Shown here in pieces: positions 1-50,527 of a stretch of DNA of 50,527 nucleotides; positions within the stretch are counted from its first letter, which is position 1; every line of letters begins with the position of its first letter. The notes below the pieces were generated by a model that worked only from the letters and a program-made list of their open reading frames with translations, was not told the origin of the DNA and did no database searches. This DNA comes from Planctomycetaceae bacterium (GTDB lineage Bacteria; Planctomycetota; Planctomycetia; Planctomycetales; Planctomycetaceae). The translations under genes and the position numbers were made by a program. The DNA is taken from NCBI GenBank assembly GCA_015485495.1, contig WFTL01000141.1, positions 1 to 50,527 on the forward strand. The letters run 5' to 3'.

Positions 1-239
1 GAACACAAACTGTACGAAGATTCTCCGTGAAAGCAGGGAATTCGGCCGGACCGGTTCAGAGTCGTCTCAGAGAACGCTATTTTTGAGTGCGGCCGTCGTG
101 CGTGCCGGTGGTCCGTGCGGATCCTGAATCGCAGCGGCAGCCGGCATCTGCGGGGGCTCCCTTCCGACCGCCCGCCGTCATTCCGGATACCCGCCGCGGG
201 TCCCGGTCAGAAAACGTCTTTCAGCAGCAGGGTCATTCC

Positions 240-1241
240 GTGTTCGAAACCACAGCCATTGTCGGAGCCACCGGGGCGGTCGGCAGCATCATTCTGGAAC
301 TTCTGGAACAGCGACAGTTTCCGTCGAAGAACTACCGGCTGCTGGCATCGGCCCGCAGCGCAGGCCGGCGCATTGCGTTCGCCGGGCGCGAACTCGAAGT
401 CGAAGAACTGACACACGACTGTTTCGAAGGAGTCGATCTGGTCATTTCCAGCACGCCGGATGAAACGGCCGCCGAGTATCTGCCGTCCGCCGTTCAGGCC
501 GGGGCCCGGGTGATCGACGAATCGGGCTACTGGCGGATGAAACCGGACGTCGCCCTGGTCGTCCCGGAAATCAATCCTCAGGCGGCCCGCGAAGCGACCG
601 GAATCATCGCCAGCCCGAACTGTTCCACCACCCAGATGGTTCTGGCCATGAAACCGCTGTACGACGCGGCCGGAATCGATCGGGTGATCGTCAGCACCTA
701 CCAGGCGACCAGTGGAGCCGGGCTGCAGGGAACGGTCGATCTGAAACAGGGAACTCAGGCCGCCCTGAACGGGGAGTCCTACAGTTACCGCGCGTTCGCT
801 CACCCGATCGCCTTCAACGCGATTCCTCAGATCGGCAGTGAAAAGGAAGACGGCTACACGAGCGAAGAAATGAAGATGGTGTACGAAACCCGCAGGATTT
901 TCGGCGACGAATCGCTGCGCGTGTGTCCGACATGCGTGCGGGTGCCGGTGGAAAACTGCCACAGCGAAAGCATTCTGGTGGAAACGAAACGGCCCGTCAG
1001 TGTGGAAGAAGCACGGGACCTGTTCGCCGCAACCCCCGGCATCACGGTCGTGGACAATCTGGCCGAAGGCCTGTATCCGCTGCCCTCCGAATGCAGCGGG
1101 CACGACGACGTGTTCATCGGACGCATTCGCCGGGATCTGTCGCACCCGAACGGACTGGCCTTCTGGTGCGTGTCCGACAATCTGCGAAAAGGAGCTGCCA
1201 CCAATGCCGTCCAGATCGCCGAACTGCTGGCCGCCGAATGA
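240..1241 (+). CDS. asd: Aspartate-semialdehyde dehydrogenase
   Basis: Catalyses NADPH-dependent reduction of aspartyl phosphate to aspartate semialdehyde, the branch point to lysine/diaminopimelate, threonine and methionine, in the cytoplasm. The nucleotide-binding loop GATGAVG lies at residues 9-15. The catalytic cysteine is in SPNCSTTQM (Cys128), followed by YQATSGAG and by RVPVENCHSES, which carries the conserved histidine. The frame is open from position 87, but the family N-terminus begins right at the GTG at 240, giving 333 aa, the usual length. The 51 upstream residues look unlike protein. A purine-rich CAGCAGGG lies upstream of the GTG. The next gene starts 55 bp downstream on the same strand. 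Family assignment is firm; the start is inferred. Confidence 0.96.
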   Translation: MFETTAIVGATGAVGSIILELLEQRQFPSKNYRLLASARSAGRRIAFAGRELEVEELTHDCFEGVDLVISSTPDETAAEYLPSAVQAGARVIDESGYWRMKPDVALVVPEINPQAAREATGIIASPNCSTTQMVLAMKPLYDAAGIDRVIVSTYQATSGAGLQGTVDLKQGTQAALNGESYSYRAFAHPIAFNAIPQIGSEKEDGYTSEEMKMVYETRRIFGDESLRVCPTCVRVPVENCHSESILVETKRPVSVEEARDLFAATPGITVVDNLAEGLYPLPSECSGHDDVFIGRIRRDLSHPNGLAFWCVSDNLRKGAATNAVQIAELLAAE

Positions 1242-1296
1242 TGCCGGATACTGCCGTGATCAGCGCAGCCGACAGCGGACCGACCGCTGGCCCCGC

Positions 1297-2247
1297 ATGT
1301 CGGTTCCGATGCTTCGACGGGCAGCGTGCCTGGTAACGGCCGGTCTGCTTCCGGTGATCGGCTGTCAGAAGGAACCGGCACCGGTGGCCGCGGCGCCTGA
1401 GCGGGTGACGGTTGCCGTCACCAGTGTGCCTCTGCTGGAAATGGCACAGCGGATGGCCGGATCGGCTGCGGACATCGTGCTGGTCGTGCCGCCAGCGGCG
1501 TCGTCTCCCACATGGACACCCGGACAGGACGCGATTCGCACGATGCAGGAAGCCACGCGGATCCTCATCAGCGGGGGAGACCACGAACCGTGGCTGCAGC
1601 AGGTGACGCTGCCGCGTTCACGGCTGGTCGATACGGCTTCCGGATACTACAGCGAATTCATCCGCGTGCCGGATGCTGTGGTGCACCAGCACGGACCGGA
1701 AGGCCGCCATTCGCACGCCGGAGTCGTCTGGGCCACGTGGCTCGACCCCGAACTGGCCATCTCCCAGGCAGAACGCACTCGAGACGTGCTGCTGGACATT
1801 CTTCCGGACGCTGCCGCCGAAATCCGCCACGGCTGTGACGAACTGACGGCCGAACTGACTGACGTGAACCGCCTTCTGGAACAACTGGCAGCAGACACTC
1901 AGAAGACCGACATCACCGTTCTGGGTGATGCTCCGGTGTATCAGTACCTGGTACGGCGTCTGGGATGGAATCTGCACTATGTCCACCTGCCGGAAAGCGA
2001 ATCGCTGACCGAATCAGCACAGGCAAAGCTGCTTCAGGCGATCGATGAACAGGATCCGCACATCATTCTGGCGCGTCTTCCGCTGGCCGACCAGGTGAAC
2101 CGAATCGTTCAGGACCGCGGCATCCCGGTGGCCGCCGTGGATCTGTGCGATCGGGCTGACGGAGACGGCCGCACCCTGGCGGGACGTCTGAAGCAGAACG
2201 TGCAGGCTCTGCAGGCCGCAGCGGCCCGGATACAGACGGCCGAATAA
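1297..2247 (+). CDS. Orphan metal-binding lipoprotein of the ZnuA/TroA fold
   Basis: A 316-aa predicted lipoprotein: basic start, hydrophobic stretch, then PVIGC with Cys23 as the likely lipidated residue. Overall it resembles periplasmic Zn/Mn solute-binding proteins of ABC transporters (cluster A-I): a beta-rich start TVAVTSVPLLEMAQRMAG, a histidine-rich loop HQHGPEGRHSHAG around residues 128-140, WLDPELA, then a long helix and a second lobe. The region that normally carries the first metal-ligand histidine (xPHxxxP) reads SSPTWTPGQDA and has no histidine, so binding may differ from ZnuA. No ATPase or permease gene adjoins it; the complete importer at 16.2-21.0 kb has its own binding protein. 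Start: ATG at 1297 with an alternative ATG at 1309; neither has a strong ribosome site. Confidence 0.72.
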   Translation: MSVPMLRRAACLVTAGLLPVIGCQKEPAPVAAAPERVTVAVTSVPLLEMAQRMAGSAADIVLVVPPAASSPTWTPGQDAIRTMQEATRILISGGDHEPWLQQVTLPRSRLVDTASGYYSEFIRVPDAVVHQHGPEGRHSHAGVVWATWLDPELAISQAERTRDVLLDILPDAAAEIRHGCDELTAELTDVNRLLEQLAADTQKTDITVLGDAPVYQYLVRRLGWNLHYVHLPESESLTESAQAKLLQAIDEQDPHIILARLPLADQVNRIVQDRGIPVAAVDLCDRADGDGRTLAGRLKQNVQALQAAAARIQTAE

Positions 2248-2299
2248 CGGGGGGCCGACATACGCCCGGCAGCGCCGTCCGACCGGCCGATGCGCGGCA

Positions 2300-2926
2300 T
2301 CATCGCCCGATCGATTTCAGGAACAGAATCCCGGACATCATCGTGGCAGCACACTGGACCGCTTCGTAGACAGCTTCCGGAGCAAGCTGAAGTTCGCGGG
2401 CTTTGGCCACGTGGCCGGACGTACAGGGGCGGCACCCGTTGATGGTGCTCAGTGCCAGATTGATCAGTTCCACCGTCTGTTCATCCAGCGACGTTCCCTG
2501 AAACGTGTGCGCCCGCAGACCGATGGGCATGCCTTCGAACACATCCGAGCCGGCCAGGTCGCGGAACTTGAACAGCACGTTGTACATGCCGTTCGTCCCG
2601 GCGACTGCCAGAACGTCGGCGATCACCGCATCGCTGATGTCGTGAGCCGCCGCGCGGTTTCTGAGAAAATCGATCCAGTCCGAAGAACCGCACTGTCCGG
2701 CCACGGCCAGAGCCACCAGCAGTCGGCGGCGTTCGTCGAGCTGTCCGCTTCCGAGTACTGTGCGTCGGAAGTTCATAAAAAAGTCGTGGACGAAAACCGG
2801 AACATGGGCCATGAGGCGGAACAGTTCGGGGACGTCATCGACTTCGAGAACGTCGCGAATGCGCTGGAAGGCCTGAGCCGCTTTGCCTTCGGCCTCGGCA
2901 TCGGTCACGGGGGTCAGAGGCAGCAT
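2300..2926 (-). CDS. AhpD-like / carboxymuconolactone decarboxylase family protein
   Basis: A 208-aa cytoplasmic protein of the AhpD/CMD fold. Near the C-terminus it has NGCRPCTSGHVAKA, giving Cys165-x2-Cys168-x3-His172, the same spacing as the redox-active centre of AhpD alkylhydroperoxidase. An earlier segment LLVALAVAGQCG (residues 69-80) looks like a degenerate first repeat of the same helical unit, so this is a two-domain form. A peroxidase role is likely from the motif, but the substrate and reductant are unknown. The frame stays open upstream to 3154; the ATG at 2926 is chosen because the sequence becomes family-like there. It stands alone and converges on the lipoprotein gene that ends at 2247. 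Confidence 0.8.
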   Translation of the reverse strand: MLPLTPVTDAEAEGKAAQAFQRIRDVLEVDDVPELFRLMAHVPVFVHDFFMNFRRTVLGSGQLDERRRLLVALAVAGQCGSSDWIDFLRNRAAAHDISDAVIADVLAVAGTNGMYNVLFKFRDLAGSDVFEGMPIGLRAHTFQGTSLDEQTVELINLALSTINGCRPCTSGHVAKARELQLAPEAVYEAVQCAATMMSGILFLKSIGR

Positions 2927-3410
2927 GATCGAATCGTCAGTGTGTCGGAAAAGAATCAGTCGTATCCGGAAACCGGACCGTGCCGAAACACGCTCCGGGA
3001 AAGGCGCCATCCTGGCGGCCCGCCCTCCAAATGCAAGCGGCGCCGGCGACAGCCGATCGTGCCGGCGGCCGGTGTGAAGCGGAGACGAGGTAAGGAAAGG
3101 CCGTTCTTTCTGATGCAGCCACCGGATGTTCCTCCGTGCCTCTTCCACCGGCATGGCAGCGGAAGAGTGCGGGTCTTCCGGAGGAAAAGTCCCGACGCGG
3201 ACGACCGGCAGTCAGCAACCAACCGTGTCCGTCCGCAGTCCGTATGCTGCCGTCAGCCGCGGGGCATTCGACCCCGGTTGACAGAGCCGTCCCGCCAGGA
3301 AACCGGACGCTGTGACGGTCCGGCTGGTGGGGAACGCCAGAAACGATGCCGGACTGGGCGGGCAATGCATTCCTGAATGCACTGACGGTCGGCAGACGAA
3401 AACAGTTCCA
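2927..3410. other. Intergenic region, no gene seen
   Basis: 484 bp between the AhpD-like gene and the helicase gene, both leftward. Open frames here have arginine/proline-rich translations without family resemblance. The only structure I note is a small perfect palindrome TGCATTC-CT-GAATGCA at 3366-3381, just beyond the helicase stop, which could be an operator or chance. No clear promoter was recognised. Confidence 0.4.
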
Positions 3411-5714
3411 TCATTCCGAAGAAGGCTTACGCGGCGGGCCGGCCGGCTGCAGAGGGCAGCGATCCGCGATGAAGGTCTGGTCTTCATCAGCGGTTTCGAA
3501 ACGGACCGTGACAGTCGCCCGGTGGCCGGTTCCGGTGGTGCGGACGACGATGCCGCGGCCGTAAAGAGGATGCCGAACCGGGGTCCCGGCCGGGAACGTT
3601 TCGCTGCCACCATCCCGATGATGCGATTCCTGATGCCGCTTCAGCAACTGGGATCCCGTCATCAGAGCCGGAAACGCCGGCTTCCGGTCAGACGGTTTGC
3701 GCTGCTGCCGGGCCTGCTGAACAGAAGGATTCTCAGTCGGTTCCGAACAATCGGACTGTGGCCAGACCGCGTCGACGTCGTCGTATTCCAGCGGCATTTC
3801 ATCGGTAAACGGACTGGCAATCGTCGTTCGCCTCTGCCCGCGAAACGTCCGTTCGCGGGTTCGGGTGAGATGCAGTTCTTCCTGGGCCCGAGTGACAGCG
3901 ACGAACAGCAGCCGGCGTTCTTCTTCGAATGCCGCCGGATCGCCATCGCGGACAGCGCGTTCGTGCGGAATGAGACCGTTTTCCAGCCCCAGAACATAGA
4001 CGACCGGAAATTCCAGTCCCTTGGCCGCGTGCATCGTCATCAGCGTCACGGCGCCGGCGGCATCCCGGATGCTGTCGGCTTCGCTCGTCAGACCGGCCAG
4101 TTCCAGGAACCCCTGCAGCGAAGGCACGTCATCGGTCTCCGCTGCCTGCGCTTCGTACTGCCGGGCTGCACTGATGAGTTCGTAGACGTTGGCGGCCCGG
4201 TCCTGATCGATTTCGTTGTCGTCGTCGCGCCACAGAGCCAGGTAATCGATTTCTGCCAGCAGCCGTTCGATCACTCCGGCCACCGATTCCTGTGCGGCCT
4301 GTTCCTGAAGACGCCGGATGATGTCGGTGAAGGCCAGCAGAGACCGCCTGCTGCGGGACGTCAGTGACGGCACTTCGCCGGCCCGGCAGGCTGCTTCGAA
4401 CAGCGTGATGCCGTGATGGTCCGCAAAACGGCTCAGATGCATGAGCGTTTTCTGTCCGATGCCGCGGGCGGGCCGGTTGATGATCCGCAGCAGAGCGGAT
4501 TCATCGGCATCGTTTTCGATGACCCGCAGATATCCCAGCAGGTCACGAATTTCCATGCGTTCGTAAAAGGACAGGCCGGCTGCCACCTGGAACGGAACGC
4601 CGTAACGGGACAGCGCCGTTTCCAGCGACCGCGACAGCGCATTCACGCGGTAGAACACGGCGTAGTCGGAATACGTCCGCTGTCCGGACCGGACAGAGGC
4701 AGCGATTTCTGCCGCAATGCCATCGGCTTCGCTGTCGCCGGTGGCGAAACCGCGCAGCTTCACGGGCACGCCGGGCGGGTTGGGAGTCGTCAGCCGGCGC
4801 GGGTATCGGCGGGCATTGCAGGCGATGAGCTGATCGGCGCAGGACACGATGGAAGCGGTGCTGCGGAAGTTTTCATCCAGCATCACCACGGTGACGTCGG
4901 AAAAGTCGCGTTCGAACTGAACGATGTTGTCCGGCCGGGCTCCACGCCACCCGTAGATCGACTGGTCCGGGTCTCCCGTGGCACAGACATTGCCATGAAC
5001 CTGTGACAGGCCGGTGAGAATGCGATACTGAGCCAGATTGGTGTCCTGATACTCATCGACCAGAAGGAACCGATACCGGCTGCCCAGAAGTTCCCGCTGT
5101 TCGGGACAGTGCGTCAGAATGTCGACCACGTGCAGCAGCAGAGCATCGAAATCGACGGCGTTCTGACTGAGAAGCTGCTGTTCGTATTTCGGAAACACTT
5201 CGCAGACGACCGCATCCAGAGGATCGCCCGTGCGTTCCTGAAAGCGCCGGCGAAAGGCGTCGGCCGTGACCAGTTCGTTGCGGGCCCGGCTGATACGGTT
5301 CAGAACGCTCCGCGGTTCGAAGTGGGACACATCGAAGCCGCAGTCCTTCATGATGCGGCGCACCAGAGTCGTCTGGTCGCCCTGATCCAGAATCGTGAAA
5401 CTGGAACGCAGCCCGGCCGCTTCCGGACGCACCCGCAGCAGCCGTGCGCAGAAACGATGAAAGGTGCTCACATGAACCGGATGTCCGGGAACCAGCCGCT
5501 GCACGCGCGAGGCCATTTCCCGGGCGGCCTTGTTGGTGAACGTGAGAGCCAGAATGGATTCGGCCGGAACACGCCGTTCCAGAAGGCGGGCGATGCGCCG
5601 GGTGATCACCCGCGTCTTGCCGGACCCGGGTCCGGCAAGCACCAGCAGCGGACCTTCGAAATGATCCACGGCCGCCTGCTGAGCGGGTGTCAGAGTCCAC
5701 GCATCGGATGTCAT
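3411..5714 (-). CDS. pcrA: UvrD/PcrA/Rep-type superfamily 1 DNA helicase
   Basis: ATP-dependent 3'-5' DNA helicase for repair and replication restart. All SF1A motifs are visible in order: motif I AGPGSGKT (about residue 32), Ia TFTNKAAREM, II LLVDEYQDTN, III GDPDQSIYGWRGA, IV LDENFRST, V TMHAAKGLEFPVVYV and VI RRLLFVAVTRA. After a charged linker, a C-terminal beta domain VRHPLYGRGIVV resembles the PcrA/UvrD tail that contacts RNA polymerase. At 767 aa it is slightly longer than typical PcrA, mostly through the linker. The ATG at 5714 lies 7 bp after the aspS stop, so the two are probably co-transcribed. PcrA and UvrD cannot be separated by eye. Confidence 0.94.
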   Translation of the reverse strand: MTSDAWTLTPAQQAAVDHFEGPLLVLAGPGSGKTRVITRRIARLLERRVPAESILALTFTNKAAREMASRVQRLVPGHPVHVSTFHRFCARLLRVRPEAAGLRSSFTILDQGDQTTLVRRIMKDCGFDVSHFEPRSVLNRISRARNELVTADAFRRRFQERTGDPLDAVVCEVFPKYEQQLLSQNAVDFDALLLHVVDILTHCPEQRELLGSRYRFLLVDEYQDTNLAQYRILTGLSQVHGNVCATGDPDQSIYGWRGARPDNIVQFERDFSDVTVVMLDENFRSTASIVSCADQLIACNARRYPRRLTTPNPPGVPVKLRGFATGDSEADGIAAEIAASVRSGQRTYSDYAVFYRVNALSRSLETALSRYGVPFQVAAGLSFYERMEIRDLLGYLRVIENDADESALLRIINRPARGIGQKTLMHLSRFADHHGITLFEAACRAGEVPSLTSRSRRSLLAFTDIIRRLQEQAAQESVAGVIERLLAEIDYLALWRDDDNEIDQDRAANVYELISAARQYEAQAAETDDVPSLQGFLELAGLTSEADSIRDAAGAVTLMTMHAAKGLEFPVVYVLGLENGLIPHERAVRDGDPAAFEEERRLLFVAVTRAQEELHLTRTRERTFRGQRRTTIASPFTDEMPLEYDDVDAVWPQSDCSEPTENPSVQQARQQRKPSDRKPAFPALMTGSQLLKRHQESHHRDGGSETFPAGTPVRHPLYGRGIVVRTTGTGHRATVTVRFETADEDQTFIADRCPLQPAGPPRKPSSE

Positions 5715-5721
5715 CCTGCGG

Positions 5722-7512
5722 TCATTCGTCCAGAATCGACTGGTCCGGGGAATCGGTGCGGATGTGCAGGTCGCGAAGCTGATGATCGTCGACCGGCGCC
5801 GGTGCTCCGGACAGCAGGTCGGAAGCCCGCTGCGTCTTGGGAAAGGCGATCACGTCCCGGATGTTGTCGTCGCCGGTCAGCAGCATCACCCAGCGATCCA
5901 GTCCCAGCGCGATTCCCGCATGGGGCGGAGCACCGTAACGCAGGGCTTCCAGAAGAAACCCGAACCGCCGTTCCGCTTCCTGTTCACTGATGTTCAGCAG
6001 ATCGAACACCTGCTGCTGAATCTTCGAATCGTGAATACGCACACTGCCGCTGGCCGCTTCGCAGCCGTTGACGACCAGGTCGTAGGAATCGGCCCGCACC
6101 CGGGCCGGGTCGCTGGTCAGCAGATCCCGGTCATCGCGATGCGGCTGACAGAACGGATGATGTTCCGCGTCGTACCGCTGTGTTTCGTCGTTCCAGGTGA
6201 CCAGCGGGAAATCGACGACCCACAGTGCGCTGAAGGCATCCGGATCGTACAGATTCAGTTCCCGGCCCAGACGATTGCGCAGGGCCGCCAGGGCAGCGGA
6301 CGTGATGTCGGCCTGATCGGCCACGAACAGCAGCAGGTCGCCATCTTCCGCCTGCATCAGTTCGATGATGTCCTGCTGCGACTGTTCCGGAAAGAATTTG
6401 GCGATGGTTGATTCCAGTTTTCCGCCGGCCACTTTCATGTAGGCCAGCCCGCGGGCCCCGTATTCGCCGACGAAATCCTTCAGTTCCCGGTCCAGCAGCC
6501 GCCGGCTGTATCGGTCGGCCGCTCCCTTCGCGTTGATGCCGCGGACGCGTCCGCCGCTGTCCAGAACCGACCGAAACACTCCGAAATCGCTGGCCGCTGC
6601 CGGACCGGCGATGTCCACCAGTTCCATGCCGAAACGCAGGTCCGGCTTGTCCGTCCCGAAGCGTTCCATGACATCCGCATAGCTGTAGCGGGGCAGAGGC
6701 GAGGGCAGTTCGATGCCGCGCACCTGTTTCACCACCTGACAGACAAGTCCATCGATGAGTTCCAGGATGTCGTCGCGTTCGACGAACGCCATTTCCACGT
6801 CGATCTGCGTGAATTCCGGCTGGCGGTCGGCCCGCAGGTCTTCATCGCGAAAACAGCGGGCGATCTGGTAGTACCGGTCGAACCCGGCGACCATGAGGAT
6901 CTGCTTGTAGATCTGAGGAGACTGCGGCAGAGCGTAAAAGCTGCCCGGATGCACCCGGCTGGGAACCAGGTAGTCGCGGGCCCCTTCCGGAGTGCTGCGG
7001 CCCAGCATGGGCGTTTCGATCTCCAGAAAATCGCGGCTGTTGAAATAGTCGCGCACCGCCTGAGTGATCTGATGGCGGACGATCAGATTCCGCTGCAGCG
7101 GTTCACGACGGAGATCGACGAAGCGGTACCGCAGCCGCAGTTCTTCGTTCGGAAGATCGGACCCTTCCAGTTCGAACGGAGGAGTGCGGCTGGAGCTGTC
7201 CACCGTCAGTTCATGGGCCCGCACTTCGATGTCGCCGGTTGCCAGACGAGGATTGACCAGGTCGTCTCCCCGATAACGCACTTCTCCCGCGATGCGAATG
7301 ACGTCTTCCCGGCGCAGTCGGCGGGCCAGAGCATCGATTCGGCTGTCTTCTTCGGTGTTGAACACAACCTGGGTTTTTCCGTAGCGGTCGCGCAGATCGA
7401 CGAACACGAGATTTTCGCCGTGGTCGCGATAGCTGTGAACCCAGCCGCACAGCGTGACCGTCTGACCGACATGTTCGCGGCGCAGCTCGCCGCAGGTATG
7501 AGTTCTGAGCAC
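5722..7512 (-). CDS. aspS: Aspartyl-tRNA synthetase
   Basis: Class II aminoacyl-tRNA synthetase charging tRNA-Asp in the cytoplasm; 596 aa, the normal bacterial length. An N-terminal OB-fold anticodon domain starts [15 protein letters not shown] and contains [11 protein letters not shown] and [15 protein letters not shown]. The catalytic core has [54 protein letters not shown], the bacterial insertion (GAD) domain, and the final class II motif [15 protein letters not shown]. The GTG at 7512 is the family start; the 45 extra in-frame residues upstream are unlike protein. A good promoter lies about 90 bp upstream. Whether it is discriminating or also charges tRNA-Asn cannot be told here. Confidence 0.97.
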
Positions 7513-7599
7513 AGTGGAATGTCCGAAATCGCCCCCGTCCGCCCGGCCGGGGAACAGCAGTTCATCTGAAGGAACAGGAAGACCCGATTCGAAGGCGGA

Positions 7600-7627
7600 A
7601 TTATAGAAGGGCAGTCCGCACCGACAA
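7600..7627 (-). promoter_or_regulatory. Probable sigma-70-type promoter for aspS-pcrA
   Basis: On the minus strand TTGTCG (7627-7622) is separated by 16 bp from a perfect TATAAT (7605-7600). This would start transcription near 7593, about 80 nt upstream of the aspS GTG. It sits in the divergent aspS/pckA intergenic region. Prediction from sequence only. Confidence 0.55.
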
Positions 7628-7671
7628 CCGGCCTCCACCGGGCACAATACACAGCGTTTCGCGCCGATCAG

Positions 7672-7700
7672 TTGACAGTCCGTCCGGAATCACAAATAAG
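7672..7700 (+). promoter_or_regulatory. Probable sigma-70-type promoter for pckA-gcvTHP
   Basis: A consensus TTGACA (7672-7677), 17 bp, then AATAAG (7695-7700, four of six matches). The expected start is near 7707, about 125 nt upstream of the pckA GTG. The element is back-to-back with the aspS promoter, so the 319-bp gap at 7513-7831 is explained as a divergent promoter region. No other feature is seen there. Confidence 0.5.
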
Positions 7701-7831
7701 GGACAGATCGGGACATTCCGGCGAATCGCGGAGACGAACCGGTCCCCGGCGGCAACCACTGCAGGACACTGCGGCCCCGGTTTTCGAAACCGTCGTTCCC
7801 GCGAGGGGGAATTTTTTCAGGGACACATGCT

Positions 7832-9427
7832 GTGAACCAGACCTTCGATCTGTCCGACTGCGGAATCACGGTGCGCGAAATCCATCGCAACCTGAATCCG
7901 CCCAGTCTGTATGAGCATGCCATTCGGTACGAACCCGGTACGACGATTTCCGACACCGGCTGCCTGATCGCCTATTCGGGAGAAAAAACGGGGCGGTCTC
8001 CGGATGACAAACGCATCGTGCGTCATCCGGATTCGGAAAAGGATGTGTGGTGGGGGCCGGTCAACTTTCCTCTGGATGAACTGACCTTCGCCATCAACCG
8101 GGAACGGGCCATCGATTACCTGAATACCCGTCCCCGGCTGTACTGCGTGGATGCGTTCGCCGGCTGGGATCCGGCGGTCCGGCAGAAGGTCCGCGTGATC
8201 TGTGCACGCCCCTATCATGCCCTGTTCATGGAAAACATGCTCATCCGGCCCACCGACGAGGAACTGCAGGAATTCGGCGATCCGGATTTCGTGATTTTCA
8301 ACGCGGGCGCCTTTCCGGCCAATCGCTACACCACCGGCATGACGTCGCGGACCAGCGTCGATCTGAGTCTCGAGCGGCAGGAAGTGGTGCTGCTGGGCAC
8401 CGAGTACGCCGGGGAAATGAAGAAGGCCGTGTTCACGTGGATGAACTATCTGCTGCCCCGCCAGGGCATCCTGTCCATGCACTGTTCGGCCACGTGCGAT
8501 CAGCAGTCCGGGCAGTCATCCGTGCTGTTCGGGCTGTCGGGGACCGGCAAGACGACGCTGTCGGCCGACCCCCATCGATACCTCATCGGTGATGATGAAC
8601 ACGGCTGGTCGGACGACGGGATTTTCAACATCGAAGGCGGCTGCTACGCCAAAGCCGTCTATCTGACCCGCGAGTCCGAACCGGAAATCTTCGATGCGCT
8701 GCGGTTCGGGGCCGTTCTGGAGAATGTCGTCTACGACCAGGCCCACCATCACGTGGATTTCAGCGACACGTCCATCACGCAGAACACCCGCGGGGCCTAT
8801 CCCATGCAGCACATGCGGAATGCGAAGATTCCCTGCGTGGCCGGACATCCCACCGACGTCATCTTTCTGACGTGTGATGCCTTCGGTGTGCTGCCCCCCG
8901 TCGCCCGCCTCACCCCCGAACAGGCCATGTATTACTTCATCAGCGGGTACACGGCCAAAGTGGCCGGTACAGAAATGGGCGTCAACGAACCGGAAGCCAC
9001 CTTTTCTCCCTGCTTCGGCGGCCCGTTTCTCGTCTGGCATCCTGCCCGTTATGCCGATCTGCTGGCCGACAGAATCCGGCAGCACAATGTGTCCGTCTGG
9101 CTGGTGAATACGGGCTGGTCGGGTGGTGCTTACGGAACCGGCAGCCGGATGCCGCTGCGTTTCACACGGGCCATCATCGATGGAATTCACAGCGGAGCGC
9201 TGCGGACCGCCGCGACGGTGACGGACAAGGTGTTTGGTCTGGCGGCTGTCACGGAATGCGAAGGGGTGCCGGCCGAAATGCTGGAGCCGCGACGGGCCTG
9301 GCGCGATCCGGAAGAATGGGAAAAAACGGCCAGAGAACTGGCCGTTCGTTTTCACCGCAATTTCGAAACCTATGCCGACAACACGGACGATGCCGTGAAA
9401 CAGGCCGGACCGCGAGCCGGAACATGA
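7832..9427 (+). CDS. pckA: Phosphoenolpyruvate carboxykinase (ATP)
   Basis: Converts oxaloacetate and ATP to phosphoenolpyruvate, CO2 and ADP, the entry step of gluconeogenesis. It is 531 aa, typical for the ATP-dependent family. Key motifs: YSGEKTGRSPDDK near residue 48, FPANRYTTGMTSRTS, the kinase P-loop GLSGTGKTTL at 234-243, the metal-binding LIGDDEHGW at 251-259, and FNIEGGCYAK. The start is GTG at 7832 with AGGGA about 8 nt upstream. The TGA stop overlaps the gcvT ATG (ATGA), which implies translational coupling to the glycine cleavage genes, an unusual partnership. Confidence 0.97.
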   Translation: MNQTFDLSDCGITVREIHRNLNPPSLYEHAIRYEPGTTISDTGCLIAYSGEKTGRSPDDKRIVRHPDSEKDVWWGPVNFPLDELTFAINRERAIDYLNTRPRLYCVDAFAGWDPAVRQKVRVICARPYHALFMENMLIRPTDEELQEFGDPDFVIFNAGAFPANRYTTGMTSRTSVDLSLERQEVVLLGTEYAGEMKKAVFTWMNYLLPRQGILSMHCSATCDQQSGQSSVLFGLSGTGKTTLSADPHRYLIGDDEHGWSDDGIFNIEGGCYAKAVYLTRESEPEIFDALRFGAVLENVVYDQAHHHVDFSDTSITQNTRGAYPMQHMRNAKIPCVAGHPTDVIFLTCDAFGVLPPVARLTPEQAMYYFISGYTAKVAGTEMGVNEPEATFSPCFGGPFLVWHPARYADLLADRIRQHNVSVWLVNTGWSGGAYGTGSRMPLRFTRAIIDGIHSGALRTAATVTDKVFGLAAVTECEGVPAEMLEPRRAWRDPEEWEKTARELAVRFHRNFETYADNTDDAVKQAGPRAGT

Positions 9428-10521
9428 CAGAACTGCACCTTTCTCCGCTCAACAGCCGCCACCGAGACCTGGGCGGCCGCATGGTCGAATTCGCCGGCTG
9501 GAGTCTGCCTGTTCAGTACACCGGAATTCGTCCGGAAGCTCTCGCTGTCCGGTCCGCCGGAGGCGTTTTCGACATTTCTCACATGGGACAGCTTCTGGTG
9601 CATGCGGCGGCGCCTGGAATCGCCGCCGCAGCTCTGGACCGGCTGCTCACGTCTTCCGTTTCCCGACTGAAACCGGGCGAAGGACAGTACAGTCTTCTGC
9701 TGAACGAACAGGGCGGTATCATCGATGATCTCATCGTGTACTGCCTGAACGAAACCACCTGTTTTCTGGTGGTCAACGCCGCGATGGTGGATGAGGATGT
9801 GGCCTGGCTGACCCGTCATCTGCCGGAGTACGTGGAACTGCAGAACCGCAGCGACCAGTTCGGCGGCATTGCCGTCCAGGGGCCGCAGGCGGCTGCCTGG
9901 TTCGAAAAGATTCAGCGCGATGCGGGGGATCCTCAGCCGGCCGTTCTGCCGCCCCGATTCGGCATTCTGGATCTGCCGCGGCGCACGGGGCCGTTTTATG
10001 TCTGCCGCACCGGATACACCGGTGAAGACGGTTTCGAACTGTTCTGTCCCGGGGAATTTCTGGGGCTGTGGTGGGATGCCGTGATTGAAGCCGGCGCGAC
10101 ACCTGCCGGTCTGGGAGCCCGCGATGTGCTGCGGCTGGAAAAATGTTACCCGCTCAACGGCAGCGATCTGACTCCGGAACGCACGCCCGTCGAATGCGGT
10201 CTGAGTTTCGCCGTGGATTTTTCGAAACCGGAATTCATCGGCCGGTCGGCCGTTCTGCAGCAGAAACAGCAGGGCCCCGCGCATCGGCTTGTGGCAGTCC
10301 GCCAGACCGGCAAAGCCCCGCCGCCGCGGCACGGCTATGCTGTTTTTCATAACGAGACTCGGGTGGGAACGGTCACCAGCGGCGGCATGTCTCCGGTTCT
10401 GAACTGCGGGATCGCCCTGGTGTGGATGGAAACCGGCCATCATCGGGAAGGAACAGACCTGATGATGGAAATCCGCGGAAAACGCTTCCCCTGCCGGGTT
10501 GTTCGGAAGCCGTTCGTTTAG
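9424..10521 (+). CDS. gcvT: Glycine cleavage system T protein (aminomethyltransferase)
   Basis: Transfers the one-carbon unit from the aminomethyl-lipoyl arm of GcvH to tetrahydrofolate, releasing ammonia and giving 5,10-methylene-THF. The 365-aa length matches the family. Recognisable segments are the N-terminal [28 protein letters not shown] near residue 53, [43 protein letters not shown], and the C-terminal barrel with [11 protein letters not shown]. The ATG at 9424 overlaps the pckA stop by 4 bp. The frame is open further upstream, inside pckA, but the family N-terminus starts at this ATG. Confidence 0.97.
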
Positions 10522-10721
10522 ACTTCGCTCTTCGTCCGCTCCCGGCGAACAGGCCGCACCGCTGCCTGCTCACCGGTAACATGCCGGCCGAACTCTGCGG
10601 AAACAGGAGACGTTCCGGCGATGCCGAATTCAGCTTCGTTGAAGCTGTCGGTTTCCACAGACAGCCGGACGGACCGTTTCGTCCGCAGATGCCGGCACGT
10701 GTTGAATTGGGAGATCGCCAG

Positions 10722-11105
10722 ATGAATGTGCCGGAGAACCTGCGGTTTGCAGAATCTCATGAATGGGTGCGGGAAGAAACCGACGGAACCGTGACCGTCG
10801 GGATTTCGGACTTCGCCCAGGAGAAACTGACCGAACTGGTCTATGTGGAACTTCCCGAAACCGATCGGCAGGTGACCGCCGGTGAGGAAGTCGCCGTGGT
10901 GGAATCGGTGAAATCGGCCAGCGACATCTACGCACCGATCAGCGGCACGATCGTGGAAGTCAACACGGCCCTGGAAGACGACCCCACACTGGTCAATTCG
11001 TCTCCCTGGACGGACGGCTGGCTGTTTCGCATGCGGCCGGACGATCCGGCATCCGTGAGTCAGCTCATGGATGCCGCTGCGTACGAAAACATGACGGCCG
11101 AATAG
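10722..11105 (+). CDS. gcvH: Glycine cleavage system H protein
   Basis: Lipoyl carrier that shuttles the aminomethyl group between the P, T and L proteins. It is 127 aa. The lipoylated lysine is Lys64 in [14 protein letters not shown]; the opening ESHEWVREE and the end [12 protein letters not shown] are characteristic. The start ATG at 10722 follows GGGAGATCGCCAG, a reasonable ribosome site. The 200 bp after gcvT (10522-10721) holds no gene and no recognisable glycine riboswitch. Third gene of the pckA-gcvT-gcvH-gcvP run. Confidence 0.97.
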
Positions 11106-11237
11106 ACGACGGTCCGGTTTCCGGCACATCGGGACGGAATGATATGTGAGACGCCGCGAAGAGACGGCGATCGGTCTTTCCGGTTCCCGTCGCTGCGGCT
11201 CTCTGCGGAACAGTCTGCGGATTTGTGGAGACATCTG

Positions 11238-14081
<2,844 letters not shown>

Positions 14082-14121
14082 CCGGGCCGGTGGTCTGCGG
14101 GAATCTGCTGTGGCAGCAGGT

Positions 14122-15786
14122 TCAGTGTGCTGAGCCTTCCGGCGCCCGCGGACGCCGCCGTTCCAGCCATTCCTGGTACGGCACCCGTTCGGGATGTTTC
14201 CGAGCCCAGTCCGGAGTTTCGAACCAGCGAAGACGGCTGACACGCGGATAGGTTTCCCACACGTCTCCCTGATCTGTCATGCGGGGATCGCCGGTGCGCC
14301 GCAGGTGATCGGTCAGACGTTTCCGCAGATCGGCCACCACGTCGGCGTAGTCCGGATCATCCGCCAGGTTGTTCAGACAGCCGGGGTCGCTGCGGATGTC
14401 GAACAGTTCTTCGGCCGGCCGCCGGTCCACGGCCAGCTTCAGAAAACGGCCGATGACCGGATCATTGCGGTGTTCGATGAGGAAATCGAGAGTGGGGCAG
14501 GCGTCGATGTCGTGGTAGCCGCCGTGCATCGGGCCGAGTTGTCCCAGGGGAGTGCCGTCCGCCCGAAAAACGACCTGGCTGTACTTGCGAGGTGCCCCGG
14601 CCGGCCACCGTTCCGGCCGCAGGTTCATGATGAACAGCCATTCGGGCGTGCGGATGGCTCGCTGAGGATACCCCAGAGAATGGAACCGCGATGAGGAATG
14701 CCGTTCCCGGCCCACGAAAACAGCCGTCCGCGATGAATCGACCAGGCCCTCCTGATCCGATTTCAGTGCTTCCAGCAGACTGCGTCCGCTCATGGGAGGA
14801 TCGTCAGAGGCCGGCTGCACCCCCGCTGCATCGCAGATCGTTGCGGCCAGATCCGTGAAATCAACCAGGTCCGTCAGAACGCGTCCCGGCGGAATGGCGT
14901 CCTTCCAGCACACCGCCAGTGGCATGTGGATGCCGAATTCATAACAGTTGGCCTTGGCCCGGGGGAACCCCATGCCGTTGTCGCTGGTGACGATGATGAG
15001 AGTCCTGTTCAGTTCCCCGGTCGCTTCCAGAATCTGCAGAATCTCCCCCAGATGCCGGTCGAATCGTTCGATTTCAAAGGCGTAATCGAGCAGATCGCTG
15101 CGGACCACAGGGTGATCGGGCAGAAACGGTGGCACCTCGGCCTCGTTCGGACTCCGGCCGTTCCGTTCACCGATGCCCCGTTCGAAGGGGCGGTGAGCGT
15201 CATGGCTGCCGAACCAGAAGCAAAACGGCCGATTCGTCGGCCGTTCCTGGAGAAACTGCCGGAATCCATCCACGTAATCGTCTCGTCGCATGCCCCGGCG
15301 CCGACCGGCGGGGTTGTCCGTCCGCCCGTCGTGCCGGAAGTCTCCGGGAGCCCAGGCTTTGCCCGTACTGCCCACGAAATAACCGGCTTCCTGCAGGCGT
15401 TCGGGAAACGTGCGATAACGGGCCGGAAAATAACTCGCATGGGTGCCGGCCGCTTCAATCATCCAGATCGACCGCCCCGTCAGAAACGCCGCACGGGACG
15501 GGCTGCAGCCGGGCGCCGGGCAGAAGGCGTTCTGAAACAGAACACCCTCACGGGCCACGCGATCGAACACCGGCGTCGACACCATCCGCGAACCATAGGC
15601 CGATGCGTGCGGCCACGACACGTCGTCGCTGATGGCGATCAGCACGTTGGGACGGCCGTCCGCAGCGACGGCCTCTCCCGTGCCGGCCACTCCCTCAGCA
15701 GCCGATTCCTCGGCGCCCGATGCCGCAGCCGCCAGTCCGGCAAAACAGGCCAGCAGTCCACTCAGCAGTCCACGCAGATCCGGCAA
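14122..15786 (-). CDS. Secreted type I (formylglycine) sulfatase
   Basis: Arylsulfatase-family hydrolase, exported, probably acting on sulfated polysaccharides or other sulfate esters. The FGly signature is CSPSRAAFLTGR: Cys94 is followed by PSR and LTGR, as required for conversion to formylglycine. Metal-site elements include ISDDVSWPHASAYG and TSDNGMGFP. The chosen start is the TTG at 15786: it has AAGGAG 8 nt upstream and opens directly into a signal peptide (PDLRGLLSGLLACFAGLAAAASGA). The frame continues upstream to 15849 with no better start. The length is 554 aa. It converges on gcvP with a 40-bp gap; a small CTGCTG-TGG-CAGCAG hairpin (14105-14119) lies there. The substrate cannot be read from sequence. 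No anaerobic or FGE-type maturase is nearby. Confidence 0.9.
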   Translation of the reverse strand: MPDLRGLLSGLLACFAGLAAAASGAEESAAEGVAGTGEAVAADGRPNVLIAISDDVSWPHASAYGSRMVSTPVFDRVAREGVLFQNAFCPAPGCSPSRAAFLTGRSIWMIEAAGTHASYFPARYRTFPERLQEAGYFVGSTGKAWAPGDFRHDGRTDNPAGRRRGMRRDDYVDGFRQFLQERPTNRPFCFWFGSHDAHRPFERGIGERNGRSPNEAEVPPFLPDHPVVRSDLLDYAFEIERFDRHLGEILQILEATGELNRTLIIVTSDNGMGFPRAKANCYEFGIHMPLAVCWKDAIPPGRVLTDLVDFTDLAATICDAAGVQPASDDPPMSGRSLLEALKSDQEGLVDSSRTAVFVGRERHSSSRFHSLGYPQRAIRTPEWLFIMNLRPERWPAGAPRKYSQVVFRADGTPLGQLGPMHGGYHDIDACPTLDFLIEHRNDPVIGRFLKLAVDRRPAEELFDIRSDPGCLNNLADDPDYADVVADLRKRLTDHLRRTGDPRMTDQGDVWETYPRVSRLRWFETPDWARKHPERVPYQEWLERRRPRAPEGSAH

Positions 15787-16214
15787 ACCGATTTTCTCCT
15801 TCAGGAATGGTTCAGAACCCGCATCGGGCACCCGCCGCACGGAAACCAAACGGTCATCTCACTGCGAATCGGCACTCGCAGCAAGTGAGTTTCAGCGTCA
15901 GCGACCGGAATCCCGTCCGATTCAGTCTGCCCGGACAGAGATTCCGAGCGGCTTTCGGAAAGCGCGTGCAGCGTTCTGCCGGACACGGACTTCGTGCCGG
16001 GGCCGGCCCGCCGAAGGCGGCTGCAGGGCTGCAGGACGCCCCGGGAGCAGTCCGCTCGTTTGGCGGTTTGGCGTTTGGCGGTGTCCGCTGCCCCGGCGTT
16101 GACGCCACTTGTAGCAGCAGCTAAATTGGGGACTGCAGAAACCTGCCGGTCAGACCGCGGGCGGCCGGCAGTCCGAAATCGGACCGGTCCTGTCGCCCGT
16201 ACAGGACTCCTGCC
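15787..16214. other. Divergent intergenic region, sulfatase / metal importer
   Basis: 428 bp without a convincing gene. It holds the sulfatase ribosome site at its left edge, a run of TTTGGCG-like short repeats near 16060-16082, and a plausible promoter for the metal importer (listed separately). No DtxR/MntR-type operator was recognised by eye. Confidence 0.4.
16099..16127 (+). promoter_or_regulatory. Candidate promoter of the metal importer operon
   Basis: TTGACG (16099-16104), 17 bp, TAAATT (16122-16127). The -35 matches five of six and the -10 four of six consensus bases. The predicted start is near 16134, about 80 nt before the binding-protein ATG. Confidence 0.45.
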
Positions 16215-17240
16215 ATGAAATGCGATCAGCGTCTGTGTCTGTGGTTCCGTGTGATGCTCGTGCTGCTGGCAGCGACAGTCGGCTGCAGCAGGCCGGCTGG
16301 TCGCTCTGCAGAGACGCCTTCTGACAGCGCGGATGCATCCGGCCGGATTCGGGCGGTGGCCACGGTCGGCATGGTGGCCGATCTGGTTCGGGAAGTGGGC
16401 GGTCCGGATGTCGACGTCGTCCAGATCTGCGGTTCCGGAGTCGACCCGCATCTGTACAAAGCCACGCGGGACGATGTGCTGCGTCTGAATTCCGCAGACA
16501 TCGTGTTCTATTCCGGACTGCTGCTGGAAGGCCGGATGACGGACACGCTGATGAAGATGGCGGGATCCCGGCCCGTGATCCCGGTCACCGGGGCCATCGA
16601 TGAATCCCGTCTGCTGGAACCGGATGGATTCGCCGGCCATTACGACCCGCACGTCTGGATGGACGTGGAGCTGTGGGCGGAGTGCATCGATGCTGTTGTG
16701 GTCGGACTGTCGGAACGGCGTCCGGACCGGGCCGGCGCGTTTCGGGAACGAGCCGAACAGTTTCGCCGGCGACTGGGGGATCTCCATGAATACGGCCGCG
16801 GCTGCATTGCTTCCATTCCGCAGGAACGCCGCGTGCTGGTGACCTCGCACGACGCGTTCAGTTATCTGGGGCGGGCTTACGATCTGGATGTGCAGGGCAT
16901 CCAGGGAATTTCCACGGAATCGGAAGCCGGTCTGCAGCGGGTGACAGCGCTGGTGGATCTGCTCGTTTCCCGCCGGGTGCCGGCGGTGTTCGTCGAAAGC
17001 AGCGTGCCGCGGAAAAGCATCGAGTCGCTGATCGAAGGAGCCGCTGCGCGGGGACATCGGGTGGTCATTGGCGGAGAACTGTTTTCTGATGCCATGGGAC
17101 CATCGGAAACGTACGAAGGCACGTATATCGGCATGATGGATCACAACTTCACAGCCATCACCCGCGCCCTGGGCGGTCAGGCTCCGAAACGCGGCCTCAA
17201 CGGGAAACTGTCGACGGTTCTGTCAGGAGACCAGCCGTGA
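16215..17240 (+). CDS. troA: Metal ABC importer substrate-binding lipoprotein (Mn/Fe type)
   Basis: Periplasmic-side, lipid-anchored receptor of a divalent-metal ABC importer (cluster A-I; TroA/PsaA/MntA family), 341 aa. The N-terminal hydrophobic segment ends at the lipobox ATVGC (Cys24). Likely metal ligands are His79 (GVDPHLY), His146 (YDPHVWMD), Glu235 or Glu237 (ISTESEAG) and Asp292 (GELFSDAMG). This His2-Glu-Asp set is the Mn/Fe pattern, as opposed to the three-histidine pattern of ZnuA. The last third has VFVESSVP and [14 protein letters not shown]. First gene of a tightly packed four-gene operon; its TGA overlaps the GTG of the ATPase gene. The metal is inferred from ligands only. Confidence 0.93.
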
Positions 17241-18121
17241 CTCACGATCGTTCCGATCCGGCCCCGTCCCGCACGAGCACGGCCGACGGACACTCCGGCG
17301 GCACGGCGCGTTCAGACGATCCGCGCCGTTCGGCGGCCCCGTCTTCAGGCTGTCCCGCCGACATTCCGCTGTCCGTGTCGGATCTGACCGTCGCGTGGGA
17401 CCGCAAGCCGGTTGTCTGGGATGTGGCGTTCGACGTGCCTCCGGGCACGCTGACGGCCATCGTCGGTCCCAACGGTGCCGGCAAGAGCACACTGCTGCGT
17501 TCCGTGATGGACCTGGTGCCGCGGGTGTCCGGTCGAGTGGAAATCTTCGGGCGGCCTTATCGGGTGTGCCGCGACCGCGTGGGATATGTGCCCCAGCGGG
17601 AAAGCATCGACTGGGATTTTCCCGTCCATGCGCTCGACGTCGTGACCATGGGGCTGTACCGCGAGATCGGGTGGTGCCGTCCGATCCGCAGAACACATCG
17701 GGAACAGGCGATGCAGGCTCTGGACCGAGTCGGTATTGCCGATCTGGCTTTCCGGCAGATCAGTCAGTTGTCCGGCGGCCAGCAGCAGCGAACGTTTCTG
17801 GCCAGAGCTCTCGTACAGAATGCCGATCTGTATCTCATGGACGAACCGTTCGCTGCGGTCGATGCGGCGACGGAACGCGCGATCGTGGATGTGCTGCGGG
17901 ACATGAAACAGCACGGGAAAACGGCCGTCGTGATTCACCACGATCTGCAGACGGTCCCCGAATACTTCGACCACGTCGTGCTGCTCAACATGCGTGTTGT
18001 GGCCAGCGGCCCGGTCCGGGAAGTTTTCACGTCCGACAATCTGCAGAAGACCTACGGCGGCCGTCTGACTCTGCTGGAAGAAGTCGGCGAAGCGATGCGC
18101 CGAAGGGAACGGTCCCTGTGA
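17237..18121 (+). CDS. troB: Metal ABC importer ATP-binding protein
   Basis: ATPase subunit of the importer, 294 aa, on the cytoplasmic face. Walker [10 protein letters not shown] is at 77-85, the Q-loop in [14 protein letters not shown], the signature LSGGQQQ at 178-184, Walker B LYLMDEP at 198-204, and the switch histidine in VVIHHDL. The region around [12 protein letters not shown] is typical of Mn/Zn-importer ATPases. The first ~42 residues are Ser/Asp/Arg-rich and not part of the fold; a later start is possible, but GTG at 17237 has CAGGAGA just upstream and overlaps the preceding stop (GTGA). The TGA is immediately followed by the next gene. Confidence 0.94.
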
Positions 18122-19671
18122 TGACAGCCGCGACGCACCATCTGAGGTCGCCTCGGCACCGCATCCGAACGGGGCTGATCGTACTGCTGCTGCTGATCGC
18201 CGGATCGGCAGCCGTTCAGGAAGCGACCGCCCTGTCTGTGTCCGAACAGCCGGCTTCCGGAGCCACCGCCGGAGAGAATCCCGCCGAACAGGACTCTGCC
18301 GGATGGCATCCGGCGTGGCGTGTCCTGCTGCTGACGGATTACAACGTCCGCATCGTCGTGCTGGGAACCGCTTTGCTGGGAACAGCGGCCGGAATGATCG
18401 GCAGTTTCACCCTGCTGCGCAGACGAGCTTTGATGGGCGATGCGCTGGCCCATTCGACGCTGCCGGGAATTGTTGCTGCCTGGATGTTGGTGACATCTCT
18501 GGGCGGAGACGGACGGGCCATGCCCGTCCTGCTGACCGGAGCGGCCGTCAGCGGACTGATCGGCACGGCGTCGGTTCTGGCTCTGCGCCGTCTGACACCG
18601 CTGAAGGAAGATGCCGCACTGGGAATCGTGCTGAGTGTGTTTTTCGGAGCCGGGGTGGCGCTGCTGGGAATCACGCAGCAGATGGCACGCGGCAGCGCGG
18701 CCGGGCTGAATGCGTTCATCTATGGCAGAGCGGCATCCATGGGGCGTGCCGATGCGGTCCTGATCGGTGTCGCCGCCTGCCTGGCAATCGCCGTCTGTGT
18801 GCTGCTGTTCAAGGAACTGAGGCTGCTGTGTTTCGATGATGCGTTCGCCGCCGCCTGCGGGTTTTCGGTTCTCCTGCTCGACAGCATCCTCATGGCTCTG
18901 GTCGTTCTCATCACGATCGTGGGACTGCAGGCTGTCGGCCTCATTCTGATGATCGCCCTTCTGGTGATCCCCGCGGCAGCCGCCCGGTTCTGGTCGCAGC
19001 GGCTGCAGCCGATGTTTCTGACTGCCGGAATTCTGGGAGGAATCAGCGGCTTTCTGGGAGCTGTTTTCAGTGCCCTGTTCGTTCGGGCCCCTTCAGGGGC
19101 GATGATTGTTCTGGTCTGCACCGGTCTGTTCGGTGTCAGCGGACTACTGGGATCGGCCCGCGGACTGCTGCCGCGTCTGCGAAAACGGCAGAAGCTGAAC
19201 CGTTCAGTCGATCGGCAGCATCTGCTGCGGGCCCTGTTCGAACTGCAGGAAACCCGATCGTCCGAAGACACTTCGGCGGACCGGTCGCGGACGGCTGTGC
19301 CGATCGACACGCTGCTTGAGGCCCGCAGCTGGCCGCTGCGTCGCCTTCTGCGCGAAATCCGGCGGGCGCGGAACGAAGAACTCATCGAATGGCTGGGCGA
19401 CCGAGTGCGGCTCACCCGCCGGGGAGCCGTCGAAGCAGAACGGCTGACCCGTCAGCACCGTCTGTGGGAACTGTATCTGATCACTCATGCCGATGTTGCT
19501 CCGGCCCGTGTCGATCGTGATGCCGATGCCATCGAACATGTTCTGGAACCGGAAATCGTTGCCGACCTGGAACGCCTGCTCGAACGAGAACAGACAGCGC
19601 TTCCCGACAGCCCCCATGTTCTGACCGGGCCGGCCCATTCAACGTCATCCTCTGAAAGGGCCGATTCCTGA
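18121..19671 (+). CDS. troC: Metal ABC importer permease with C-terminal DtxR/MntR-like domain (first copy)
   Basis: Membrane channel of the importer, 516 aa against about 280-300 for ordinary ABC-3 permeases. Residues 17-38 form an extra hydrophobic segment. Residues 75-345 are the ABC-3 permease, with RRALMGDALAHSTLPG, a family hallmark. After about residue 355 a soluble domain follows: a winged-helix-like part (about 362-442, ending VRLTRRGAVEAERL) and a segment matching the metal-binding helices of DtxR/MntR (RQHRLWELYL, then DADAIEHVLE). His446, Asp469, Glu472 and His473 fall where MntR has metal ligands. The TGA overlaps the next ATG by one base. The ATG at 18121 is chosen; a GTG at 18118 is possible. 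The permease call is firm; the fused domain's DNA-binding or metal-sensing role is inference. Confidence 0.9.
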   Translation: MTAATHHLRSPRHRIRTGLIVLLLLIAGSAAVQEATALSVSEQPASGATAGENPAEQDSAGWHPAWRVLLLTDYNVRIVVLGTALLGTAAGMIGSFTLLRRRALMGDALAHSTLPGIVAAWMLVTSLGGDGRAMPVLLTGAAVSGLIGTASVLALRRLTPLKEDAALGIVLSVFFGAGVALLGITQQMARGSAAGLNAFIYGRAASMGRADAVLIGVAACLAIAVCVLLFKELRLLCFDDAFAAACGFSVLLLDSILMALVVLITIVGLQAVGLILMIALLVIPAAAARFWSQRLQPMFLTAGILGGISGFLGAVFSALFVRAPSGAMIVLVCTGLFGVSGLLGSARGLLPRLRKRQKLNRSVDRQHLLRALFELQETRSSEDTSADRSRTAVPIDTLLEARSWPLRRLLREIRRARNEELIEWLGDRVRLTRRGAVEAERLTRQHRLWELYLITHADVAPARVDRDADAIEHVLEPEIVADLERLLEREQTALPDSPHVLTGPAHSTSSSERADS

Positions 19672-21002
19672 TGGCGACCTGGAACTGGCAGTTCGACGGC
19701 TGGATCATCCTCACCGGGATGCTGTGCGCTGTCGCGGCGGCGCTGCCGGGATGTTTTCTGGTGCTGCGGCGGATGAGCATGCTGGGAGATGCCATCGCGC
19801 ATGCCGTTCTGCCCGGACTGGCCGCCGCGTTTCTGATCACGGAATCCCGCAGCAGCCCGGTGATGTTTGCCGGAGCCGTGGTGGCCGGGGTGGTGACCGC
19901 CCTGCTGACCGAATGGATTCGTCGGTTCGGGCGCGTGGACGAAGGGGCTTCCATGGGGGTGGTCTTCACATCCCTGTTCGCTCTGGGCCTGGTGCTCATC
20001 GTCTGGTCGGCCGACCGGGTTCATCTGGATGCGGACTGCGTTCTTTATGGCGCTCTGGAATTCACGCCGCTGGACACGGTGTCGATCGCCGGACGGCAGA
20101 TCCCCCGGGCTGTTCCGGTACTCGGCACGGTACTGGTGATCAACGCGGCGTTCATCGTGCTGTTTTTCAAGGAATTGCGTATCAGCACATTCGATCCGGC
20201 TCTGGCTGCCGCTCTGGGATTCCGCCCCGGGCTCATGCACTACCTGCTGATGGTCCTTGTCGCGGTGACGGCGGTGGCCAGTTTCGAAACCGCCGGCAGC
20301 ATTCTGGTGGTGGCCATGTTCATCGTGCCTGCCGCCGCGGCTTCCCTGCTGACCGACCGGCTGAGTTCCATGGTTGCGATCAGTGCCCTGCTGGCGGCGC
20401 TGTCCGCGCTGCTGGGCCACACCGCCGCTCTGGAACTGCCTCGCCTGCTGGGATTCGGCAGTACGACGACCGCCGGCATGATGGCCGTCTGTTCCGGCGG
20501 CCTGCTGTTCGTGTGTGTGCTGATCAGTCCCCGTCACGGACTGCTCACACGTCTGGTCCGCCGCCGTCTGCTGGCATGGCGGATTCTGCAGGACGACATC
20601 ATTGCAGTGCTGTTCCGTCTTCAGGAACGCGGTGATCATCCGGAGACGAACCTGCAGACCATGCAGTCCATTCTGCTGGTCCGACCGGCCGGGCTGAAAC
20701 TCGCCCTGCGTCTGCTGCAGTATCGGAAACTGATTCGCTTCAGCGGCGACGCTGTGACGCTCACCGCCGCCGGTGCCGCTGCCGGCCGACAGCTTGTACG
20801 GGCACACCGGCTCTGGGAACAGTATCTGGCTTCTCACGCCAGCGTGGATGCGGCCCGGCTGCACGACAAGGCCGAACGCTTCGAACACTTCACAAGCCGA
20901 ACCCTGCGGGACGAACTGGATGCGGCCACGCATGCCCCCCGCATCGATCCGCACGGAACGCCCATCCCCGACGAAACACCTGCCGATGCGGAATCCGGAT
21001 GA
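19671..21002 (+). CDS. troD: Metal ABC importer permease with C-terminal DtxR/MntR-like domain (second copy)
   Basis: Second, paralogous permease, 443 aa. ABC-3 domain at about 10-290 with LRRMSMLGDAIAHAVLPGL. From about residue 304 it carries a cytoplasmic winged-helix-like stretch (ILQDDIIAVLFRL through LTAAGAAAGRQL), then a clear DtxR-family metal-binding and dimerisation helix pair: RAHRLWEQYL, LHDKAERFEHFTS, and the signature DPHGTPIP at 426-433. His379, Glu402, Glu405 and His406 align with MntR/DtxR ligand positions. The match is better than in the first permease. GAAAGGG lies 10 nt before the ATG. No separate DtxR/MntR regulator is encoded in the window. Confidence 0.92.
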   Translation: MATWNWQFDGWIILTGMLCAVAAALPGCFLVLRRMSMLGDAIAHAVLPGLAAAFLITESRSSPVMFAGAVVAGVVTALLTEWIRRFGRVDEGASMGVVFTSLFALGLVLIVWSADRVHLDADCVLYGALEFTPLDTVSIAGRQIPRAVPVLGTVLVINAAFIVLFFKELRISTFDPALAAALGFRPGLMHYLLMVLVAVTAVASFETAGSILVVAMFIVPAAAASLLTDRLSSMVAISALLAALSALLGHTAALELPRLLGFGSTTTAGMMAVCSGGLLFVCVLISPRHGLLTRLVRRRLLAWRILQDDIIAVLFRLQERGDHPETNLQTMQSILLVRPAGLKLALRLLQYRKLIRFSGDAVTLTAAGAAAGRQLVRAHRLWEQYLASHASVDAARLHDKAERFEHFTSRTLRDELDAATHAPRIDPHGTPIPDETPADAESG

Positions 21003-21263
21003 GAAACCTTTTTCAAAGAATTCCGCTTCCGCACCATTCTCACTGGCATGCCCGGACTGTGTCGATGCGTTCCAACTGTGCTGACCGGTCCCGAAATGCT
21101 CCGGAACCCAGGAAGCATCGCATTCAGCCGATGCGGGTGTCTGCCGCCGGAATCCGCCCGGCGTTCAGCGTCTCCCCAGGTGTGGCGTCGGCAGGTCATC
21201 CGGCATCTGCAGAATGCCGGTTCTGACCGATACGCAGAGCCACCCCGCGGCAGGCGGCCCGGA

Positions 21264-21340
21264 GCGGAAGGGAGAAGAAGCGGAAGGGAGAAGAAGCGGA
21301 AGGGAGAAGAAGCGGAAGGGAGAAGAAGCGGAAGGGAGCG
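21264..21340. repeat. 16-bp polypurine tandem repeat, four copies plus a degenerate fifth
   Basis: Unit GCGGAAGGGAGAAGAA repeats exactly at 21264-21279, 21280-21295, 21296-21311 and 21312-21327; a fifth copy diverges after ten bases and runs into an AAGAAGAAAAAG tract. One strand is almost entirely purine. It ends about 15 bp from the 3' end of tRNA-Pro. The stretch 21003-21263 before it holds no recognisable gene. Confidence 0.9.
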
Positions 21341-21354
21341 AGAAGAAGAAAAAG

Positions 21355-21428
21355 TCGGAATGACAGGAGTTGAACCTGCGACCTCTGCGTCCCGAACGCA
21401 GCGCTCTACCAAGCTGAGCTACATTCCG
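21355..21428 (-). tRNA. tRNA-Pro (anticodon CGG)
   Basis: Full cloverleaf on the minus strand, 74 nt without an encoded CCA. Acceptor CGGAATG pairs with CATTCCG, discriminator A. D-arm GCTC/GAGC, anticodon stem CTGCG/CGCAG with loop TTCGGGA (anticodon CGG), T-arm GCAGG/CCTGT with loop TTCAACT. C1-G72 is typical of bacterial tRNA-Pro. It reads the proline codon CCG. A short T-rich stretch (CTTTTTCTTCTTCT) follows its 3' end, perhaps aiding termination. Confidence 0.95.
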
Positions 21429-21719
21429 AGATATGGGGCACCGCCCGACGGGAGCCTCGACCGGCGTTCCGGCAGGCGAGGCTCTGACTCGCAAAGCCGG
21501 AAACCGCTTCGGCCCCGAATCCGGCAGGCATCCGCTGACGACCTGCTCACGGAGTGACGTAAACTACTGCCCCGGTCCCCATCCCGCAAGTCCTGAAGCC
21601 GCCATCCTTTCGTTTCTGCCGGGGCTGCCGTGCCCTCTTCGTGCGGATGGCTGATGATTGCTGTCGGTCGGCCAATTCTCGCTGCCTGGAACCGGCTGCC
21701 GCAGGAGAAGGGCCGTGCG

Positions 21720-22176
21720 GATGTCTGTTCACGCCCTCCTGTCGCGGCCGGTTCAGATCGCTGATCGAACAGTTTCCGTCGATGCGACACGGTCTTCGTT
21801 CGCTGAACGTGCTCGACCATCTGGCGATGCCGCGCCGGGCTCAGTCGTTTCCCTCCAGAGCTTCCTTCAGAATCTCCCTGTCCAGTTCGGCCTCCGCCAG
21901 AAGTTTCTTCAGGCGCCTGTTCTCCTGCTCTGCTCCTTCAGCCGTCTGGCTTCCTCCGCCTTCAGCCCACCGCGACCAACGCTTCGCGCCGGTGCCCGTT
22001 CCGCCGGCGATGGAACGTCTGCTCGCTGATCTGAAGAGCCTGCGTGACCTGGCCGATCCTCTTCCCGGCCGCCAGCATCGCATCCGCTTCCCGAGGCTTC
22101 CGGATGATCTGCACCGGCGTCTGTCGTTCCCGTTTCACGACAGTCTTCCTGCCCGCCCGGGCCGTTGAGACTTTCA
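21720..22176 (-). pseudogene. Decayed IS3-family transposase (OrfA with start of OrfB)
   Basis: Three different minus-strand frames together spell an IS3 OrfA. The first has TPVQIIRKPREADAML and ISEQTFHRRR (helix-turn-helix part). The second has RGGLKAEEARRLKE. The third has QENRRLKKLLAEAELDREIL and then ALEGND and a stop (leucine-zipper end). Just beyond, ARHRQMVEHVQRT and VSHRR resemble the beginning of OrfB, which is otherwise missing. At least two frameshifts break OrfA, so it cannot make transposase. No terminal inverted repeats or target duplications were identified. It lies between two tRNA genes. Confidence 0.75.
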
Positions 22177-22264
22177 TGACATCTGGACCCGTTTTCGGGG
22201 AACACGCCATCGTGCCGAGACCTGGCCTGAAGATCGACACACACCGCTGCGGGAGGCGACAAAC

Positions 22265-22299
22265 AAAAAAACGCCGGGAGGCGAACCTCTCGACGTTTT
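22265..22299 (-). terminator. Rho-independent terminator after tRNA-Asn
   Basis: On the minus strand a GC-containing hairpin (arms built around CGTCGAGAGG and CCTCCCGGCG, loop TTCG) flanked by AAAACG/CGTTTT ends in a run of seven T. It lies 44-78 bp downstream of tRNA-Asn and fits a terminator for that transcript. Confidence 0.7.
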
Positions 22300-22340
22300 C
22301 TGTGAACTGTTCTGTACTGCGACTACGCAGAACAGAAACG

Positions 22341-22417
<77 letters not shown>

Positions 22418-22454
22418 AGTTGTCTGTGGCGGAATGCCCCCCGACAACGGAGGA

Positions 22455-22483
22455 AGCCTATCGTTCGATCTCGCCGGATTCAA
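22455..22483 (-). promoter_or_regulatory. Weak promoter candidate for tRNA-Asn
   Basis: Minus strand TTGAAT (22483-22478), 17 bp, TAGGCT (22460-22455). The matches are partial, but the spacing and the distance of about 35 nt from the tRNA 5' end are right. Confidence 0.3.
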
Positions 22484-22522
22484 GGGCGATTGCCGCAGCA
22501 AAAACCACTTCCGGGCGCCTGG

Positions 22523-23116
22523 TCAGCGGCCGAAACGTGCCGGCCGTTTCAGGATCTCATTCACCAGCACGGCCTGCCGGACTCCCTCGGGGCTCTGGAG
22601 AAGCTTTCGCAGTTCCGATGCGGCCGTCGGCAGGTTCCGGCTTCCCGTCCGGGCATCATCCATCTCCTCCTGCCGCCGTCCCAGGTGATGTTCCACAGAC
22701 TGCGCGATGTCTGTTTCCACCGCCTGCCCGATTCGCGAATCGAGGTGTTCCTGAACGTGTCGAGTGATATGTGTTTCCACATGTTCCCGGACACCCGATT
22801 GCAGTGCCCGACGTGGCCGGCCTTCAGACCGGCCACGCCGCTGCGACTGTCTCGAACGAGTGGTCGATGCTGTTTCGGGCGACCGGCGACGCTTTTTTCT
22901 GCGGCGGCGTGGCCGTGGCGCCTGCGATGGTTCCTGCTCCTGCGGCCGGGAAGCCTGCATCTGAGCCAGCAGTTCTTCCAGTTCACTCCGCAGACGCCGC
23001 GGCGGCCGTCCGGCCCCCTGACCGGGCTGTCGCATCGCCTGCTGCTGAGCCCGGCCGCGCACCGCCTGGATGATGTAAAAAGCAATCACAGCGATGAAGA
23101 TGAGCGTCCGGATCAT
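22523..23116 (-). CDS. Uncharacterised basic protein with N-terminal membrane anchor
   Basis: 197 aa, family not recognised. Residues 2-18 (IRTLIFIAVIAFYIIQA) form one membrane segment. A Gln/Arg/Pro-rich stretch follows, with a strongly basic tract PRRRRKKRRR near residue 70, then an amphipathic region with a regular His/Val pattern (HVETHITRHVQEHLD, SVEHHLGRR), and an ordered end SELRKLLQSPEGVRQAVLVNEIL. The ATG at 23116 lies 20 bp after the floA stop, so it is very probably the third gene of nfeD-floA. It may be a partner or scaffold for the flotillin membrane domain; this is inferred only from position. Confidence 0.75.
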   Translation of the reverse strand: MIRTLIFIAVIAFYIIQAVRGRAQQQAMRQPGQGAGRPPRRLRSELEELLAQMQASRPQEQEPSQAPRPRRRRKKRRRSPETASTTRSRQSQRRGRSEGRPRRALQSGVREHVETHITRHVQEHLDSRIGQAVETDIAQSVEHHLGRRQEEMDDARTGSRNLPTAASELRKLLQSPEGVRQAVLVNEILKRPARFGR

Positions 23117-23136
23117 GGAGACGATTTCCCTGACAT

Positions 23137-24159
23137 TCAGTTGCCGGACGTGATGCTGCGCGTGCTGTCTGTGGCAATAGCAGTCCGCATGGCGGTGTCT
23201 GCCTGCACGTTCTTCAGTTCGTAGTAGTCCAGCAGGCCCAGCCGGCCGCTGCGGAAGCCATCCGCCACGGCACGCGGCACTTCGGCTTCGGCGAGAACCA
23301 CGCTGGCCCGATTTTCCTGAGTTTTCGCCACCATTTCCTGTTCACGGGCCCGGGCCAGGGCTCGCTGCTGTTCGGCATTGGCCTGGGCCACTCTCATATC
23401 GGCTTCCGCCTGGTCGGCGGACAGCCGGGCTCCGATGTTTTCACCGACGTCGATATCCGCAATGTCAATCGATACGATTTCGTAGGCCGTGTTTCCTTCC
23501 AGTCCCTGGTTGAGCACCAGCCGGGAGATGTTGTCCGGGTTTTCGAGCACTGTGGCGTACGAGTCCGTCGATCCGATGGCCTGAACGATGCCCTGTCCCA
23601 CGCGGGCGATCACGGTGTCTTCCATGGCACCGCCAATGAGCTGCTGGATGTTGGTGCGGACAGTGACACGTGCCCGTGCCTTCAGTTGAATGCCGTCGCC
23701 GGCCACAGCGTCCAGGGTGCTGGTGGACTGACTGGCGTCCGGACAGTCGATGACCTTGGGATAAACGCTGGTGCGGACGGCATCCAGAATGTCGCGTCCG
23801 GCCAGGTCGATTGCCTGGGCCGTCTGCCAGTCCAGTTCGATGCCGGCGCGATGGGCCGCAATCAGAGCGCGAATCACATTGGGCACGTTGCCGCCGGCCA
23901 GATAATGAGCTTCCAGTTTGCTGCGCGTGATGGGGTAATGCTGCGTGATCCCGGACTGAACCGCCATGATCATGCTGCGGACGATGACTACAGGGCTCAC
24001 TTTCCGCAGGCGCATGAAAATGAGATTCATCAGGGAAATGGGCACCCGTGTCATCTTGCACTGGATCCACAGGCTCGCGTACTGCGCAAACACGGCCAGC
24101 CCGATCACGCACACCAGCAGGGCGAAAACGGTCAGCACCCAGATCGCTGCAGGATTCAT
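23137..24159 (-). CDS. floA: Flotillin-like protein FloA
   Basis: Flotillin-like scaffold of functional membrane microdomains (formerly UPF0365), 340 aa. An N-terminal membrane segment ([20 protein letters not shown]) is followed by the conserved [23 protein letters not shown], broken here by no gaps, then [21 protein letters not shown], a band-7-like core, and a C-terminal coiled coil rich in Glu/Ala ([20 protein letters not shown]). The chosen ATG at 24159 has AGGAG 8 nt upstream; an earlier in-frame start at 24198 lacks one and adds non-family residues. It lies 63 bp behind nfeD on the same strand, the classic pairing. Confidence 0.95.
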
Positions 24160-24222
24160 CAGTGAGTCTCCTGGTTCCGGACGAAACGGTTCAGACACCG
24201 TCCGGAGAAATCGTCCCGTTGT

Positions 24223-24858
24223 TCAGGAAGACGAACGGTCCGTCTGTTGGTCGACGGTGTAGTTCTCGGGAATATCAAAGTCAAGCTGGTCAGATGCCGG
24301 ACCGCTCTGCGGATGCTTTGCAGAATCCGATGTCTGCTGCCGTGAAGCCGCATCGGGACAGGCCTGAACGACCAGACGGGTTCCCTGCACATCCACAACA
24401 CGAATGGCGGCTCCTGCTTCCAAAGCGCCTCCTCGACATTCCGCATGATGGCGTTCTCCGCTCACTGTGACCAGTCCGCCGGGTGTCAGTGGCGACAGGG
24501 TTTCTCCCTTCCGGCCGATCAGCTCCTTCAGGTGCTTTCGGACATCGGCCAGAGGAGCCTGGTCATCCTGAGTATCCGGAGGCTGAAGGACCACGTGATT
24601 TCCCAGTCGTGTGTTCTGGATGAGCCAGACGGCCACCAGCAGAACCGCCGGAATCCCGCCCACCCATGCCAGCAGATATGTCCAGAAGAAGCCCGGCTGC
24701 GTGTGCCACCAGGCCTGAACGGCCGCCCACAGCGAAGCGGCCAGGCAGACCGTCGCGCTGATTCCCAGCAGTCCGAAACTCGGAATCATCAGTTCCAGAG
24801 CCAGCAGGAACAATCCGGCGATCAGCAGAATTGTTGCCACGACACCAGCGTCCGGCAT
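24223..24858 (-). CDS. nfeD: NfeD-like membrane protein
   Basis: Short-form NfeD, 211 aa, partner of FloA. It has hydrophobic segments near residues 8-30, 33-50 and 60-83, then an OB-fold domain (about 108-165) with GRKGETLSPLTPGGLVTV, GGALEAGAAIRVVDV and GTRLVVQA. The last ~45 residues are polar and probably disordered. The long-form N-terminal ClpP-like protease domain is absent. The ATG at 24858 has AAGG about 8 nt upstream. First gene of nfeD-floA-unknown; divergent from tsaC. Confidence 0.9.
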   Translation of the reverse strand: MPDAGVVATILLIAGLFLLALELMIPSFGLLGISATVCLAASLWAAVQAWWHTQPGFFWTYLLAWVGGIPAVLLVAVWLIQNTRLGNHVVLQPPDTQDDQAPLADVRKHLKELIGRKGETLSPLTPGGLVTVSGERHHAECRGGALEAGAAIRVVDVQGTRLVVQACPDAASRQQTSDSAKHPQSGPASDQLDFDIPENYTVDQQTDRSSS

Positions 24859-25012
24859 TGCATTGGCCTTCCGACTTGTGATCCTCAGACCACGTTTTTC
24901 GACAACGGCGGGTGTGGAGCGCCGGATTCACAAAACTTCGTTCATTTCATTTTTTTTCGCCGGGAACGTCCTGTCCATCCCGATTCGGTCCCGGCTGCTG
25001 AAACACAGCGCA

Positions 25013-25981
25013 ATGACACGGGTTCTCAACGATGTCCCTGATGCCGCCGACCGGATCCGCCGCGGACAGATCGTGGCCTTTCCCACGGAAACCGTCTACG
25101 GGCTGGGTGCGAACGCACTGGAGGAAACGGCCGTGGCCCGCGTGTTCGAAGCCAAGCAGCGGCCCTCCTTCGATCCTCTGATCGTTCATGTGCCCCGGAT
25201 CGATGCCGTTCTGCCGCTGGTGCGGACTTTCCCGGCTGGTGCACGTCGGCTGGCGGACGCCTTCTGGCCCGGACCGCTCACTCTGGTCCTGCCCAAACAG
25301 ACCCGCATTCCGGATCTCGTCACAGCGGGCCTGCCGGCCGTGGGAGTGCGGATTCCGGATCATCCCATGGCCCTGGACCTGCTCACCGCAGCCGCTGTTC
25401 CGGTGGCTGCCCCCAGTGCCAACCCGTTCGGGGGGGTGAGCCCGACCACGGCCCGTCACGTTCTGGACGGACTGCGCGGCCGCATCGACGCTGTCCTCGA
25501 TGGAGGCCCCTGTCGGGTCGGTGTCGAAAGCACGGTCGTTTCCTTCCTGCACGACCGGCCGCAGATTCTGCGTCCCGGCGGCATCTCTCAGGAAATGATC
25601 GAAGCGCTCATCGGTCCGACGGCTGCTCCGACGATGCATTCAGACCACCCGTCTGAAGCCCCTGCCGCTCCCGGTATGCTCAGCCGGCACTATGCCACGA
25701 ACACGCCCGTCCACCTGTTCGGCCCTTCCGGCAGTCCGGACACCATCCCTCCCGGGGCCGCTCTGCTGACCTGGGGACCTGCGGAAAGTTTCGAAGCAGA
25801 CTGCTGCTGCGTCGAACGGCTGTCGGGGCAGGACGATCTGCGGGAATGTGCAGCGCGTTTCTTCGCGGCACTGAGGGTTCTGGATGCCCGGCAGCCGGCT
25901 GTCATCCTGGCGCGCCGTTTTCCCGACAGGGGACTGGGCCGTGCCCTGAACGATCGCCTGCGCCGCGCGGCTGTCCGGTGA
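25013..25981 (+). CDS. tsaC: L-threonylcarbamoyladenylate synthase (Sua5/YrdC type)
   Basis: Makes threonylcarbamoyl-AMP from threonine, bicarbonate and ATP, for t6A37 modification of ANN-decoding tRNAs. 322 aa, so this is the two-domain Sua5 form. The YrdC domain (about 1-200) has IVAFPTETVYGLGANA, KQRPSFDPLIVHV, FWPGPLTLVLP, PSANPFGGVSPTTA and GVESTVVSF. A linker APGMLSRHYATNTP leads to the smaller C-terminal Sua5 domain. The ATG at 25013 is the family start; the open frame before it, from 24863, is not protein-like. Divergent from nfeD. Confidence 0.94.
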   Translation: MTRVLNDVPDAADRIRRGQIVAFPTETVYGLGANALEETAVARVFEAKQRPSFDPLIVHVPRIDAVLPLVRTFPAGARRLADAFWPGPLTLVLPKQTRIPDLVTAGLPAVGVRIPDHPMALDLLTAAAVPVAAPSANPFGGVSPTTARHVLDGLRGRIDAVLDGGPCRVGVESTVVSFLHDRPQILRPGGISQEMIEALIGPTAAPTMHSDHPSEAPAAPGMLSRHYATNTPVHLFGPSGSPDTIPPGAALLTWGPAESFEADCCCVERLSGQDDLRECAARFFAALRVLDARQPAVILARRFPDRGLGRALNDRLRRAAVR

Positions 25982-26128
25982 TCGGCAGCGCACGGCAGGT
26001 CGCCTGTGACCTGTCCGGGAACCGCTGCTGCAGAGCGGCCGTCCCGCTGTGTCCGGATGCCAGACAGTGTCATTGCCGGACGGGCACCGCCGGGCCGAGC
26101 ACCGTTTCGGGGAGGGGCGCACGAAGGA

Positions 26129-26200
26129 GGCCGCCTGGTCGAAACCAGGCGGCCTGGGAGATTGACAGTCGAGTCGCCTCGATTGTCAGCAGTGACTCCC
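26129..26200. terminator. Paired hairpins between convergent tsaC and glutamine synthetase
   Basis: First hairpin: GGCCGCCTGGT (26129-26139), CGAA tetraloop, ACCAGGCGGCC (26144-26154), a perfect 11-bp stem. Second: GACAGTCGAG (26164-26173), TCGC, CTCGATTGTC (26178-26187), one wobble, enclosed by GGGAG and CTCCC. Neither is followed by a T run. The position between two converging genes suggests a bidirectional terminator or transcription barrier. Confidence 0.6.
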
Positions 26201-26264
26201 GCAGTTCTTCGTCACCGTCATCATGCTTCCGCTGACAGGACGGGAAGAGCGGCCCTGTCCCGCT

Positions 26265-27293
26265 TCACGCGTTCACAGCTTCCACCGCGGCTCCCTTCAC
26301 GGTCGTGATGATTTCCGCTGCCACCTTGTAGGGATCGGCGTTGGAGGCCGGGCGTCGGTCTTCCAGCCAGCCCTTCCATCCGGCTTCCACCGTGGCAACG
26401 GGAATCCGGATGGACGCTCCGCGATCCGACACGCCGTAACTGAACTTATCGATGGCCTGCGTTTCATGCAGTCCGGTCAGACGCTTGTCATTGTCATGAC
26501 CGTAGACATCGATGTGCTCCTGAATCCGCGGCTCGAACGCCTGGCAGATCGCCTCGTAAACCTCCTGGTTGCCGGCGGTTCGCAGCAGAGAATTGGAAAA
26601 GTTGGCATGCATTCCGGATCCGTTCCAGTCGGTCGGGCCGAGCGGTTTCGGGTGCCAGTTGATAGCGATGCCGTATTTTTCCGCGTTCCGTTCCGCCAGA
26701 TAGCGGGCCACCCAGACCTGGTCGCCTGCGTTGGCTGCCCCCTTGGCGAAAATCTGAAATTCCCACTGACCGGCCGCCACTTCAGCATTGATGCCTTCAA
26801 TGTTGATGCCGGCCTCCAGACACTGATCCAGATGTTCTTCAACAATCTGACGGCCGTACGCGTTCTTCGCACCAACCGAGCAGTAGTAGGGGCCCTGAGG
26901 AGCCGGGTAACCTCCCGGAGGAAAACCAAGCGGCAGATTGTGTTCCGGATCCCACAGGAAGTATTCCTGTTCGAAGCCGAACCAGAAATCTTCATCATCG
27001 TCGTCGATGGTGGCGCGGCCGTTGGACTCGTGAACGGATCCGTCGGCATTGAGCACCTCTGTCATCACCAGCCAGGCATTCGTACGGGCCGGATCCGGGA
27101 ACAGAGCGACCGGTTTGAGCAGACAGTCTGAAGAACTGCCTTCCGCCTGCTCCGTCGAGCTGCCGTCGAAAGCCCACATGGGGCAGTCTTCCAGAGTGCC
27201 GCCAAAATCGCTGACGATTTTGGTCTTGGACCGCAGGCTCTGAGTAGGCTTGTAGCCGTCGAGCCAGATGTATTCCAGTTTCGTCTTCGCCAT
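26265..27293 (-). CDS. glnII: Glutamine synthetase, type II (eukaryote-like GSII)
   Basis: Condenses glutamate and ammonia to glutamine using ATP. At 342 aa it is far shorter than GSI (~470) and matches GSII of plants and rhizobia. Seen: the N-terminal beta-grasp with EYIWLDGYKPTQSLRSKTK, the DGSSTEQA loop, the catalytic FGFEQEYFLWD, APQGPYYCSVGA, EVAAGQWEFQI, DWNGSGMHANFS, and SDRGASIRIP with a conserved arginine. No adenylylation-site loop of the GSI type is expected in this class. The ATG at 27293 has CAGGAG about 13 nt upstream and GAAGAAC closer; the frame extends to 27353 with non-family residues. A sigma-54-type promoter lies 260 bp upstream, suggesting nitrogen control. Confidence 0.95.
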   Translation of the reverse strand: MAKTKLEYIWLDGYKPTQSLRSKTKIVSDFGGTLEDCPMWAFDGSSTEQAEGSSSDCLLKPVALFPDPARTNAWLVMTEVLNADGSVHESNGRATIDDDDEDFWFGFEQEYFLWDPEHNLPLGFPPGGYPAPQGPYYCSVGAKNAYGRQIVEEHLDQCLEAGINIEGINAEVAAGQWEFQIFAKGAANAGDQVWVARYLAERNAEKYGIAINWHPKPLGPTDWNGSGMHANFSNSLLRTAGNQEVYEAICQAFEPRIQEHIDVYGHDNDKRLTGLHETQAIDKFSYGVSDRGASIRIPVATVEAGWKGWLEDRRPASNADPYKVAAEIITTVKGAAVEAVNA

Positions 27294-27552
27294 GTTCTTC
27301 AAGCTCCTGTACAAAACTCGACTGCCGCAGGCCGTGCGATCAACGCACGCCATGCTCGTCCTGTCTCGGCTCAGATCCTTCCCTGTTCAGATTCGCCAGC
27401 GGCATCGCACACCGATGCCAGAAAGAACGTTCCGGCGAATCCGCGTGAGTCAGCGACCGGTCGTCGGCACTGCCTGCACATTGAGCACTTCTGCCGGATC
27501 CCGAGGCAGAATGTCGGCCTGCCAGCGGCAGTCCGGACGCTTCATCCTACTA

Positions 27553-27568
27553 AGCAGTCACCGTGCCA
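27553..27568 (-). promoter_or_regulatory. Near-consensus sigma-54 (RpoN) promoter for glutamine synthetase
   Basis: Minus-strand TTGGCACGGTGACTGCT contains TGGCACG, four bases, then CTGCT. The -24 GG and -12 GC are exactly 10 bases apart, as sigma-54 needs, and only one base departs from the consensus YTGGCACG-N4-TTGCW. The predicted start is near 27542, leaving an untranslated leader of about 250 nt before the glutamine synthetase ATG. The surrounding gap 27294-27748 holds no other gene. Confidence 0.65.
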
Positions 27569-27628
27569 ATCAAAGTGAAGGCGCCGAATTCGCCGGAAAC
27601 CGTCCGGCTTCCAGGGAACCGGAAGACC

Positions 27629-27668
27629 GTTCGGGCCGGACAGCTCCCCCGAGCTGTCCGGCCCGAAC
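27629..27668. promoter_or_regulatory. 18-bp perfect inverted repeat in a divergent promoter region
   Basis: GTTCGGGCCGGACAGCTC (27629-27646), CCCC, then its exact complement to 27668. It lies between two divergent genes, where no transcript should need to end. Its centre is about 106 bp upstream of the predicted sigma-54 start, a distance typical of enhancer sites. It could equally be a leader hairpin of the rightward lipoprotein gene. The repeat is seen; the role is inferred. Confidence 0.5.
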
Positions 27669-27748
27669 CAACTCCTCTTGTGGCAGCCGGCAGCCGACGC
27701 CAGAATCCGGACGGTCCCGTGTTCGCCGACACGATCAGGGATGATTGT

Positions 27749-28303
27749 GTGTTCCGTTTGCCTGTTTTATCACTGCTGCTGACGGCCGTGGGAGGCTGCG
27801 CGGTCGTGCCGTCCCGGCCCGATCCGCAGACCAACGCGCTCATCGTGCCGGCGTCACGATTCGACACCATGTGGGAACGGGCCGTCTCGGTGCTGCACCG
27901 GCATCACTTTCAGATCGCCCGGGAAAGCAGGCTGGAAGGCACCATTGAAACCGAATATCGCGACGGATCGGGTCTGCTGGAACCGTGGCATCCGGATTCC
28001 GTGGGGCTGGACAGCCGTCTGGAAAGCGGGATTCAGTCGATCCGCCGAAAAGTCACGGTGACATTCAGCCAGAGCGGAACGGATCAGGTGCTGATTGCCG
28101 TGTTCGTGCACAAACAGATCGAAGACGTTCCCGGTCCCACGGCGACCTATGCCGGAGGCGCCACGTTTTCCGAATCCAGCCTTCTGGAACGTGATCTCGA
28201 CCAGGTCACCGGCCAGGCGGTTCCGTCGCGCTGGCTGCCGGCCGGACGCGACCGCCGCCTGGAAGCCCGCCTGGTGGCTCAAATCCAGTACGGCGACCGA
28301 TGA
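27749..28303 (+). CDS. Uncharacterised lipoprotein
   Basis: 184 aa, family not recognised. A hydrophobic N-terminus VLSLLLTAVGGC gives a lipobox with Cys17. The mature part reads as one compact alpha/beta domain: MWERAVSVLHRHHFQIARES, GTIETEYRDGSG, VTVTFSQSGTDQVLIAVFVHK and RRLEARLVAQIQYGDR at the end. The pattern is like small planctomycete outer-envelope lipoproteins of unknown role. The GTG at 27749 has AGGG 8 nt upstream and begins the signal; the frame is open from 27563 with non-protein-like residues. Divergent from glutamine synthetase and convergent with the small gene ending at 28407. Confidence 0.75.
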   Translation: MFRLPVLSLLLTAVGGCAVVPSRPDPQTNALIVPASRFDTMWERAVSVLHRHHFQIARESRLEGTIETEYRDGSGLLEPWHPDSVGLDSRLESGIQSIRRKVTVTFSQSGTDQVLIAVFVHKQIEDVPGPTATYAGGATFSESSLLERDLDQVTGQAVPSRWLPAGRDRRLEARLVAQIQYGDR

Positions 28304-28406
28304 GATGCCAGACGGACCGTCGGCTTCTTCCCGGTTCTGCAGAAGCAAGTGATCCCCACGGCAGTGATGACAACAGCCGCTCAGCGGCGATCCGGGGTGC
28401 GGACGA

Positions 28407-28880
28407 TCAGACAGAGGCGGCTTCAGATGCTGCTTCCGATCCGGCCGACGACAGTTCCCTCTGAAGCTCACTGACTGCCGATGCGATGTCTTTTTCGTGC
28501 TGCCGAATGGTCTGCAGAAGCTCTGCCGCCTGTTCATCTCCGGCCTGTCTGAGACGGGTTTCCGCGTCGGCCAGCCGGTCATCGATCTGAGTCTGGCTTC
28601 TGGAAAGCCCGTCCAGGAGGACGGACACTGAAATGAAATGCAGATCGGTGTATTCCGTGGGATACGTTCCCGGATCGATGACAGCATCCCGCTGCTGCAG
28701 CATCCGGACGATGTCGGCTGCGTCCTGCCGCTGACGGGCAGCCAGCACCTGGAGCTGATCGATGACCGCCTGTTCCGACTCATCAACCCAGGGCCAGCTT
28801 TCTGCCACGTACTGCAGAAAACTGCGCGACAGATCGATGAGGACATCGTTGAGAATCGATTCGTTCGACTGGCTCGGCAT
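28407..28880 (-). CDS. Uncharacterised helical protein at the end of the nuo cluster
   Basis: 157 aa, not recognised, no signal or membrane segment. It is predicted almost wholly helical: NESILNDVLIDLSRSFLQYV, then EQAVIDQLQVLAARQRQDAADIVRML, a less regular middle DPGTYPTEYTDLHFISVSVLLDG, and a long acidic-basic helix to the end. The layout is compatible with a four-helix ferritin-like bundle, but no metal-ligand pattern is convincing. The start is the ATG at 28880. It follows nuoN by 92 bp on the same strand and may belong to its transcript. Confidence 0.65.
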   Translation of the reverse strand: MPSQSNESILNDVLIDLSRSFLQYVAESWPWVDESEQAVIDQLQVLAARQRQDAADIVRMLQQRDAVIDPGTYPTEYTDLHFISVSVLLDGLSRSQTQIDDRLADAETRLRQAGDEQAAELLQTIRQHEKDIASAVSELQRELSSAGSEAASEAASV

Positions 28881-28972
28881 GGAACGGATGCTCTGTAAGA
28901 CTCGCTGACTGCAGACGACGCGGCCGGAGCCGCGTATTGAGGACACAGATTCAGATTCTCTTCAGAAATCCC

Positions 28973-30592
28973 TCATCGAGACGTCACCGCCGCGGAAAAC
29001 ACACTGTTGGCGGCTTCTCCGGCAAGAAGGGTCAGTCCGTCCGCCAGGAGCGGGGCGCAGCCCAGCAGCAGCACGAAGGCTCCGAGAAGACTCACGTACG
29101 CCCGTTCCAGAGACGGCAGCCGGATCGGCCGGGAATCCGCCGGCCGTTCTTCAATGAACATCACTTTCAGGACGCGCAGATAATACACGAGACTGAAGAC
29201 CGTGTTCAGGCCTCCCACGGCCAGCAGCAGATACATGGACCAGTGCAGATCTCCGGCCTTGTAGACCGATCCGAAGATCATCAGCTTGGCGAAAAATCCT
29301 CCAAACGGAGGAATCCCCACAAGACTGACCAGGCAGAACAGCATGCACACCGCCAGTACCGGATTCTGACGCCCCAGCCCGGCGTAGCTGCTGATTTCTT
29401 CGGTGAATGTGTAGTTGCGAATCAGAGCCACCACCGCGAAGGCTCCGAGATTCATGAACAGATAGACGGCCAGATAGTACAGAAGCCCGCCGATGCAGGC
29501 ATTGATTTCCTGTCCCAGGGCTCCTGCCTGAGGACTGTTCTGCATCACCAGCATCGCGGAAACAGCCATCAGCATGTAACCGGCATGAGCGATCGTGGAA
29601 TATGCCAGCAGCCGCTTCATATTGGACTGGCCGTATGCTGCCAGATTGCCAAAGGTCATCGTGACCATGGCAATCACCCCCAGGCCGATTCCGAAGGCCG
29701 ACATGAGTGCCGCGGATGACGGACCGGACAGGGACACGGCGAAACGCACCAGAAGAGCGAACGCTCCGGCCTTCGATGCCACCGAAAGAAAGCCGCCGAC
29801 TTCGGCCGATGCGCCTTCGAATGCATCCGGGCACCAGAAATGGAACGGGACCAGAGACAGTTTGAAGGCCAGTCCCACCAGGACCAGCATCACGCCCAGC
29901 ACAACCAGCCGGACTTCCGCGTCTCCCAGACCCGCCACGCCGCCTTCCGCCACGATCCGAATCCGGTCCGCCAGAAGACTCATGTCACCGGTCCCCAGAA
30001 CGCCGGCAATCAGGCTGATGCCGTACAGCATCACGCCGGCGGCTCCGGCTCCGTACACCACATACTTCAGAGCCGCTTCACTGCTGGTGCGGCGCCCCTT
30101 GAGAAACCCGACCATGGCGTAGCTGGGAACACTCGCCATTTCCACACCGATGAACAGCATGAGCAGATTGTTGGCGCCGGCCATGATCATCATGCCGATC
30201 GTGGCACCCAGCAGAAGCGTGTAGAAGTCGGGGGCGTCTTCCCCATCGGGGATTCCGCTGAGAATCGTGAGGGCGACCGTGAGTACCAGGAACAGGGCCA
30301 GAAACAGCCGGAAATACACGCTGAACAGATCCTGAATCATCAGGCCCGTGAAAAAGGTTTCCGAAAACCCGGGCTCCGCCTGGACGGTTTCCAGCTGAGA
30401 CCAGGCGGCGAACACAGCCGTGACGGATCCGGCGAGGGCCAGGACATTTCCGGGAAGGAGACGATCCAGAGAGAACAGACGTGCCAGCAGCAGCACAACA
30501 ATCGTGCCGCACAGCCACAGTTCCGCCTGAAAGTATCCCAGAGACGTCTCGACCGTGTGGTCAATCAGATTTTGAATGAGCTGCGAAAACAC
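28973..30592 (-). CDS. nuoN: NADH-quinone oxidoreductase subunit N
   Basis: Antiporter-like membrane subunit of complex I, 539 aa, about 14 membrane helices; proton translocation. Seen: LLMLFIGVEMASVPSYAMVGF with the conserved glutamate, LKYVVYGAGAAGVMLYG, the PFHFWCPDAFEGA segment with nearby lysine, MKRLLAYSTIAHAGYMLM, and GIPPFGGFFAKLMIFG near the end. The start is GTG at 30592 with a weak ribosome site. It follows nuoM by 74 bp. Confidence 0.96.
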   Translation of the reverse strand: MFSQLIQNLIDHTVETSLGYFQAELWLCGTIVVLLLARLFSLDRLLPGNVLALAGSVTAVFAAWSQLETVQAEPGFSETFFTGLMIQDLFSVYFRLFLALFLVLTVALTILSGIPDGEDAPDFYTLLLGATIGMMIMAGANNLLMLFIGVEMASVPSYAMVGFLKGRRTSSEAALKYVVYGAGAAGVMLYGISLIAGVLGTGDMSLLADRIRIVAEGGVAGLGDAEVRLVVLGVMLVLVGLAFKLSLVPFHFWCPDAFEGASAEVGGFLSVASKAGAFALLVRFAVSLSGPSSAALMSAFGIGLGVIAMVTMTFGNLAAYGQSNMKRLLAYSTIAHAGYMLMAVSAMLVMQNSPQAGALGQEINACIGGLLYYLAVYLFMNLGAFAVVALIRNYTFTEEISSYAGLGRQNPVLAVCMLFCLVSLVGIPPFGGFFAKLMIFGSVYKAGDLHWSMYLLLAVGGLNTVFSLVYYLRVLKVMFIEERPADSRPIRLPSLERAYVSLLGAFVLLLGCAPLLADGLTLLAGEAANSVFSAAVTSR

Positions 30593-30666
30593 AATCGGGT
30601 GACCGAGCTGAAAAGGGATCTGACGGGTGAAAGTCGGGCCGTGGAAACCATTCGGAAATCAGGAAG

Positions 30667-32262
30667 TCAGCGCATCGCCTGCAGATTCTGCACCGCCGCG
30701 GCGGCATGTTCGTATCCGGTCTGCATGTGTGTCACCAGTTCCGTAATGGATGCGTTCATCATGCTGAACAGAAGATTGGGGAACACACCCAGAATGATGG
30801 CCAGCGCCAGCAGCACGGCGCCCACAGTGGCTTCCCGTGTGCTGATGGGAGTGATGTCTTCGGCATGAGGGCCTTTGTATTCGGGGCCCAGGTACACCCG
30901 CTGCAGAGCCCACAGGATATAACCTGCGGTCAGGATGACTCCACTGGCAGCGATGACTGCCAGAACGTGACTGAAGTTCCAGCTGCTGAGCACCACGAAC
31001 ACTTCTCCGATGAAACCGCACAGGCCGGGCAGTCCCAGACCGGCGAAGAAAATGCCGGCGGACAGTCCGCTGTACAGCGGCATGCGAGCCGTCAGACCGC
31101 CGAATTCGTTCAGATTTCGGTGATGCACACGGTCGTAGATGACGCCCACCATGAAGAACATGCCGGATGAACTGATGCCGTGAGCGATCATCTGGAACAT
31201 CGCCCCGCTGATGCCCATGTTCCACATGTCGGCGTTGACGGTCTGGCTGGCTTCGTTCATTTTCCAGACGGCCAGGCCGATGAGCACATAGCCCATGTGG
31301 CTGACGGAACTGTAGGCCACCAGACGTTTGAAGTCGGTCTGAGCCAGAGCGGCGAAGGCACCGTAGATGATGCTGATCGCTCCAATGGCCACCAGTACCC
31401 AGGCGGCTGCCTGCGTCCCCCAGGGACACAGAGGAAAGGCGATGCGGATGATTCCGTAACCGCCCATTTTCAGCAGGACTCCGGCCAGAATCATGCTGAT
31501 GGGCGTGGGGGCTTCCACATGCGCATCCGGCAGCCAGGTGTGTACCGGCACCACCGGCATTTTGATGGCGAATCCGATGAACAGCAGGATGAACGCTGTG
31601 ATCTGCATGGACGGGGTGAGGCCCTGGGTGAGATGTTCCGATGTGCCGGATGCCACACGGGCCAGTTCGATCAGATTGAAGCTGTGTTCCTGACCGCCGG
31701 TCTGGAAGTACAGCATCAGCATGGCGATGAGCATCAGGATGCTGCCGGCCAGCGTGAACAGGAAGAACTTGATGGCAGCGTATTCCTTCCGCGGACCACC
31801 CCAGATCCCGATGAGGAAATACATCGGCAGCAGCATGACTTCCCAGAACACATAGAACAGGAAGAAATCGAGTGCCAGGAAGACACCCATCATGCCGCTT
31901 TCCAGCAGCAGAAACAGGATGAAGTATCCCTTGTGCAGCCGGTTGATGCTCCACGACGCCACGGCCGCCAGCATGCTGACCAGACCGGTCAGCAGAACCA
32001 GAGGCAGACTGATGCCGTCAACGCCCAGGCGGTACCAGATGTTCCAGGAAGGAATCCAGGGAAGCTCCACCGCCATCTGAATGCCGGACACGGAACTGTC
32101 GAACTGCACCCACAGCAGAATCGACAGACCGAATGTGACGATCGTCGTAAACAGCGTGAAACCGCGAAGCTGGTCCACGGCGCGGCCGTCCATGAACGCC
32201 AGGAAGAACGCACCGACGGCCGGAGCAAAGATGATCAGAGACAGGAGAACTTCAGGGTTCAT
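30667..32262 (-). CDS. nuoM: NADH-quinone oxidoreductase subunit M
   Basis: Antiporter-like proton-pumping subunit of complex I, 531 aa. Characteristic parts: FFLFYVFWEVMLLPMYFLIG with the conserved glutamate, FAIKMPVVPVHTWLPDAHVEAPTPIS with the pump lysine, MGGYGIIRI, FKRLVAYSSVSHMGYVLIG, and GLPGLCGFIGEVFVV. The start is the ATG at 32262. It sits between nuoL (100 bp upstream) and nuoN in the usual order. Confidence 0.97.
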   Translation of the reverse strand: MNPEVLLSLIIFAPAVGAFFLAFMDGRAVDQLRGFTLFTTIVTFGLSILLWVQFDSSVSGIQMAVELPWIPSWNIWYRLGVDGISLPLVLLTGLVSMLAAVASWSINRLHKGYFILFLLLESGMMGVFLALDFFLFYVFWEVMLLPMYFLIGIWGGPRKEYAAIKFFLFTLAGSILMLIAMLMLYFQTGGQEHSFNLIELARVASGTSEHLTQGLTPSMQITAFILLFIGFAIKMPVVPVHTWLPDAHVEAPTPISMILAGVLLKMGGYGIIRIAFPLCPWGTQAAAWVLVAIGAISIIYGAFAALAQTDFKRLVAYSSVSHMGYVLIGLAVWKMNEASQTVNADMWNMGISGAMFQMIAHGISSSGMFFMVGVIYDRVHHRNLNEFGGLTARMPLYSGLSAGIFFAGLGLPGLCGFIGEVFVVLSSWNFSHVLAVIAASGVILTAGYILWALQRVYLGPEYKGPHAEDITPISTREATVGAVLLALAIILGVFPNLLFSMMNASITELVTHMQTGYEHAAAAVQNLQAMR

Positions 32263-32362
32263 GAGATAACCGCAGTGACTGGCTGAAACTCAGCGGGAAA
32301 CGTCGAAAAACCACCGGCCGTCCGGGATGCCCGGACAGCCCCTTTGAACAACAGACAGACAG

Positions 32363-34822
32363 CTATCGGGGAAACGTTGTGAACAGAACGGCAAACAGAG
32401 CCACGACTCCCACGACAATGAACATGACATACTGACGCAGCCGCCCTGTCTGCACGACATGGAACGACCGCCCCACGGAAAACGTGGCCCGACCGACCAG
32501 ATTGACCAGCCCGTCGATGAACAGCTCATCGAACAGACGGTCCCACCGGGATGCCAGAACCGTCAGCCGTGCGGCGAAATGGACGATTCCGTCGATCAGA
32601 GTTCGGTCGATCCATGCGAAGAACCGGGCCACCTGATGGACCGGCTGCACGAACAGCGCATCGTAAAGTTCGTCGAAATACCATTTGTGCGTCAGAAACC
32701 GGTGCAGGCCGGCCATCTGACGTTTCATGTCTTCCACGCGAACAGCCTTCGTGCCGTACAGCACCCAGGCCAGCAGCGTGCCGGCGATGGCGGCCACCAG
32801 AGCCCACGTGCCGGCTGTGCTGTGCACTTCATGGATCGCATGGTGTCCCGGCAGCGTCAGCCCGCTTGCGGTGGACGAAACACCGGCTGCCACGTAATTC
32901 GGTTCGCTGCCGGCCAGCAGGCGGTACAAAAGCCCGTCTTCTCCACCAGTCGCACAAAACGCGGCCAGAGGAGCCAGAATGAGCAGCGGGAGAGTCATGA
33001 TCCAGGGGGATTCATGTGCGTGGTCGTACACGTGGGCATCCCGCGGTTCGCCGGCGAACGTCATGAACCACAGACGGAACATGTAAAACGCCGTGATGCC
33101 GGCGGTCAGCAGCGGCAGCAGGAACAGAAGAAAGTGCCCCGGATTGGCCTGAATGAAGGCCAGAGCCGTGGCGACGATGGCGTCCTTGGAATGGTATCCG
33201 GAAAACGCGATGAGGCCTGGAATCGACAGGCCGGCGATGGCGATCACGCCGACCAGCATGGTGAAGGCCGTGATCGGCATCCGATGACGCAGTCCTCCCA
33301 TACGCGTCATTTCCTGTTCGTGATGGCAGCCGTGGATCACGCTGCCCGAACAGAGGAACATGAGGGATTTGAAAAAGGCGTGTGTGATCAGGTGAAACAG
33401 TCCGGCCGCCCAGCCGAACACTCCCAGCCCCAGCACCATGTAGCCAAGCTGGCTGATCGTGGAATACGCCAGGACCTTCTTGATGTCCGTGGCAACGACC
33501 GCGATGGTCGCGGCCAGAAACAGAGTGACCGCACCAATATACGCGATCACCAGCAGAACTTCCGGAACGAACATCGGATAGAAGCGGCCGGTCAGGTAAA
33601 CACCGGCAGCGACCATCGTGGCAGAATGCACGAGTGCCGAGACAGGCGTGGGCCCTTCCATGGCATCCGGAAGCCAGGTCTGCAGAGGAAACTGAGCGCT
33701 CTTGCCGATGCAGCCGGCAAACACGCCCAGACCGGCCACCACAAGCAGGGTGTAGGGAATCTGCTTCGAGGAACCGTCGGGAAGGGCCAGAGCCACTTCG
33801 CCGTATTCGCCGGTAACCACACGGCCGGCGTCATCCCTCGGGAGCGATGCGAACAGATCACTGAACTGAAACGTTCCGAACCACGTCCAGATGACCATGA
33901 GTCCGATGAGGAATCCGAAATCGCCCACACGGTTCATGATGAACGCCTTGTTGGCGGCCGTGCTGGCCGAATGGCGTTCCGTGTAGAATCCGATGAGCAG
34001 ATAACTGCAGATACCAACCAGTTCCCAGAAAATGAAGACCTGGAAGATGTTGCCGGCCAGGACCAGGCCGAGCATGGAAAAACAGAACAGCGACAGAAAG
34101 GCGAAGAAGCGATAGAAACGCCCCTGTCGATGCAGGTGGCCTCCATCGGATGTGTGAACGAAATGGTCGACGTACTCGTCCGTCAGTTCATCGCTCATGT
34201 ATCCGATGGCGAACAGATGGATGCAGGTCGCGATCAGTGTGACCATGGTGAACATCACCAGAGTCAGACTGTCGATGTAATAGTCGATCGACAGGATCAG
34301 ACTGCCGAATGCCGCCAGGCGATAAATGGTTCCGTGATACACCAGAGGAACCTGGCCGTGCGACGACGCGGCGGAGTCGGATGGCGAATCGGTATGTCCG
34401 GCCGCTGTGTGAGCGTTCTGGTGCGCGTCGGATGCATGACCGTCCGCTGCCGTGGTCAGATGCCAGCGGGCCGCATCGTTCGCCCGAACCGGTGCGGTCG
34501 GTCGGATCGGGTTCTGTTGCGCCGATTCGTGGGCGGGATGTTCCTGGGGCTCGACGCCTTCGTGATGCGTATCCGAGGGAGCCGCATGGCCGGCGTCGTG
34601 GCTGTCGTGGGACTGCAGCACGGCCCAGTCCGTTCCGGATCCCCAGATGAGCAGAGCCGACAGGCTGCAGAGAAATCCGCTTCCGATGCAGGCCACGGCC
34701 ATCCAGGCCGGCCAGCGGGTGGTTCTGCGGTCGCCGCGCGGCCCCCACAGAATCTCCACGGCGAAGCCGAACAGAGGCAGCAGCCAGGCGATCATCAGCA
34801 GTGTTTTGAGCGTGTCACCCAT
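32363..34822 (-). CDS. nuoL: NADH-quinone oxidoreductase subunit L with histidine-rich insert
   Basis: Distal proton-pumping subunit of complex I with the long lateral helix, 819 aa against roughly 610-680 in most bacteria. The core is normal: FIFWELVGICSYLLIGFY with the conserved glutamate, MNRVGDFGF, FPLQTWLPDAMEGPTPVSAL with the pump lysine region, and KKVLAYSTISQLGYMVLG. Between the first helices, residues about 70-157 form a soluble insert with 13 histidines plus Asp, Ser and Ala (SHDSHDAGHAAPSDTHHEG at its start). A second shorter polar stretch of roughly 20 residues (SLPRDDAGRVVTGEYGEVAL) lies farther in. The start is the ATG at 34822. Confidence 0.96.
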   Translation of the reverse strand: MGDTLKTLLMIAWLLPLFGFAVEILWGPRGDRRTTRWPAWMAVACIGSGFLCSLSALLIWGSGTDWAVLQSHDSHDAGHAAPSDTHHEGVEPQEHPAHESAQQNPIRPTAPVRANDAARWHLTTAADGHASDAHQNAHTAAGHTDSPSDSAASSHGQVPLVYHGTIYRLAAFGSLILSIDYYIDSLTLVMFTMVTLIATCIHLFAIGYMSDELTDEYVDHFVHTSDGGHLHRQGRFYRFFAFLSLFCFSMLGLVLAGNIFQVFIFWELVGICSYLLIGFYTERHSASTAANKAFIMNRVGDFGFLIGLMVIWTWFGTFQFSDLFASLPRDDAGRVVTGEYGEVALALPDGSSKQIPYTLLVVAGLGVFAGCIGKSAQFPLQTWLPDAMEGPTPVSALVHSATMVAAGVYLTGRFYPMFVPEVLLVIAYIGAVTLFLAATIAVVATDIKKVLAYSTISQLGYMVLGLGVFGWAAGLFHLITHAFFKSLMFLCSGSVIHGCHHEQEMTRMGGLRHRMPITAFTMLVGVIAIAGLSIPGLIAFSGYHSKDAIVATALAFIQANPGHFLLFLLPLLTAGITAFYMFRLWFMTFAGEPRDAHVYDHAHESPWIMTLPLLILAPLAAFCATGGEDGLLYRLLAGSEPNYVAAGVSSTASGLTLPGHHAIHEVHSTAGTWALVAAIAGTLLAWVLYGTKAVRVEDMKRQMAGLHRFLTHKWYFDELYDALFVQPVHQVARFFAWIDRTLIDGIVHFAARLTVLASRWDRLFDELFIDGLVNLVGRATFSVGRSFHVVQTGRLRQYVMFIVVGVVALFAVLFTTFPR

Positions 34823-34876
34823 TGCCTGTTCACATTTGCATTGAAAGATGTGGAATCCGGATTCCGCTGCCGGCCG

Positions 34877-35185
34877 TCAGCCCTTCAGACTGCTGGCTTT
34901 GTCCACGTCGATCGTCAGGTGGTTGTTGTAGAAATTCAGAGCGATGGCCAGTGCCAGAGCAGCTTCGGCAGCGGCCAGTACGATGATGAACAGAGAATAG
35001 ATCTGTCCGTCGATCCCGAGCGTCGTGTAGCGGGAAAACGCGACCAGATTCACGTTGGCACCGTTGAGCACCAGTTCCACGCCCATGAGCACGCCGATGG
35101 CATTGCGCCGCGTCGCCATGCAGACGACGCCGCAGGTGAACAGAACCGCACCGATCAGCAGATAGCCGCTGAGTGAAGGTTGCAT
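34877..35185 (-). CDS. nuoK: NADH-quinone oxidoreductase subunit K
   Basis: Small three-helix membrane subunit of complex I, 102 aa, standard length. It has RRNAIGVLMGVELVLNGANV with the conserved membrane glutamate and FIIVLAAAEAALALAIAL with the second one. It lies between nuoJ (64 bp) and nuoL (54 bp), all on the minus strand. Confidence 0.97.
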   Translation of the reverse strand: MQPSLSGYLLIGAVLFTCGVVCMATRRNAIGVLMGVELVLNGANVNLVAFSRYTTLGIDGQIYSLFIIVLAAAEAALALAIALNFYNNHLTIDVDKASSLKG

Positions 35186-35249
35186 AGTGTGGACAGTCGA
35201 AAACAGGAACAGAATCAGTCCGTCACAATGAATTCCGGCCGCTGAAGCA

Positions 35250-35852
35250 TCATGCTTCGCGCCGCCGTTTTGCCCGGGCCAGGTAGGCAGCGCCCACCAG
35301 CACCACCAGCAGGTGCACCGACACGATCTCGAACGGCAGCAGATAACCGGTAAACAGAGTCCCCGATGCGGCGGCTCCCCGATCCGGACGCAGCCCCAGC
35401 AGACTCATGCCGATCGGCCGCAGTGTGTGCCCTTCGGCGCCGGTGTCGAATGTGCCATCCGGAGGATCGATTTCGGAAGCTTCGGCAATCCGGCTGCCGG
35501 TCCCTTCCCAGTCGATACCCGTCTGAGCGGCAATGACCATGAACAGAAACAGCAGACCGATCATGCCGGCCAGAATGACTTCTCCGGGGGATGTTTCGAT
35601 TTTCACATAAGGTCCGCTGGACGTCAGCATGACGGCGAACACGAGCAGCACGAGCGTTCCGCCGACGTAAATCAGAAGCTGGACGGCGCCGACAAAGTCT
35701 GCGTCGGCCAGAAAAAACAGGCCGGCCGTGCTGCCCAGACAGATGATGAGCCAGAAGGCCATCCGCACAACGTTCTGGCTGACGACCACCGCCAGGGCCC
35801 CCAGACAGGCGGATACCGTAAACAGTGTGAAAAACACAGCTTCGCCGTTCAT
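35250..35852 (-). CDS. nuoJ: NADH-quinone oxidoreductase subunit J
   Basis: Membrane subunit of complex I, 200 aa, about five helices. The family stretch LADADFVGAVQLLIYVGGT is present, including the conserved tyrosine and the pi-bulge region, then VLLVFAVMLTSSGP. A soluble loop of about 60 residues (from GTGSRIAEASEIDPP) separates the last two helices and is longer than usual. The ATG at 35852 overlaps the nuoH TGA by four bases, so no nuoI lies between them. Confidence 0.95.
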   Translation of the reverse strand: MNGEAVFFTLFTVSACLGALAVVVSQNVVRMAFWLIICLGSTAGLFFLADADFVGAVQLLIYVGGTLVLLVFAVMLTSSGPYVKIETSPGEVILAGMIGLLFLFMVIAAQTGIDWEGTGSRIAEASEIDPPDGTFDTGAEGHTLRPIGMSLLGLRPDRGAAASGTLFTGYLLPFEIVSVHLLVVLVGAAYLARAKRRREA

Positions 35853-37174
35853 CGCGTCACCTCCACAGGTTTCATCCAGGTGACAGCGTGCCCGGCAGGT
35901 GCGGCTTCCGAAGGAACGTCGGATGCAGGGTGCCGGGATTCGTCAGAACCGTCCGGATTCGCCGCAGGTTCGTCCGGATTGGCCGGCCGTCCCGCAACGT
36001 TTCCCGGAATGGCAGCAGCCATGCGTTCTCCCAGAGGCTCGCTCGTCCAGGTTGTCCGCTGCTGTCCGGCATGCAGCAGAAGCGGCCATGTGATGGACCC
36101 GAGAAACAGGAAACAGCTGATCGGAACCAGATATTTCAGGCAGACTGTGATGACCTGATCGATACGTATTCGGGGAACGGTCCACCGCAGCCAGACCTGA
36201 ATGAACACCCCGATGACCGCCTTGACGGCAAACACGCCGATTCCGAGGACACCACCCAGATAGGCCGACGGACCGGAAGATGCCCGCATGGCAGCCAGAC
36301 CCTGATCGATCGCGGGGATTCCCGTGTTCCAGCCGCCCAGAAACAGGATGGACGCGATGCCGCACACCGCGAACATGCTGGCGTATTCTCCCATGAAGAA
36401 AAACGACCAGCGCATTCCGCTGTATTCGGTGTGAAATCCGCCCACCAGCTCACTTTCCGCTTCTGCCAGATCGAAAGGAGCCCGTTTGCAGCTTGCGGTT
36501 GCCACGATGAAGTAGACGAAGAAGGCGATGAACGTGAACGGATCGTGAAACAGGAACCAGTTCTGGATGCCTCCGCTCTGCATATTGCCGATCTCGTTCA
36601 GGTTGAGCGATCCGGCTGCCACAATGGGAATCACTGCACAGATGGCCAGAGGAATTTCGTAGCTGACCATCTGCGCCGCTTCCCGCATTCCTCCGAACAG
36701 CGACCACTTGGAGCCGCTGGAGTATCCCGCCAGGATGATGCCGAACACTTCCAGCGACATGACAGCCAGCATGATGAACAGACCGCTGTCGGCCGCCACG
36801 GCAACCCACCCGTCGCTGAACGGCAGCACGACGAACGCCGCGAAAGACGCCATGCAGACAATGTAGGGAGCGGCGCGGAACAGCAGAGAATCGGCTGCCG
36901 GCGGACAGAGGTCTTCCTTTTGAATCAGCTTGATTCCGTCAGCCAGCGACTGCAGCCATCCGAATCGCCCGCCCACACGAGTCGGCCCCAGTCGGTCCTG
37001 AATGCGGCCGGCGACCTTGCGTTCCATCCAGATGAAAAAGAACGGGCACAGGGAAAATACGCCAAACAGAAGCGCCATGTGAACGACGGCCGCTCCCGCA
37101 TACTGCCAGCCGCTCGAAATGCCGGCGGACTCAAGCAGTTCAGCCAGGGACTGCGTTGCCAGTGTCAGAAACAT
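35849..37174 (-). CDS. nuoH: NADH-quinone oxidoreductase subunit H with long C-terminal tail
   Basis: Forms the quinone-binding cavity of complex I with the hydrophilic arm, 441 aa against about 325-350 usual. Hallmarks are WMERKVAGRIQDRLGPTRVG, GIKLIQKEDLCPPAAD, REAAQMVSYEIPLAI and FDLAEAESELVGGFHTEYSG, the charged quinone-site loop. After the last helix (about residue 375) a tail of some 65 residues rich in Pro, Ala, Asp and Glu follows, probably disordered. The start is the ATG at 37174 with AGGA about 8 nt upstream. First gene of nuoHJKLMN. Confidence 0.96.
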   Translation of the reverse strand: MFLTLATQSLAELLESAGISSGWQYAGAAVVHMALLFGVFSLCPFFFIWMERKVAGRIQDRLGPTRVGGRFGWLQSLADGIKLIQKEDLCPPAADSLLFRAAPYIVCMASFAAFVVLPFSDGWVAVAADSGLFIMLAVMSLEVFGIILAGYSSGSKWSLFGGMREAAQMVSYEIPLAICAVIPIVAAGSLNLNEIGNMQSGGIQNWFLFHDPFTFIAFFVYFIVATASCKRAPFDLAEAESELVGGFHTEYSGMRWSFFFMGEYASMFAVCGIASILFLGGWNTGIPAIDQGLAAMRASSGPSAYLGGVLGIGVFAVKAVIGVFIQVWLRWTVPRIRIDQVITVCLKYLVPISCFLFLGSITWPLLLHAGQQRTTWTSEPLGERMAAAIPGNVAGRPANPDEPAANPDGSDESRHPASDVPSEAAPAGHAVTWMKPVEVTR

Positions 37175-38003
37175 AGGGATCCTGCCCGCCAGATAAATCG
37201 ATTACGGACTGCGATGCACGGCGGCAGCCGCGAGAAGCCCGATCACTCACATCAGTCAATCGGTGAACCACTTCGGGAACGATGCCACTCACCCGATATC
37301 ACGCCCGCGATTCGCTTCCGGAACGCACAGTCGCCAGGAGCCGCGGCTCACAGCAGCATCTGTCATCCGGCAACGAGCTGATTCCATCGTGCGCGTTCCC
37401 GCACACCGCGGAACCAGCGGCGCAGCGCCGGAACTATGACAAAAGCCAAATTGTGCTGCAACCAAGTGCCCGGCCGATTCGCACCGTGCGAAACAGTTCC
37501 GAATCGTGGCCCGCGGGATGCAGATCTGTTCCCAGTTGTGAGAAGCGCCTGCCGGTTCCTTTTGGCGGTTCTTACCGGCCGGGCGACGCTCGGCCTGTTG
37601 AAGGAAACGGCCGGGCCGCTGCCCCGGAAAAAGACAGGTGCGGATGGGCTGCCAGAGAGACAACGACGAAACCTGTCACGCATGGAACAGGACGCCTCTG
37701 CATCCCCGTCGACTCTGCTGATCCGGCTGATGAAAAGTCGGCTGCGGCAGCCTGATGGCTGCCGCAGCGGTGGAGCCGTCCGGCCGGTCAGGGATCAGCA
37801 GAATCGATCGGGGTGGAGCCGCTTTTCGCGGTCATGAGTGGCGCACGATGTTCTGAGGGCCAGGCCGGGAAACGGGAGATGCTCGATGACCGGCGGGCAC
37901 GCACCTGTACGGGATTCTGCACGGTTCATGGCGAACTGCCCGATGGCAGGTCAGCAGATACACGGTTCGAAGTGGCGGCCGCCGGATTGTTTGCAGTGGC
38001 CGG
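37175..38003. other. 829-bp intergenic region, no gene recognised
   Basis: Lies between nnrD (ending 38004) and nuoH (starting 37174), both leftward. The translations of open frames, up to 157 codons, show no family features. It should carry the nuo promoter, but no strong -35/-10 pair was found; a weak TTGCAG-N17-CATAGT is on the minus strand near 37430-37460. A terminator-like hairpin at 37741-37768 is listed separately. An unrecognised small RNA cannot be excluded. Confidence 0.4.
37741..37768 (-). terminator. Hairpin, probable terminator downstream of nnrD
   Basis: GCTGCGGCAGCC (37741-37752), TGAT, GGCTGCCGCAGC (37757-37768), a perfect 12-bp stem. On the minus strand it is followed by CGACTTTTCATC, a short T run, about 235 bp after the nnrD stop. 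Confidence 0.5.
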
Positions 38004-38840
38004 TCACACCCGGTTCCATGCGGATGCCAGGAATCGCAGCAGATCGGAAGCGATCATTCCGCGTTCCGACAGTTCTTCAGCACACAGATCACCGGCCAGG
38101 CCATGAACATGAACGGCTGCGACAGCCGCATCGAATGCTGCCATGCCCTGACCGCACAGGGCAGCCACGATGCCTGTGAGAACATCGCCTGAACCGCCGG
38201 TGGCCATGCCTGAGTTGCCTGTCGTGTTGACGACTGCGGACTGTCCGTCTGTCACGACGGTGCGGGCTCCTTTCAGCACCACCACGGTTCCGGTGCGGAC
38301 CGCGTACTCCTGAGCATGTGACATGCGGTGTAAACGGATGTCTTCGATGGAATGGCCCGTCAGGCGGGAAAATTCCCCGGGGTGCGGCGTCACGATTGTC
38401 GCCGCCGTTCGTTTCAGGGACAGCCCGTGGGCAGCCACCAGGTTCAGGGCATCGGCATCCAGAATGAGCGGCACTGCGGTCTGTTCGATCAGGTGTTCGA
38501 CGAGCCGACGCGCGGCGGCGGTCTGTCCAAGACCTGGACCCGCGGCCACAGCATGGAACGCAGCCAGCCGATCCTGCAGATACTCCCAGGCATCGATGGC
38601 CAGATACCCGCCAGGGTCACACGGAAGACCGATTGTTGTGTACGAAGGTTCAAAACCCGCAGTGATGGCCTGGATGGACTGCGGGACCGCCGCAGTGACC
38701 AGTCCGGCTCCGGATCTCAGAGCAGCCGTGGCTGCCAGACAGGCCGCTCCGCTCATCCCTGGCGACCCGGCCACGATCAGCACGCGTCCGAATGTTCCTT
38801 TGTGAGCGTCTTCCGGCCGGTGCGGCAGAGAAAGAGACAT
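38004..38840 (-). CDS. nnrD: ADP-dependent NAD(P)H-hydrate dehydratase
   Basis: Repairs hydrated NADH and NADPH (S form) using ADP; ribokinase-like fold, cytoplasmic, 278 aa. Motifs: HKGTFGRVLIVAGSPGMSGAA, RSGAGLVTAAVP, VAAGPGLGQ, LILDADALN, IVTPHPGEFSRLTG and the catalytic GNSGMATGGSGDVLTGI. This is the dehydratase alone; the epimerase half (NnrE) is not fused and not in the window. The ATG at 38840 begins the family sequence; the upstream open frame to 38900 is not family-like. Divergent from glcDEF. Confidence 0.94.
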   Translation of the reverse strand: MSLSLPHRPEDAHKGTFGRVLIVAGSPGMSGAACLAATAALRSGAGLVTAAVPQSIQAITAGFEPSYTTIGLPCDPGGYLAIDAWEYLQDRLAAFHAVAAGPGLGQTAAARRLVEHLIEQTAVPLILDADALNLVAAHGLSLKRTAATIVTPHPGEFSRLTGHSIEDIRLHRMSHAQEYAVRTGTVVVLKGARTVVTDGQSAVVNTTGNSGMATGGSGDVLTGIVAALCGQGMAAFDAAVAAVHVHGLAGDLCAEELSERGMIASDLLRFLASAWNRV

Positions 38841-39291
38841 GTTCCGGTTCTTCGATCCAGACTGTCCGACGGGGTTCGGCCATGGTTTCCGGCGTTTCAC
38901 CGCTGATCGTGGTTTTCACCATTTGCGGGAGGATCTTCAGTTCGAATTCCGCAGGGTGCAAGCCTTCTGCCGGGCAAATGCGGGGCAACTGGAAAAGTTG
39001 CAGGGGGCGAACTGTCAGGAGGACACAGGCTTTGATGCAGTCTGTTTCGAGAGTCCCGGCGGCAAAACCGCGTGGAGGCGGAAAAGCGCGAAAGCGCAGA
39101 ACACGCGGGGAAACGCTTTGGCAATCCATGTTTCCGCTCAACGACAGATCTTCAACTGCGTATGCAGTGACTTTTCTGAAAGCGTGATGGATCACTCGGA
39201 TCGCTTGCCACCGGTCGGTTCCGGAAGTACACCTGCCGGCTGCCGGGGATTCTTCCGTGAATGATGTGCCTTTTCCGAATCGGCCTCTGCT
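38841..39291. other. Divergent intergenic region, nnrD / glcDEF
   Basis: 451 bp with no convincing gene. Two short palindromes could be operators for the glycolate genes: ACTGC-GTAT-GCAGT at 39155-39168 and GTGAT-GG-ATCAC at 39184-39195, about 100-140 bp before the glcD start. No sigma-70 promoter stands out. Confidence 0.35.
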
Positions 39292-40746
39292 GTGACCGAC
39301 CATGGTGTGACCGATGAACTGGCAGACGAGCTGGCCCGCATTGTCGGGCGTGAGCGTCTGCTTCGTTCGCATGATGAACTGCTGGTCTACGAATGCGACG
39401 GGTACGTCGTCGAAAAGAACGTGCCGGACGTCGTTGTTTTTCCGTCGTCGGCTGCGGAGGTCCAGGCGATCGTGCGGACATGCCTGAAGCATCGGGTCCC
39501 GTTTGTTCCGCGCGGCGCGGGAACCAGTCTGGCCGGCGGCTGTCTTCCGGTGGGAGGCGGCGTCATGATCGCTTTGACGAAAATGAACCGCATCCTGGAG
39601 ATTCATCTGCGCGACCGCTATGCCGTCGTTCAGCCCGGAGTGGTCAATCTGAATCTGACACGGGCCCTGGCCGGATCCGGATTTCATTACGCACCGGATC
39701 CTTCCAGTCAGGGAGCCTGCACGATCGGCGGAAACGTGGGAACCAACAGCGGCGGTCCCCACACGCTGAAGTACGGCGTCACTGTCAACCACATTCTGGG
39801 TGTGGAATTCGTGTCTCCGGAAGGAGATCTCGTGACCTTCGGTGGTCCCTGCGGACGCGGAGAAGAACTGGACCTGACCGGCCTGTTCGTGGGCAGCGAA
39901 GGGACGTTCGGAATCGTGACCCGCATCTGGGTGCGGCTGACCCGCAATCCGGAAGGTCACCGCACGATGCTGGCGGTCTTCGACAGCATCGACGACACGT
40001 CTCAGGCCATCAGCGGCATCATCGGAGCCGGCATCGTTCCGGCAGCCCTGGAAATGATGGATCAGGGCATCATCGCTGCTCTGGAAGACGCATTCTCCTT
40101 CGGGTTTCCTCTGGATGCCGCCGCTGTGCTGCTGATCGAAGTCGACGGTCTGGATGTCGGTCTGGACGGAGAGGCGGCCACCATCACGGAACTGTGCCGC
40201 AGTCACGGTGCCCGGGAAGTCCGCCTGTCGCAGTCGGAAGAAGAACGGGCTCTGCTGTGGAAATGCCGCAAACAGGCCTTTGGAGCCATCGGGCGTCTGG
40301 CCCCCGGATACTGCACTCAGGACGGTGTCGTTCCCAGAACGCGGCTGCCGGAAATTCTCCGGTTCATCTCCGACGTCGGCCAGCGCCATGATCTGCAGAT
40401 CGTCAATGTGTTCCATGCCGGAGACGGCAATCTGCATCCGATTCTGATGTTCGACGAACGCGATCGGGACCAGGTTCAGCGGGTTCTGACAGCGAGCGAT
40501 GAAATCCTGGAAAAGTGCATCGAACTGGGCGGCAGCGTGACGGGAGAACACGGGATCGGCGTCGAGAAAATCAGTTTCATGGAACGGCTGTTCACTCAGG
40601 AGGATCTGGCCGTCATGGCGGACGTCCGATCCGTGTTCAATCCTCACGGTCACTGCAGTCCCGGCAAACTGCTGCCGACTGCCGGGGCCTGCGGGATGGA
40701 ACAGCCCATTCTTCGAGAACACCCCGGCCGCCAGGCGGCCATGTAG
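39292..40746 (+). CDS. glcD: Glycolate oxidase subunit GlcD (FAD-linked)
   Basis: FAD-binding catalytic subunit of glycolate dehydrogenase, oxidising glycolate (or D-lactate) to glyoxylate; 484 aa. The FAD_binding_4 domain (about 45-185) has PRGAGTSLAGGCLPVGGGV, CTIGGNVGTNSGGPHTLKYG and FVGSEGTFGIVT. The FAD-oxidase C-terminal domain has IVNVFHAGDGNLHP with the metal-site histidines and GGSVTGEHGIGVEK. The last ~10 residues (EHPGRQAAM) come from a 31-bp tandem duplication that also supplies the TAG stop. The start is GTG at 39292; a second GTG lies 15 bp on. First gene of glcDEF. D-lactate as substrate cannot be excluded. Confidence 0.94.
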   Translation: MTDHGVTDELADELARIVGRERLLRSHDELLVYECDGYVVEKNVPDVVVFPSSAAEVQAIVRTCLKHRVPFVPRGAGTSLAGGCLPVGGGVMIALTKMNRILEIHLRDRYAVVQPGVVNLNLTRALAGSGFHYAPDPSSQGACTIGGNVGTNSGGPHTLKYGVTVNHILGVEFVSPEGDLVTFGGPCGRGEELDLTGLFVGSEGTFGIVTRIWVRLTRNPEGHRTMLAVFDSIDDTSQAISGIIGAGIVPAALEMMDQGIIAALEDAFSFGFPLDAAAVLLIEVDGLDVGLDGEAATITELCRSHGAREVRLSQSEEERALLWKCRKQAFGAIGRLAPGYCTQDGVVPRTRLPEILRFISDVGQRHDLQIVNVFHAGDGNLHPILMFDERDRDQVQRVLTASDEILEKCIELGGSVTGEHGIGVEKISFMERLFTQEDLAVMADVRSVFNPHGHCSPGKLLPTAGACGMEQPILREHPGRQAAM

Positions 40747-40782
40747 AGCAGACCCCGGCCGCCAGGCGGCCATGCAGAGCAG
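40721..40782. repeat. 31-bp tandem duplication across the glcD stop
   Basis: Two adjacent 31-bp copies (40721-40751 and 40752-40782) differ at one base. Each contains the small palindrome GGCCGCC-A-GGCGGCC. The single difference turns CAG in the second copy into TAG in the first, which is the glcD stop codon. The second copy fills the space up to the glcE ATG. Confidence 0.85.
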
Positions 40783-40785
40783 AAG

Positions 40786-41904
40786 ATGTCAGACCGTTCG
40801 CGGGATCCCATCCGAATCAGCAGCGTTTCGCAGATTGTGGACGTCGTGAAGCAGGCCGCACAGGACGGCCACACGATCAGCGTCAGCCGATCGGCGGGCA
40901 GCGTCAGTCCATCGACCGGCGGCGACACCGTGCGGCTGGACCTTTCCGGTCTGTCGGCTGTTGTGGATTACCCGGCCCGGGACATGACAATCACAGTCCA
41001 GGCCGGGTTGACGGTCGGCCAACTTCTGGACATCGCCGCCGCCGAACAGCAGCAGCTGCCCGTGGACATTGCCGATCCCGGGATGACGGTCGGAGCTTTT
41101 GTTGCGGCCGATCAAAGCGGGTCCCGGCGGTATGGCTGCGGAACACTGCGGGATTATCTGATCGGGATGGAGGCGGTGGATGGTCAGGGACGCGTGTTTC
41201 ATGCGGGAGGCCGCGTCGTCAAGAATGTGGCCGGCTACGATCTGTGCCGGCTGGCCGTGGGCAGCCGCGGACGCATCGGGATTCTCACACAGCTCACTTT
41301 CCGTCTGAATCCCGTTCCCCCGCATGCGGCCGTTCTCGCGTGGTCACTGCAGAACCATCAGGCCGCCGCGGACGCCCTGGAACGACTCAACCTGTCCGCC
41401 GCCCGTCCGGTCATTCTGGACCTGAAGGCCGGTCCGGACGGCTGGATGCTGTTCGTCGGCATCGAAGGGGCACCCGAGGTGTGCGACTGGCAGCAGGGCC
41501 GTCTGGAAGAAGAACTGGCCGGCACGGCAGCCGGCTCGTCTCACCCTGTGGCTGCTTCGTTTGCAGAATCGGTCGCCTGGTGCCGGCAGGTGCTTGCAGG
41601 AACGGAACCGTCTGAATCCCGATCGCTGTGGACGATCCGGACCCTGCCGTCCACGGCCGCCGAATGCTGTGACCGGATCGTGTCGGAAGGCGGGATCTGC
41701 CACTGTCATGCGGGCGACGGGGTGGTCCGTGCGCAGGTGCCGCACGACATCAACCGGAACGGTCTGAAAACGGAACTGCGGCGGTGGCTGGACGACCACG
41801 GCGGTCATCTGCTGGACGCGGCCGACCGGACCGGCTCCGGCCGCGATGATTCCTGGTCGGCCCGTGTGGCCAGAGCGTTCGATCCTTCCGGACTGTTCGT
41901 GTGA
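40786..41904 (+). CDS. glcE: Glycolate oxidase subunit GlcE (FAD-binding)
   Basis: Second FAD-fold subunit of glycolate dehydrogenase, 372 aa, paralogous to the N-terminal part of GlcD. It shows LDLSGLSAVVDYPARDMTIT, the linker VQAGLTVGQLLDIAA, and GGRVVKNVAGYDLCRLAVGS, typical of GlcE. The C-terminal half is divergent and ends ARVARAFDPSGLFV, which resembles the GlcD end motif. The ATG at 40786 follows AGAGCAGAAG, part of which comes from the tandem duplication. glcF starts 4 bp after the stop. Confidence 0.9.
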   Translation: MSDRSRDPIRISSVSQIVDVVKQAAQDGHTISVSRSAGSVSPSTGGDTVRLDLSGLSAVVDYPARDMTITVQAGLTVGQLLDIAAAEQQQLPVDIADPGMTVGAFVAADQSGSRRYGCGTLRDYLIGMEAVDGQGRVFHAGGRVVKNVAGYDLCRLAVGSRGRIGILTQLTFRLNPVPPHAAVLAWSLQNHQAAADALERLNLSAARPVILDLKAGPDGWMLFVGIEGAPEVCDWQQGRLEEELAGTAAGSSHPVAASFAESVAWCRQVLAGTEPSESRSLWTIRTLPSTAAECCDRIVSEGGICHCHAGDGVVRAQVPHDINRNGLKTELRRWLDDHGGHLLDAADRTGSGRDDSWSARVARAFDPSGLFV

Positions 41905-41908
41905 ACTG

Positions 41909-43270
41909 ATGACTGAAACTCAGAAACCGGTGCCAGGCCGATCCATTCCCTACGAACGCTTTCTGGACTGCGTGCACTGTGGACTGTGTACATCCGCCTG
42001 CCCCACGTACGTGGAAACCGGCGACGAAAACAACAGTCCCCGGGGGCGGATTTATCTGATGCGTTCGGTCGTCGACGGCCGTGTGGATCTGACCGACCGC
42101 GTGCGCGAACATCTGGATCTGTGCCTGGACTGCCGGAGCTGCGAAACGGCCTGTCCGTCCGGTGTCCAGTACGGTCGGCTGCTGGAACCGTTCCGTGTGG
42201 ACCTGCAGAAGCTGTCGCCCCCGACCGGTCCATCGAGCGCCGCGTCCGGACTGCCTTCCGGGTCTCCATCGCCGGACTGGTTTCATCGCTGGTTTCTGTA
42301 CGGTCTGTTCCCGCACCGAAAACGTCTCGCCCGGGCTCTGATTCCGGCACGGTGGATGCAGCGGCTGGGCGTGGACCGGTTTCTGCAGGCAACGGGGCTG
42401 GTCCGGCTTCTTCCGGAACGTCTGCGGCGGATGCAGCAGCAGCTTCCGGTTCTGAAACCTGCTTTGCCGAACCTTCCTCCCCGGCTTCCGGCCATTGGTC
42501 CGCGGCGCGCCACGGTGGGGCTGTTCATCGGCTGTGTGGCTGACGCGATGTTTCGTCACGTGCACTGGGCGACGGCCCGCGTTCTGCAGCAGAACGGATG
42601 CGATGTGGTGGTTCCGGCCGCGCAGGACTGCTGCGGAGCCATTCATTATCACAGCGGTGCGGCGGAACCGGCCGTGACGCTGATGCAGCGCAATGCGGCC
42701 GCCTTCGACGATCCGGAACTGGATGCCATCGTCGTCAATGTGGCCGGCTGCGGAGCCATGCTGAAAGATTCCTCGCACATCTTCACGGAAGTGCGGCCGG
42801 ACGAACAGGATGAAACGATCGCCCGGTTCGTCGAAAAGACGAAGGACATCACGGAGTTTCTGGATGAACTCGGATGCATCCGTCCATCCGGAGAGCTGCG
42901 TCTGACCGTGGCGTATCAGGACGCCTGTCATCTGCAGCACGCTCAGCAGATTCGCGACCAGCCGCGGCGTCTTCTGCAGCAGATTCCCGGTCTGACGCTG
43001 GTTCCTGTGGCCGAACCGGAACTGTGCTGCGGAGCCGCCGGTAGCTACAACCTGACTCAGCCGGAGATGGCCGATCGTCTCGGGGACCGCCGTGTCCGCC
43101 ACCTGATGGCCACCAGGGCGGATGTGATCGCCAGCGCCAACGCCGGCTGTTCTCTGCAGCTTCAGGCACGCCTGCGGCACGCAGGGCATGCCGTTCCGGT
43201 CGTGCATCCCGTGGAACTGCTGGATCTGAGTTACCGGGAAGAACCGTTCGACCCGACCGATCGGATCTGA
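41909..43270 (+). CDS. glcF: Glycolate oxidase iron-sulfur subunit GlcF
   Basis: Electron-transfer subunit passing electrons from GlcDE to the quinone pool, 453 aa. It has two 4Fe-4S ligand sets, CVHCGLCTSACP near residue 21 and CLDCRSCETACP near residue 71, and two CCG domains: AAQDCCGAIHYHSG and ELCCGAAGSYNLTQPEMA, with VNVAGCGAMLKD between them and SANAGCSLQLQ near the end. The ATG at 41909 is the family start; the frame is also open upstream inside glcE. Its last 40 bp overlap the 3' end of the convergent DUF368 gene. Confidence 0.95.
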   Translation: MTETQKPVPGRSIPYERFLDCVHCGLCTSACPTYVETGDENNSPRGRIYLMRSVVDGRVDLTDRVREHLDLCLDCRSCETACPSGVQYGRLLEPFRVDLQKLSPPTGPSSAASGLPSGSPSPDWFHRWFLYGLFPHRKRLARALIPARWMQRLGVDRFLQATGLVRLLPERLRRMQQQLPVLKPALPNLPPRLPAIGPRRATVGLFIGCVADAMFRHVHWATARVLQQNGCDVVVPAAQDCCGAIHYHSGAAEPAVTLMQRNAAAFDDPELDAIVVNVAGCGAMLKDSSHIFTEVRPDEQDETIARFVEKTKDITEFLDELGCIRPSGELRLTVAYQDACHLQHAQQIRDQPRRLLQQIPGLTLVPVAEPELCCGAAGSYNLTQPEMADRLGDRRVRHLMATRADVIASANAGCSLQLQARLRHAGHAVPVVHPVELLDLSYREEPFDPTDRI

Positions 43271-44256
43271 GCGGCCCGGTCCAGCAGCAGCACAGCGACA
43301 GCGGCAGCCGCTGTTGTCAGCATGCCGGCCCACACGTCGCCGGTCAGGGCGTCCGGCAGCACATGCTGAAACTGCTTCTCCTGCAGGTCGGTGATTTCGG
43401 GCGTCAGATCCTGCTGAAACGGCCACAGGCGATACAGGGATCCCAGCATGAACCCGCACAGCACGGCCACGGTGGCATCATGTCGGCGTTCCAGGAGGCG
43501 TTCCAGAAAGCGGCTGAACATCAGCAGGCCGGACAGGCATCCTGCGGCGAACACAGCCAGCGTGATGATCACGTCGGCCGTGATGTCCAGGTGCACGAAG
43601 CTGCGAATGGCTGTCAGCACCGTTTCGTAACGGTTCAGCAGCAGCAGAATGAAGGCTCCGCTGATTCCAGGCAGAATCATGGCGCTGATTCCCAGCATGC
43701 CGCAGAAAAACAGATAGGCCTGAGAATCCGGGGGGTTCCGCAGAGCCGGCAGCGTGGCGATCCACCAGGCCGTGGCGGCTGCCAGCAGCAGCAGACCGAT
43801 TCGCCCGGCAGTCCACGATGCCACCCGGCGGGAGACGATGAGACTGGAAGCGAGAATCATGCCGCTGAACGCGGCGAACGTGAGGCTGCGGTGTTCGCTG
43901 AGCAGCCATTTGATGACGGATGCCAGACCGCCGGCCCCCGTGACGATGCCCGCGCCGACCGCCGCGAGAAAGCGGCCGTCTGCGTGACGAAAAGCGGCCG
44001 CCCACTGTCGGCTTTTCAAAAAACGCACAAACGTGGCATCCACACGGCTGACAGCAGCGATGAGCCGTTCGTAGATTCCCACGATCAGGGCCACAGTGCC
44101 GCCGGACACACCGGGGACAACATCGGCGGTTCCCATGAGGAATCCGCAGGCGGCGTGTTTCAGGTCATCCGGCCAGGCCTGACCGGACGACCCGTCTGAA
44201 GCCGGGATCGATCCGGCATCCTCGGACCGGACACCGGATTCTGCATCGGTATTCAT
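43231..44256 (-). CDS. DUF368 membrane protein (undecaprenyl-phosphate flippase family)
   Basis: Polytopic inner-membrane protein, 341 aa, about 8-10 helices. The N-terminal family signature GFLMGTADVVPGVSGGTVALI and its inverted echo ISAMILPGISGAFILLLL are both present. DUF368 members have been shown to recycle undecaprenyl phosphate across the membrane; applying that here is by family only. The first ~30 residues are polar. Start: ATG at 44256; a GTG at 44268 is also possible, as GGGAGG lies 3 nt before the GTG and 15 nt before the ATG. Its 3' end overlaps the glcF 3' end. Confidence 0.9.
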   Translation of the reverse strand: MNTDAESGVRSEDAGSIPASDGSSGQAWPDDLKHAACGFLMGTADVVPGVSGGTVALIVGIYERLIAAVSRVDATFVRFLKSRQWAAAFRHADGRFLAAVGAGIVTGAGGLASVIKWLLSEHRSLTFAAFSGMILASSLIVSRRVASWTAGRIGLLLLAAATAWWIATLPALRNPPDSQAYLFFCGMLGISAMILPGISGAFILLLLNRYETVLTAIRSFVHLDITADVIITLAVFAAGCLSGLLMFSRFLERLLERRHDATVAVLCGFMLGSLYRLWPFQQDLTPEITDLQEKQFQHVLPDALTGDVWAGMLTTAAAAVAVLLLDRAAQIRSVGSNGSSR

Positions 44257-44318
44257 GGCTGAGTTCACCGGCCTCCCGTTACACTGGCTGTTTTTCCGAC
44301 GGAACGGGAACCTAGTGC

Positions 44319-44867
44319 ATGTCTGAACGCAGATCCACCCTGGACATTCCTGCCGGGAAACTGGTCATCGTGTCCGGAGGACAGACGGGGGTCGACCAGG
44401 CGGCTCTGGATGCTGCGCTGCAGACGGGGCTGCCCACGGCCGGCTGGTGCCCGCGCGGGCGCCGCTGTGAAACCGGCCGCATCTCCCGGCAGTACCCTCT
44501 GCAGGAAACGCCGGCTGCCGGTTACGCCGTGCGGACGGAATGGAATGTGCGCGATTCAGACGGCACGCTGATTGTCGTTCTGCGACACATCACGGGCGGC
44601 ACAGCTCTGACTGTCCGGCTGGCCGAACAGTACGGACGTCCGCTGCATATCGCACGTCTTCTGCAGAACGGGGAAGAAGACGAAAATCTGTTTCAGGAAC
44701 AGATCGACACCGTTGTCGACTGGCTGAAGGATCATAAAATCCGCGTGCTCAACGTGGCCGGGCCACGAGGAAGTTCTGATGCACGTGTCTATCCGCTGGC
44801 CAGGAGGTTCTGCGAAGCCGCTTTTTCCGCGGCGGCAGCGGTCGAATCGGCTCGTACAGGATCCTGA
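44319..44867 (+). CDS. YpsA/SLOG-like putative molybdenum-carrier family protein
   Basis: 182 aa, cytoplasmic, Rossmann-like. It begins [21 protein letters not shown], then [13 protein letters not shown], a YPLQET turn, [11 protein letters not shown] and [10 protein letters not shown], the order seen in the family annotated 'putative molybdenum carrier' and related to LOG/DprA nucleotide-binding SLOG domains. The biochemical role is unknown; the glycine-rich loops suggest a nucleotide-derived ligand. ATG at 44319. It stands 62 bp from the divergent DUF368 gene and about 200 bp before ettA. Confidence 0.8.
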
Positions 44868-45065
44868 TCGCATCCGATCCTGATCGGCCCCGGCACTGTT
44901 CTGAGACGGACCGGCCGGATCCGGCTGTTCGGACGGCCAGACGGGCCGCACATCCGGTGACCGACAACGGCTCATTTTCTTCTTCCGCGGCAGTTTTTCG
45001 AAGACGGTCTGCCCATCAGGAAACTCACCGCACGACACGAACATCACACGACAGGAACAGCCGCC

Positions 45066-46739
45066 ATGGGCGAACAGTACATCATGACGATCGAACATCT
45101 CACTCGGATTTACGACGAGAAGGAGGTGCTTTCGGATATCTGGCTGGCGTTCTACCCGGGTGCGAAGATCGGTGTTCTGGGCGGCAATGGAGCCGGGAAG
45201 AGCACGCTGCTGCGAATCATGGCGGGGGAAGACACGGACTACATGGGAACCGTGCGGCCGGCCAAAGGGATCCGCATCGGATACTTTCCTCAGGAACCAC
45301 GGCTGGATCCGGAAAAAACGGTGGGGGAATGCATCGAGGAAGCTGTCGCGGAATCCCGCGCTATTCTCGACCGATTCAACGAAATCAGCATGCAGCTTGC
45401 CGAAGAAATGACTCCGGAGGAAATGGAGAAGCTTCTGGAAGAACAGGCGCAGGTTCAGGATCAGATCGATGCGGCCGGCCTGTGGGAACTGGACCGCACT
45501 CTGCAGATCGCCGCCGATGCGATCCGCCTGCCGCCGGCAGACAGTCTCGTGAAAACGCTTTCCGGAGGCGAAAAACGGCGTGTGGCTCTGTGTCAGGTGC
45601 TGCTGATGAATCCGGACCTGCTGCTGCTGGATGAACCGACCAATCATCTGGATGCGGAATCCGTCGCCTGGCTGGAACAGTTTCTGAAGACCTTCCCCGG
45701 AACCGTGGTGGCGATCACGCACGACCGGTACTTCCTGGACAACGTCGCCGGATGGATTCTGGAACTGGACCGCGGCCGTGGCATTCCCTGGGAAGGCAAC
45801 TATTCCTCCTGGCTGGAACAGAAACAGAAGCGTCTGGAACAGGAAGAACGAGCGGAAAGCCGCCGCCAGAAGGAACTCAAAAGGGAACTCGAATGGGTAC
45901 GCATGTCGCCGAAGGCCCGTTCCACGAAGAACAAGGCGCGGCTGCAGCGCTACCAGGAACTGGCGGCCCGGGAGTACGACGAACGCGACGGGGCGGCTCA
46001 GATTCAGATTCCCGTCTCCCGTCCGCTGGGAACGAAAGTCGTGGTCGCGGACCGTCTGAGCAAGGCCTACAACGGCCGCGTTCTGTTTTCCGATCTGAGT
46101 TTCGAACTGCCGCCCGGCGGAATCGTCGGCGTCATCGGTCCCAACGGCGCCGGCAAGACGACTCTGTTTCGCATCATCATGGGCCTGGAGCAGCCGGATT
46201 CCGGAACCCTGACCATCGGCGATTCGGTGGAACTGTCGTATGTCGATCAGTCCCGGGACGAACTGGATCCGAACAAAACCGTGTACGAGGAGATTTCGGA
46301 CGGTCACGACACGCTTCAGATCGGACGTTCGCGGATTCATGCCCGCAGCTACTGCGGACGGTTCAATTTTCGGGGATCTGATCAGCAGAAGAAGGTCGGC
46401 AGTCTGTCCGGGGGCGAACGCAATCGCGTGCATCTGGCCAAACTGCTGCGTTCCGGAGGCAATCTGCTGCTGCTGGACGAACCAACCAATGACCTGGACG
46501 TCGATACGCTGCGCGCCCTGGAAGAAGGGCTGATCGGATTCGGCGGCTGTGCCGTGGTGGTCAGCCACGACCGGTGGTTTCTGGACCGTATCGCTACTCA
46601 CATCCTGGCGTTCGAAGGGAACGAATCGGTCGTGTGGTGCGAAGGCAACTATCGGATCTATGAAGAACAGCGACGGGCCCGGCTGGGCGATGCGGCCGAT
46701 GCCCCGGCCGGCGGCCGCTTCCGGCCGCTCACCCGATAA
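45066..46739 (+). CDS. ettA: Energy-dependent translational throttle protein EttA (ABC-F)
   Basis: ABC-F ATPase that binds the ribosomal E site and gates the first elongation step by ATP/ADP ratio; 557 aa, the usual EttA size. First ATPase: Walker [10 protein letters not shown] at 39-47, signature [12 protein letters not shown], Walker [13 protein letters not shown]. The linker has the basic [21 protein letters not shown]. Second ATPase: GPNGAGKTT at 358-366, [24 protein letters not shown]. The start [18 protein letters not shown] is EttA-like. ATG at 45066. No transmembrane domain, as expected for ABC-F. Confidence 0.96.
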
Positions 46740-46981
46740 TCACCGCGGCCGTTCCGTCTGCCATCTGGCGGCGCATCGGAAAACAGGGGCCCGGTTCCGG
46801 TCTCAACCCCGCTGGCGGAACTTCGGAGGAGAGGTTCGGGGGCGGAGTTTCGGGAACGGAGTTTCGGGAACGGTGGCTGCTTCCGCCGAAACGCCGTGTC
46901 CATCAGCCGGACCGCGCCGGCATCCGGTGTCCGCCAGGACGTCTGACTGCTGCCCGAAGCGGCTGCGCGGCTGCCGACCGA

Positions 46982-47938
46982 TCAGAGATTGACGACATTC
47001 TGCGGCGTCCCCTTCAAAAAGGCGGCCACGTTGCTGACGGCCGTATCCAGCAGGCGCCGGCGGGCCGACTGCGTCGCCCAGGCGATGTGCGGTGTGATGC
47101 GGCAGTTTTTTGCCGTGTACAGCGGGTGATCCGGCGGCGGCGGTTCCGTGTCCAGAACGTCCAGGGCGGCTCCGGCAATCTGTCCGCTGTTCAGAGCGAC
47201 CGCCAGAGCTTCGGAATCGATCAGCGGTCCACGGGACGTGTTGATCAGGAAAGCCGACGGCTTCATCGTGGCCAGCCTCGCCGCATTCACCAGATGGTGG
47301 CTTTCTTCGGTCAGCGGACAGTGAAGGCTCACCACATCACTGTGTTCGAACAGTTCATCCAGAGTCACCATCCGGACACCGGGCGGTACAGGTTTCGGCT
47401 TCGGATTCCAGGCGGTCACCGTCATGCCGAACGCCTGGGCGATTGCGGCCACTGCCGACCCGATGCGTCCCGGCCCCACGATGCCCATGGTCAGGCCGTC
47501 CAGTTCGATCAGCGGATAGTCCCAGTAGCAGAAGTCGTCGCTGGCGGCCCAGCGGCGTTCTTCCCGAACCGTGCGGTCATGGTGCCCGACATTCTGCGTC
47601 AGTTCCAGGAGCAGAGCGAAGGTCATCTGAGCCACCGAACGGGTTCCGTATGTCGGCACGTTGCACACGGGAATGTTGCGTTCGGCCGCGGCGGCCGTGT
47701 CCACGCAGTTGTATCCGGTGGCCAGCACGCCGATGTACTTCAGCTTCGGTAAAGCAGCAATGGTGTCTGCGGTCAGCACCACTTTATTGACAAGGACGAT
47801 GTCGGCATCCGCAGCGCGGCTGAGAATCTGATCGGGAGCTGTTCGGTCATGAATGTCGGCATCTCCCAGAGCCTGCAGAGGCTCCCAGCTCAGGTCTCCA
47901 GGATTCAGTGTGTATCCATCGAGTACAACGATACGCAT
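46982..47938 (-). CDS. D-isomer-specific 2-hydroxyacid dehydrogenase
   Basis: NAD(P)H-dependent oxidoreductase, 318 aa, probably a glycerate/hydroxypyruvate or glyoxylate reductase. The nucleotide-binding loop is GPGRIGSA (155-162); catalytic elements are NTSRGPLID (Arg), DTEPPPPDHPL (Glu) and ITPHIAWAT (His), the last with Ala-Trp as in glycerate dehydrogenases. The N-terminus MRIVVLDGYTLNPGDLSWEPL is also of that type. ATG at 47938; the open frame upstream is unrelated. It follows the sensor kinase gene by 114 bp, a purine-rich gap, and may share its transcript. The exact substrate is not readable. Confidence 0.92.
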   Translation of the reverse strand: MRIVVLDGYTLNPGDLSWEPLQALGDADIHDRTAPDQILSRAADADIVLVNKVVLTADTIAALPKLKYIGVLATGYNCVDTAAAAERNIPVCNVPTYGTRSVAQMTFALLLELTQNVGHHDRTVREERRWAASDDFCYWDYPLIELDGLTMGIVGPGRIGSAVAAIAQAFGMTVTAWNPKPKPVPPGVRMVTLDELFEHSDVVSLHCPLTEESHHLVNAARLATMKPSAFLINTSRGPLIDSEALAVALNSGQIAGAALDVLDTEPPPPDHPLYTAKNCRITPHIAWATQSARRRLLDTAVSNVAAFLKGTPQNVVNL

Positions 47939-48052
47939 GGAATCGGTTTCGCAAAAAAGGTCGGGTGGTCGGAAATCCCGATGCCGCGGCACCCGGGGAG
48001 GCGGCCGGGGCGGCCGGGCAGGATGAGAAGTTGAGGAGGCGGCGAGGATGAT

Positions 48053-49705
48053 TCACAGAGCATCCGGGTTGCCGCGGGGCCAGCTCAGAACGAATCGCGT
48101 CCCGGCACCGGGCTGCGTATCGATGCTGATCCGGCCGCCGTGCTCCCGAATGATCTTGCGACTGACCGGCAGCCCCAGCCCGGTCCCGCGCGCTCCTTTG
48201 GTCGATTCGAACACATTGAACACGTTGTCGCGCTGATCTTCCGGAATCCCCGGCCCGTTGTCGCTCACCGCGACCAGCATCATCTCCTTGTCGGCGTCGA
48301 ATCCGGTCTGAAGAACCACGGCTCCGCCATCGGTCTGATGAACCGCGTCGATCGCATTGCTCACGATGTTCAGCACGGCCCGGTGAATGGCTTCGCGGTC
48401 GAATGCTGCCGCAGGAATGTCGCTGCCGGGCTGCCAGGTGAAATGCACGCCGGATTCCTGAGCCCGCAGAGCCGCCAGTTCGCTGACTTCGCCGCACACC
48501 GCGTTCAGGTCGGCTCGTTCCAGTTTCGGCACGCGGTCCCGGCTGAAAGACAGCATGTCCGTCACCAGTTCATAAATCCGGCTCTGATTGCGTTCCACGA
48601 CCGACCAGCCTTCCATGACCATTTCGGAATTTCCTTCTTCGAGTCCGCGGGTGATCAGATAACCGCCGCCTTTCATTCCCTGCAGAATGTTCCTGATATG
48701 ATGACTCAGAACCGCCACCGTCTGTCCCATGGCGGCAAACCGTTCGGCCTTCAGGAAGGCATCCTGATAGTGGCGGGCTTCGACAGCCAGAGCTGCCTGG
48801 CGGGCGACCGCCAGAACCGAAGACAGGTGGTCGTCCGTGAGGCGCGTGGTTGTGGCGTATCCGGGGATGACTTCCGGAGTCACCGTGTCCACGTAAAGAA
48901 CCCCCAGAAGTTCTTCGTGACCGCGCATGGGAGCACAGATGACTTCGCGAATGCCTCCTGTCACGATGCTTTCTCCGCCGAACCGCGTGTCGCGCGCGGC
49001 ATCCGATGTGCGCACCGCCTGCCCCTGTTTCAGCACGTAGCGGGCGATGGAACGGGAAAATGTTTCTCCGGCGGCCGGCACACTTTCCCCCAGCCGCCGG
49101 CGAAAAGCGGCCGGTCTCAGGCTTCCGTCCGGTTCCCGCAGCAGAAAACATCCTCGGTCCGCACCCACCGCCGCCAGAACCAGTTTCAGAATTTCAGAAA
49201 GCAGGGTTTCCTGAGAATGTGTGGGACGCACCAGTTCTTCGGCGATGCGGTGCAGCAGCCGGGCATCGTGAACTTCGGTGTGATGCACCGTGAGCGCCGA
49301 AGGCGGTTCGGCCGGCAGGCTCTGAACGATGGCCGATCGCTGTTCATCGGCCGTGTCGTCGACGAGCTGAATCTGGCGGGCCGCTTCCGTGGTCGCCACC
49401 GTGATGTCGGGTAGCTGAAAACTGAGCACGGAACTTCCGATCCGGATGGAATCTCCGTGCGCCAGACGATGGGTTTCAATGAATCGCCCGTTCAGACGCG
49501 TTCCGTTGGCACTGTTCAGGTCCCGGGCGATGAAATCCGTGCCGTCGAAGTGCAGCCTGAGATGCCGGCGAGACACCTCGCTGTCATCCAGACGGATGTC
49601 GCACCCGGCACTGCGGCCGATGATGATCTCTTTGTCGCTGCCTTCCAGATCGTATCGCGTTCCCCGATTCGGACCATGGACTACGAGCAGTGTGGCGGTG
49701 GACAC
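48053..49705 (-). CDS. FHA-GAF sensor histidine kinase
   Basis: Soluble sensor kinase, 550 aa, no membrane segment. Residues 1-100 are an FHA phosphothreonine-binding domain (IIIGRSAGCDIRLDDSEVSRR, NSANGTRLNG). About 145-315 is a GAF domain (LVLAAVGADRGCFLL, ICAPMRGHEELLGVLYVDT). The kinase part has the phospho-acceptor region VAVLSHHIRNILQG (His335 or His336), the N-box VLNIVSNAIDAV, G1 SDNGPGIP and G2 GTGLGLPVSRKI. FHA before GAF suggests input from Ser/Thr phosphorylation combined with a small ligand. No response regulator is adjacent. GTG at 49705 has CAGGGGGC upstream. Confidence 0.93.
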   Translation of the reverse strand: MSTATLLVVHGPNRGTRYDLEGSDKEIIIGRSAGCDIRLDDSEVSRRHLRLHFDGTDFIARDLNSANGTRLNGRFIETHRLAHGDSIRIGSSVLSFQLPDITVATTEAARQIQLVDDTADEQRSAIVQSLPAEPPSALTVHHTEVHDARLLHRIAEELVRPTHSQETLLSEILKLVLAAVGADRGCFLLREPDGSLRPAAFRRRLGESVPAAGETFSRSIARYVLKQGQAVRTSDAARDTRFGGESIVTGGIREVICAPMRGHEELLGVLYVDTVTPEVIPGYATTTRLTDDHLSSVLAVARQAALAVEARHYQDAFLKAERFAAMGQTVAVLSHHIRNILQGMKGGGYLITRGLEEGNSEMVMEGWSVVERNQSRIYELVTDMLSFSRDRVPKLERADLNAVCGEVSELAALRAQESGVHFTWQPGSDIPAAAFDREAIHRAVLNIVSNAIDAVHQTDGGAVVLQTGFDADKEMMLVAVSDNGPGIPEDQRDNVFNVFESTKGARGTGLGLPVSRKIIREHGGRISIDTQPGAGTRFVLSWPRGNPDAL

Positions 49706-50527
49706 CGGCGCCCCCTGTCAGTCGAGCCGTCTGGACTGTCCGTCTGCGAACAGGAAAACACATTCCGAAAAACTGCTCCGGAACTGTTCAGACCGGATGA
49801 ACCCGGACCGGGCCTGAATGTTCCGGATGCCCCGGTCCCCCCTTCCACGGACATCTGCGTTTTCCATGACGGAAACGGCAACCGGAGCGAGTCGCAGACT
49901 ATCAGATCCACAGGGCGGGAGACAGCAGAGACGGGGAATTCTGCTGAAGCTTCGCTGCGAAACACACCCCACCGGTCGGCCGGCTTCCGTCCGGGTGTTC
50001 CGTCCGGCTGCGTACCAGCATCGCACGCACACCCGTGTCTGTGTGGATTCGCACAGGGAAACGCAGATTTCACGAAACCCGCCCTGGCCGATTCACCAGT
50101 CCGCGCATCCCGGAAGTCGTGGCAGAACCCGAAAGGAAACCGGGACGCTCACCCGTTCCGTCTGATTCACGCACTGTTCCAGAGCCGCCCGTCTCGCAGA
50201 TCGGAACAGGTGCGGTGAGGTTTCACCGGTGGTCAGATGATCACGTACCGGCATCCGCCGTGTGCCGGGCCTGCGTCGGGACACTCCTCAATCGGGTCTG
50301 CGGACTTCCCGGACGCGACCGGAAATCTCAGCGGCAGGACACAGGTCCTTCGGTGAGAGACCTTCCGACGGAGAGGGCCGGCCGTGCGGTCTGTCCGCCG
50401 TCTTGAATCTCGGACAGGCAGCAGGTAAAGGTGGCCTGCGTTGTCAGTGTGCGTCGCGCACCAAAGCCCTCGCCGCCGGAACGGTCGGCGGCCGGGTGTG
50501 GCGTGATGCCCGAACCGATCGCCGGGA
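49706..50527. other. 822-bp right-end region, no gene recognised
   Basis: Upstream of the sensor kinase and running to the window edge. Open frames up to 253 codons exist (49457-50218 rightward) but their translations are low in family character and overlap the kinase gene. One inverted repeat GCCGCCG-N7-CGGCGGC is at 50472-50492 and could belong to a gene beyond the edge. Confidence 0.35.

Follow-up and report, generated by a model that had tools for sequence, protein, structure and literature searches.

The type II glutamine synthetase (GSII) gene in a 50,527-nucleotide stretch of planctomycete DNA (hereafter, the window) is probably subject to two successive controls, first a sigma-54 promoter and then a structured leader RNA; this was the best explanation of the sequence features described below. 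The gene lies on the minus strand (26265-27293, start ATG at 27293) of a 4.67-Mb genome that is 98% complete, and encodes a protein of 342 amino acids. The GlnII model NF041605 was by far the best match to this protein (E value 3.5e-119), with a score of 397.8 bits, under the equivalog cut-off of 500, and Pfam confirmed both glutamine synthetase domains (Gln-synt_N and Gln-synt_C). By these models, the gene is a GSII homologue falling outside the curated GlnII equivalog range. A predicted Shine-Dalgarno sequence, AGGAG, is located at 27304-27308 (minus strand); on inspection, it sits within a small hairpin in many relatives.

The first-pass annotation had claimed a sigma-54 promoter ahead of GSII, and the site was indeed present. 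We located TGGCACGGTGACTGCT on the minus strand at 27568-27553, 260 bp upstream of the GSII start, with the GG and GC elements correctly spaced and a single consensus mismatch. The minus-strand sequence TTGGCACGGTGACTGCT occupies 27569-27553; within its 16-mer (TGGCACG-GTGA-CTGCT, 27568-27553), a C replaces the first T of TTGC in the consensus TGGCACGNNNNTTGCW. No other match with one or zero mismatches occurred in the 50.5-kb window. Across the 4.67-Mb genome, the same pattern yielded 42 matches and its reversed control 56, so that the site, judged by genome-wide count alone, is not above chance and needed support beyond the count. The match rate of about 4.5e-6 per base per strand corresponds to about 0.1% for a 300-bp upstream region.

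That support came from conservation of the promoter across GSII genes, which the first-pass annotation had proposed as a check. We found GSII in 68 out of 170 genomes of the family, and assembled 69 upstream regions, 68 of them from this family and the last from a different family in the class. Of the 69 regions, 54, belonging to 19 out of 23 genera, had a -24/-12 element with a score of 11 bits or more, 178-541 bp before the start codon, whereas none of the 69 regions reached 11 bits on the opposite strand, which was scored identically; the weight matrix follows published consensus frequencies only roughly, so these scores are approximate. On this basis we accepted the GSII site as real, and it is very probably a genuine promoter. 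The genome-wide count would fit the rival idea that the match arose by chance and that another promoter drives GSII. However, the one-sided conservation, the fixed spacing between the promoter element and the first leader hairpin (see below) and the failure to find a sigma-70-like promoter in the GSII upstream region all speak against it, and we consider it very improbable. The position of the GC element predicts a transcription start at 27542-27543 (minus strand). With a start near 27543 and the GSII ATG at 27293-27291, the mRNA would carry a 5′ leader of about 250 nt (27294-27543). Still farther upstream, some 60-100 bp from the promoter, the window contains a 17-bp inverted repeat without mismatches (TTCGGGCCGGACAGCTC / GAGCTGTCCGGCCCGAA, 4-nt loop, 27630-27667) that has no T run and, in the alignment, is missing from both congeners.

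The annotation had further proposed that nitrogen-responsive sigma-54 control extends to this GSII gene. The sigma-54 part of this proposal found support. The genome encodes rpoN, as the annotation had expected, and about 15 strong sigma-54 activator ATPases. The same genome's amtB-glnK operon has a one-mismatch sigma-54 site directly ahead of it (locus L238, 3823-3838, on contig C145 of genome G000), and the site at amtB is conserved in most relatives. Together with the GSII site, rpoN and the activators, this points to a putative sigma-54 nitrogen regulon comprising GSII and amtB-glnK, and sigma-54 control of the window GSII gene is well supported at the level of sequence comparison. The nitrogen-responsive part, with an NtrC-like activator, is more tentative. 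Among the seven of the approximately 15 activators that we scanned, the best NtrC-model score was 442 bits against a cut-off of 558.6, and none of 54 planctomycete GSII promoters contained NtrC boxes. Nor did these promoters share upstream dyads or 8-mers above the level in shuffled sequences. The annotation had drawn its RpoN precedent from proteobacteria, whereas the host here is a planctomycete. Outside planctomycetes, several gamma-proteobacterial GSII genes carry sigma-54 sites upstream, and we found none ahead of the Bacteroidota GSII genes examined. Inspection also revealed NtrC-like GCAC...GTGC boxes upstream of some of the gamma-proteobacterial sites (loci L112 and L109).

Aligning the GSII leaders made conserved helices apparent. 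The first of these, P1, started 43-45 nt past the promoter element in all 23 tabulated loci, despite leader lengths of 242-317 nt. RNAalifold, run on an automatic alignment, found nothing beyond P1, P2 and a portion of P3b; we therefore set the consensus structure by hand and then tested it with controls. In a MAFFT alignment of 19 leaders, 79.5% of cells were paired under the hand-set structure, compared with 69.0% in shuffled and 34-45% in slid controls. Changes on both sides were seen at 21 out of 32 pairs, and none of 500 shuffles reached the covariation score. The result was upheld in 25 model-aligned sequences (81.8% paired), an alignment that is biased towards the model; slid controls across both alignments gave 33-45%. 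In a simulation modelled on R-scape, which took phylogeny into account, 6 out of 33 structure pairs were significant, one in P4 and five in P3b, the latter count including an extra in-loop pair added after we had seen the first run. The same threshold was passed by 19 out of 15,018 non-structure pairs, which is the chance rate.

The P4 loop can form a pseudoknot with a segment just before the Shine-Dalgarno sequence. The paired segments differ by species, for example GUCGCGG/CCGCGAU, GUUACGG/CCGUAAC, GCUGUGG/CCACAGU and GCGACAAG/CUUGUCGU, and only 1 out of 20,000 permutations matched the complementarity of the true partners. P2 pairs hardly varied among relatives. The mean folding z-score over 54 leaders was -1.9, as against -0.4 upstream of the promoter. 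Taking these results together, the GSII leader is very probably a structured RNA, as judged from covariation and folding statistics. We rejected three other candidates for the leader. No reading frame was common to the leaders, which eliminated a leader peptide. P1 and P2 form a tandem of equal geometry, as ANTAR-type twin hairpins would, but on inspection their loops were not the required hexaloops. A search with Rfam covariance models, including those of glutamine riboswitches, returned no matching family and only sub-threshold miRNA-type or sRNA matches, and a known riboswitch was rejected accordingly.

In the window, the conserved core of the RNA matched our covariance model R1 at 27353-27512 (minus strand, as for all elements below) with 108.7 bits and an E value of 1.5e-29, a score to be read in the light of the window sequence being one of the 19 used to build the model. 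Alignment pairing counts support hairpin P1 (27489-27511), in which UUCUGCC pairs with GGCAGAA around a loop containing GGGA, and helix P3a (27391-27440), in which AUUCGCCGG at 27440-27432 pairs with CUGGCGAAU at 27399-27391. Between them, hairpin P2 (UGCUC...AGGCA, 27471-27487) consists mostly of invariant pairs, so its covariation support is weak. Hairpin P3b (GGCAUC-GGUGUGC-GAUGCC, 27401-27419) has a conserved RYGUN-type loop; its pairs were 96-97% paired in the alignments, and five out of six had changed on both sides. The J3/4 segment (27376-27390), which contains GGA motifs, leads to hairpin P4 (CUG-AGCCGAGA-CAG, 27361-27374), whose support comes from relatives. The predicted pseudoknot, likewise supported from relatives, would join GCCG in the P4 loop (27370-27367) to CGGC at 27327-27324. 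Hairpin P5 (27333-27351), which is variable among relatives, lies between P4 and the pseudoknot partner. Both P4 and the pseudoknot are short in the window leader, at only 3-4 bp. When this leader was folded alone, the minimum-energy fold lacked P1 and P2 (-109.3 kcal/mol, versus -98.6 kcal/mol when they were forced); we thus judged the structure by covariation instead.

The R1 fold was present in 5 of the 23 genera. In the 170 family genomes, all matches above 50 bits were GSII leaders on the same strand, with one exception: in genome G007, a prepilin-like gene (N-terminal methylation) is preceded by a degenerate duplicate of promoter and leader (locus L233, 1998-2300). Whole-genome matches below 30 bits were regarded as noise. 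We obtained no further strong matches when sampling 397 genomes of the class and 392 of the phylum, some of which also belong to the family set. The remaining genera carry long GSII leaders of different architecture. Their motifs include GGGAGCGCTCACC...GCTCCC and TTCTGACGTCC...GACGTCAGG, and such leader types were seen at loci L007, L184-L186, L189 and L190; L204, L206 and L199; and L005, L163, L175, L181 and L183. In five leaders of one such genus, g31, 22 out of 107 predicted pairs showed compensatory types, the structure having been predicted from the same alignment.

Comparison of coding sequences with their leaders revealed a discordance. The window GSII protein (L002) shares 87-88% identity with its counterpart in another genus and only 72-73% with those of two congeners (L010 and L011), whose own GSII proteins cluster with a third genus. 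By contrast, the window promoter and leader are closest to those of the congeners (68-69%, versus at most 57% to others), and the upstream neighbour genes are syntenic with the congeners. A second genus, with its own leader type, showed the same pattern: compared against L005, L175, L181 and L183, the L163 leader is 67-70% identical within the genus and about 40% identical to the lineage that its GSII resembles. On the simplest reading of these identities, the GSII coding sequence was apparently replaced twice, once in each genus, beneath a promoter and leader that were already in place; unequal rates are a lesser possibility. Regulatory leaders may therefore remain where they are when the enzyme coding sequence beneath them is exchanged.

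These observations bear on what the leader does. If the sigma-54 promoter were the only control, the leader structure would serve mRNA stability and contain no regulatory switch. Promoter conservation is much wider than that of the leader fold, which suits this idea, but the compensatory changes and the pseudoknot next to the Shine-Dalgarno sequence exceed what stability needs, and the leader was retained through the apparent coding-sequence exchange. We therefore consider a promoter-only arrangement unlikely. We found no minus-strand terminator in the GSII upstream region, and the fold adjoins the Shine-Dalgarno sequence; from these two observations we infer that the RNA gates ribosome access. 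On balance, we lean towards the view that the leader RNA controls GSII translation.

One candidate for the acting factor is CsrA, dimers of which would bind the GGA motifs of the P1 loop, of J3/4 and of the Shine-Dalgarno sequence and block GSII translation until released. The genome contains six CsrA-family genes (L271-L276). All 23 sequences had GGA in J3/4 (2,000 shuffled draws gave a mean of 8.2 and at most 15), and 17 out of 25 had it in the P1 loop (5.4 expected), in statistics that ignore kinship among the sequences. However, GGA was not enriched over the whole leader (125, versus 130.5 expected), 8 out of 25 P1 loops lacked it, and the J3/4 motif can often base-pair with a UCC close by and would then be masked from CsrA. 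The simple model also gives P2, P3b and the pseudoknot no role. CsrA is a candidate for the acting factor, though less likely than not. Alternatively, the RNA could be a metabolite-binding riboswitch whose ligand is glutamine or some other metabolite reflecting nitrogen status and which masks or frees the Shine-Dalgarno sequence. Its complex fold, the adjoining pseudoknot and its association with glnII alone would fit, and cyanobacterial glutamine synthetase is under glutamine riboswitches (work cited in PMC8632094). Against this, invariant unpaired bases are few, the RNA is restricted to five genera and the known glutamine riboswitch families did not match; we think a riboswitch unlikely.

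We propose that the two successive controls operate as follows. Under nitrogen limitation, some AAA+ activator would trigger sigma-54 RNA polymerase to initiate glnII transcription at the -24/-12 element (27568-27553), glnII having its promoter type in common with amtB-glnK in a small nitrogen regulon. The leader of about 250 nt would then fold into P1, P2, P3a/b, P4, P5 and a pseudoknot adjoining the Shine-Dalgarno hairpin, and, with CsrA, some other protein or a metabolite as effector, would gate the access of ribosomes to GSII. More tentatively, the leader may represent a regulatory RNA class not previously described, perhaps one that senses a metabolite and is unrelated to known glutamine riboswitches. 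It would control planctomycete GSII translation behind the sigma-54 promoter and remain there while horizontal transfer swaps the enzyme gene.

How planctomycetes regulate nitrogen assimilation has been little explored. A 2025 promoter survey predicted sigma-54 promoters in Planctomycetia and mentioned glutamine-synthetase-like genes in that class (PMC12316311). Our finding links sigma-54 with both amtB-glnK and GSII across a family and places, between promoter and enzyme, an RNA leader that is absent from Rfam. Sigma-54 control of GSII is known from rhizobia; the leader RNA is new, and we found no report of it in the open-access papers searched. Sigma-54/NtrC control of rhizobial GSII is established (Martin 1988 and Patriarca 1992, as cited in PMC4842269 and PMC10746234). 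The glnII genes of Bradyrhizobium japonicum, Rhizobium leguminosarum and Sinorhizobium meliloti are likewise GSII nitrogen-assimilation genes with a sigma-54 promoter. The present gene differs in its planctomycete host, in that no NtrC box was found and in its long structured leader, a feature looked for in planctomycete genes.

Among RNAs, the glutamine riboswitches (glnA RNA, RF01739, and Downstream-peptide, RF01704) are likewise structured leaders of glutamine synthetase or nitrogen genes, whereas the RNA described here has no Rfam match, has a much larger fold and occurs in planctomycetes rather than cyanobacteria. The gltD motif (SRC-18-1, PMC8632094) is another candidate cis-regulatory RNA; it precedes a nitrogen-assimilation gene, and its hairpin occludes the ribosome-binding site. 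The gene is a different one, and the likeness is one of description. Finally, CsrA-repressed leaders similarly carry GGA in a loop and at the Shine-Dalgarno sequence, whereas in this putative CsrA target the GGA motifs are spread over about 200 nt of an elaborate fold.
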